Assembly (NCBI GenBank): GCA_944391585.1
Contig: CALXUD010000009.1
Span: forward strand, 1-36,544
DNA length: 36,544 nucleotides
Source of the DNA: an uncultured Alphaproteobacteria bacterium
GTDB lineage: Bacteria; Pseudomonadota; Alphaproteobacteria; CAAHEQ01; UBA3637
Reading direction: 5' to 3'
Program-made: the position numbers and the translations under genes
The notes under the pieces: generated by a model
The model's database searches: none
What the model was told of the DNA's origin: nothing
Seen by the model: only the letters and a program-made list of their open reading frames with translations
In this document: positions 1 to 36,544 of the stretch, in pieces
How the letters are laid out: the number at the start of each line of letters is the position of its first letter
Position numbering within the stretch: the stretch's first letter is position 1

Positions 1-117
1 GAAAAATCTTTGGGCGCACCGATTACCTTAAAAGGATTCGTTCGTTATGCTTTAGGTGAAGGTTTGGAAAAGAAAAACGAAGATTTTGCCGAAGAAGTGA
101 AAAAACAAATCGGGTAA
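1..117 (+). CDS. tsf: Elongation factor Ts, C-terminal end (partial)
   Basis: This is the last 38 codons of a gene that begins before the window, ending at TAA 115-117. The visible residues include [11 protein letters not shown] followed by a charged [11 protein letters not shown] stretch. That matches the C-terminal end of EF-Ts, the nucleotide exchange factor that recycles EF-Tu during translation elongation. The position directly before pyrH-frr fits the common bacterial order rpsB-tsf-pyrH-frr. Here, however, an inverted prepilin gene and about 300 bp of non-coding DNA separate tsf from pyrH, so pyrH probably has its own promoter. The call rests on a short fragment plus gene context. Confidence 0.88.
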
Positions 118-138
118 TTTTTTCATTTTATCAAATTA

Positions 139-168
139 AAAAATCCCCCTTGTTTGAGGGGGATTTTT
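139..168. terminator. Bidirectional intrinsic terminator between tsf and prepilin
   Basis: A 12-bp perfect inverted repeat (AAAAATCCCCCT and its complement) flanks a 6-nt loop. It has A/T runs on both sides, so it can act as a Rho-independent terminator in both directions. It closes tsf on the plus strand and the prepilin gene on the minus strand. Confidence 0.85.
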
Positions 169-749
169 TAATCACAAAGGTTCTGATCGTATACATCAAA
201 TAAAAACGCATGACCGCTTCCATGTTCGTTGTCTATACTTTCACAAGCAGAGACGCGTTCTTCCAATGTTGCTTCTTCTATTAAAGTTTTTCCATCATAA
301 GAAAACCATGGTTCTTGAGTAAACATTTGTAAGTAGAAGCCAAATTGATTTATTCCGGGAGCTCCAACAAGTGGCTCAAAGACTTTTGGCGAAATTTTTC
401 GCGCAATTGCTTTACACACATTTATCCAATTTCCATCACTACTGTAATTATTTAAAAAACCCCCATAACAACCAAAATAACAACCGAAGGCATCATAGCT
501 TATTTCTTCATTATTGATTTTAAGTTTTTTTTCACCATAAGGAGAAGAACTTGTTTCTTGTGTAGATCGAACTAAAACGGTAAATTTAGAAAGATTGTCC
601 AGAAAATTATTAGCGCTATTTTCTGCCATCGCATAGCGATACCCTGCTATTCCGCCAACAGATAATACGCCGATGATGGCAAGAACCCCGAGCATCTCAA
701 CCATACTGCGACCAGATTCAAATTGTTTGTTCTGTTGAATGTAGTTCAT
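168..749 (-). CDS. Type IV prepilin-like protein (copy 1)
   Basis: This 193-aa protein has a class III (prepilin) signal. A short leader ends in Gly (ESG), followed by RSMVE with the conserved Glu at mature position +5, then a hydrophobic helix (MLGVLAIIGVLSVGGIAG). The family is processed by a prepilin peptidase and assembled into type IV pili or type II secretion pseudopili in the inner membrane. The C-terminal part has several Cys residues, including a paired CYFGCY stretch and the last-but-one residue, which could form disulfides outside the cytoplasm. A strong ribosome site (AAGGAGG, complement of 756-762) supports the ATG at 749. It is homologous over its length to the gene at 28297, sharing a C-terminal GAP motif and a CES motif. 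No pilus assembly genes adjoin it. Which filament it joins is unknown. Confidence 0.8.
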   Translation of the reverse strand: MNYIQQNKQFESGRSMVEMLGVLAIIGVLSVGGIAGYRYAMAENSANNFLDNLSKFTVLVRSTQETSSSPYGEKKLKINNEEISYDAFGCYFGCYGGFLNNYSSDGNWINVCKAIARKISPKVFEPLVGAPGINQFGFYLQMFTQEPWFSYDGKTLIEEATLEERVSACESIDNEHGSGHAFLFDVYDQNLCD

Positions 750-822
750 ATAATAACCTCCTTAATAAAAAGTTGCCATGAGAGGCTAACTGAAAGTTTA
801 AAGCTCCATAGAAAAAGTGCGT

Positions 823-851
823 TCTATATATCCTGTATATTGATTTGAAAA
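823..851 (-). promoter_or_regulatory. Possible promoter for prepilin copy 1
   Basis: On the minus strand TTTTCA (846-851) lies 17 bp from TATAGA (823-828), about 75 nt before the prepilin start. The -35 match is weak. Confidence 0.3.
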
Positions 852-1006
852 AGCTTATTTCAATGCTTTTCAATCAAAACGAAAGTTTTTATGTCGAACT
901 GACATTCTATGGGAGACTTCCAAATTTCAAAACGGGAATTTCCACATTTCAAAAGCACTATAAGATAAAAAAAGAAAGGTTTCAAGATATTTTCAAAGAG
1001 CCCTCT

Positions 1007-1034
1007 TTTCAAACGCAAAAAAAGATGGTATAGT
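1007..1034 (+). promoter_or_regulatory. Probable pyrH promoter
   Basis: TTTCAA (1007-1012) is separated by 16 bp from TATAGT (1029-1034), with a short leader to the AAAGGA ribosome site before pyrH. The -10 is good and the -35 weak. Confidence 0.45.
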
Positions 1035-1059
1035 TCTTTTAATAAACAAAAGGATTGAG

Positions 1060-1782
1060 ATGATGAATTCTGAAAAACCTCTTTATAAGCGCATTTTGGT
1101 TAAATTATCCGGTGAAGGATTAACAAATGGGGAGTTAACAATTGATCCCGAAACATTAGGACGAATTGCGCGCGAAATTAAAGGGGTATGTGCCATGGGT
1201 GTTCAAGTGTGTTTAGTGTTGGGAGGCGGCAACATTTTTCGTGGAGTTGCCGGCGCCACCAAAGGAATGGATAGAACAACCGCTGATTATATGGGCATGT
1301 TGGCAACCGTGATGAATGGATTGGCGTTGGCCGATGCCTTTCGGCATATTGGGATTGATGCGCGCGTTTTATCCGCTATTCCGATTCCGGCGGTATGTGA
1401 GGCTGTGATTCGAGACAAAGCACTCCATCATTTGGAAAAAGGGCGCGTGGTTATTTTTGTGGCGGGAACGGGAAACCCCTATTTCACAACCGATACGGCC
1501 GGAATATTGCGGGCGTTGGAAATGGGATGTGGGGCTTTATTTAAATCAACGAATGTAGATGGCGTATATGATAAAGATCCCAAAAAATATCCTGATGCCG
1601 TTCGCTTTAATTCTATTTCATATGCCGATGTATTGGCGAAAAAATTAAAGGTGATGGATATGGCAGCGATTGCGTTGGCGCGGGAATCTAAATTGCCGAT
1701 TGTGGTGTTTAATCAGAGTAAATCCGGTCTGTTGAAACAGGTTGTTTGCGGGCAGGGTGTATTTTCTCAAATTGTAGAATAA
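1060..1782 (+). CDS. pyrH: UMP kinase
   Basis: Uridylate kinase phosphorylates UMP to UDP with ATP, the committed step toward UTP and CTP. It belongs to the amino-acid-kinase fold and usually acts as a hexamer. The 240-aa protein has the family's usual length. Visible motifs are KLSGE (15-19), the glycine-rich GGGNIFRG (55-62), the nucleotide-binding GTGNPYFTTD (136-145) and NVDGVYDKDP (165-174). Two adjacent ATGs (1060 and 1063) are possible starts behind AAAGGA at 1048; the second may be preferred. It is followed by frr after a 12-bp gap, and the two genes are almost always paired in bacteria. The identification is secure. Confidence 0.97.
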   Translation: MMNSEKPLYKRILVKLSGEGLTNGELTIDPETLGRIAREIKGVCAMGVQVCLVLGGGNIFRGVAGATKGMDRTTADYMGMLATVMNGLALADAFRHIGIDARVLSAIPIPAVCEAVIRDKALHHLEKGRVVIFVAGTGNPYFTTDTAGILRALEMGCGALFKSTNVDGVYDKDPKKYPDAVRFNSISYADVLAKKLKVMDMAAIALARESKLPIVVFNQSKSGLLKQVVCGQGVFSQIVE

Positions 1783-1794
1783 AGGAGTTTTAAA

Positions 1795-2358
1795 ATGGCA
1801 GATTTTGCAGCATTAAAGGCTGATATGATGGCGCGGTTGGGCAAAACCGAAGAAGCCTTAAAAAAAGATTTTACGGGATTACGTACAGGGCGCGCTAATC
1901 CGGCATTATTGGATACGATAATGGTAGACGCATATGGGTCTATGGTACCGCTCAATCAAGTGGGCAATGTATCGGTTCCGGAAGCGCGGATGTTATCCGT
2001 TTCTGTGTGGGATAAAAATTTGGTCAAACATGTAGAAAAGGCAATTATGGAATCTGGTTTAGGATTAAATCCAATGAATGATGGATCGTTGATTCGGATT
2101 CCGATTCCGCCATTGTCCGAAGAACGGCGTGTGGAAATTATTAAGGTGGCCGGTAAATTTACCGAGACGGCGCGCATTTCCGTTCGCAATATTCGACGGG
2201 ATATTTTGGATCAAATTAAGGCTTTAAAAGACAAAAACGAAATTTCAGAAGATGATCAAAAGCGCTTTGAAAAAGAAGTTCAAGAGTTAACGGATTCGTC
2301 TATTAAAAAATTAGATGAAATTTTGAAGAAAAAAGAAGAAGAAATTAAAGTGATTTAG
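1795..2358 (+). CDS. frr: Ribosome recycling factor
   Basis: RRF works with EF-G to split the post-termination ribosome so its subunits and mRNA can be reused. The protein is 187 aa, close to the standard 185. The N-terminal half has the GLRTGRANPALLD signature. A basic helical segment near residues 132-136 (VRNIR) and a charged C-terminal coiled coil (residues about 145-187) complete the three-helix bundle. The ribosome site is AAGGAG just before ATG 1795. It sits 12 bp after pyrH and 1 bp before uppS, clearly one operon. Confidence 0.97.
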   Translation: MADFAALKADMMARLGKTEEALKKDFTGLRTGRANPALLDTIMVDAYGSMVPLNQVGNVSVPEARMLSVSVWDKNLVKHVEKAIMESGLGLNPMNDGSLIRIPIPPLSEERRVEIIKVAGKFTETARISVRNIRRDILDQIKALKDKNEISEDDQKRFEKEVQELTDSSIKKLDEILKKKEEEIKVI

Positions 2359-2359
2359 G

Positions 2360-3064
2360 ATGACAGAAGCTATTCCTCAACATATTGCAATTATTATGGA
2401 TGGTAACGGTCGATGGGCAAAAGCGCGCGGATTATCACGCACGCAGGGGCATCGGCAAGGGGCAAAAATATTGGAAAATGTATTACGCCATGCGCAAAAA
2501 CGGGGGGTTCGGGTAATCACATTGTTTGCGTTTTCGTCTGAAAATTGGGGGAGACCGAAAGAGGAAGTAGATGCGTTGATGGATTTGTTCCGCAATTATT
2601 TAAAAAATGATGTGGAAAAATTAAAAGAAGAAAAAGTACGCGTTTCTTTTATTGGAAATCGGAATCGGTTTCCGACCGATTTAAAACAGCGTATGGATGA
2701 ATTAGAGGCGCAGACAAAGGAATTTGATCGCTTCCATGTGATTTTAGCTTTGGGATATGGTGCACGTGATGATTTAACCGGTGCTGTGAGACGGATTGCT
2801 GAAGCGGTGGCGATCGGCACTTTAAAACCCGAGCAAGTGGATACAGCCTGTGTAGCTGCGCATTTATCCACAGCCGGTATTCCGGATCCGGATTTACTTA
2901 TTCGTACCAGCGGAGAGCAGCGGGTCAGTAATTTCTTGTTATGGGAATTGGCTTACAGTGAATTTTATTGGGCAGATGTGATGTGGCCTGATTTTAATGA
3001 GGCGGAATTGGATAAAGCAATTGAAGCATATCAGGGGCGTCAACGGCGTTTTGGAAAGCTATAA
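2360..3064 (+). CDS. uppS: Undecaprenyl diphosphate synthase (cis-prenyltransferase)
   Basis: The enzyme condenses isopentenyl diphosphate onto farnesyl diphosphate to make the C55 carrier lipid for peptidoglycan and O-antigen. The 234-aa length is typical. Motifs include IAIIMDGNGRWAK with catalytic Asp14, FAFSSENWGRP, LIRTSGEQRVSNFLLWE and the C-terminal EFYWADVMWPDF that binds the diphosphate. The ATG follows the frr stop by one base, so translation is probably coupled. No terminator hairpin is obvious after it, so transcription may run into cdsA despite the 143-bp gap. Confidence 0.97.
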   Translation: MTEAIPQHIAIIMDGNGRWAKARGLSRTQGHRQGAKILENVLRHAQKRGVRVITLFAFSSENWGRPKEEVDALMDLFRNYLKNDVEKLKEEKVRVSFIGNRNRFPTDLKQRMDELEAQTKEFDRFHVILALGYGARDDLTGAVRRIAEAVAIGTLKPEQVDTACVAAHLSTAGIPDPDLLIRTSGEQRVSNFLLWELAYSEFYWADVMWPDFNEAELDKAIEAYQGRQRRFGKL

Positions 3065-3138
3065 AGCTTTTTTATTTCAACGGATTTGAGAGCGTTTTTC
3101 TTTTTGAAAATACAGACGGGTAAAATGAAGATAAAAGC

Positions 3139-3169
3139 TTGACAGCGCACATAAAATCTGCGAATATTT
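3139..3169 (+). promoter_or_regulatory. Possible promoter of the cdsA-lpxB envelope operon
   Basis: A perfect TTGACA (3139-3144) is followed after 18-19 bp by an AT-rich AATATTT (3163-3169) that makes a poor -10. It lies in the 143-bp gap before cdsA and could start the long envelope operon. Confidence 0.4.
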
Positions 3170-3207
3170 CCATAGGTTTTTTTTAGTAGTTTAAAAGGAA
3201 ATGTAAA

Positions 3208-4011
3208 ATGCAATCAAATTTGGCTTTACGTGTATTATCGGCTTTGATTTTAGCTCCGATAGTGTTAGGGGCTGTTTTTTATGGATCACCGGCTTATAAT
3301 TGTTTACTGGCAGCAATGGGGGCCGGTTTGGCATGGGAGTGGGAACAGATGTTGTTGAAACGCAATTCAACTGTTGGAATTATTATTGCGGCAACAGCTG
3401 CCATTACCGCTTTTTTAACCGCTGAAAATCCAAGTGCGGCCTTGTTGGTAATTTTAATTGGGACGCTTTGGGCGTTTTGGAAATCAAAACGTAATATTTC
3501 GCTGACATTTGGCGTTCTATACATTTGTTTACCGATTTTTGCATTGAGTTATATTTATTACATCAACGAAAGCATTTCTCGTGAAATTGTGTTGTGGTTA
3601 TTGTTTGTGGTATGGGCAACAGATATTGGGGGGTATGTTGTTGGAAAATCTGTTGGCGGGCCGAAGCTGGCGCCGCGCGTGAGTGCAAAAAAAACATGGG
3701 CCGGATTATTCGGCGCAATCGGATTTGCGTGTTTTGTGGCGTATGTCTTTGCCCTTTACTTAAAAGCTTATGGGTATTTGAATGAAGAAGCGATTTCGTT
3801 TACTCAAATCAAATGGGTATTGATTGTCTCCGCGGGGGTGTTAGCGGTTGTTTCGCAAATGGGTGATTTGTTTGAATCCTTTATTAAACGTAAATTGGAT
3901 TTAAAGGATTCAAGCAATTTAATTCCGGGACATGGTGGTTTATTTGATCGGGTGGATGGATTGTTATTTGCTTCGGTTGTAACGGCATTGGTATTATTTG
4001 TAGTAAATTAA
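3208..4011 (+). CDS. cdsA: Phosphatidate cytidylyltransferase (CDP-diacylglycerol synthase)
   Basis: CdsA makes CDP-diacylglycerol from phosphatidic acid and CTP, the branch point for membrane phospholipids. The 267-aa protein is almost entirely hydrophobic, with roughly seven to eight membrane spans. The family signature lies at residues 224-250: SFIKRKLDLKDSS, then PGHGGLFDRVDG. These acidic and basic residues bind Mg2+ and the nucleotide. The ribosome site AAAAGGAA precedes ATG 3208. In most alphaproteobacteria dxr follows cdsA, but here rseP follows after 14 bp and dxr is absent. Confidence 0.95.
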   Translation: MQSNLALRVLSALILAPIVLGAVFYGSPAYNCLLAAMGAGLAWEWEQMLLKRNSTVGIIIAATAAITAFLTAENPSAALLVILIGTLWAFWKSKRNISLTFGVLYICLPIFALSYIYYINESISREIVLWLLFVVWATDIGGYVVGKSVGGPKLAPRVSAKKTWAGLFGAIGFACFVAYVFALYLKAYGYLNEEAISFTQIKWVLIVSAGVLAVVSQMGDLFESFIKRKLDLKDSSNLIPGHGGLFDRVDGLLFASVVTALVLFVVN

Positions 4012-4025
4012 GGATGTCCATTTGA

Positions 4026-5120
4026 ATGATTGAAACTATTTTTTATTTAATCTCGTTTTTGTTTGTTTTATCTCTCGTTGTGGTGATTCATGAGGGAGGG
4101 CATTTTATGATGGCACGTTGGTGCGGCGTGCGTGTGACGGATTTTTCCGTTGGATTTGGGAAAGAATTATGGGGCCGTGTGGATAAGCGTGGTACTCGTT
4201 GGAAAATTTGTGCCGTGCCGATGGGGGGATATGTTAAAATGTATGGAGATGAAGATGCTGCCAGCGCTAAGTCTTCAACAAAAGGAATTCCGGAAGAAGA
4301 AAAAAAATTCACATTTATGGCGCAACCGCTTTGGAAACGAGCATTGATTATTGTGGCGGGTCCGGCAATGAACTATCTTTCCGCTATTTTATTATTAGCG
4401 GGGATTTTGTTTTTTATCGGTGAAGTTTTTATGCCGCCGGTTATTGGAAAAGTGATGCCTGAATCTGCCGCCGAAGCAGCTGGTTTGCAAGAGGAAGATC
4501 GAATTTTATCCATCAATGCAAAGCCGGTTGAGGATTATAGGGATATTGTGCGAGCTGTGCAATTGACAGAGTTTGGCAAAAATTTAACATTGGAAATTAA
4601 ACGAGGTGAAGAAGTTTTATCTGTTTTGGTTCAACCTAAATACGATGCGGGATCTGATGTGCCGAAATTGGGGATTATGGCCGGTGGACTGTATGAAGTA
4701 AAGCGTGAGTCTTTTGGTGTTTTCGGTGCCTTATATCGAGCGACAGCTTTAGCGTACGAAACCACGGTGGATACGTTGGTTTATTTGGGACAGGTTTTAT
4801 TTAAAAACCGTTCGGCAAGTGATATGCGTGGACCGTTGGGGATTGCGGAGGCATCCGGCGATGCCGCCAGAGGTGGTTTATTAAGTTTTTTATTATTTAT
4901 TGTTCAAATTTCCATTGCCATTGGCTTTATGAATTTATTGCCGGTACCGGTTTTGGATGGTGGGCATTTAGCATTTTATGCTGTGGAGGCGGTTCGGGGG
5001 AAGCCTTTATCGGAGCAAGTTCAAAATGCTTTTTTGTGGACAGGAGTTATGTTGCTTGTCTCTTTGATGGTTTTCACATTGTTTTTGGATATACCCCGCA
5101 TTATTGAGAGGATATTTTAA
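4026..5120 (+). CDS. rseP: Site-2 intramembrane metalloprotease RseP
   Basis: RseP-type proteases cut transmembrane substrates such as anti-sigma factors and leftover signal peptides inside the inner membrane. The 364-aa protein shows HEGGH (22-26), which holds two zinc ligands and the catalytic Glu23. It also has a central PDZ-like region (about 130-210), and the second catalytic motif NLLPVPVLDGGH (303-314) with the Asp ligand at 311. Membrane segments lie at the N-terminus, around 105-125, and in the C-terminal quarter. The start is ATG 4026; an earlier ATG at 4014 stops after three codons. No RseA/RpoE partner is visible in the window, so its substrate is unknown. Its TAA overlaps the bamA ATG by one base. 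Confidence 0.95.
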   Translation: MIETIFYLISFLFVLSLVVVIHEGGHFMMARWCGVRVTDFSVGFGKELWGRVDKRGTRWKICAVPMGGYVKMYGDEDAASAKSSTKGIPEEEKKFTFMAQPLWKRALIIVAGPAMNYLSAILLLAGILFFIGEVFMPPVIGKVMPESAAEAAGLQEEDRILSINAKPVEDYRDIVRAVQLTEFGKNLTLEIKRGEEVLSVLVQPKYDAGSDVPKLGIMAGGLYEVKRESFGVFGALYRATALAYETTVDTLVYLGQVLFKNRSASDMRGPLGIAEASGDAARGGLLSFLLFIVQISIAIGFMNLLPVPVLDGGHLAFYAVEAVRGKPLSEQVQNAFLWTGVMLLVSLMVFTLFLDIPRIIERIF

Positions 5121-7381
5121 TGAAAAAGGTATTAGCGGTTTTGTTGGCATCTTCCATTTTATCTTCAGCGGTTATGGCGCAGGAGGTATTGAAAAAGATT
5201 CACATTTCGGGAACGCGTCGAATTGAAGATGCTACAGTGATGAATTATTTACGTTTAAATGAAGGAGATGAGATTTCTTCAGATGCATTGGATGAGGCAA
5301 CGAAAACATTATTTGCAACGGGATTGTTTTCGGATGTGCAAATTACCATGGAAAACGGCGTGGCACAAATTGTGGTTGAAGAAAACCCGATTGTACATGA
5401 TGTTTATTTTGAAGGAAACGATAAATTGGCGGACGATGTTTTGTTATCTGAAGTGATGCTTAAACCACGTACAATTTATACAAAAAGTAAATTACAAAAT
5501 GATGCTGCCCGTTTATTAGATGTGTATAAACGTTCCGGTCGGTTTGGAGCAACAGTGGAACCTAAAATCATCAAGCAGGATCAAAATCGGGTAGATGTGA
5601 TTTTTGAAATTAAGGAAGGTGATGAAACTGTTATTCGAAAAATAAATTTTATCGGGAATACACAATTTTCAAACGATGAATTAAAAGAGGTTTTGATTAC
5701 AAAAGAAAAAGCTTGGTATCGTTTCTTTTCCAGCACGGATACATATGATCCCGATCGCTTGAATTATGATAAAGAAATGTTGCGCCGTTTTTATTTGCAG
5801 CAAGGATTTGTGGATTTTGAAGTTTCATCAATGGTATCTGAATTAACGCCGGATGAAAAAGGATTCATTATCACAATGGTTTTGAACGAGGGGGTGCGTT
5901 ATACATTTGAACAACCGGAAATTAAAGTCAGTTTGCCTGAATATCAACAGGATGCATCCTTGAATAAATTAGTGGCATTTAAAGGAAAAGAAAGGTTTGA
6001 TTCCAGTGCGATTGAAACAACGATTTCCAATTTGGTTGATGCGTTTTCAAATAAAGGGTATGCATTTGTGGATGTTGTGCCGACATTCCAAAAAAACACA
6101 GAAAAACGAACGGTTAAAATCACGTTTGAAGTGAATGAGGGGGAGAAAGTATATGTAGATCGGATTGATATTACCGGCAATTCTCGTACATTAGATAAAG
6201 TGATTCGGCGCGAAATGAAGATTAAAGAAGGAGATGCTTTTAACGCATCTAAATTGCGTCAATCCAAAACCAATATTGAAGATTTGGGATATTTTGATAA
6301 AGTGAATGTATCTACAAATCCGAGTTTATCACAGCCGGGAAAAATGGATATTGCGATAGATGTGAATGAAAAATCAACCGGCGCTTTTAATGTGGGAATC
6401 GGATATTCATCTTATGACGGGTTATTATTTGATATTGGTATTCAGGAACGTAATATTTTAGGAACCGGAAACATTGTTAATTTGAATGCGATGGTATCGC
6501 AAGAGGAACAACAATATGTGATGGGGTTGACCAATCCGTATTTCTTGGATCGCAAGTTGTTGGCAGGTATTGATTTATTCCATACGACACGCGATTATGA
6601 AGATACCAGTTCTTATAAGGCCTCTACAACGGGGGGTGCTGTTCGGATGGGTTGGAATTACACGGATAAATTATCGCAGGTTGTGCGTTATACGTTGAAG
6701 CAAGATGATGTGAATGATGTTTCAGAAAACGCCTCTATTTACATTAAAGAGCAACAAGGGAAAACGATGGTTTCCATGATTGGACAAGATTTGACGTATG
6801 ATAGGCGCGATAGTCGGTTAAATCCGACAATGGGATATTATTTGAATTTCGGGGCTGATTATGCCGGTATCGGTGGTGATACAGACTTTTTCAGAATTAA
6901 TGCCACAGCGATTCAATATTTCCCGGTCATGGATGATGTCGTTTTATCATTACGAGCAGATGGGGGGCGAATTTGGGGCATCGGTCAAGATGTGCGGATT
7001 AACAATCGATATTTCCTAGGAGATGCTTCGTTGCGCGGGTTTGAATATGGCGGTGTTGGTGCCAGAGATAAAGCTACCGGAGACTTTTTGGGCGGTGATT
7101 GGTATGTAACTGCATCGGCGGAAGTTACCTTCCCGATTGGGTTGCCTAAAGAAATGGGTGTAAAGGGAAAACTTTTTACGGATGCGGGATTTATCGGCGC
7201 GCCGGATGATGTGAATCGCAATGATATTTATTATAATGATACGTTGCGGTGGGCCGTCGGAACAGGAATCGTTTGGCAATCACCGATGGGCACAATCGGA
7301 ATAGATTTCGCCGTGCCGGTTATGAAAGAAAAATATGATAAAACGCAAGTATTTCGTTTGAACTTTGGAAAGGGATTTTAA
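5120..7381 (+). CDS. bamA: Outer membrane protein assembly factor BamA
   Basis: BamA inserts beta-barrel proteins into the outer membrane. The 753-aa precursor has a signal peptide (MKKVLAVLL...VMA, cleavage near residue 21). About five POTRA repeats follow in the periplasmic region (about 22-420), each with alternating hydrophobic strands and GN or GD turns. A 16-strand barrel (about 425-753) ends in Phe, as outer membrane proteins do. The barrel carries the L6 lock motif as LRGFEYGG. ATG 5120 overlaps the rseP stop by one base and has GAGAGGA upstream. The rseP-bamA-skp-lpxD order is classical. The identification is secure. Confidence 0.97.
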   Translation: MKKVLAVLLASSILSSAVMAQEVLKKIHISGTRRIEDATVMNYLRLNEGDEISSDALDEATKTLFATGLFSDVQITMENGVAQIVVEENPIVHDVYFEGNDKLADDVLLSEVMLKPRTIYTKSKLQNDAARLLDVYKRSGRFGATVEPKIIKQDQNRVDVIFEIKEGDETVIRKINFIGNTQFSNDELKEVLITKEKAWYRFFSSTDTYDPDRLNYDKEMLRRFYLQQGFVDFEVSSMVSELTPDEKGFIITMVLNEGVRYTFEQPEIKVSLPEYQQDASLNKLVAFKGKERFDSSAIETTISNLVDAFSNKGYAFVDVVPTFQKNTEKRTVKITFEVNEGEKVYVDRIDITGNSRTLDKVIRREMKIKEGDAFNASKLRQSKTNIEDLGYFDKVNVSTNPSLSQPGKMDIAIDVNEKSTGAFNVGIGYSSYDGLLFDIGIQERNILGTGNIVNLNAMVSQEEQQYVMGLTNPYFLDRKLLAGIDLFHTTRDYEDTSSYKASTTGGAVRMGWNYTDKLSQVVRYTLKQDDVNDVSENASIYIKEQQGKTMVSMIGQDLTYDRRDSRLNPTMGYYLNFGADYAGIGGDTDFFRINATAIQYFPVMDDVVLSLRADGGRIWGIGQDVRINNRYFLGDASLRGFEYGGVGARDKATGDFLGGDWYVTASAEVTFPIGLPKEMGVKGKLFTDAGFIGAPDDVNRNDIYYNDTLRWAVGTGIVWQSPMGTIGIDFAVPVMKEKYDKTQVFRLNFGKGF

Positions 7382-7382
7382 A

Positions 7383-8042
7383 ATGACAGAAAATAAAAAA
7401 GAAAAATTATGTCCGTTAAAAAAAGGTGCTTTATGGATGCAGGAGAAAGCGCGTCAGGTTAATCCGGAATTTAAAAAACATAAAGGTATTTTTATAGGGG
7501 GTGTATGTGTTTTAATTTTAATTGGATTATGGGCAAGTATGTCAGGCTCTGGTTCTGTTGTCGGAGTTGTGGATGTGATGCAAGTTCGCGAAAAAGCAGC
7601 CGTGTATCAAGGAATTTTAAGTAATCAGAAAAAATATGAAGAAGAGTGGCGGATTCGTTTTAATGCCGAAAAAGATTTGTTGACGCAAGAAGATAAAGCA
7701 TTAGCGGATAAACGCTCAAAAACAAAAGCGGCTGTTTTTAAAAAAGAAGTAGATGCTTTTCAAAAAAAGGTCATTGCTTTTCAACAAAAATATCAAGAGC
7801 AATATACGCAAATCATAATGGCCTCTCAAATGGCGGTGCAGCAAGCCGATCAAATGGCGTTGGAGACGATACGTCAGTTGGGGAAGAAAAAAGGAGTTGA
7901 TGTGATTATGCCGATGCAAGCAGCATTGTATAGTTCTGATCGGGTGGATTTAACGGAAGATTTTATTCGTTTATTTGATGATGAAAAATTTTCGGTTCAA
8001 TATCCGGATCCGAAAAGTATACAAGTGCCGGCACAAAAATAG
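7383..8042 (+). CDS. Skp/OmpH-family chaperone with an N-terminal membrane anchor
   Basis: By position (between bamA and lpxD) and composition this is an OmpH/Skp-like chaperone, which shields unfolded outer membrane proteins in the periplasm. I chose ATG 7383 over an in-frame TTG at 7365 because AAAGGG lies at a proper distance; this gives 219 aa. Unlike standard Skp it has no N-terminal cleavable signal peptide. About 34 basic residues precede one membrane helix (about 35-52, GIFIGGVCVLILIGLW). Then comes the Skp start VVGVVDVMQV, a long charged coiled coil (about 85-150) and the return strand GVDVIMPMQAALY. It is probably tethered to the inner membrane with the coiled coil in the periplasm. 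The family call is good; the tethering is inferred. Confidence 0.8.
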   Translation: MTENKKEKLCPLKKGALWMQEKARQVNPEFKKHKGIFIGGVCVLILIGLWASMSGSGSVVGVVDVMQVREKAAVYQGILSNQKKYEEEWRIRFNAEKDLLTQEDKALADKRSKTKAAVFKKEVDAFQKKVIAFQQKYQEQYTQIIMASQMAVQQADQMALETIRQLGKKKGVDVIMPMQAALYSSDRVDLTEDFIRLFDDEKFSVQYPDPKSIQVPAQK

Positions 8043-8054
8043 AAAGGATTGAAA

Positions 8055-9134
8055 ATGGTTGATACACGTTTCTTTCACAAAAATTCAGCAATGAGTTTAG
8101 GCGAATTAGCAGTAATTGCCGAAGCTAAATTAAGTAATGATGCTTTTGCGTCCAAAATGATTCAGGATGTGGCGGACTTAAAACATGCCGGTCCGGAAGA
8201 AATCTCGTGGGCTTTTATCCCGAGTGTGCGGGAAGATTTGAAAAACACAAAAGCCGGCGCGGTAATTGTGCCGGAAAAGTTTTTGGACTATGTGCCTGCT
8301 GAGACTGTGGCTTTGGTTTCAAAAGATCCGCATCGTTCTTATGGGTTAGTTGCTTCCGCTTTTTATCCGCGTCGGATTGACGGGGGAATTTCTCAAAAAG
8401 CCATTATTGATCCCACAGCAACATTAGGTGCTGATTGTGAAGTGGCGGCAGGGGCAGTTATCGGGCCGAATGTTCAATTGGGAGCGCGGTGTAAAATCGG
8501 CGCCAATGCAGTGATTGAAGAAGGCGTTGTAATGGGTGATGACTGCACGGTGGGACCAAATGCAACCGTATCGCATTGTATTGCAGGAAACAAGGTGTAT
8601 ATTTATCCGGGTGCTCAAATTGGGCAGGACGGATTCGGTTTTGCCATGTCGCCGGAAAAAGGACCAACAAAAGTGCCGCAATTAGGACGTGTGATGATTG
8701 GAAATGATGTGGAAATCGGAGCCTGTTCAACGGTTGATCGGGGCGCAATGGGGGATACGGTCATTGGTGATGGTACGCGCATTGATAATTTAGTGATGGT
8801 GGCGCATAATGTGAAGTTAGGACGCTGTTGTGTGATGGTATCGCAGGTAGGAATTGCCGGTTCTTGTGAATTTGGTGATTTTGTCGTGGCGGCCGGTCAA
8901 GCCGGTTTTGCCGGACATTTAAAAATTGGAACCGGTGCTCAAATCGGTGCAAAATCGGGTTTGATGGCTGATGTGCCCGCAGGGGCCGTTTTGATGGGAG
9001 CGCCGGCGGTGCCGCGTTTGGATTTTATGCGTCAGGTGCTGGCGTTACAGAATTTGGCAAAGAAAAAAGAAGGAAAACCACTTTCTTTGTTCGAAAAAAT
9101 CAAGTTGTTTTTATTAAAGAAGAAAGGAAAGTAA
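8055..9134 (+). CDS. lpxD: UDP-3-O-acylglucosamine N-acyltransferase
   Basis: LpxD adds the second, N-linked acyl chain in lipid A synthesis, using acyl-ACP. The 359-aa protein (start ATG 8055 behind AGAAAGGA) has an N-terminal uridine-binding domain (about 1-105) with an FIPSVREDL stretch. A left-handed beta helix of hexapeptide repeats follows (about 115-315), for example IGPNVQLGARCKIGANAVIE. The family's catalytic His is in MVAHNVKLG. A basic C-terminal helix ends in KKKGK. It lies in the lpxD-fabZ-lpxA-lpxI-lpxB lipid A block with gaps of 3 to 10 bp. Confidence 0.96.
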   Translation: MVDTRFFHKNSAMSLGELAVIAEAKLSNDAFASKMIQDVADLKHAGPEEISWAFIPSVREDLKNTKAGAVIVPEKFLDYVPAETVALVSKDPHRSYGLVASAFYPRRIDGGISQKAIIDPTATLGADCEVAAGAVIGPNVQLGARCKIGANAVIEEGVVMGDDCTVGPNATVSHCIAGNKVYIYPGAQIGQDGFGFAMSPEKGPTKVPQLGRVMIGNDVEIGACSTVDRGAMGDTVIGDGTRIDNLVMVAHNVKLGRCCVMVSQVGIAGSCEFGDFVVAAGQAGFAGHLKIGTGAQIGAKSGLMADVPAGAVLMGAPAVPRLDFMRQVLALQNLAKKKEGKPLSLFEKIKLFLLKKKGK

Positions 9135-9137
9135 GTT

Positions 9138-9626
9138 ATGACAGAACAAACAGAAGTTCAGGAAACGCCGGCAAATATCATTCCGGAAATCCGAATTGAT
9201 CAGATTTTAAAAATGTTGCCGCATCGGTATCCGTTTTTATTGGTGGATCGGATGAAAAACGTGGTGCCGGGAGAAAGTGGTATTGGTATTAAAAATATCA
9301 CGATGAACGAGCCGTTTTTTACGGGACATTTTCCAGAAAATCCGGTGATGCCCGGTGTATTGCAGATTGAAGCAATGGCTCAAGCGGCCGGAATTATTGT
9401 TTTAACCGCTTATCCAGAAGAAGAGCGGTGTAATAACAGCGTATATTTCATGACAGTGGATGAAGTGAAATTCCGTAAACCGATTTTGCCGGGAGATGTG
9501 GTGGAATTACATGTTAAAAAAGAACAAACCGTGCGCAATGTGTTTAAATTCAGGGGGGAAGCACGCGTTGATGGAAAATTGGTTTCTCAAGCCATTTTCA
9601 GCGCAATGATTTTTAAAAAAGCGTAA
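9138..9626 (+). CDS. fabZ: 3-hydroxyacyl-[ACP] dehydratase FabZ
   Basis: FabZ dehydrates 3-hydroxyacyl-ACP during fatty acid elongation and competes with LpxA and LpxD for the same substrate, which explains its place among lpx genes. The 162-aa hot-dog-fold protein has LPHRYPFLLVDR near its N-terminus. The catalytic pair is His64 in TGHFPENPVMPGV and Glu78 in LQIEAMAQAAG. It starts at ATG 9138, only 3 bp after lpxD, with an A/G-rich ribosome site inside the lpxD end. Confidence 0.97.
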   Translation: MTEQTEVQETPANIIPEIRIDQILKMLPHRYPFLLVDRMKNVVPGESGIGIKNITMNEPFFTGHFPENPVMPGVLQIEAMAQAAGIIVLTAYPEEERCNNSVYFMTVDEVKFRKPILPGDVVELHVKKEQTVRNVFKFRGEARVDGKLVSQAIFSAMIFKKA

Positions 9627-9635
9627 GGAGTTTCC

Positions 9636-10436
9636 ATGGTTAAAATTCATCCTTCCAGTTTAGTTGATTCAAAAGCAGAAATTGCTGATGATGTGGAAAT
9701 CGGTCCTTTTTGTACTGTTGGACCAAACGTAAAAATCGGTGCCGGTTCTCGGTTGATTTCGCATGTGGTTGTGGATGGTTTCACAACGATGGGAACGGGT
9801 AATTTAGTATATCCGTTTGCAGCATTGGGAACGTTGGCTCAACATAAGCGTTCTAATGCACCGGATGCCGAGTTAATTATTGGAAACAACAATACCTTCC
9901 GTGAGCATGTAACCGCGCATGTCGGTTCTGAAGTGGATCATAAAATCACGCGCATTGGCAATGGCAATTTATTTTTAGTGGCTAGTCATATTGCGCATGA
10001 TTGTATTTTAGGCGACAACATTGTGATGAGCAATAATGCCACACTGGCGGGGCATGTTGTTGTAGGTGATAATGCGATTATTGGCGGGTTATCGGCCGTT
10101 CTTCAATTTACGCATATCGGAAAAGGAGCGATGATTGGCGGTATGTGTGGGATTGCGCGCGATGTGATTCCGTATGGGATTGTGATGGGCGGTGTGCGCA
10201 GTGGTTTAGCCGGATTAAATATCATCGGATTGCAACGGGCAGGGGTTCCTCAAGAACAGGTTTTCGGATTGCAAAAAGCGTATAAGTTTTTGTTCAATTC
10301 GGAAAACGGATTGTTTGCCGATCGGATTCAGCAGATGGAAAATAATCCTGAATTCGCGGGAAATCCATTGGTTCAAGAGGTTATTCAATTTGTAAAAAAT
10401 CCATCTAAAAACAACATTTTGCAACCGGACAAATAA
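9636..10436 (+). CDS. lpxA: UDP-N-acetylglucosamine O-acyltransferase
   Basis: LpxA performs the first step of lipid A synthesis, transferring a 3-hydroxyacyl chain from ACP to UDP-GlcNAc. The 266-aa protein is a left-handed beta helix of hexapeptide repeats (IHPSSLV, IGPFCTVGPNVKIG, and so on). A C-terminal helical domain begins near LNIIGLQRAGV. ASHIAHDC contains His118 and the expected general base His121. TAAGGAG at 9624-9630 supports ATG 9636. It follows fabZ by 9 bp and precedes lpxI by 10 bp. Confidence 0.97.
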   Translation: MVKIHPSSLVDSKAEIADDVEIGPFCTVGPNVKIGAGSRLISHVVVDGFTTMGTGNLVYPFAALGTLAQHKRSNAPDAELIIGNNNTFREHVTAHVGSEVDHKITRIGNGNLFLVASHIAHDCILGDNIVMSNNATLAGHVVVGDNAIIGGLSAVLQFTHIGKGAMIGGMCGIARDVIPYGIVMGGVRSGLAGLNIIGLQRAGVPQEQVFGLQKAYKFLFNSENGLFADRIQQMENNPEFAGNPLVQEVIQFVKNPSKNNILQPDK

Positions 10437-10446
10437 CGAGGAAAAC

Positions 10447-11289
10447 ATGAAAAAATTGGGCATTATTGCGGGAGGAGGCACTTTACCGAAAGAAGTAATT
10501 CAAGCGTGTCAACGGCAAAAACGCCCGTTTTTTGTGTTAGCATTAAAAGGATTTTGTGTGCCGGATTTATTGCCGGCAGGTATTCCGGTAAAATGGGTGC
10601 GTTTAGGGGGCGCTGGTCGGATTGAAAAAACGCTACGCGCCCAAAAAGTTCAGGAAATCATGTTGATTGGTTCGGTACGTCGCCCCTCTCTTTTAGAATT
10701 GTGGCCAGATTGGACAGCATTAAAGTTCATGGGGCGTGTTTTAATGCAGGCGCGGGGTGATAATGGGTTATTGTGTGCTTTAATTCATGAAATTGAGCAA
10801 AGAGGATTTCAGGTGGTTGGAGCGCATGAAATTTTACCCTCTTTGTTATTGGGAAAAGGTGCGCAAGGAACTGTTTTACCGACATCCGCAGATGAGCGAG
10901 ATATAACGCGCGGATTTGAAGTGGCTAAATTATTGGGAAAAGCCGATGTGGGGCAATCCGTGATTGTGCAGCAAGGTTTGGTGTTGGCTGTGGAAGGAAT
11001 TGAAGGAACGGATGCTTTGATTCAGCGCTCTAAAGCATTACGTCGGCGCGGCGGGGGAGGTGTGTTGGTTAAAACAGCTAAACCGCAACAGGATCATCGG
11101 GTGGATTTGCCGACAATCGGCCCTAAAACGGTTCAAGAAGTTTACGAGGCGGGGCTGAAAGGTATTGCTGCTGAAGCGGGGGCATGTTTGTTTGCTAAAC
11201 CGGCTGAAACAGTTCAATTAGCTGACCGGTTGGGTATTTTTATTGTAGGAATTGATCAGTCATGGGTGAAAAAATTAAAATCTATTTAG
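10447..11289 (+). CDS. lpxI: UDP-2,3-diacylglucosamine pyrophosphatase LpxI
   Basis: LpxI hydrolyses UDP-2,3-diacylglucosamine to lipid X plus UMP. It is the form used by most alphaproteobacteria in place of LpxH. The 280-aa protein starts with a glycine-rich strand (LGIIAGGGTLP). The body has GDNGLLCALIHEIE, the QGLVLAVEGIEGTDALI stretch and KTAKPQQDHRVDLPTIG, all typical of the DUF1009/LpxI family. CGAGGA precedes ATG 10447. Its end overlaps lpxB by 28 bp, which suggests translational coupling of the two successive lipid A steps. LpxI instead of LpxH is one of the better alphaproteobacterial markers here. Confidence 0.95.
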   Translation: MKKLGIIAGGGTLPKEVIQACQRQKRPFFVLALKGFCVPDLLPAGIPVKWVRLGGAGRIEKTLRAQKVQEIMLIGSVRRPSLLELWPDWTALKFMGRVLMQARGDNGLLCALIHEIEQRGFQVVGAHEILPSLLLGKGAQGTVLPTSADERDITRGFEVAKLLGKADVGQSVIVQQGLVLAVEGIEGTDALIQRSKALRRRGGGGVLVKTAKPQQDHRVDLPTIGPKTVQEVYEAGLKGIAAEAGACLFAKPAETVQLADRLGIFIVGIDQSWVKKLKSI

Positions 11290-12407
11290 TGGCGGGAGAA
11301 CCGTCCGGTGATTTATTGGGATCCCGTTTAATGCGGGCATTTAAGCGTGCGTTTGGTAAGAATGTTTCTTTTTGCGGTGTAGGTGGTGAAACAATGCAAA
11401 AGGAAGGCTTGCATTCTTTGTTTGATATTCGGGATTTGGCCGTAATGGGGTTGATGGAAGTGGTGCCCAGTATTCCGCGTATTTTAAAGCGATTAAACAG
11501 TGTTGTTAAAGATATTGAAGTGCAACACCCAGATGTGATTATCACAATTGATTCTTACAGTTTTTCGGCGCGGGTGCATGCGGCTTTAAAAAAAGCGAAT
11601 TGCCCCATTGCGCATTTTCACTATGTGGCACCGCAGGTATGGGCTTGGAAGAAAAAACGGGCGCGGCAAGTGCATCGCTTATTTGATCATTTATTTGTGT
11701 TATTGCCGAATGAGCCAAAGTATTTTGAACCGTATGGAATGGCGACGACTTTTGTGGGGCATCCGGTGGTGGAGTCATTGGCAGCGCAAGGAAAAGGAAA
11801 TGATTTTAAAAAGCGATATCGGATTCCGGAGCAGTCTTTTGTTTTATTAATGTTACCGGGCTCTCGCAAAAATGAAGTGCGCTATTTGTTAAGTGACTTT
11901 ATGCAAGCGGCAGAACAAATGCAAAAAAAACATCCGAATTTATATGTGGTTGTGCCGACGGTTCAAACGGTGGAAAAAACCGTGCGGAAACAATTAGCAC
12001 ATTGGTTTGTGCCGCATGTGATTGTGTTAGGTGAAGAAGAGCGTTATCATGCTTTTGCTGCAGCAGATGTGGCGTTGGCATCTTCCGGAACGGTAAGTTT
12101 GGAATTGGCAATGGCTGGGGTGAAGCATTTGATTGCTTATCGGGTAAGTCCGTTAACGGCGATGATTGTGAAGCGGTTAATTCAGATTCGGTTTGTGAAT
12201 TTAATCAATATCCTATCGGATAAAGAAATTATTCCGGAAATGATTCAGGATAAGTGCACGCCGGATCAATTAGCGTTTCAATTAGAACGCTTAATTCAAG
12301 CACCGGCGCAAGAGGTGATGCCGGCATTAAAACTGTTGGGTGTTGGTGAAACAATGACACCTTCAGATCGGGTTGTTCAGAAAGTCAGGGAGTTGATTGG
12401 AAAATGA
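11262..12407 (+). CDS. lpxB: Lipid A disaccharide synthase
   Basis: LpxB is a GT19 glycosyltransferase that joins lipid X to UDP-2,3-diacylglucosamine, giving the tetra-acyl disaccharide. The 381-aa protein has the signature AGEPSGD at residues 11-17. Further motifs are GVGGETMQ, the catalytic-region IDSYSFSARV, HYVAPQVWAWKKKRA, LLMLPGSRKNEV and the donor-site ASSGTVSLELAMAG. It begins inside the lpxI gene (28-bp overlap); no nearer start exists without losing the first strand. Its final four bases overlap the next gene as ATGA. Confidence 0.96.
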   Translation: MGEKIKIYLVAGEPSGDLLGSRLMRAFKRAFGKNVSFCGVGGETMQKEGLHSLFDIRDLAVMGLMEVVPSIPRILKRLNSVVKDIEVQHPDVIITIDSYSFSARVHAALKKANCPIAHFHYVAPQVWAWKKKRARQVHRLFDHLFVLLPNEPKYFEPYGMATTFVGHPVVESLAAQGKGNDFKKRYRIPEQSFVLLMLPGSRKNEVRYLLSDFMQAAEQMQKKHPNLYVVVPTVQTVEKTVRKQLAHWFVPHVIVLGEEERYHAFAAADVALASSGTVSLELAMAGVKHLIAYRVSPLTAMIVKRLIQIRFVNLINILSDKEIIPEMIQDKCTPDQLAFQLERLIQAPAQEVMPALKLLGVGETMTPSDRVVQKVRELIGK

Positions 12408-13081
12408 ATCAAAAACGGACGTTATATCATTATCCATTATGTCCTTTTTCACGCAAAGTGCGCTTGTTGCTTTTTGAAAAAGGGTTATCCTATGGTATGA
12501 TTATGGAAACACCATGGATGCGTCGGCCGGAATTTTTGAAAATCAATCCGGCAGGGGATGTGCCGGTTTTAATTGAACCGGATGGGTATGCTTTGACGGA
12601 TCATGTTTCTATTTGTGAATATATCAACGAAATTAAAACAACGCCGGATTTAATGGGGGAGACGCCGCGTGGTCGAGCTGAGGTGCGGCGATTAACCAAT
12701 TGGTTTGATTCCAAATTTTATATGGAAGTATATAAACCCTTGGTGGGAGAAAAATTGGATAAGGTGGTGCGTTTATCAAAAGAACCGGATGCAGCTTTAA
12801 TTCGGGCAGGACGAGCTAATTTAAAACGACATTTGGATTATTTGGATTGGTTGACGGCCAGACGTAATTATTTGGCCGGTCGCTATATTTCTATGGCTGA
12901 TTTAGGAGCGGCTGCGCATTTGTCTGTTTTAGATTATTTGGGCGAAATTAACTGGGAGCGATATCCGGATATGAAAGCATGGTATTTAAAAATAAAATAT
13001 AGACCTTCATTTAATTCTTTACTTATGGATCGTTTAGCTGGTATAATGCCTTCAGATGTTTATGCAAATTTGGATTTTTAA
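12404..13081 (+). CDS. GST-fold protein, probable FzlA-like cell division factor
   Basis: The 225-aa protein has a thioredoxin-like N-terminal domain (LYHYPLCPFSRKVR, with Cys13 in the position of a GST active site, and NPAGDVPVLIEPDG). An all-helical GST C-terminal domain follows (RGRAEVRRLTNWFD, ADLGAAAHLSVLDYLG). It differs from ordinary GSTs in ending with a short tail, PSDVYANLDF. This pattern matches, from memory, the alphaproteobacterial FzlA group. Caulobacter FzlA binds FtsZ and promotes constriction, and its C-terminal tail matters for that. The gene overlaps lpxB by 4 bp (ATGA), so it is coupled to lipid A synthesis; gltA often sits here in relatives. The GST fold is sure. The FzlA assignment is likely but inferred, and a stringent-starvation or ordinary GST role remains possible. 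Confidence 0.75.
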   Translation: MNQKRTLYHYPLCPFSRKVRLLLFEKGLSYGMIMETPWMRRPEFLKINPAGDVPVLIEPDGYALTDHVSICEYINEIKTTPDLMGETPRGRAEVRRLTNWFDSKFYMEVYKPLVGEKLDKVVRLSKEPDAALIRAGRANLKRHLDYLDWLTARRNYLAGRYISMADLGAAAHLSVLDYLGEINWERYPDMKAWYLKIKYRPSFNSLLMDRLAGIMPSDVYANLDF

Positions 13082-13091
13082 GAGAGGCAGC

Positions 13092-13493
13092 ATGAAATTT
13101 CGGTTCTTACTTGTTTTGAGTGTTTGCTCCTTCCTGTTGTCGGGATGTGGCGGGCAAACCGTTTTTTATTGGGAACGTCCGAACACGGGAGCGACGTGGT
13201 TTGCCAAAGATCATACGGAATGTTTAAGAAAAGCAGATTTTTGGCCGTATTATTGGCCGGGATGGCCGTGGGGTTGGCAAAAAGAGCCCGATCCGAATTT
13301 GCGGTTTGATAATGATGCGGCTAATGGTATCTGGGCCAGTTATGTTCCTTATCCGGGAGCTCAACCATTATATGTAAACTCATTGCGTGGAGATTGGTCC
13401 ATGTCGCCTTCTTGGTATCGGCGGTGCATGGAAGATCGTGGTTATTATCAGACACAGCCACCGGAACAAAATCGTCAGGTTTTCCCACAATGA
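13092..13493 (+). CDS. Small aromatic-rich lipoprotein, function unknown
   Basis: The 133-aa protein begins with a lipoprotein signal: basic MKFR, a hydrophobic core, and the lipobox LSGC with Cys19 as the lipidation site. I chose ATG 13092 with AGAGAGGC upstream; an in-frame start at 13056 would bury the signal. The mature part is rich in Trp, Tyr and Pro (PYYWPGWPWGW). It has two further Cys, in HTECLRKAD and RRCMEDRGY, that could form a disulfide. It sits 10 bp after the fzlA-like gene and is the last gene of the envelope operon. It resembles small alphaproteobacterial lipoproteins with a W..D...C..A pattern, but I recognise no named family. Confidence 0.75.
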   Translation: MKFRFLLVLSVCSFLLSGCGGQTVFYWERPNTGATWFAKDHTECLRKADFWPYYWPGWPWGWQKEPDPNLRFDNDAANGIWASYVPYPGAQPLYVNSLRGDWSMSPSWYRRCMEDRGYYQTQPPEQNRQVFPQ

Positions 13494-13494
13494 T

Positions 13495-13520
13495 AAAATG
13501 CCCCCCTTAAGGGGGGTTTT
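13495..13520 (+). terminator. Intrinsic terminator ending the envelope operon
   Basis: CCCCCC-TTAA-GGGGGG forms a 6-bp GC stem with a 4-nt loop, flanked by AAAA and TTTT. It starts two bases after the lipoprotein stop. Confidence 0.9.
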
Positions 13521-13523
13521 ACA

Positions 13524-13553
13524 TTGGGATTTGTTTGCTTTTTACGCTAAAAT
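13524..13553 (+). promoter_or_regulatory. Possible promoter of the glycosyltransferase gene
   Basis: TTGGGA (13524-13529) and TAAAAT (13548-13553) are 18 bp apart, just after the terminator. An alternative pair is TTGCTT (13535) with TAAATA (13558). Confidence 0.35.
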
Positions 13554-13593
13554 ATGCTAAATAAATTTCAATAAAAATAAGAAAGAGGATTTT

Positions 13594-14736
13594 ATGTCAG
13601 AAAATAAAGTGATTATGCAAGTGTTGCCGTCATTAGAAATGGGCGGTGTTGAACGAGGAGCAGTAGAAATTGCTGTCGCTCTTCAACAAAAAGGGATGCC
13701 TAATATTGTTATTTCAGCAGGGGGAAAAATGGTTTCCGCGCTTGAAAAAATCGGGGTAGAGCACATTACGTTGCCAGTGGATACGAAAAATCCGATTCGG
13801 ATGTGGTTAAATGCCATTAAAATTGCTAAAATCGCGCGAAAAAAACAAGTCGGGTTGATGCATGTGCGTTCACGGGCGCCGGCATGGTCTGTCAAATGGG
13901 CAAGTGAAAAAACGGGTATCCCGTTTATAACAACATTTCATGGATTTTATGGATTAAAACCGCGTTGGTTTAAATTATTTTATAATCGGGTGATGACTCA
14001 GGGAGTTAAAATTATTGCCGTATCTGATTTTATTGCTCAACATATTATTAAAGAATATGAAGTTAATCCCAATAAAATTGTTCGTATTCACAGAGGGGCG
14101 GATGTGAATTATTTTAATCCGGAACGTGTTTCGGTTAAACAAGTATCTGATGTATTCAATCAATTCCAAATTCCTTTAGGAATGCCGGTTATTTCTTTAG
14201 TCGGTCGTTTGTCAGGTTGGAAAGGTCATCTGGTTCTATTAAAAGCGCTCTCCATGATGCGAAACAAAGAAGTTGTCTGTTTGTTTATTGGGAGTAAGGG
14301 GGGAAAAACTCTTATGGATGAAATTAAGCGCCAAATGGATTTGTTACCTCAAGAAACACGTGTCCAGATTATTGAAACATGTTCGGATATGCCAGCGGCT
14401 TATGCTTTGTCGGATATCGTTGTATCTGCTTCCACGCTTCCAGAAACATTTGGTCGTGTAGCGGTTGAAGCCGGTGCGATGGGGAGAATTGTTGTTGCAA
14501 CAAATCACGGGGGTTCTTGTGAAACTGTTATTGATGGGAAAACAGGTTTTTTAGTGCCGCCAAATGATGCGAAGGCTTTAGCTGATAAGTTGGATATGGT
14601 GTTAGAGATGTCAGCATCGGAGCGTCAAAAAATACAAGAAGCTGCATTGCAGCATATTCGCAAAAATTTCTCAACAGAAGTGATGGCAGAAAAAACCATT
14701 CAATTATATCAAACTTTATTAAGGACCTTAAAATGA
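13594..14736 (+). CDS. GT4-family glycosyltransferase
   Basis: The 380-aa protein is a retaining GT-B glycosyltransferase of family 4. The N-terminal Rossmann half starts with MQVLPSLEMGGVERG, typical of the acceptor-side loop. The C-terminal half has the donor-binding strand ISLVGRLSGWKG (200-211) and the EX7E motif in PETFGRVAVE (Glu284 and Glu292), followed by NHGGSCETV and GKTGFLVPPND. Relatives build lipopolysaccharide core or O-antigen in the cytoplasm at the inner membrane. Its place right after the lipid A operon fits that, but the sugar and acceptor cannot be read from sequence. GAAAGAGG precedes ATG 13594. Its end overlaps the next gene by 4 bp (ATGA). Confidence 0.9.
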   Translation: MSENKVIMQVLPSLEMGGVERGAVEIAVALQQKGMPNIVISAGGKMVSALEKIGVEHITLPVDTKNPIRMWLNAIKIAKIARKKQVGLMHVRSRAPAWSVKWASEKTGIPFITTFHGFYGLKPRWFKLFYNRVMTQGVKIIAVSDFIAQHIIKEYEVNPNKIVRIHRGADVNYFNPERVSVKQVSDVFNQFQIPLGMPVISLVGRLSGWKGHLVLLKALSMMRNKEVVCLFIGSKGGKTLMDEIKRQMDLLPQETRVQIIETCSDMPAAYALSDIVVSASTLPETFGRVAVEAGAMGRIVVATNHGGSCETVIDGKTGFLVPPNDAKALADKLDMVLEMSASERQKIQEAALQHIRKNFSTEVMAEKTIQLYQTLLRTLK

Positions 14737-15140
14737 TTAAATTACTCAAACGCAAAAAAACAAAAAAAAATGACATTGTGTTTCATGAAGATGATACAGA
14801 TGTTGTAAAAATGACCAAAATGTTGGCTGTATTTGAAAAAATGAATTTGGGGGAATATATCCAGTATTTGGGAAAGCCATGGCATATCATTTGGAGCAAT
14901 ATTTTAGTGGGAATTTCTCGCGGTATTGGTTTGACCATCGGTGCAGCATTGGTAATTATTTTAATTGTGAAATTATTAACGTTATTTATCGGTTTAAAAT
15001 TCCCATGGTTATCTGATGCGTCGGCTCAATTATTACAGGTTATTAAAACAACACCGGGAGCAGAGCGGTTTGTGCAGGTAGTGGAACAATCGCAAGAAAA
15101 TGCTAAAAAAGCTGAAGCTTTGCGCGAAAATATGCAATAA
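14733..15140 (+). CDS. DUF5665-type small membrane protein
   Basis: The 135-aa protein has a basic N-terminus (LLKRKKTKK), an amphipathic segment with MNLGEYIQYLGKPWHIIW, and a long hydrophobic stretch (about 55-92, rich in Ile, Leu and Gly) likely to form one or two membrane helices. A polar, probably coiled C-terminal tail ends in ENAKKAEALRENMQ. The EYIQYL..P...W.N...G..RG pattern matches my recollection of DUF5665, a family without a known function. ATG overlaps the glycosyltransferase stop (ATGA), so the two are coupled; it may help anchor or organise an envelope enzyme, which is speculation. A strong terminator follows. Confidence 0.72.
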   Translation: MIKLLKRKKTKKNDIVFHEDDTDVVKMTKMLAVFEKMNLGEYIQYLGKPWHIIWSNILVGISRGIGLTIGAALVIILIVKLLTLFIGLKFPWLSDASAQLLQVIKTTPGAERFVQVVEQSQENAKKAEALRENMQ

Positions 15141-15146
15141 AAATGT

Positions 15147-15180
15147 AAAAACACCGTCGATTGTTTCGGCGGTGTTTTTT
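15147..15180. terminator. Bidirectional intrinsic terminator
   Basis: AAAAACACCGTCG pairs with CGGCGGTGTTTTT (one wobble pair) around a 7-nt loop, with A and T runs on the two sides. It lies between convergent genes and can stop both transcripts. Confidence 0.88.
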
Positions 15181-15189
15181 GATGCAGTG

Positions 15190-16290
15190 TTAATAAGTAT
15201 CTTTAAACAGAGGTTTACGTTGGAAAAGTTTTGTCATTTGTGCTTCCATCAATGTTCCCAAGATGATTTTCTTATCGCGAATAATGACACGTAATTGATC
15301 TGCCATCAACGGGTTCGGATTTGCAAAAACGGATTGGATTTCCGGTCGCAAGGTTTGAATCCCTTCCAATTTTTGATGAATGACCCCCAAAATACCTCGT
15401 CCCAACAAATCGGCAGCCAAATCTTCATGCAAACCGGCAGCAGTGGCGTATTTGATAACCGAATTGAGCGCGTCTTCCGCACTGTTTGCGTGAATGGTTG
15501 AGATAACCAAGTGACCGGAAGTTGCTGCGCGTAGTACTTGAGAAGAGGTTTCCGGGGTTCTGATTTCTCCTACTAAAATGTAGCGAGGACGTGAACGCAA
15601 AGCTGATTTTAAGCCGTCTCCCCATCGTTCATTTTCAACCGGACTTTGTTTGCAAAGCCCCAAAGCTCCGTTTTTCGCACGATATAAACCATCTAAAGGC
15701 ATTTCCGGAGGATCTTCAATCGTATATGCAAAACCACCATCATTTTCTAAATATTTACGAAGGAGTGCAGATGCAGTTGTTGTTTTTCCCATTCCGGTCG
15801 GACCGCCTAACAAGATAAGGCCGGATGCTGTGGATAAACTAACTAAATGCTCTACGATTGATTCCGGCAATCCCAAATCAAAAACATCCGGTGTGTGAAC
15901 AGGCATCTTTCGACAGTTAAATTGAATTCCTGAAATTGTTAACACGCGTTCAACACGATAGGTATCTCCGGCAAATTTAAGAGCATAACTTGATGAACCC
16001 GTATAGCCTTGTTCTAAAGATTTATGAAAATCCAGCAGGTCATCCGTTTCTAAAGGAATAAGCGCAAAGCGGGTATTTTCGTCCCGAATGTAAGCGATCC
16101 GTTCAGGAGTGACCCAGATATCCGCAAATGAAATATCTGCCAGTGAAGGAGCTCGTATTACTTTTAAATCACCGGAAATCGGATCAATATCCGAGCCTGA
16201 GGTTGTTTTAGATTTTTCTTTCTGAGGAGTCGGTGTTTCCAATTTATCAGCTTCTTCGTTAAAAACAGGAGGGGTGGGTGCCAAGATCAT
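15190..16290 (-). CDS. PilT/DotB-like secretion ATPase
   Basis: This hexameric-type traffic ATPase belongs to the GspE/PilB/PilT/DotB superfamily. I chose the ATG at 16290 (366 aa) because AAAGGA sits 8 bp upstream; two earlier in-frame ATGs (16344, 16317) have poorer sites. After a Pro/Thr/Lys-rich N-terminus comes an N-terminal domain (about 40-130) and a Walker A GPTGMGKT (163-170). The acidic IEDPPEMPL, the Walker B-like RYILVGEIR and the His-containing TSGHLVISTIHANS follow. The stretch DGLKSALRSRPRYILVGE resembles DotB/TraJ of type IVB secretion more than GspE, and the zinc-binding CxxC domain of GspE/PilB is missing. It could power pilus retraction, pilin export or a type IVB-like system. 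No other secretion genes adjoin it, except a divergent block of three unknown paralogues. Confidence 0.85.
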   Translation of the reverse strand: MILAPTPPVFNEEADKLETPTPQKEKSKTTSGSDIDPISGDLKVIRAPSLADISFADIWVTPERIAYIRDENTRFALIPLETDDLLDFHKSLEQGYTGSSSYALKFAGDTYRVERVLTISGIQFNCRKMPVHTPDVFDLGLPESIVEHLVSLSTASGLILLGGPTGMGKTTTASALLRKYLENDGGFAYTIEDPPEMPLDGLYRAKNGALGLCKQSPVENERWGDGLKSALRSRPRYILVGEIRTPETSSQVLRAATSGHLVISTIHANSAEDALNSVIKYATAAGLHEDLAADLLGRGILGVIHQKLEGIQTLRPEIQSVFANPNPLMADQLRVIIRDKKIILGTLMEAQMTKLFQRKPLFKDTY

Positions 16291-16315
16291 TTCTTTTTTC
16301 CTTTCATTTTTCTTC

Positions 16316-16344
16316 ATTGTAAAAGGGGCATGCTTTTTTTTCAA
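16316..16344 (-). promoter_or_regulatory. Promoter of the PilT/DotB-like ATPase gene
   Basis: On the minus strand TTGAAA (16339-16344) lies 17 bp from TACAAT (16316-16321), close to the sigma-70 consensus. The predicted start near 16309 leaves about 20 nt before the chosen ATG, so the upstream in-frame ATGs would lie outside or at the edge of the mRNA. Confidence 0.65.
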
Positions 16345-16356
16345 GTATTTTTTTGC

Positions 16357-16385
16357 TTGATTTTTTTTGAAATCCGTGATAGAAT
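16357..16385 (+). promoter_or_regulatory. Promoter of the three-paralogue operon
   Basis: TTGATT (16357-16362), a 17-bp T-rich spacer and TAGAAT (16380-16385) make a strong sigma-70-type promoter. Its transcript would start near 16392, just before the GGAGGA site of the gene at 16412. It is back to back with the ATPase promoter, about 13 bp apart, so one regulator could control both. Confidence 0.65.
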
Positions 16386-16411
16386 TTGTCTACTTTTTTT
16401 ATGGAGGATAT

Positions 16412-16852
16412 ATGTCAACTAAACTTTTTGAAAATTATACCATGGAAGATTTTAAATCTTTTTTCTCAATTGCTTCGAGTGTTATTGTTCAAAATTTATC
16501 TGTGAGTACGAGACAGTTAGATACCACCTCCCAAAAAATGATTGATCGGAATATTTTCTTTGTATATGAAGCTTTAAAAGAATGTCAGCTCAAGGGCTTT
16601 TTAAAGCTTAAAAAGAAAACTCATTTTCCCGCGGGCAGTTTGGGAGATGCTTTTGAAAGAGTTGTTGATACCTGTGCTCAATTAAAAATTCCAGCGACTT
16701 ACCAAATTGGAAAAAATTTTGTTAAACCTTTAAGTGTTGAAAAACAAGTTAAACTTGAACGATTAAGACTTAAAAGAAAAAAATTTTTGAAAAATAATTT
16801 CATTTCAAATTTCTTTGTCAACATGTATCAAAAAACAAAAAAGGAAAAATAA
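16412..16852 (+). CDS. Unknown protein, member 1 of a tandem paralogue family
   Basis: I do not recognise this 146-aa protein. ATG 16412 is chosen because GGAGGA (16403-16408) precedes it; an in-frame start at 16367 would lie upstream of the predicted promoter start. It has no signal peptide or membrane helix and ends in a very basic tail (RLRLKRKKF, then KTKKEK). Its first part, LFENYTMEDFKSFFSIAS, matches LFKNFDKNDFAMFIQKAW in the next gene and TFKRFSASDFVRFAQAAY in the third. A second shared region is a basic amphipathic helix before a short Pro-containing turn (AFERVVDTCAQLKIPA). The basic tail hints at nucleic acid or membrane-surface binding; this is inference. It is the most diverged of the three. 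Confidence 0.75.
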   Translation: MSTKLFENYTMEDFKSFFSIASSVIVQNLSVSTRQLDTTSQKMIDRNIFFVYEALKECQLKGFLKLKKKTHFPAGSLGDAFERVVDTCAQLKIPATYQIGKNFVKPLSVEKQVKLERLRLKRKKFLKNNFISNFFVNMYQKTKKEK

Positions 16853-16853
16853 T

Positions 16854-17426
16854 ATGCAGAAAAAAAATAAAGCTATCCCAGCTTTCCAAAACGATTCATT
16901 AGTTGTCTTTGAAGATGGTAAAACCGCATCGGCTGTGGCATTGGAAAAGGTGAATTCCAATTTAAAGAGGTTATTTAAAAACTTTGATAAAAATGATTTT
17001 GCTATGTTTATTCAAAAGGCATGGGAAGTCAATGAGGTTAATCGGCTGGCTTCAGAAACAAAAGAAAATAAAGTGATTATTTTTAAAAACAATAAAATTA
17101 TCATGGCTGGATTGGATGTGTTGGATTTTTCTATTCGTCGGCGGTTTTATTTATTAAATCGCGATTTTGAAAAACAAGAAGCCACAGAGATTGTGCAAAC
17201 TCGGTTGAAAGAAACGGCTCGAATGGACGGGATTACATTACCGCGTTTGTTAAAGGTAAATCGTTCAACGGCGATGGATATTCAACAAGTATTTGATTTT
17301 AAAAAAGTAAAAGAAAAACCGGCTTCAAAGTTAGATTTTATACGGATGAGTAATATTTCTGTCGTTCATAAATTTCCAAATTTGGTTTTTAGAGGTGGAC
17401 GTTGGTTTTCTATTCATCAGAGATAA
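16854..17426 (+). CDS. Unknown protein, member 2 of a tandem paralogue family
   Basis: This 190-aa cytoplasmic-looking protein is unrecognised. It starts at ATG 16854, one base after the previous stop, with AAGGAAAA upstream; a start at 16815 would overlap gene 1. The N-terminal 35 residues are unique. Residues about 36-60 hold the shared LFKNFDKNDFAMFIQKAW block. A helical middle contains NNKIIMAGLDVLDF, then RLKETARMDGITLPRL. A third block, QQVFDFKKVKEKPASKLDF, aligns with FQIFDKESVRPENMAQSRRLDW in member 3. The pattern of shared blocks with different spacers points to an old duplication. There are no Cys residues and no recognisable catalytic motif. Members 2 and 3 look closest to each other. 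Confidence 0.78.
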   Translation: MQKKNKAIPAFQNDSLVVFEDGKTASAVALEKVNSNLKRLFKNFDKNDFAMFIQKAWEVNEVNRLASETKENKVIIFKNNKIIMAGLDVLDFSIRRRFYLLNRDFEKQEATEIVQTRLKETARMDGITLPRLLKVNRSTAMDIQQVFDFKKVKEKPASKLDFIRMSNISVVHKFPNLVFRGGRWFSIHQR

Positions 17427-17453
17427 TTAAAACTAACCAATAAAGGGTAATCA

Positions 17454-17984
17454 ATGTTAGATTTTATCAATAATCCTCAATGGGCGCGGCAATGTTATGA
17501 TAAAGTTCCGTCATCGGCACGACAGACTTTTAAACGTTTCTCTGCATCTGATTTTGTGCGGTTTGCACAAGCGGCCTATAGAGTGTTGCTTCAAAATAAA
17601 CTCTATTTGGCGCGAAAGAATCGGTTGTCTTTGAATTCAGAGCAGCGTTCTCAAAATCAATCCATTATTGCGCGAAATGCCAGATGGATTCGGAATGGAT
17701 TGGATTTGAGTGATTGTCAAAAAGGGTTGATTTATCAAGGAAATTACGCCAATTCTTTGAGAGCATTAAAAAAAAGGATTGAAAAAATGGCTGTTGCTTA
17801 CGGATTTGAATTACCAACCGATTCATTAGATGAAACACAAAAGCCGGTTCGCCTATTTCAGATCTTTGATAAAGAAAGTGTGCGGCCTGAAAATATGGCT
17901 CAATCACGTCGATTGGATTGGGCATCTCGTCAAACTTTGGCGGTTTATATTAAAGCAAATCGATCTTTTATTCGATCAATGTAA
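17454..17984 (+). CDS. Unknown protein, member 3 of a tandem paralogue family
   Basis: This 176-aa basic protein is unrecognised. It starts at ATG 17454 after AAAGGG, 27 bp from member 2. Shared blocks are TFKRFSASDFVRFAQAAY (about 24-41), ARWIRNGLDL, the helix LKKRIEKMAVAYGFELPTD, which matches RLKETARMDGITLPRL in member 2, and FQIFDKESV..., which ends in RLDWASRQTLAVYI. It has two Cys, no signal peptide and no membrane span. The DF..F...A pattern followed by a helix ending in G..LP defines the family within this window. Function is unknown; coregulation or interplay with the divergent secretion ATPase is a guess based on position only. Confidence 0.78.
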   Translation: MLDFINNPQWARQCYDKVPSSARQTFKRFSASDFVRFAQAAYRVLLQNKLYLARKNRLSLNSEQRSQNQSIIARNARWIRNGLDLSDCQKGLIYQGNYANSLRALKKRIEKMAVAYGFELPTDSLDETQKPVRLFQIFDKESVRPENMAQSRRLDWASRQTLAVYIKANRSFIRSM

Positions 17985-17991
17985 AAAAAAC

Positions 17992-18020
17992 TTGCTTTTT
18001 TTAAAAAAAACGTGTATATA
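17992..18020 (+). promoter_or_regulatory. Promoter of the rimP-nusA-infB operon
   Basis: TTGCTT (17992-17997), a 17-bp spacer and TATATA (18015-18020) form a good promoter with a start near 18027. No other candidate lies between here and rimP. The transcript meets an intrinsic terminator about 17 nt later, so this is a leader with possible attenuation. Confidence 0.55.
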
Positions 18021-18043
18021 AAACATACATTCTTGAAATCAAC

Positions 18044-18076
18044 AAGGGTGGGTCTTAAAAAAGACCCGCCTTTTTT
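18044..18076 (+). terminator. Intrinsic terminator or attenuator before rimP
   Basis: GGTGGGTCTT (18047-18056) pairs with AAGACCCGCC (18061-18070) around an AAAA loop, with one wobble pair, extended by A/T pairs and six T. It may end the three-paralogue operon. Because the only promoter-like sequence for rimP lies just upstream, it may also attenuate the nusA operon. Confidence 0.85.
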
Positions 18077-18114
18077 ATAAAAAACGGGTTGTTAAAAACG
18101 AGAAAGGAAATAAA

Positions 18115-18603
18115 ATGGATTTATGTCAAAAGATTCAAGAAATGATTGAACCGTCTTTGACACATTTAGGGTATGAAATTGTGCGTATCTTGTTGCAAGG
18201 TGGGGATGTCAAGACTGTTCAGGTGATGGTGGAACGGATAGATCGGAAAGATATGACATTAGATGATTGTGAAAAAGTGTCTCGCACGGTATCAGCTTTG
18301 TTGGATGTGGATGATCCGTTTTCCAGTCGTTATGTGTTGGAAATTTCATCGCCGGGCATTGATCGGCCTTTGATTAAAGCATTGGATTATGTGCGTTTTG
18401 CCGGTTTTGATGCTAAAGTGGAAACGTTAGTTCCATTAAAGGGGCGGCGACGCTTTAAAGGAAAAATTTTAGGATTAACCGATGATGAAAAATCGGTTCG
18501 TTTAGATGCTGAAGAAGGAGAGGTTTCCATTGAATTGGAAAATATTTCAAAGGCAAAATTAATTTTAACAGATGATTTATTGAAATATCATCAGATTCAT
18601 TAA
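18115..18603 (+). CDS. rimP: Ribosome maturation factor RimP
   Basis: RimP helps mature the 30S ribosomal subunit. The 162-aa protein has the usual two-domain form. The N-terminal alpha/beta domain contains GYEIVRILLQGG, VQVMVERIDRKDMTLDDCEKVSR and the signature YVLEISSPGIDRPL. A C-terminal SH3-like barrel contains GRRRFKGKILGL. GAGAAAGGA precedes ATG 18115. It is the first gene of the rimP-nusA-infB-rbfA-truB operon, and its leader holds the promoter and attenuator-like hairpin described separately. Confidence 0.95.
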   Translation: MDLCQKIQEMIEPSLTHLGYEIVRILLQGGDVKTVQVMVERIDRKDMTLDDCEKVSRTVSALLDVDDPFSSRYVLEISSPGIDRPLIKALDYVRFAGFDAKVETLVPLKGRRRFKGKILGLTDDEKSVRLDAEEGEVSIELENISKAKLILTDDLLKYHQIH

Positions 18604-18622
18604 AAAGAATAAGGAGAAAAAG

Positions 18623-20140
18623 ATGCAAACAGCTACATTACCGAGACCGGAATTGATTCAAATGGCCGAAAATTTGGCGCGCGAAAAAAACATTGATAAA
18701 GAAGATGTTTTAAACGCGATGGAGCAAGGAATTTCCAAAGCAGGTCGTTCTAAATATGGTCCGGAATATGATATTCGCACGTTTATTGATCGAAAAACCG
18801 GTGAGATTAAAATGGCGCGTTATATTGAAGTTGTGGATGAAGCTCTAGATGAATTCAAACAAATTTCATTAGCAGATGCGCACAAAAAAGATCCGACTTT
18901 AAAAGTGGGAGATTTTATTATAGATCCTTTGCCTCCGATGGATTTAGGGCGTATTTCTGCCGGTGTGGCAAAGCAAGTGATTATGCAAAAGGTTCGTGAG
19001 GCCGAACGGATGCATCAATATAAAGAAATGATTGATAAAAAGGGTGAGATTGCTAACGGAACTATAAAGCGTATTGAAGCGGGAAATTATATTGTTGATT
19101 TAGGGCGGTGTGAAGCCTTATTACATCGTGGTGAATTAATTCCGCGTGAAGTTTATCGTGTAGGTGATCGGATTCGGGCATTGATTTTAGATGTGCGGTC
19201 TGAAATGAAGGGGCCGCAGGTTTTCTTATCTCGTTCTCATCCGGATTTTGTGAAAAAATTATTTACGGCCGAAGTGCCGGAAATTTATGACGGCGTGATT
19301 GAAATAAAAGCTGTTGCGCGCGATCCGGGATCTCGAGCAAAGGTGGCGGTTTATTCTAAAGATAACACTATTGATGCCAGAGGAGCCTGTATTGGGCTGC
19401 GTGGTGTGCGGGTTCAGGCAATTGTAGCTGAATTACAAGGTGAAAAAATTGATGTGATTAATTGGTCGCCAGATCCGGCAACCTTTATTGTGAATGCATT
19501 AGCTCCGAGTGAAGTGTTGAAGATTGTGATTGATGAAGAAGCCGGCAATGTGGAAGTGGTAATTCCGGAGGATCAACTTTCTTTAGCTATTGGTCGGCGC
19601 GGTCAGAACATTCGCTTGGTTTCTCAATTAACCGGTTGGCACATTGACATGATGAATGAAGCGCAAGAATCCGAACATCGTCAAGCGATGACAAAAGAAA
19701 AAGTAGAGTTATTCATGCAAGCGTTAGATGTTGATGAAATGATGGCGCATTTATTGATTCAAGAGGGCTTCACTTCGGTGGAAGATATTGCTTATATTGC
19801 CTTGGATGAACTAACTGAAATAGAAGGATTTGATGAAGATCTTGCAATGGAATTACAAAATCGGGCAAAAGCTTATTTAATTGCGCATCAAGATTCATTA
19901 ACAAAGAAATTGGAAGAATTAAAAGTGGCGGAGGATTTGCGCTCTTTTGAAGGACTTTCTTTGGAACAATTGGTAAAATTGGCTGAAAAAAATGTAAAAA
20001 CATTGGATGATTTGGCAGATTTGGCCGGCGATGAATTGATTGAAATTTTGGGTAATGATTTAACCGAAGAACAGGCAAATACCTTAATCATGAAAGCGCG
20101 GGAGCATTGGTTTGACGATACGGAAAAAACGGCTGAATAA
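18623..20140 (+). CDS. nusA: Transcription termination/antitermination factor NusA
   Basis: NusA binds RNA polymerase and nascent RNA, promoting pausing and intrinsic termination or, with partners, antitermination. The 505-aa protein shows an N-terminal polymerase-binding domain (about 1-130). The S1 domain is GEIANGTIKRIEAGNYIVDL and following (about 137-200). Two KH domains follow (about 205-345), including EAGNVEVVIPEDQLSLAIGR with its GRRGQN loop. Two C-terminal helix-hairpin-helix repeats are centred on TEIEGFDEDLA and IEILGNDLTEEQA. AAGGAG lies before ATG 18623. NusA commonly regulates its own operon, which makes the terminator-like hairpin upstream of rimP interesting. Confidence 0.97.
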   Translation: MQTATLPRPELIQMAENLAREKNIDKEDVLNAMEQGISKAGRSKYGPEYDIRTFIDRKTGEIKMARYIEVVDEALDEFKQISLADAHKKDPTLKVGDFIIDPLPPMDLGRISAGVAKQVIMQKVREAERMHQYKEMIDKKGEIANGTIKRIEAGNYIVDLGRCEALLHRGELIPREVYRVGDRIRALILDVRSEMKGPQVFLSRSHPDFVKKLFTAEVPEIYDGVIEIKAVARDPGSRAKVAVYSKDNTIDARGACIGLRGVRVQAIVAELQGEKIDVINWSPDPATFIVNALAPSEVLKIVIDEEAGNVEVVIPEDQLSLAIGRRGQNIRLVSQLTGWHIDMMNEAQESEHRQAMTKEKVELFMQALDVDEMMAHLLIQEGFTSVEDIAYIALDELTEIEGFDEDLAMELQNRAKAYLIAHQDSLTKKLEELKVAEDLRSFEGLSLEQLVKLAEKNVKTLDDLADLAGDELIEILGNDLTEEQANTLIMKAREHWFDDTEKTAE

Positions 20141-20741
20141 ATTTTCTGCTAAAGCAGACAGCGGATTCAAAACCTGTTTTGTCACAAAGACAGTGGAAAA
20201 CAGGGATTTGATGATGCGGTTTGTTTTAGGGCCGGACAAAAACATCGTGCCCGATATCACGGGAAAATTACCGGGGCGCGGGTTATGGTTGGTTGCAGAT
20301 CCGATTATTGTTCAAAAAGCAATTGATAAAAAGCTGTTTTTTAAAGCGTCTAAAAAGTCATATACGAAAGTGCCTACTGATTTAGTAGCCCAAATAACCT
20401 GTTTACTCAAAGTTCATGTCTTATCTTTGTTGGGATTGGCGCGCAAGGCGGGACAAGTTGTCAGTGGCTTTGAAAAGGTTAAAGAGGCATTGAGCACGCA
20501 TCAGGCCGCCGTTGTTTTTGAAGCATTGGATGTCAGTGAAAACAGCAAGGGAAAGTTATATCGTCCGCAGGATAAAATGCCGATTATTTCCGTTTTTGAT
20601 TCGACGGAGTTGGGAAGTGTTTTTGGTGTCCCTGAAACCATGTTTATCGCTTTATTAAATGGAAAGATGACAGATAAAATAAAACCATTTATAATAAAAT
20701 TAAATGCGTTCCACGCGTATAAAGGAAAGGAAGAAAAATGA
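20112..20741 (+). CDS. YlxR (DUF448)/L7Ae fusion RNA-binding protein
   Basis: This 209-aa protein fuses two RNA-binding modules in the alphaproteobacterial manner. The YlxR/DUF448 domain (about 15-90) has [20 protein letters not shown] and the signature [12 protein letters not shown]-terminal L7Ae/L30e-like domain (about 100-190) has [18 protein letters not shown]. The only start that keeps the CFVT strand is TTG 20112, inside nusA (29-bp overlap) with GGGAG upstream; this is a rare start and implies coupling. Its TGA overlaps infB ATG as ATGA. Relatives sit between nusA and infB in many bacteria. YlxR has been linked to RNase P and to nucleoid or transcription roles; the function here is not settled. 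It is commonly annotated simply as DUF448 or RNA-binding protein. Confidence 0.9.
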
Positions 20742-23140
20742 CAGAGAAAAAACCGTTAACCTTATCGGGAAAAACTTTGGAGTTGAAAAAAACATTATCT
20801 TTAGGCGGACAGGTTCGTCAGAATGTTGGTGGACATAAGACAAATATGGTGCGGGTGGAAGTTCGCAAAAAGCGGGTGATTACACCGACAGAAAATAATA
20901 CCCCGCTATCAGCGGACGCTACACATAAAATTCAACTGTTGAAAGAAGCTCAAAAAGTGGCAGAACATGCACGTCAGCAAGAATTGGAGCGTCAAGCACT
21001 TTTGAAAAAACAACGGCAAGAACAAGAAGCTAAGGAAGCGGCTGAAAGAGAATTGACAGCTCGAAAAATGGTTGATTCAGCGGTGCAAGTTTCTGTTTCC
21101 GAACAGACACCGATTGAAAAAAAAGTTGAAAAGAAAAAGCAATTATTTGAAGATAAAAAAGGATTTTCGGAAGAAGATGAGCGAGTATTTAAAAAGGGTT
21201 TTCATAATACTGAACGCAGAAATTCCGGAAAAATTAATATAAATGCTTATATGGGTGGGGATGAAGACGAAGATGGTACAGTAAAACGGGGACGTTCATT
21301 GGCATCCATTCGGCGGGCACGCGAAAAGGAACGCTTAAAGCATTTAGAAAGTTTAAAATCAAATGAAAAAATTGTGCGTGAAGTAATTATTCCGGAAACA
21401 ATTACGGTGCAGGAATTGGCTAACCGAATGAGTGAAAAAGGAGCAACTGTCGTCAAAACGTTGATGAAGTTAGGAATGATGGTAACAATTACGCAAACAA
21501 TTGATGCAGATACCGCGGAATTGGTTGTGGAAGAATTGGGACACAAGGTTAAACGTGTTGCTGAATCAGATATTGAAGACGGATTGGATGTAAAAAAAGA
21601 AGATGACCCCGCAGATCTGAAGCCACGCTCTCCGGTGGTAACGGTCATGGGACATGTGGATCATGGAAAAACATCATTATTGGATGCATTGCGTTCCACG
21701 GATGTTGCCGGTGGTGAATCCGGTGGAATCACACAGCACATCGGGGCTTATCAAGTTCAATTAAAATCCGGTCAGAAAGTGACGTTCATTGATACGCCGG
21801 GACATGAAGCTTTTACGGCAATGCGCGCTCGAGGAGCATCGGTAACGGATATTGTGATTTTGGTGGTCGCCGCGAATGATTCCGTGATGCCCCAAACGAT
21901 TGAGGCGATTCACCATGCCAAAGCTGCCGGAGTGCCGATTGTGGTGGCAGTAAATAAAATTGATGTACCGGGGGCCAATCCGCAAAAAGTATATATGGAT
22001 TTATTGAATCATGATGTTGTGGTGGAATCCATGGGTGGAGATGTGTTGGCGGTAGAAGTGTCTGCTAAAAAACGACTCAATTTGGAAAAGTTGGTAGAAG
22101 CTGTTTTACTTCAAGCCGAAGTGTTGGATTTAAAAGCTAACCCTAATCGCTCTGCCGTAGGTGTGGTAATTGAGGCTAAAATGGAAAAAGGACGGGGCTC
22201 TGTTGCGACTGTTTTGGTGCAAAAAGGAACGCTTCATGTGGGGGATATTTTCGTCGCCGGTCAGGAATGGGGGCGCGTGCGATCACTCTATAATGATACT
22301 GGAAAAAAAGTGGATAAAGCATTGCCGGCTGAACCGGTTGAAGTGATTGGGTTACAGGGAACGCCCTCTGCCGGAGATGATTTTGTTGTGGTGGAAAATG
22401 AAGCTAAAGCGCGTGAAATTTCAGCCTATCGTCAACGCAAAGCCAGAGAAGTGTTGCAAGTTAAATCCATGTCCAGTGCGGAACAGTTATTCGCTAAAAT
22501 TAAAGCCGGTGAAGTCAAGGAATTACCGGTGTTGATTAAGGGTGATGTGCAAGGATCCGTGGAAGCTTTAAACGGGATTTTATCCAAAATTGCGAACAGT
22601 GAAGTTAAGGTGCACGTATTACACAGTGGAGTAGGGGCGATTAATGAATCTGATATCACTTTAGCGCGAGCCAGCAAGGCGATCGTAATTGGATTTAACG
22701 TGCGGGCAAATCCGACAGCACGCGAAATGGCACGACGCGATAATGTGGATATTCGTTATTATTCCATTATTTATGACGTGGCAGATGATATGAAGTTAGC
22801 GGTCGAAGGATTGCTGAGTCCTGAAATTAAGGAGAAAATGTTGGGGTATGCCGAAGTGCGTCAAGTTATTTCCATTTCTAAAGTGGGGAAAGTTGCCGGT
22901 TGCATGGTTACGGAAGGTTTGGTGAAACGTGGTGCAAAAGTGCGTTTATTGCGTGATCATGTGGTCGTTTATGAAGGAACTTTAGCTCAATTAAAACGCT
23001 TTAAAGATGATGTAAAAGAGGTGAAAGAAGGGTTTGAATGCGGTATCACATTTGAAAACTTTGATGATGTGAAAGTCGGAGATGTCATTGAATGTTATGA
23101 AATGGAAGAAATTGCCGTTCATTTTAAAGAAGGAGAATAA
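20738..23140 (+). CDS. infB: Translation initiation factor IF-2
   Basis: IF-2 is the GTPase that places formylmethionyl-tRNA on the 30S subunit and promotes subunit joining. The 800-aa protein has a charged, Lys/Glu/Gln-rich N-terminal coiled region (about 60-210) and an IF2_N domain (about 220-270, [20 protein letters not shown]). The G domain has GHVDHGKT (305-312), [13 protein letters not shown] (352-356) and NKID (406-409). C-terminal beta-barrel domains recognise the initiator tRNA. ATG 20738 overlaps the previous stop by 4 bp, with AAGGAAGAAAA upstream. The identification is secure. Confidence 0.98.
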
Positions 23141-23141
23141 C

Positions 23142-23546
23142 ATGCGAGGAAGTAAAGCACCGTCTCAACGTCAATTGCGTGTGGCTGAAGAAATAAAGCA
23201 TGTGTTGGCACAGATGTTTGTGCGCGATGAAACCTTTATTGAAGGTTTAAAAACACCGTATTTAATGATTACAGAAACAAAAATTTCTCCCGATTTTTCA
23301 GTGGCGACAATTTTAGTCCATGCCATCGGAGATGTGAATACAGAGGAGCAAGTAGCTTTATTAAATGCTCATAAAGGGGTGTTTCGATTCCAGTTAGGTA
23401 AGAAAATTCGTTTGAGAATTGTTCCGGATATTCGATTTTTCGCAGATACTTCTTTTGAAGAAATTTCTCATATCACGGATTTAATTAATTCTGATGCCGT
23501 TCAAAACGATGTGAAAAAATATCAGGAAGAAAATGAAGCAAATTGA
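23142..23546 (+). CDS. rbfA: Ribosome-binding factor A
   Basis: RbfA helps the final maturation of 16S rRNA in the 30S subunit and is needed for growth in the cold. The 134-aa protein has a single KH-like domain. The opening PSQRQLRVAEEIKHVLAQM is typical, followed by ITETKISPDFSVATILV and a conserved basic LGKKIRLRIVPDIRFFAD stretch near the C-terminus. ATG 23142 follows infB by one base with AAGGAG upstream; an in-frame start at 23082 inside infB is rejected. Its end overlaps the next gene by 14 bp. Confidence 0.95.
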   Translation: MRGSKAPSQRQLRVAEEIKHVLAQMFVRDETFIEGLKTPYLMITETKISPDFSVATILVHAIGDVNTEEQVALLNAHKGVFRFQLGKKIRLRIVPDIRFFADTSFEEISHITDLINSDAVQNDVKKYQEENEAN

Positions 23547-24177
23547 ATTCAAAAGCTGGATTCCTATTGACAGAAAAACGGTGGAACGTTTTGCTAAGCG
23601 TCCTTTACCGGAGGATTTTTGTTTCTTCTCTTTGCAAAAAGTGGATAACTATGATCCAAGCAAAATCGAATATGCCTTACGGTTAGTGCGACAAGTCGGA
23701 GAAAAAAGAAAAGTAGAAACAATTGGTAAAATTAGTGCAACAAAACGCTATTTATCTCCGATTTGTCAAAAACAAGACGGTTCTTTTGTTAAATTAAAAG
23801 ATATTTTTTGGGATCGTCGTGTCGAAATTTTTAAAGCTCCTGAGGGAGAAGTTCGCTATGGAGAATATGGCCTTACAAAAGCTATGGTTTATGCTTTTAT
23901 GAAAGAATTAGATGAACAAAAAATTCCAAAAGTAAGTGTGTGTATATCAGGGGATAACATTTCTTCTTTAAAATTGTCTGAGGCTCTTGTCGGAACAAAA
24001 GAACGCATGGAAATTATGACTTCAGAACAAATGCCAAATGGCAAAATTAAATTTAAACCCAGTGATGTCTATTTACAAATTTTAAATGTCAAAAAAGCCA
24101 TTTTGGAAATGGAAAAGCGGTTTCCCCTAAAAAAAGTTATTCAACATCAAATTTTAAAACAGACGGGAAGAAATTGA
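23533..24177 (+). CDS. Unknown protein between rbfA and truB
   Basis: This 214-aa protein is unrecognised. It starts at ATG 23533 inside the rbfA end (14-bp overlap) with AGGAAG just upstream. Its TGA overlaps the truB TTG start by 4 bp (TTGA), so it is embedded in a translation operon where most relatives have rbfA directly followed by truB. It is basic, without signal peptide or membrane span. Visible segments include ALRLVRQVGEKRKVETIGKI, GEYGLTKAMVYAFMKELDE and VSVCISGDNISSLKLSEAL. Proline codons avoid CCG, the favourite of neighbouring core genes, and the sequence is AT-richer, suggesting a different origin or weaker codon selection. I see no catalytic motif. Confidence 0.75.
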   Translation: MKQIEFKSWIPIDRKTVERFAKRPLPEDFCFFSLQKVDNYDPSKIEYALRLVRQVGEKRKVETIGKISATKRYLSPICQKQDGSFVKLKDIFWDRRVEIFKAPEGEVRYGEYGLTKAMVYAFMKELDEQKIPKVSVCISGDNISSLKLSEALVGTKERMEIMTSEQMPNGKIKFKPSDVYLQILNVKKAILEMEKRFPLKKVIQHQILKQTGRN

Positions 24178-25058
24178 AACAGCTGAATGATATTAATGGG
24201 TGGATAGTAATTGATAAGCCTTTGGGTATTACCTCTAATCAGGTTATTAGTCAACTAAAACATCTTTTACATCCTCGTAAAATAGGGCATGCAGGGACAC
24301 TTGATCCATTGGCAACCGGAGTTTTACCAATTGCTCTCGGTAAGGCAACCCGAACAATTGAATTTGTTATGGGAGGAATGAAAGAATATGAGTTTGAAGT
24401 TCGTTGGGGATATGAATCTTCAACAGATGATGCCGAAGGAAGTTTAACGCATGTTTCAGATCAATACCCAACAACTTTACAAATCCAGTCTGTCTTAAAG
24501 TGGTTTGTTGGAAACATCTATCAAACGCCTCCCGCTTTTTCTGCTTTAAAAATAGATGGGAAAAGAGCCTATGAATTAGCTCGTAAAGGAGAAAACGTGA
24601 CTTTAAAGTCTCGTTTGATTCAAATTGAATCTTTAATTCTAATGTCAGTTAACAATAAGGATAAGGCACAATTTAAAGTGCGTTGTTCTAAAGGGACATA
24701 TGTGCGTTCTTTGGCACGGGATTTGGGGAAAAAATTGGGATGCGGTGCTTACATTACGGCATTACGTCGCACGGTTTGTGAACCATTTGATTTAACGCAA
24801 GCGGTTGTGTTGGATTGTGTGAAAGATGTTGAATCAGCTAAAGTTATCCCGTTTGAGCAAGCTTTACGGTCTGTGCCGGTGGTGACTGTGTCAGTCAATG
24901 AAGCGGACAGATTACAAAAAGGGCAACGTTTATCTGTGCGTAAATTAGAAAGGCCGTTTCGGAAAGAAGAGGGCATTTTTCAAGTGCAATCGGCGGGCGT
25001 GGTTATTGGGTTGGTTCGGTTTCAAAATGGGATTCTTCAGCCGTATAAGATGTTTTAA
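24174..25058 (+). CDS. truB: tRNA pseudouridine-55 synthase
   Basis: TruB converts U55 of the tRNA T-loop to pseudouridine. The 294-aa protein has GWIVIDKPLGITS, RKIGHAGTLDPLATGVL with the catalytic Asp44, FEVRWGYESSTDD, the PPAFSALKIDGKRAYELAR motif and CSKGTYVRSLARDLG. The C-terminal part resembles a shortened PUA-like region. The start is TTG 24174, overlapping the upstream stop; no ATG keeps the conserved N-terminus. Codon use changes inside the gene: before about 24680 proline codons are CCT, CCA or CCC, while CCG dominates after it. The window holds no terminator directly after it. Confidence 0.95.
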   Translation: MKQLNDINGWIVIDKPLGITSNQVISQLKHLLHPRKIGHAGTLDPLATGVLPIALGKATRTIEFVMGGMKEYEFEVRWGYESSTDDAEGSLTHVSDQYPTTLQIQSVLKWFVGNIYQTPPAFSALKIDGKRAYELARKGENVTLKSRLIQIESLILMSVNNKDKAQFKVRCSKGTYVRSLARDLGKKLGCGAYITALRRTVCEPFDLTQAVVLDCVKDVESAKVIPFEQALRSVPVVTVSVNEADRLQKGQRLSVRKLERPFRKEEGIFQVQSAGVVIGLVRFQNGILQPYKMF

Positions 25059-25064
25059 AGCGCG

Positions 25065-25230
25065 CTATTTCTTGTTGTTGCTGGCGAATAAGATAAATCG
25101 CTGTTTTTCAGTAAATCCGTCAAAAAGCGGTTTGGTCAGTTGATAAGTGTTCCAATGAAGTTTGTTGAATTAAATTATGCAGCGTGTCATTTAATTCGTA
25201 TTGATATTTTGTATCATTCCCCGTGTTTTT
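25065..25230 (-). pseudogene. Possible decayed gene fragment
   Basis: Reading the minus strand, one frame encodes KYQYELNDTLHNLIQQ and continues to a stop at 25120. Another frame downstream encodes HWNTYQLTKPLFDGF and ends in ASNNKK at the stop 25065-25067. Both have natural-looking composition and overlap, as expected after a frameshift. There is no intact start with a ribosome site and no known family. Chance open frames of this size are possible in AT-rich DNA. Confidence 0.25.
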
Positions 25231-25477
25231 TCATTTTCCATATTTTTTGAAAAAAAATCGTCTATATTGAGACAAGCTAGCGAAGGTTGGAAGCTATTAT
25301 TGGAAACAGGGAATATATTGAGTGGAAGCTTTTATTTTTAAACCTTTTTGTTAAATAAATTAAAAAAATTTGTGTTATTTTTGTAACCGACAGGTAGGTT
25401 TTAATTCTCAAAGCAGATCCCAACTTGATTTAAGATAAATTGCAAATAGTGGATAGAAGTGTGATAAAAATAATTAC

Positions 25478-25505
25478 TTGATTTTTTTATAAATATGTGT
25501 ATAAT
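25478..25505 (+). promoter_or_regulatory. Promoter of the rpsO-pnp operon
   Basis: TTGATT (25478-25483), a 16-bp spacer and a perfect TATAAT (25500-25505) predict transcription from about 25512. That leaves a leader of about 105 nt before rpsO, holding the small ORF at 25535. Confidence 0.75.
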
Positions 25506-25534
25506 GTACCCATCCTTTTTTATGGAAGAGGAAG

Positions 25535-25615
25535 ATGACCGGACTGAACGATATCTCGGTTCGTGCCAAAAACCTTGGAGAAAAAGGAGAATTAACGTTT
25601 AAAGAAAGGATATAA
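25535..25615 (+). CDS. Putative 26-aa leader peptide coupled to rpsO
   Basis: ATG 25535 follows GGAAGAGGAAG at a workable spacing and opens a 26-codon frame beginning [15 protein letters not shown] and ending in KERI. Its TAA (25613-25615) overlaps the first rpsO ATG (25615-25617) by one base, the TAATG junction seen between translationally coupled genes. The whole ORF lies in the rpsO leader downstream of the predicted start site. It could be a real microprotein, a leader peptide that couples ribosome flow to S15 synthesis, or a chance frame inside a structured S15-binding leader. A second frame (25522-25602) overlaps it with a poorer ribosome site. Confidence 0.4.
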
Positions 25616-25617
25616 TG

Positions 25618-25887
25618 ATGTCGATTTCAAAAGAAAAGAAAAGTCAAATCATTCAAGATTTCGCAACAAAACAAGGGGACACCGGTTCTCCGGAAGTTCA
25701 AGTTGCGATTTTAACTGAACGGATTAACGCTTTATCAGAACACATGAAAAGCCACAAAAAAGATTTCCATTCTCGTCGTGGTTTAATGAAAATGGTTGCT
25801 GCACGTCGCGGTTTGTTGGGCTATTTAAAGAAAAATGATGCCGCCCGTTATGATGCGTTAATCAAACGTTTGAACTTACGTAAATAG
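25618..25887 (+). CDS. rpsO: 30S ribosomal protein S15
   Basis: S15 binds the 16S rRNA central domain and contacts the 50S subunit in bridge B4. With the second of two adjacent ATGs (25618) the protein is 89 aa, the standard length. AAAGGA at 25604-25609 fits this start. The sequence follows the family throughout: [31 protein letters not shown] and the final [12 protein letters not shown]. It is followed by pnp, the usual partner. The leader may allow S15 autoregulation, as known for several bacteria, but the binding structure cannot be proved by eye. Confidence 0.97.
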
Positions 25888-25892
25888 TTTAT

Positions 25893-25918
25893 AAGGGGTG
25901 CTGAGGGCAGCACCCTTT
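25893..25918 (+). terminator. Hairpin between rpsO and pnp (attenuator or processing site)
   Basis: GGGTGCTG (25896-25903) and CAGCACCC (25908-25915) form a GC-rich stem with an AGGG loop, extended by A-T and G-T pairs to about 11 bp. Only three T follow before TATTG, so it is a weak terminator. It may partly attenuate pnp or mark an RNA processing site. Confidence 0.65.
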
Positions 25919-25951
25919 ATTGTCTGTATTAGAAGAAAAGGAAAATATATT

Positions 25952-28129
25952 ATGACAATGTTTAAAACATTTAAAAAAGAAATTATGTGGGGAGGAAAAC
26001 CGTTATCTATTTCTACGGGTAAAATCTCACGCCAGGCTGATGGAGCTGTGATTGTTCAATATGGAAATACGATGGTGCATTGTGCGGTGTGTGCCAGTAA
26101 GGTTCAGCCAGATACTTTTGAAGATTTTATCCCGTTAACCGTGAATTATCAGGAAAAAACATATGCGGCCGGTAAAATTCCGGGTGGTTTTTTTAAACGC
26201 GAAGCAAAACCATCTGAGCATGAAGTATTGGTCAGTCGGTTGATTGATCGTCCGATTCGGCCGTTATTTGTTAAAGGGTTTAATAATGAAACACAAGTGG
26301 TTGCAACGTTAATCAGTTTTGATGGCAAAACACAATCCGATATTGTGGCGATGATTGCTGCTTCCGCAGCATTAACGATTTCGGGTTTGCCTTTTTTGGG
26401 GCCTATTGCCGGTGCGCGTGTGGGTTATATTGATGGGCAATATGTGTTGAACCCGGATATGCATCAGATGAAAAAATCCGAATTGGATTTGGTTGTGGCC
26501 GGAACCAATGAAGGGGTTTTAATGGTTGAATCTGAAGCGCACGAATTATCCGAAGAAACGATGTTGGGTGCTGTCGGTTTTGGTCATGACGCTATTAAAC
26601 CGGTGATTCAGATGATTATTGAATTGGCTGAAATGTGCGCCAAAGATCCATGGACAGTTAAAGAAGAACCGGCTGAATATCAGGAAGTGCGTTCTGAAAT
26701 TTTAGAAAAATTAGGTGATGAAATTAAAGCCGATTATAAAATTCACAATAAATTGGAACGTCAAGATGCCGTGGCGGCAACTCGCGAAAAAGCCAAAGCT
26801 TTATTTGAAGGAAAAGAAGCACATTTAGCAATTTATGAAAAAGTGTTCCATGAATTGGAAGCACGTATTGTGCGAGATGCCGTTTTAGAAACAGGTATTC
26901 GGATTGATGGACGGGATACTAAAACGATTCGTCCGATTGAAGCAGAAGTTGGGTTATTACCGCAAGCACACGGTTCGGCATTGTTTACTCGCGGCGAAAC
27001 GCAGGCGATGGTTGTGGCTACTTTAGGGACTGGTGAAGATGAGCAAATTGTTGATTCTTTAGCAGGTGAATATAAAGAAAGATTTTTATTACACTATAAC
27101 TTCCCGCCGTATTCGGTTGGCGAAGTGGGACGAATGGGGTCTCCGGGACGGCGCGAAATCGGTCATGGTAAATTGGCTTGGCGCGCGATTCATCCGATGT
27201 TGCCAAATGCGGAAGAATTTCCGTATACGATTCGTGTCGTGTCTGAAATTATGGAATCCAATGGTTCATCTTCTATGGCGACCGTATGCGGTTCTACGTT
27301 ATCCTTAATGGATGCAGGAGTGCCGATGAAAAAACCGGTGGCCGGAATTGCCATGGGCTTGATTAAAGAAGGTGAAAAGTTTGTTGTTTTGTCCGATATT
27401 TTAGGTGATGAAGATCATTTGGGCGACATGGACTTTAAAGTGGCCGGCACAAAAGACGGGGTGACTGCTTTGCAGATGGATATTAAAATTACATCCATTA
27501 CCAAAGAAATTATGGAAACCGCTTTGGCTCAAGCTCATGAAGGGCGCTTGCATATTTTAGGGAAAATGGCAGAAGCAATTGCTGAACCGCGTGCAAATGT
27601 TTCACCAAATGCTCCACGTATTATCACCATTCAAATTCCAAAAGACAAAATTAGAGAAGTTATTGGAACAGGAGGTAAGGTAATCCGTGAAATCGTTGAG
27701 AAAACAGGTGCTAAAATTGATATTGACGAGGAAGGATTTATCAAAATCGCCAGTGTTGATGAAAATGCAGGGCAAGATGCTTTGAAATGGATTAAGGAAA
27801 TTGTTTCAGAACCGGAAGTCGGTATGATTTATGACGGCACGGTTGTGAAGATTATGGATTTTGGCGCATTTGTCAATTTCTTGGGATCTCATGACGGATT
27901 AGTTCATATTTCAGAATTGGCTCCGGAACGTGTGGAAAAAGTGACAGATGTTGTCAAAGAAGGTGATCGTGTTAAAGTGAAATGCATGAGCATTGACAAT
28001 CGTGGTAAGGTCAAATTATCCATGAAACGTGTTAATCAACAAACCGGTGAGGAAATTGTGATTGAAAAAAAACATCACAAAGAAAAAAATGATCAACCGG
28101 TTGTGGAAAATGAACCTGTTCAGGAGTAA
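25952..28129 (+). CDS. pnp: Polynucleotide phosphorylase
   Basis: PNPase is the phosphorolytic 3'-5' exoribonuclease of the degradosome. I take ATG 25952 behind AAAAGGAAAA (725 aa), rejecting an in-frame start at 25898 inside the hairpin. It has two RNase PH-like domains (about 10-145 and 310-535) separated by a helical domain. The second includes [35 protein letters not shown] and the active-site [22 protein letters not shown] domain follows with the GTGG loop in [14 protein letters not shown]. The S1 domain ([19 protein letters not shown] and following) precedes an acidic tail. In this window the other likely degradosome member, RNase E, is at 33324. Confidence 0.98.
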
Positions 28130-28142
28130 TTTCCCAAAATGG

Positions 28143-28175
28143 AAAAGGCGCCCTATTGAAGTGGGGCGCTTTTTT
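28143..28175 (+). terminator. Intrinsic terminator after pnp
   Basis: GCGCCC (28148-28153) pairs with GGGCGC (28164-28169), extended by wobble and A-T pairs, and followed by six T. Confidence 0.9.
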
Positions 28176-28177
28176 AT

Positions 28178-28206
28178 TTGACAACGTTTTTTTTTAAAGT
28201 TAAACA
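28178..28206 (+). promoter_or_regulatory. Possible promoter of prepilin copy 2
   Basis: A perfect TTGACA (28178-28183) lies 17 bp before TAAACA (28201-28206), a weak -10. It sits directly after the pnp terminator. A 14-codon frame (28251-28295) fills the leader and ends one base before the prepilin ATG, but lacks a ribosome site. Confidence 0.4.
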
Positions 28207-28296
28207 AAAGGAAATACTCTTTTATAGAATATTATAAATATAATAAAATAATGAAAACAAGTTTTATGTTTAAAAAGATTTTTAAGGAGTTATAAA

Positions 28297-28797
28297 ATGT
28301 TTCAAAATCAATCTGGTCGTTCTATGGTAGAAATGTTGGGTGTTTTGGCGATTATCGGAGTGTTGTCAATTGGAGGAATTGCAGGGTATCGTCAGGCAAT
28401 GACCGCGCATCGGGCAAATGAATTTTTAAATGATTTATCTATTTTCTTTATTTCGGCGCGCTCGGCGATAGAAGGAGGACAAGTTGAAGGAAATATTAAA
28501 ATAAAAAATCAAAATTGGTTTTATACGGCAACTTTTTTGATAGGAAACAGTGGATATGATTTTGCTGCGATTATTCCCGAAACAGTTGATGTCGCAACCT
28601 GTAAAGAGTTGGCAACCCGCATAACTGATTCAACATTTGATGCTTTAAGGGGTGCGCCACAAGTATCCGAAGATTTTTATTTTTACACGACCTCATCTGG
28701 GGAGGATTGGATGCAAAGAAATGAAAGTGCACGTAAACAAACATGTGAAAGTGGAGCGGATAGTTCAGGTCGTGTGCATTTTTATATGGGATTTTAA
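28297..28797 (+). CDS. Type IV prepilin-like protein (copy 2)
   Basis: This 166-aa prepilin has a very short leader (MFQNQSG), the cleavage-site Gly, then RSMVE with Glu +5 and the hydrophobic helix MLGVLAIIGVLSIGGIAGY. Leader to helix is almost identical to copy 1 at 168-749, although the codons differ, so the amino acid sequence is under strong selection. The bodies also align: a Cys before a helix (CKELATRI against CKAIARKI), a GAP motif, and CES near the end. It should be inserted in the inner membrane, cleaved by a prepilin peptidase and assembled in a fibre or secretion pseudopilus. AAGGAG supports ATG 28297. No assembly genes adjoin it. The only related machine part nearby is the ATPase at 15190-16290. 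Confidence 0.82.
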   Translation: MFQNQSGRSMVEMLGVLAIIGVLSIGGIAGYRQAMTAHRANEFLNDLSIFFISARSAIEGGQVEGNIKIKNQNWFYTATFLIGNSGYDFAAIIPETVDVATCKELATRITDSTFDALRGAPQVSEDFYFYTTSSGEDWMQRNESARKQTCESGADSSGRVHFYMGF

Positions 28798-28829
28798 ATA
28801 AAAAATTGATTAGTTAGATTTTTTGATTG

Positions 28830-29123
28830 TTATTCACAGGCAAACAAAGCTGTGTTTGGAGCCATAAACGAGCAATTAAAGGTTTTGATTTCTTTTAAAA
28901 CAGCAGTTTCTCCAGTAGGAGCGCATAGAGCTTGAGCCATGGGTTGTAAGCTATCAATATTATCGCGCCAGGGATGATAACAAATGGCTATAACTCCATT
29001 TTTGGATTGCCCAACGGGATCGCGTTGACCAGCTTCTCGGCGCGCATCGTTATAAGGTGCTACGCATCCGGTTAATCCAAATGATAAAAACAAGCAACCG
29101 GCAACAATCGGTAAGAAGCGCAT
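28830..29123 (-). CDS. Small lipoprotein downstream of grpE, function unknown
   Basis: The 97-aa protein has a lipoprotein signal (MRFLPIVAG..., lipobox LTGC with Cys20) and a small mature domain. That domain has four more Cys (in IAICYHPW, ALCAPTG, TFNCSF and FACE), so one or two disulfides in the periplasm are likely. The ATG at 29123 lies one base after the grpE stop with GGGAG upstream; a longer in-frame start at 29291 inside grpE is rejected since it would bury the signal. It looks coupled to grpE. I recognise no named family. Convergent with the prepilin gene, 32 bp apart. Confidence 0.75.
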   Translation of the reverse strand: MRFLPIVAGCLFLSFGLTGCVAPYNDARREAGQRDPVGQSKNGVIAICYHPWRDNIDSLQPMAQALCAPTGETAVLKEIKTFNCSFMAPNTALFACE

Positions 29124-29124
29124 T

Positions 29125-29709
29125 TTATTCTCCCTTACTGACAATAACAGTTGCTTCGCGCAAGACTCTGTCTCCGCCGATAGTATAACCAGGTTGTAAT
29201 TCTTGCACAATGACGCCGGCAGGCTTATCCGAAGGAATTTCTTGAACCACTTTATGTTTATCGGGATCAAACGGTTTGTCCATAGATTCAATGCGTTCTA
29301 TACCGTGTTTTTTTAAGGTATCCTGAAATTGTTTATATGTCATTTCAATTCCATCAGTCATACCTTTCATAAAATCGGCATTTTTTTCCCCCTCTTTTTT
29401 TGCATAGCACAAAGCGTTTTCCAAACAATCTGAAACGTTTAATAAATCTTTGGCAAAAGAAGAGTTAGCATATTTAGCATTTTTTTCTAAATCAATTGCG
29501 ACTCGTTTTTTTAGGTTTTCCATATCCGCATGGGCCCGTAAGGTGGCATCTTTCCACTTAGCAATTTCTTCTTTTAAGGTTTGAATTTCCGGCGCGGTTT
29601 CCGGTGTTTCTTCCCCAGTTTTCATTGGTTTTTCAGTTTGGGGCGTTTCGTGTTTTTTATGTTCTGTCATCGGTTCCTTTTTCCCTGCTTGATGATATTT
29701 TTTATTCAT
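29125..29709 (-). CDS. grpE: Nucleotide exchange factor GrpE
   Basis: GrpE releases ADP from DnaK in the Hsp70 chaperone cycle. The 194-aa protein has an acidic, Pro/Thr/Glu-rich N-terminus, and a long coiled-coil helix (about 42-95) with EEIAKWKDATLRAHADMENL. The C-terminal beta domain has the signature FDPDKHKVVQEIPS and VVQELQPGYTIGGDRVLREA. ATG 29709 follows AAGGGGG; a second in-frame ATG, giving MTEHKK, also has AAAGGAA and could be the true start. hrcA, often its neighbour, is not here. It is divergent from rph. Confidence 0.95.
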   Translation of the reverse strand: MNKKYHQAGKKEPMTEHKKHETPQTEKPMKTGEETPETAPEIQTLKEEIAKWKDATLRAHADMENLKKRVAIDLEKNAKYANSSFAKDLLNVSDCLENALCYAKKEGEKNADFMKGMTDGIEMTYKQFQDTLKKHGIERIESMDKPFDPDKHKVVQEIPSDKPAGVIVQELQPGYTIGGDRVLREATVIVSKGE

Positions 29710-29739
29710 ATAATTCCCCCTTCTTTGTAATTACATACA

Positions 29740-29768
29740 AATGTAAGAGGTCTTGAGTAAAAAATCAA
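29740..29768 (-). promoter_or_regulatory. Promoter of grpE
   Basis: On the minus strand TTGATT (29763-29768) lies 17 bp from TACATT (29740-29745). CTTGA with a TCAAG inverted copy covers the -35. A heat-shock sigma factor also uses a CTTGA-type -35, so sigma-32 control is possible but not shown. Confidence 0.5.
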
Positions 29769-29773
29769 GTCCA

Positions 29774-29802
29774 TTGATTTTTTTTGTTGTCTGTGATATA
29801 AA
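29774..29802 (+). promoter_or_regulatory. Promoter of rph-rdgB
   Basis: TTGATT (29774-29779), a 17-bp spacer ending in an extended -10 TG (29794-29795), and TATAAA (29797-29802). It is back to back with the grpE promoter. Confidence 0.7.
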
Positions 29803-29828
29803 AAAAATAATAGATAAAAGGAGAAAAA

Positions 29829-30554
29829 ATGTCCAGATATTTAAATCGTTCGGAAAATCAATTGCGTCCGGTTTCAATTGAAATTAATACCAATATGCAT
29901 GCAGAAGGGTCTTGTACCATTCGTTGTGGAAATACGCTGGTTGTTTGTACGGCAACGGTGGAAGAAAAAGTACCGAATTGGATGAAAAATTCCGGACAGG
30001 GCTGGATTACGGCCGAATATGGGATGTTGCCGCGTTCAACCGAAATTCGGATGGATCGGGAAGCTAAAAAAGGACAGGCCGGTCGGACGCATGAAATTCA
30101 ACGCTTAATTGGGCGTTCTTTACGCGCAGGTGTGGATCTAAAAAGTATTAACGGATTGTGCATTAAAATAGATTGTGATGTGATCCAAGCAGATGGTGGT
30201 ACGCGGACGGCTTCCATAACAGGTGGGTTTGTGGCGCTTTATTTGGCGTGTCAAAAATTAGTGCGTCAGGGAAAAATTTCCGCCTTGCCGATTACACAAT
30301 TTATTGCGGCGGTTTCATGCGGTGTGGTGCGGGGCTGTCCGATGTTGGATTTGGATTATGAGGAGGATTCAACAGCCGGTACGGATGCAAATTTTGTGAT
30401 GACAGATTGCGGAACATTGATTGAAGTGCAAGCAACAGCTGAACATGGTGCTTTTAAAGCTGAAGAGTTAACACAATTGATGACCTTGGCGAGTCAAGGG
30501 ATTCAAAACTTAATTTTAGCTCAAAAACAAGCATTGGGTATTTTGAAATCATGA
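29829..30554 (+). CDS. rph: Ribonuclease PH
   Basis: RNase PH is a phosphorolytic 3'-5' exonuclease that trims tRNA precursors and degrades structured RNA. The 241-aa protein is the standard length. Visible are the opening SRYLNRSENQLRPVSIE, GSCTIRCGNTLVVCTATVE, the phosphate-site region GMLPRSTEIRMDREAKKGQ with GRTHEIQRLIGRSLRAGVD, and DCDVIQADGGTRTASITGG. The C-terminal ends with the typical LMTLASQGIQNL helix. AAAGGAG precedes ATG 29829. Its stop overlaps rdgB (ATGA), a coupling common in bacteria. Confidence 0.97.
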   Translation: MSRYLNRSENQLRPVSIEINTNMHAEGSCTIRCGNTLVVCTATVEEKVPNWMKNSGQGWITAEYGMLPRSTEIRMDREAKKGQAGRTHEIQRLIGRSLRAGVDLKSINGLCIKIDCDVIQADGGTRTASITGGFVALYLACQKLVRQGKISALPITQFIAAVSCGVVRGCPMLDLDYEEDSTAGTDANFVMTDCGTLIEVQATAEHGAFKAEELTQLMTLASQGIQNLILAQKQALGILKS

Positions 30555-31141
30555 TACAGCAGATTATTTTGGCAACGCATAATCCTCACAAGCTTGAAGA
30601 AGTGCGTCGGATTTTAGGTTCTTTGGGAATTGATGTGATTGGTGCCTCAGATTTGAATTTGCCGGATGTGGCAGAAACGGGCAAAACGTTTTATGAAAAT
30701 GCATTGATTAAAGCTCAGGCAGCTTTCAAAATAACGGGAAAACCAGTTTTGGCGGATGATTCCGGTTTATGTATTCCGGCATTAGATGGAATACCCGGTG
30801 TTTATGCCGCCCGATTTGCGGCGGCGCATGGGGGATATCCGGCTGTTTTTGAGTATTTAAATGAGTTGTTAGTAGGAAAGTCGCGTGCAGCCTATTTTAT
30901 TTGTTCCATGGTCTTAATTTTGGCCGAAGGAAAGGTGCACACCTTTGAGGGGCGTGTGGAGGGACATTTAAATAAGCTGCCCTCTGGAACACACACATTT
31001 GGATATGATCCGATTTTTGTGCCGGAAGGGTATTGTGAAACTTTTGGCGTATTAGAAGCAGATGTTAAAAATAAAATTTCGCATCGGGCGCGTGCATTGG
31101 CGCAGTTGGCAGATTTTTTCCGAAAAAACAATTTTGAATAA
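30551..31141 (+). CDS. rdgB: XTP/dITP diphosphatase (Ham1/RdgB)
   Basis: This house-cleaning enzyme hydrolyses deaminated purine nucleoside triphosphates (dITP, XTP) to monophosphates, keeping them out of DNA and RNA. The 196-aa protein has the phosphate-binding LATHNPHKLEEV at the N-terminus, the catalytic LADDSGLCIPALDGIPGVYA with its Asp pair, GYDPIFVPEGY, and the base-recognition KISHRARAL near the end. It overlaps rph by 4 bp. No terminator is visible; a consensus promoter for the next gene begins 4 bp after its stop. Confidence 0.96.
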   Translation: MIQQIILATHNPHKLEEVRRILGSLGIDVIGASDLNLPDVAETGKTFYENALIKAQAAFKITGKPVLADDSGLCIPALDGIPGVYAARFAAAHGGYPAVFEYLNELLVGKSRAAYFICSMVLILAEGKVHTFEGRVEGHLNKLPSGTHTFGYDPIFVPEGYCETFGVLEADVKNKISHRARALAQLADFFRKNNFE

Positions 31142-31144
31142 AAC

Positions 31145-31173
31145 TTGACAAAATTTAAAAAAAATCCTATAAT
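31145..31173 (+). promoter_or_regulatory. Perfect consensus promoter before the HAD-like gene
   Basis: TTGACA (31145-31150), a 17-bp spacer and TATAAT (31168-31173) match the sigma-70 consensus at all 12 positions. It is the strongest-looking promoter in the window. Confidence 0.85.
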
Positions 31174-31205
31174 GATCCTTTCCGCCTAAAAAAGGAGAAG
31201 AGAAG

Positions 31206-31865
31206 ATGAATAATGTTTTATTTTTAAGCATGGATGGTGTATTATCGGATTTTGTGAAACAAGCTTCTAACAGAACACAATTGCCGTACGTGGTAAGTAA
31301 AATTGATGCTCGTTATAAAAATGGGCGCAGTGCTCAACCATTATCACTAATGGAGCAGAACTTAAAAAGAGTTTTGAAAAATTATTGTTTATATGATGAT
31401 GATTTTTGGCGTTCTATGCCGATTAAAGAAGGGGCTTGTGATTTATTTTGGAATTTAAAAAAACGTTTTTCGGATATTCGGATTTTATCTCGTTTATCTG
31501 TGCCGGAAGAGGCAAAAGGGCGCTTATCTAAGATTCGGCAACTTAAAAAAGAATGGTTTTTAAACAATATTGATGCTTCTTTTGATCCAAATAAAATTTT
31601 AGTGACGGATAGGCCAAAAGAATTTTATATGTTTGCTCAAGGGCATAGTGTTTTGATTGATCCGAAAGTATCAAATGTAAATGCGTGGATGAGATTTTAT
31701 ATGCGCAATGCCAATATGTTTTCTAAAGGCGCCAGTGGATTTGTTTTTGTGAATAAAGAGCAAATTTTGGACGATTTAACACGCAAAGGATTTAACGAAA
31801 AAGCAATTGCTTCTCAACAGCCGAATTTTACATTCATTTGTTTGAAGCAAAATGAACACGATTGA
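31206..31865 (+). CDS. HAD-like (5'-nucleotidase type) protein with altered active site
   Basis: The 219-aa protein resembles 5'(3')-deoxyribonucleotidases of the HAD superfamily. It has an opening strand plus motif I (VLFLSMDGVLSDF), a cap helix region with DDDFWRSMPIKEGACDLFWNL, a motif II region (IRILSR), a Lys-containing helix (KKEWFLNN), and a motif IV region (ILVTDRP, SVLIDP). HAD phosphatases need D-x-D in motif I with the first Asp as nucleophile. Here it is Ser8 (AGC codon), and the final acidic pair is LIDP rather than LIDD (150-153). It is therefore probably not a standard phosphatase. AAGGAG precedes ATG 31206 and the promoter is perfect, so the gene looks well expressed. It ends flush against the convergent amidase gene with no hairpin. 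Confidence 0.7.
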   Translation: MNNVLFLSMDGVLSDFVKQASNRTQLPYVVSKIDARYKNGRSAQPLSLMEQNLKRVLKNYCLYDDDFWRSMPIKEGACDLFWNLKKRFSDIRILSRLSVPEEAKGRLSKIRQLKKEWFLNNIDASFDPNKILVTDRPKEFYMFAQGHSVLIDPKVSNVNAWMRFYMRNANMFSKGASGFVFVNKEQILDDLTRKGFNEKAIASQQPNFTFICLKQNEHD

Positions 31866-33044
31866 TTATTCTTTGACGTTTTTAAAATAGCTGTTAACGG
31901 CTTTTGTCAAAGCTTCAGCCAGTTTGGCTCGATAGGAAGATTTTTGCAAAAGTTTCTCTTCTTCCTTATTGGACAGGTAGCCCATTTCTAATAAAACGGA
32001 TGGAATGTTGGGCGATTTTAAAACAACAAATCCGGCAAATCGGTGAGCATTTGGAACCAATTTCACTTTCTTTTTCATTTCGCCGACAACCAAGTCAGCA
32101 TAAAGAGAGGATTTTGCCATTGTGTCGCGTTTAGCTAAATCAATCAGGATATTACTGACTTCAGGTTGATAATCCCCTAAATCCAGACCCAAGATAATAT
32201 CAGCTTTATTTTCCCGCTCCGCAAGAGCTTCTGCCTCTTTGTCGGAGGCTCGTTCGGAGATAGTGTAAATAGAAAGACCTTTTGCTTTGGTGTTTAAGGC
32301 GCTGTCCGCATGAATGGAGATGAACAAATCTCCTTTTGCTTGATGGGCTTTATCAATACGTTTACGCAAAGGAATTGCTACATCTCTATCCCGAGTCATA
32401 ACGACCCGATAACCGGCTTTTTCTAATTTATTGCGTAGTTCTTTGGCCATTTTGAGTGTTAAATCTTTTTCAAACCGTCCACTTCGAGAAATAGCTCCGG
32501 GATCTTGACCACCATGTCCCGGATCCAAGACAATGATTTTTTTCCGTAAAGCAGTAGATTTGGAAGGAGTGATAGTAGATTTTATTTTGAAAGTTGGTTT
32601 CTCCGGTGCGGATTTAGCCAATGGGGTTGATTGAGAAGAGCCCATATTGGATAAATCCATTACAAAACGCCATTTCCCGCCTTTTTCCGGTGGAATGAGA
32701 AAATGACTTTCTTGAATGTTTGTATGGGGTAATTCCAATACAAAGCGACAGGTTTGCGGGGTTGGATTTCCCAGTCGCAGGTTATTGACAAAAGCAGCCG
32801 ATAAGCCTTGTTTTTGTGTGGCTGTTTGTGTAAATTCGGCATTGGGAAAATCAACCACTAAGCGCGGTGGATTATTGAGCTTAAATACATTAAAGTCAGG
32901 TTGTTCTGTGGTTTCAGCTACCAAGCGCACCACATCCGTTTGATATTGGGCCAGTCGAACATCATGAATAGGTGTTCCGGCCAAAGCGAATGGGGTGGCA
33001 CACAAAAAGAATAAACAGGTTAAAAAATAAAAAATACGTTTCAT
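31866..33044 (-). CDS. N-acetylmuramoyl-L-alanine amidase with AMIN domain
   Basis: AmiC-type amidases remove peptides from peptidoglycan during daughter-cell separation. The 392-aa precursor has a signal peptide (cleavage near residue 22, ALA). A periplasmic AMIN domain follows (about 25-132), which targets the septum in relatives. After a Ser/Thr/Pro linker comes the Amidase_3 domain (about 168-390). Zinc ligands are in DPGHGG (His177), Glu192 and ISIHAD (His245), and the catalytic Glu353 is in LLEMGYLSN. A blocking helix region lies around 262-330, so an activator protein may be needed. The ATG at 33044 has no clear ribosome site, unlike its neighbours. It is divergent from rne, a common alphaproteobacterial order. 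Confidence 0.94.
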   Translation of the reverse strand: MKRIFYFLTCLFFLCATPFALAGTPIHDVRLAQYQTDVVRLVAETTEQPDFNVFKLNNPPRLVVDFPNAEFTQTATQKQGLSAAFVNNLRLGNPTPQTCRFVLELPHTNIQESHFLIPPEKGGKWRFVMDLSNMGSSQSTPLAKSAPEKPTFKIKSTITPSKSTALRKKIIVLDPGHGGQDPGAISRSGRFEKDLTLKMAKELRNKLEKAGYRVVMTRDRDVAIPLRKRIDKAHQAKGDLFISIHADSALNTKAKGLSIYTISERASDKEAEALAERENKADIILGLDLGDYQPEVSNILIDLAKRDTMAKSSLYADLVVGEMKKKVKLVPNAHRFAGFVVLKSPNIPSVLLEMGYLSNKEEEKLLQKSSYRAKLAEALTKAVNSYFKNVKE

Positions 33045-33079
33045 AGGGTTGTAGATTTTTTCGGGTCCGATAAAAAAAC

Positions 33080-33108
33080 TTGCTTATTTATGCATATACC
33101 GATATAAT
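33080..33108 (+). promoter_or_regulatory. Promoter of rne
   Basis: TTGCTT (33080-33085), a 17-bp spacer and a perfect TATAAT (33103-33108) predict a start near 33115. This gives a leader of about 210 nt before the rne ATG. Confidence 0.7.
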
Positions 33109-33115
33109 ACAAATT

Positions 33116-33149
33116 GCAACCAAAAAGTGGTTGCCTCAACTTTTTTATA
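33116..33149 (+). promoter_or_regulatory. Hairpin at the start of the rne leader
   Basis: GCAACCA (33116-33122) pairs with TGGTTGC (33128-33134) around AAAAG, at the very 5' end of the predicted mRNA. CTCAAC and six T follow. The inner GTTG can instead pair with CAAC (33137-33140), so two structures compete. It could protect the 5' end, attenuate transcription, or serve RNase E autoregulation. Confidence 0.45.
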
Positions 33150-33171
33150 ACCCAATCACGAGGGAAGCGAA

Positions 33172-33408
33172 ATGAACGCTTTGTTTGACAAATCTTTTTT
33201 TGTATGGAATCAAAATTCGATGGTTTTGGGTCATATTTTAAAGGTTGTTTCAAAAGGAAAGTGTTTTTTGAAACCGGAGAAACAATCTAAACCGACAAAT
33301 TATTTATTGGAGAGATTTATTTTATGTCTAAAAAGATGCTTATTGATGCAACGCATCCGGAAGAAACGCGCGTTGTTGTGGTGGAAAACGGAAAACTGGA
33401 AGAATTAG
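33172..33408 (+). CDS. Upstream ORF in the rne leader, uncertain
   Basis: ATG 33172 follows AGGGA at a good distance and opens 78 codons (MNALFDKSFFVWNQN...) that run 85 bp into rne in another frame. The first 50 codons lie in the rne leader. Composition is basic and hydrophobic with no recognisable domain, and the last part is simply the rne sequence out of frame. If translated it could limit initiation at rne; it may equally be chance. Listed because of its ribosome site and its place in a long leader. Confidence 0.25.
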   Translation: MNALFDKSFFVWNQNSMVLGHILKVVSKGKCFLKPEKQSKPTNYLLERFILCLKRCLLMQRIRKKRALLWWKTENWKN

Positions 33409-35351
33409 ATGTTGATACGTCCACTAAAAAACAGATTAAAGGAAATATTTACTTAGCAAAGGTTGTTCGGGTTGAACCGTCACTGCAAGCGGCTTTTGTG
33501 GATTACGGCGGGAATAAACATGGATTTTTGGCGTTTGCCGAAATCCATCCGGATTATTATCAAATTCCGGTGGCTGATCGCGAAGAATTAAAAAAACAGA
33601 TGGAAGCGAAAGAGGAAATTAACGAAGAAGAAATTGTTGAAGATAAAACCGAAGAATCCGAAGTGGAAGTGGTCAGTGAATCTGAAACAGAAGATGTGAC
33701 TCGTACACGGCCGAACTTTTTTAAAAAATATAAGATTCAAGAAGTGGTGCGTCATGGTCAAGTGATGTTGGTGCAAGTGGTAAAGGAAGAACGCGGTAAT
33801 AAAGGCGCGGCTTTGACAACTTATCTATCTTTAGCCGGTCGGTATAGTGTTTTAATGCCGAATAATGGTAAAGGTGGCGGAGTATCGCGTAAAATCACAA
33901 ATATGAAAGAGCGTAAATCACTGCGGACCATTGTAGAAAAGCTACCAATTCCGGCAGGCATGAGCGTGATTATTCGAACGGCGGGACAAGGGAAAACAAA
34001 ATCCGAAATTAAACGTGATTATGATTATTTAATTAAAACATGGATGCAGATTCGTGAAATGACTTTGGAATCCATTGCTCCGAAATTGATTCATGAAGAA
34101 GGGGACATCATTAAACGTTCTTTGCGCGATGTATTCACGCCGGATATTGATGAAATTTGTGTGGAAGGAGAAAAAGTTTTCAAGTACACACGAGATTTTA
34201 TGAAAAAGTTAATTCCGTCTCAAGCTAAAAAAGTGAAACAATATAAAGGAGATTTACCACTATTTCAGGAAATGCAAGTGGAATCTCAATTAGAAAGCAT
34301 TCATAACAACGTTGTTCAATTAAAATCCGGCGGTTATTTAGTAATTGATCAAACAGAAGCGTTGGTAGCTGTTGATGTGAACTCCGGGCGGGCAACGCGT
34401 GAACGGGATATTGAAGAAACGGCTTTGCGCACTAATTTGGAAACCTGTGATGAATTAGCACGTCAACTGCGGTTGCGAGATATGGCCGGATTAATTGTGA
34501 TTGATTTTATTGACATGGATGAGCAGCGCAATAATCAAGCGGTGGAGCGTCGTTTAAAAGAGGCATTAAAAAAAGATCGAGCGCGAATCCAGGTTGGTAA
34601 AATTTCTGGTTTTGGCTTAATGGAGATGTCGCGACAACGGTTGCATTCCAGCTTTTTGGAAAGTTCTTATAAAAAATGTCCGTATTGCGATGGAAAAGGA
34701 GTGATTCGTTCGGTTGAATCATCAGCAATGCACGCGTTGCATTTGATGCAGGAGGCTGCTGTGAAAAATGAAGGCAATACAATTGTATTAACTTTACCGG
34801 TGGAGGTAGCGTTTTATCTGTTGAATCAAAAACGAGATGCATTAAAAGAAATGGAAGAAAAATATAAGGTTGTGTTGCAAGTGATGGGCGATTCAACGTT
34901 ACAACGCAATGCAGATTTTCGCTTGGAACGTATACGCAGTGGTGATAAAAATCCGGTAAAGGAAATGGTCCGTATGAATAATTCGGTACAGTCGAAAAAG
35001 AAAATGGAAGTTAAACCGGTTCAAAGTAATATTTTAAAAGAAGAAAATGAAAAGCGTGACGAAAATCGTTCAGCAAATCGTCATAAAAATCACCGAGACC
35101 GTTGGAAGAAAAAACAGCGGGAACAAAATGCACAAGCAGAGCAATTGATGACGCAGGGAGAAGAAAAATTTACCATTGTAGAGCAAGAACCTTTGATTGT
35201 TTTTGATTCGCATGCGCATAAAGATGTGGTTAAAAAAGAAGATAAACTACCGGTTGAAGTGTCTCAACCTAAAGAAGCAGAACCAACTGATTTGGATAGT
35301 ATTTTGCCGAAAGAAAAAAAAGGCGGTTGGTGGAATCGGTTGGTAAAATAA
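33324..35351 (+). CDS. rne: Ribonuclease E
   Basis: RNase E is the endonuclease that starts mRNA decay and processes rRNA and tRNA, and usually scaffolds the degradosome. The 675-aa protein has an S1 domain (about 38-170) interrupted by an acidic insertion (about 88-128), as in other alphaproteobacteria. The RNase H-like and 5'-sensor regions follow. The DNase I-like core carries catalytic Asp351 (VAVDVNSG) and Asp394 (VIDFIDMD). A zinc link has Cys452 and Cys455 in CPYCDGKG. The Asp-Asp and Asp-Cys spacings (43 and 58) equal those of E. coli RNase E. The C-terminal tail is short (about 130 residues), Lys/Glu-rich, and ends in GGWWNRLVK. GGAGAG precedes ATG 33324. The short tail leaves little room for partner sites. 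Confidence 0.96.
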   Translation: MSKKMLIDATHPEETRVVVVENGKLEELDVDTSTKKQIKGNIYLAKVVRVEPSLQAAFVDYGGNKHGFLAFAEIHPDYYQIPVADREELKKQMEAKEEINEEEIVEDKTEESEVEVVSESETEDVTRTRPNFFKKYKIQEVVRHGQVMLVQVVKEERGNKGAALTTYLSLAGRYSVLMPNNGKGGGVSRKITNMKERKSLRTIVEKLPIPAGMSVIIRTAGQGKTKSEIKRDYDYLIKTWMQIREMTLESIAPKLIHEEGDIIKRSLRDVFTPDIDEICVEGEKVFKYTRDFMKKLIPSQAKKVKQYKGDLPLFQEMQVESQLESIHNNVVQLKSGGYLVIDQTEALVAVDVNSGRATRERDIEETALRTNLETCDELARQLRLRDMAGLIVIDFIDMDEQRNNQAVERRLKEALKKDRARIQVGKISGFGLMEMSRQRLHSSFLESSYKKCPYCDGKGVIRSVESSAMHALHLMQEAAVKNEGNTIVLTLPVEVAFYLLNQKRDALKEMEEKYKVVLQVMGDSTLQRNADFRLERIRSGDKNPVKEMVRMNNSVQSKKKMEVKPVQSNILKEENEKRDENRSANRHKNHRDRWKKKQREQNAQAEQLMTQGEEKFTIVEQEPLIVFDSHAHKDVVKKEDKLPVEVSQPKEAEPTDLDSILPKEKKGGWWNRLVK

Positions 35352-35354
35352 ATT

Positions 35355-35388
35355 AAGGGGCGTTCTAGTAAAGGAATGCCCTTCTTTT
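35355..35388 (+). terminator. Intrinsic terminator after rne
   Basis: AAGGGGCGTTC (35355-35365) pairs with GGAATGCCCTT (35373-35383), one wobble pair, and is followed by a T-rich CTTTTGT. Confidence 0.75.
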
Positions 35389-35391
35389 GTC

Positions 35392-35419
35392 TTGAATTTT
35401 GATAGAAAAAGTGTATAAT
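35392..35419 (+). promoter_or_regulatory. Promoter of tRNA-Glu
   Basis: TTGAAT (35392-35397), a 16-bp spacer and TATAAT (35414-35419), with a start expected about 12 bp before the tRNA. Confidence 0.75.
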
Positions 35420-35437
35420 GCCGGCAGAAGCTTTAAT

Positions 35438-35512
35438 GACCCTATCATCTAGTGGTTAGGATACGGCCCTCTCAAGGCCGGTACACGGGTTCAAGTCCCG
35501 TTAGGGTCGCCA
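35438..35512 (+). tRNA. tRNA-Glu (anticodon CUC)
   Basis: The 75-nt sequence folds as a cloverleaf. The acceptor stem is GACCCTA with TAGGGTC, followed by discriminator G and an encoded CCA (35510-35512). The anticodon stem CGGCC/GGCCG carries the loop CTCTCAA, so the anticodon is CUC, reading GAG. The T-arm is CGGGTTCAAGTCCCG. The D-arm AGTGGTTAGGAT is typical of tRNA-Glu. It is a single gene with its own promoter. Most tRNA-Glu genes have anticodon UUC; the CUC version is an extra isoacceptor. Confidence 0.95.
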
Positions 35513-35609
35513 ATTTAAATAGTAAGCTTAAAAGTTTTTTCTCTTTTAGACTTGTTTCGTTTTCAATCAAAATTGATTTTGCTTTTGCGATAGATGTGAT
35601 GTGCTTTAA

Positions 35610-35872
35610 TGTCTTCTTGAGGCGATACGGTTAGTGATTTATGATTCCATTTTTAAAAACAAAGTGCCACAGGTTGAAAAGCTACGTTCTTTTGGATTCA
35701 TTATCGAGCAAGGAGAATATATTTATTCTTGTCAGATTTTAAAAAATCAATTTAAATTGGCTGTTTTTGTTAATCCGACTGGAGTAGTCGGGTACAGGTG
35801 ATGGATTTAGATTCATTAGATGAATATACACTGCATTTTGTGGATATCATAAGAATAAAAAACGCTGAATAA
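35610..35872 (+). pseudogene. Frameshifted remnant of a MmcQ/YjbR-like protein
   Basis: The frame from 35610 to TGA 35799-35801 encodes EAIRLVIYDSIFKNKVP, then EKLRSFGFIIEQGEYIYSC and KLAVFVNPTGVVGYR. A shift of one base near 35798 continues as VMDLDSLDEYTLHFVDI, ending at TAA 35870-35872. The joined protein follows the pattern IF...P..EKL..FGF...G.Y.Y...IL...F.L.V.V...G.V...V.D.D..DEYTLH.V, familiar from DUF-type relatives of MmcQ/YjbR. The usual following FVG..R segment is broken by stops, and no start with a ribosome site is left. So this gene is dead. The 31-codon fragment at 35869-35964 may be its tail or part of another gene. Confidence 0.6.
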
Positions 35873-36012
35873 CGGTTTGTTTGGATGGTTCTGTTGAATT
35901 AGTGCCCATATTCAAACGCATTGACGAAAGTTATCGTTTAGCTCAACAAAAGAACAAAAAATAGTTTTAAATAGCGTATTTAATCTTTTATATATTTAAA
36001 AATTCTATTTTG

Positions 36013-36041
36013 TTGACAAAAATACCCCTTATAGGTATATT
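36013..36041 (+). promoter_or_regulatory. CDF transporter promoter with inverted-repeat operator
   Basis: TTGACA (36013-36018), 17 bp, TATATT (36036-36041): a strong promoter. ATACC and GGTAT, 7 bp apart, fill the spacer (ATACCCCTTATAGGTAT, 36022-36038). A second copy lies inverted just downstream (GCTCCTAGAGGGTAT, 36042-36056). Such ATACC...GGTAT sites resemble operators of metal-sensing repressors of the CsoR/RcnR type. The regulator itself is not in the window. Confidence 0.6.
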
Positions 36042-36074
36042 GCTCCTAGAGGGTATATAGATTAGGAGAAAAAT

Positions 36075-36544
36075 ATGGCATATACGCATGAACATCACCA
36101 TCATCACCATGGTGTGGTGAGTGAAAAAACGATTTTCTATTTAATGATTTCGTTTTTGATCAATATGTTGTTATCTGTTGTGGAAATCATTGCCGGATTG
36201 TTTGCGGGCAGTATTGCTTTGATTGGAGATGCGTTACACAACACATCAGATGCATTTTCTATTTTAATTGCAGTGATTGCGTTTAAAATCGGTCATAAAA
36301 AAGCGGATAAACGTTATACTTTTGGGTTTAAACGTGCGGAAACCATTGGCGGTTTTGTGAATTTAATTTTATTATTTGTGGCCGGTTTTTATTTGGCGGC
36401 AGAGGGTATCGGTCGGTTGATTCAACCGCAAGTGATTGATGGCGGGATGATTATCGGTGTGTCTGTTTTAGCGTTATTCATTGATGGCATAACAGCGAAA
36501 TTATCGCATCACGGATCCGAGCATAATACGAATTTGAGAATGGT
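36075..36544 (+). CDS. Cation diffusion facilitator metal transporter (partial)
   Basis: This gene runs off the window's end; 156 residues are visible. CDF proteins export Zn2+, Co2+ or related ions in exchange for protons. After a His-rich N-terminus (HEHHHHHH, a likely metal-binding stretch) come the first membrane helices. TM2 carries the metal-site motif GDALHNTSDA (His55, Asp59), and HKKADKRYTFGFKRAE is the usual loop before TM3. The pattern is nearest to ZitB/CzcD-like zinc exporters. TAGGAG precedes ATG 36075. The promoter holds operator-like repeats, so expression is probably metal-dependent. Specificity cannot be read here. Confidence 0.92.
   Translation, partial: MAYTHEHHHHHHGVVSEKTIFYLMISFLINMLLSVVEIIAGLFAGSIALIGDALHNTSDAFSILIAVIAFKIGHKKADKRYTFGFKRAETIGGFVNLILLFVAGFYLAAEGIGRLIQPQVIDGGMIIGVSVLALFIDGITAKLSHHGSEHNTNLRM

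What the first reader, a model, noticed from the sequence alone, without database searches (positions are those of the whole stretch)
16412..17984. Three tandem diverged paralogues of an unrecognised protein family
Seen: three consecutive co-oriented genes (146, 190 and 176 aa) share, in the same order, an F-x-x-x-x-x-DF-x-x-F-x-x-A block, a basic helix ending near (G/K)-I/F-x-LP/IP, and, in members 2 and 3, a QxFD...V......LD block. They have no signal peptide, membrane helix or catalytic motif I know. They share one strong promoter that lies back to back with that of a PilT/DotB-like ATPase. Inference: a lineage-specific family expanded by duplication, perhaps linked to the secretion ATPase as substrates, adaptors or regulators. 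This is the best candidate in the window for an undescribed system.
Basis: partly seen in the sequence, partly recalled or inferred. Interest (0 to 1): 0.68.

Follow-up and report, generated by a model that had tools for sequence, protein, structure and literature searches.

The report
Lineage-only tandem orphan genes
Three small neighbouring genes, found in this one bacterium and nowhere else that could be searched, appear to be diverged copies of each other in an extra segment between two conserved genes; their function is unknown and the proposed tie to the neighbouring secretion ATPase is not supported.

Summary
The three ORFs are real: 146, 190 and 176 aa, in-frame codon bias, RBSs, 1-bp gap between genes 1 and 2. 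Relatedness of genes 2 and 3 is solid (BLASTP 5e-8; reciprocal E about 3e-4 in whole-genome searches). Gene 1 is a probable but weaker relative (BLASTP 4e-5 to gene 3; shared N-terminal block; a profile of genes 2+3 does not recover it). No homologue was found in Pfam, NCBIfam, PHROGs, PADLOC, PDB, phages, plasmids, viral contigs, 84,980 species genomes (motif scan), 42 other genomes of the order or about 380 of the class; fold searches find no match. The secretion link fails: the PilT/DotB-like ATPase occurs in nearly all relatives without the family, and in nine relatives (six genera) it stands divergently beside rimP with only 174-243 bp between. Here the distance is 1,824 bp, the excess being this cassette. 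The three are the most basic proteins of the window (pI 9.9-10.4), predicted helical and soluble. Best reading: a taxonomically restricted (ORFan) tandem-paralogue operon, acquired or born at a permissive intergenic site. Side finding: a conserved terminator/antiterminator leader before rimP.

The parts
16412..16852 (+). Gene 1 (146 aa, pI 9.9, GC 28.8%): probable diverged paralogue; shares the N-terminal F-x6-DF-x2-F-x3-A-x2-V block
   Evidence: ORF; BLASTP to gene 3 4e-5; block shuffles p 0.001-0.002; not recovered by a genes 2+3 profile; composition
16854..17426 (+). Gene 2 (190 aa, pI 10.1, GC 33.5%): helical orphan protein; its ATG follows gene 1's stop after 1 bp, with an AAGGA ribosome site inside the end of gene 1
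   Evidence: ORF and sequence; related to gene 3; AlphaFold2 mean pLDDT 57, helical core about 45-125
17454..17984 (+). Gene 3 (176 aa, pI 10.4, GC 38.6%): helical orphan protein
   Evidence: ORF; AlphaFold2 mean pLDDT 73.7, pTM 0.70, residues 1-130 fairly confident and mainly helical; no fold match
16357..16385 (+). Candidate sigma70-type promoter of the cassette (TTGATT-17-TAGAAT, extended -10)
   Evidence: Consensus scan, 9 of 12; not more frequent than in shuffles
16316..16344 (-). Candidate promoter of the divergent ATPase (TTGAAA-17-TACAAT)
   Evidence: Consensus scan, 10 of 12; compatible with an ATPase start at 16290
15190..16290 (-). PilT/DotB-like AAA ATPase, conserved in the order; a neighbour, not shown to be part of the cassette's system
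   Evidence: T2SSE 9.7e-29; PilT family 111 bits against a cut-off of 319; orthologues in relatives; PDB PilT and DotB hits
17992..18080 (+). rimP promoter and leader: hairpin CATTCTTG/CAAGGGTG overlapping a GGGTGGGTCTT/AAGACCCGCC terminator; belongs to rimP, not specifically to the cassette
   Evidence: Conserved upstream of rimP in 20 genomes including those lacking the cassette
18115..18603 (+). rimP, first gene of the conserved rimP-nusA-ylxR-infB block; right boundary of the extra segment
   Evidence: Orthologues in relatives; synteny

Best explanation
A taxonomically restricted (ORFan) operon of three small, basic, soluble, mostly helical cytoplasmic proteins, made by tandem duplication and rapid divergence, that occupies a permissive intergenic site between a conserved PilT/DotB-like ATPase gene and the rimP-nusA-infB operon. 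Shown: the ORFs, the relatedness of genes 2 and 3, the excess 1.6 kb relative to relatives, and absence of relatives in everything searched. Inferred: co-transcription from the promoter near 16357-16385, translational coupling of genes 1 and 2, and entry by acquisition or birth in this lineage. Most likely mode of action (inferred, low confidence, about 0.3): the proteins bind nucleic acid or ribonucleoprotein through their basic helices, the diverged copies acting side by side or as a hetero-oligomer; they are not parts of the ATPase's machine.
For: Gene 2-gene 3 homology and probable gene 1 homology. No homologue in 42 other genomes of the order, about 380 of the class, genome contigs, viral contigs, phages and plasmids, Pfam, NCBIfam, PHROGs, PADLOC, PDB. 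ATPase-to-rimP intergenic distance 174-243 bp in nine relatives of six genera against 1,824 bp here; the same gap holds znuA/znuC-like genes in G009, so the site tolerates insertions. Lower GC than most neighbours for genes 1 and 2 (28.8 and 33.5% against a window mean of 39.8%). The three are the most basic of 36 window proteins, with no membrane segment. Gene 3 is modelled as helical with fair confidence.
Against: Only one genome of this genus is held, so conservation within the genus, which would prove selection on the proteins, could not be tested. No flanking target-site duplication or mobile-element gene was found, so acquisition is not demonstrated. Basic pI is common in small proteins of AT-rich genomes and is weak evidence for nucleic-acid binding. 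A decaying or non-functional cassette is not excluded. Gene 1's membership is not certain.
Confidence: 0.65

Rival explanations
1. The three proteins are substrates, adaptors or regulators of the divergent PilT/DotB-like ATPase (type IV pilus or type IV secretion).
For: Adjacency and divergent candidate promoters. The order carries a type IVb-like pilus cluster (TcpQ-like, secretin, T2SSE, T2SSF) and a VirB4-like gene, so a secretion machine exists.
Against: The ATPase is present in nearly all relatives without the family, directly adjacent to rimP in at least nine. Adjacency is therefore explained by the insertion site.
Confidence: 0.08
2. The cassette is a remnant of a mobile element or prophage (moron-type genes).
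For: Extra segment at a site that is variable among relatives, low GC in genes 1 and 2, no relatives in the order.
Against: No match in 50,697 phages, 72,556 plasmids or IMG/VR by protein or motif scan; the PHROG match of gene 2 is weak (E 2.5e-4 over 34 residues). No integrase or transposase beside it and no convincing repeats at the edges.
Confidence: 0.15
3. Only genes 2 and 3 are paralogues; gene 1 is an unrelated small AT-rich ORF, possibly a decaying one.
For: A genes 2+3 profile does not recover gene 1 (rank 36 among shuffles and background). Gene 1-gene 2 alignment is chance-level. Lowest GC in the window and a low synonymous-codon score.
Against: BLASTP 4e-5 to gene 3; N-terminal block conserved with p 0.001-0.002 against both; tandem position with an RBS.
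Confidence: 0.25

Closest known systems
Taxonomically restricted genes (ORFans) in bacterial genomes (general class, e.g. PMC1824705, seen as a title and abstract only)
   Same: Short, AT-rich, no detectable homologues outside the lineage, no known domain, located between conserved genes.
   Different: Three tandem (two certainly) related copies in one putative operon.
DUF4917 (PF16263), N-terminal block
   Same: Gene 2 residues 27-70 resemble profile positions 24-67 at E 7e-4.
   Different: 19.5 bits against a gathering score of 28; 44 of 311 positions; genes 1 and 3 give no match.
PilT/DotB ATPase systems (type IV pili, Dot/Icm)
   Same: Such an ATPase is the divergent neighbour.
   Different: The cassette is absent from every other ATPase-bearing genome searched.

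Membership tests
Taxonomically restricted tandem-paralogue (ORFan) cassette | Real protein-coding ORFs | tested here: met
   Codon preference positive in the annotated frame and negative or near zero in the other five; RBSs visible in the sequence. No conservation test was possible.
Taxonomically restricted tandem-paralogue (ORFan) cassette | Copies homologous to each other | tested here: met
   Genes 2 and 3. Gene 1 probable, not proven.
Taxonomically restricted tandem-paralogue (ORFan) cassette | No homologues outside the lineage | tested here: met
Part of a PilT/DotB ATPase system | Conserved neighbourhood or co-occurrence with the ATPase | tested here: not met
   ATPase in 21 of 22 same-family relatives, cassette in none; nine with ATPase and rimP adjacent
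Part of a PilT/DotB ATPase system | Physical or functional interaction with the ATPase | not testable with these tools
   No complex prediction or experiment available.
DUF4917 (PF16263) | Score above the gathering threshold over most of the domain | tested here: not met
   Gene 2 only: 19.5 bits against 28, 44 of 311 positions
Known fold in PDB or BFVD | Significant Foldseek match | tested here: not met
   No match at E 0.001 or better; best 0.66 (gene 2, PDB), 2.6 (gene 3, PDB), 1.3 (gene 3, viral). Models rest on three sequences only.

The most novel reading that the evidence does not exclude
The three proteins are a new family of basic helical proteins forming a self-contained lineage-specific system (for example a hetero-oligomeric nucleic-acid-binding complex, a defence or competition module, or injected proteins) with a fold not yet represented in the PDB.
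Probability: 0.12. Interest if true: 0.5.

Novelty: new member of a known kind. Interest (0 to 1): 0.27.

Why it matters
It gives a cleanly bounded case of a tandem orphan-gene cassette: the empty site is visible in nine relatives of six genera, so the origin of new genes in a small bacterial genome can be studied directly. It also removes a tempting but unsupported inference, that genes sharing a divergent promoter region with a secretion ATPase must serve it.

Tried and rejected
Secretion-ATPase partner: rejected by synteny. Phage or plasmid origin: no match. DUF4917, PHROG 23512 and the PDB profile hits 2m4e (E 0.033) and 8adn (E 0.5): too weak and partial. Weak relatives' hits (E 0.003-0.09) lie inside long unrelated ORFs or in frames with stops. 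Fold search: generic helical proteins only, query-normalised TM-scores at or below 0.30. Defence system: no PADLOC hit. Insertion footprints: no convincing flanking direct repeats among the AT-rich chance matches. Rfam hits near 18000 are below gathering scores. Two early scripts were misdirected: one search printed nothing and looked at the wrong side of rimP; one search replaced them.

Full report
OBSERVATION. The three ORFs exist where stated. Their codon preference, trained on the other genes of the window, is positive in the annotated frame (0.13, 0.24, 0.22) and negative or near zero in the other five, so they look translated. Gene 1 has a GGAGG ribosome site; gene 2 starts 1 bp after gene 1's stop with an AAGGA site inside gene 1; gene 3 follows after 27 bp. 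The three are the most basic of the 36 window proteins examined (pI 9.9, 10.1, 10.4) and have no membrane segment.

ARE THEY PARALOGUES? Genes 2 and 3: yes. Smith-Waterman 94 against a shuffle mean of 32 (z 10.6, 0 of 1,000), BLASTP 5e-8, each finds the other in the whole genome at about 3e-4, and a single-sequence profile of gene 2 ranks gene 3 first among 1,000 shuffles and 639 background ORFs. Gene 1: probable. BLASTP 4e-5 to gene 3 and z 6.7, with a higher default-gap score than any of 551 background ORFs, but the advantage vanishes under stricter gap penalties; the ungapped N-terminal 27-residue block is conserved with p 0.002 against gene 2 and 0.001 against gene 3; a genes 2+3 profile does not retrieve it. 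The E-values of 1e-53 to 1e-84 that the three-row profile gives to its own members are circular and were not used.

RELATIVES. Nothing was found in the 42 other genomes of the order, in a sample of 385 genomes of the class, in genome contigs (motif scans confirmed by tblastn, so sensitive only to moderately close relatives), viral contigs, phages and plasmids, or in Pfam, NCBIfam, PHROGs, PADLOC and PDB. The genus has one genome in the collection, which is 84% complete.

SYNTENY. The PilT/DotB-like ATPase is 56-76% identical in 21 of 22 same-family relatives searched. In G001, G002, G004, G006, G010, G011, G012, G015 and G019 it is divergent to rimP with 174-243 bp between start codons and no gene between; in the window the distance is 1,824 bp (start of the ATPase taken as 16290 by comparison with relatives). 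The rimP-nusA-ylxR-infB order is conserved on the right. In G009 the same interval holds znuA- and znuC-like genes (recognised from the translations, not by a family search). The family is thus the content of an extra segment at a permissive site and is not a conserved partner of the ATPase.

STRUCTURE. AlphaFold2 with the three-row alignment gives a mainly helical gene 3 (mean pLDDT 73.7, pTM 0.70; residues 1-130 mostly above 70) and a less certain gene 2 (57.2, 0.57) with helices in the same order (about 46-64, 70-95, 110-124 against 31-57, 62-89, 102-116). As both used the same alignment, this is consistency and not independent proof of a common fold. Foldseek finds no match at E 0.001 or better. 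Gene 1 was not modelled.

MECHANISM. Shown: coding ORFs, paralogy of genes 2 and 3, position in an extra segment, lineage restriction within what could be searched. Inferred: one transcript from 16357-16385, with the caveat that promoter-like sites are no more frequent than in shuffles. Inferred with low confidence: binding to nucleic acid or RNP through basic helices. Secretion substrate or ATPase adaptor is left at about 0.08, as the order does carry a type IVb-like pilus cluster and a VirB4-like gene.

SIDE FINDING. Between gene 3 and rimP lies not just a terminator of the cassette but the rimP leader. In 20 genomes, including those without the cassette, a promoter-like element is followed by a short hairpin (7 pairs as counted, CATTCTC/GAGGGTG in most) whose 3' arm is also the 5' arm of a GGGTGGG...CCCGCC-TTTTTT terminator. 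95.7% of cells pair against 47-70% when slid; two pairs show a double change, one of them the window's own C-G to U-A; the covariation is modest, as 9 to 10 of 500 shuffles equal it. The folding-energy shuffle control was not completed (one search stopped on an error after six leaders, of which only the window's was below p 0.05). The terminator resembles the published 'rimP-leader' with its GGGc...gCCC motif, described as lacking a visible antiterminator in most species (Naville and Gautheret 2010, PMC2965389). A putative antiterminator in this order would be a small addition.

VERDICT. A real but ordinary kind of thing: an orphan tandem-gene cassette of unknown function.

Noticed in passing
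window 17992-18114: rimP leader with a putative antiterminator hairpin (CATTCTTG/CAAGGGTG) overlapping a terminator (GGGTGGGTCTT/AAGACCCGCC-TTTTTT); conserved in 20 genomes of the order. The terminator resembles the published rimP-leader (PMC2965389); an antiterminator was described there as not visible in most species.
   Followed up: partly
L089 3123-15724 (G018:C22); also G008:C19, G005:C40, G014:C47, G016:C25: A VirB4-like gene (CagE_TrbE_VirB) lies next to a type IVb-like pilus cluster (TcpQ-like, secretin, T2SSE, T2SSF); VirB4-like and secretin genes occur in 39 and 38 of 40 genomes of the order.
   Followed up: partly
window 168-749 (-) and 28297-28797 (+): Two dispersed prepilin-like genes with the near-identical N-terminal motif GRSMVEMLGVLAIIGVLS; similar genes lie upstream of rimP in G007.
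   Followed up: no
window 23533-24177: Another low-GC (33.6%), basic 214-aa ORF with no Pfam match, between apparent rbfA and truB genes; possibly a second orphan insertion in a conserved operon.
   Followed up: no
L082 4200-7100 (G009:C11): In this relative the ATPase-rimP gap holds znuA/znuC-like genes instead, so the interval is a variable site.
   Followed up: partly
window 15190-16344: The ATPase start is probably ATG at 16290 (MILAPTPPVF), with an AAGGA ribosome site, as relatives begin at the equivalent place.
   Followed up: yes
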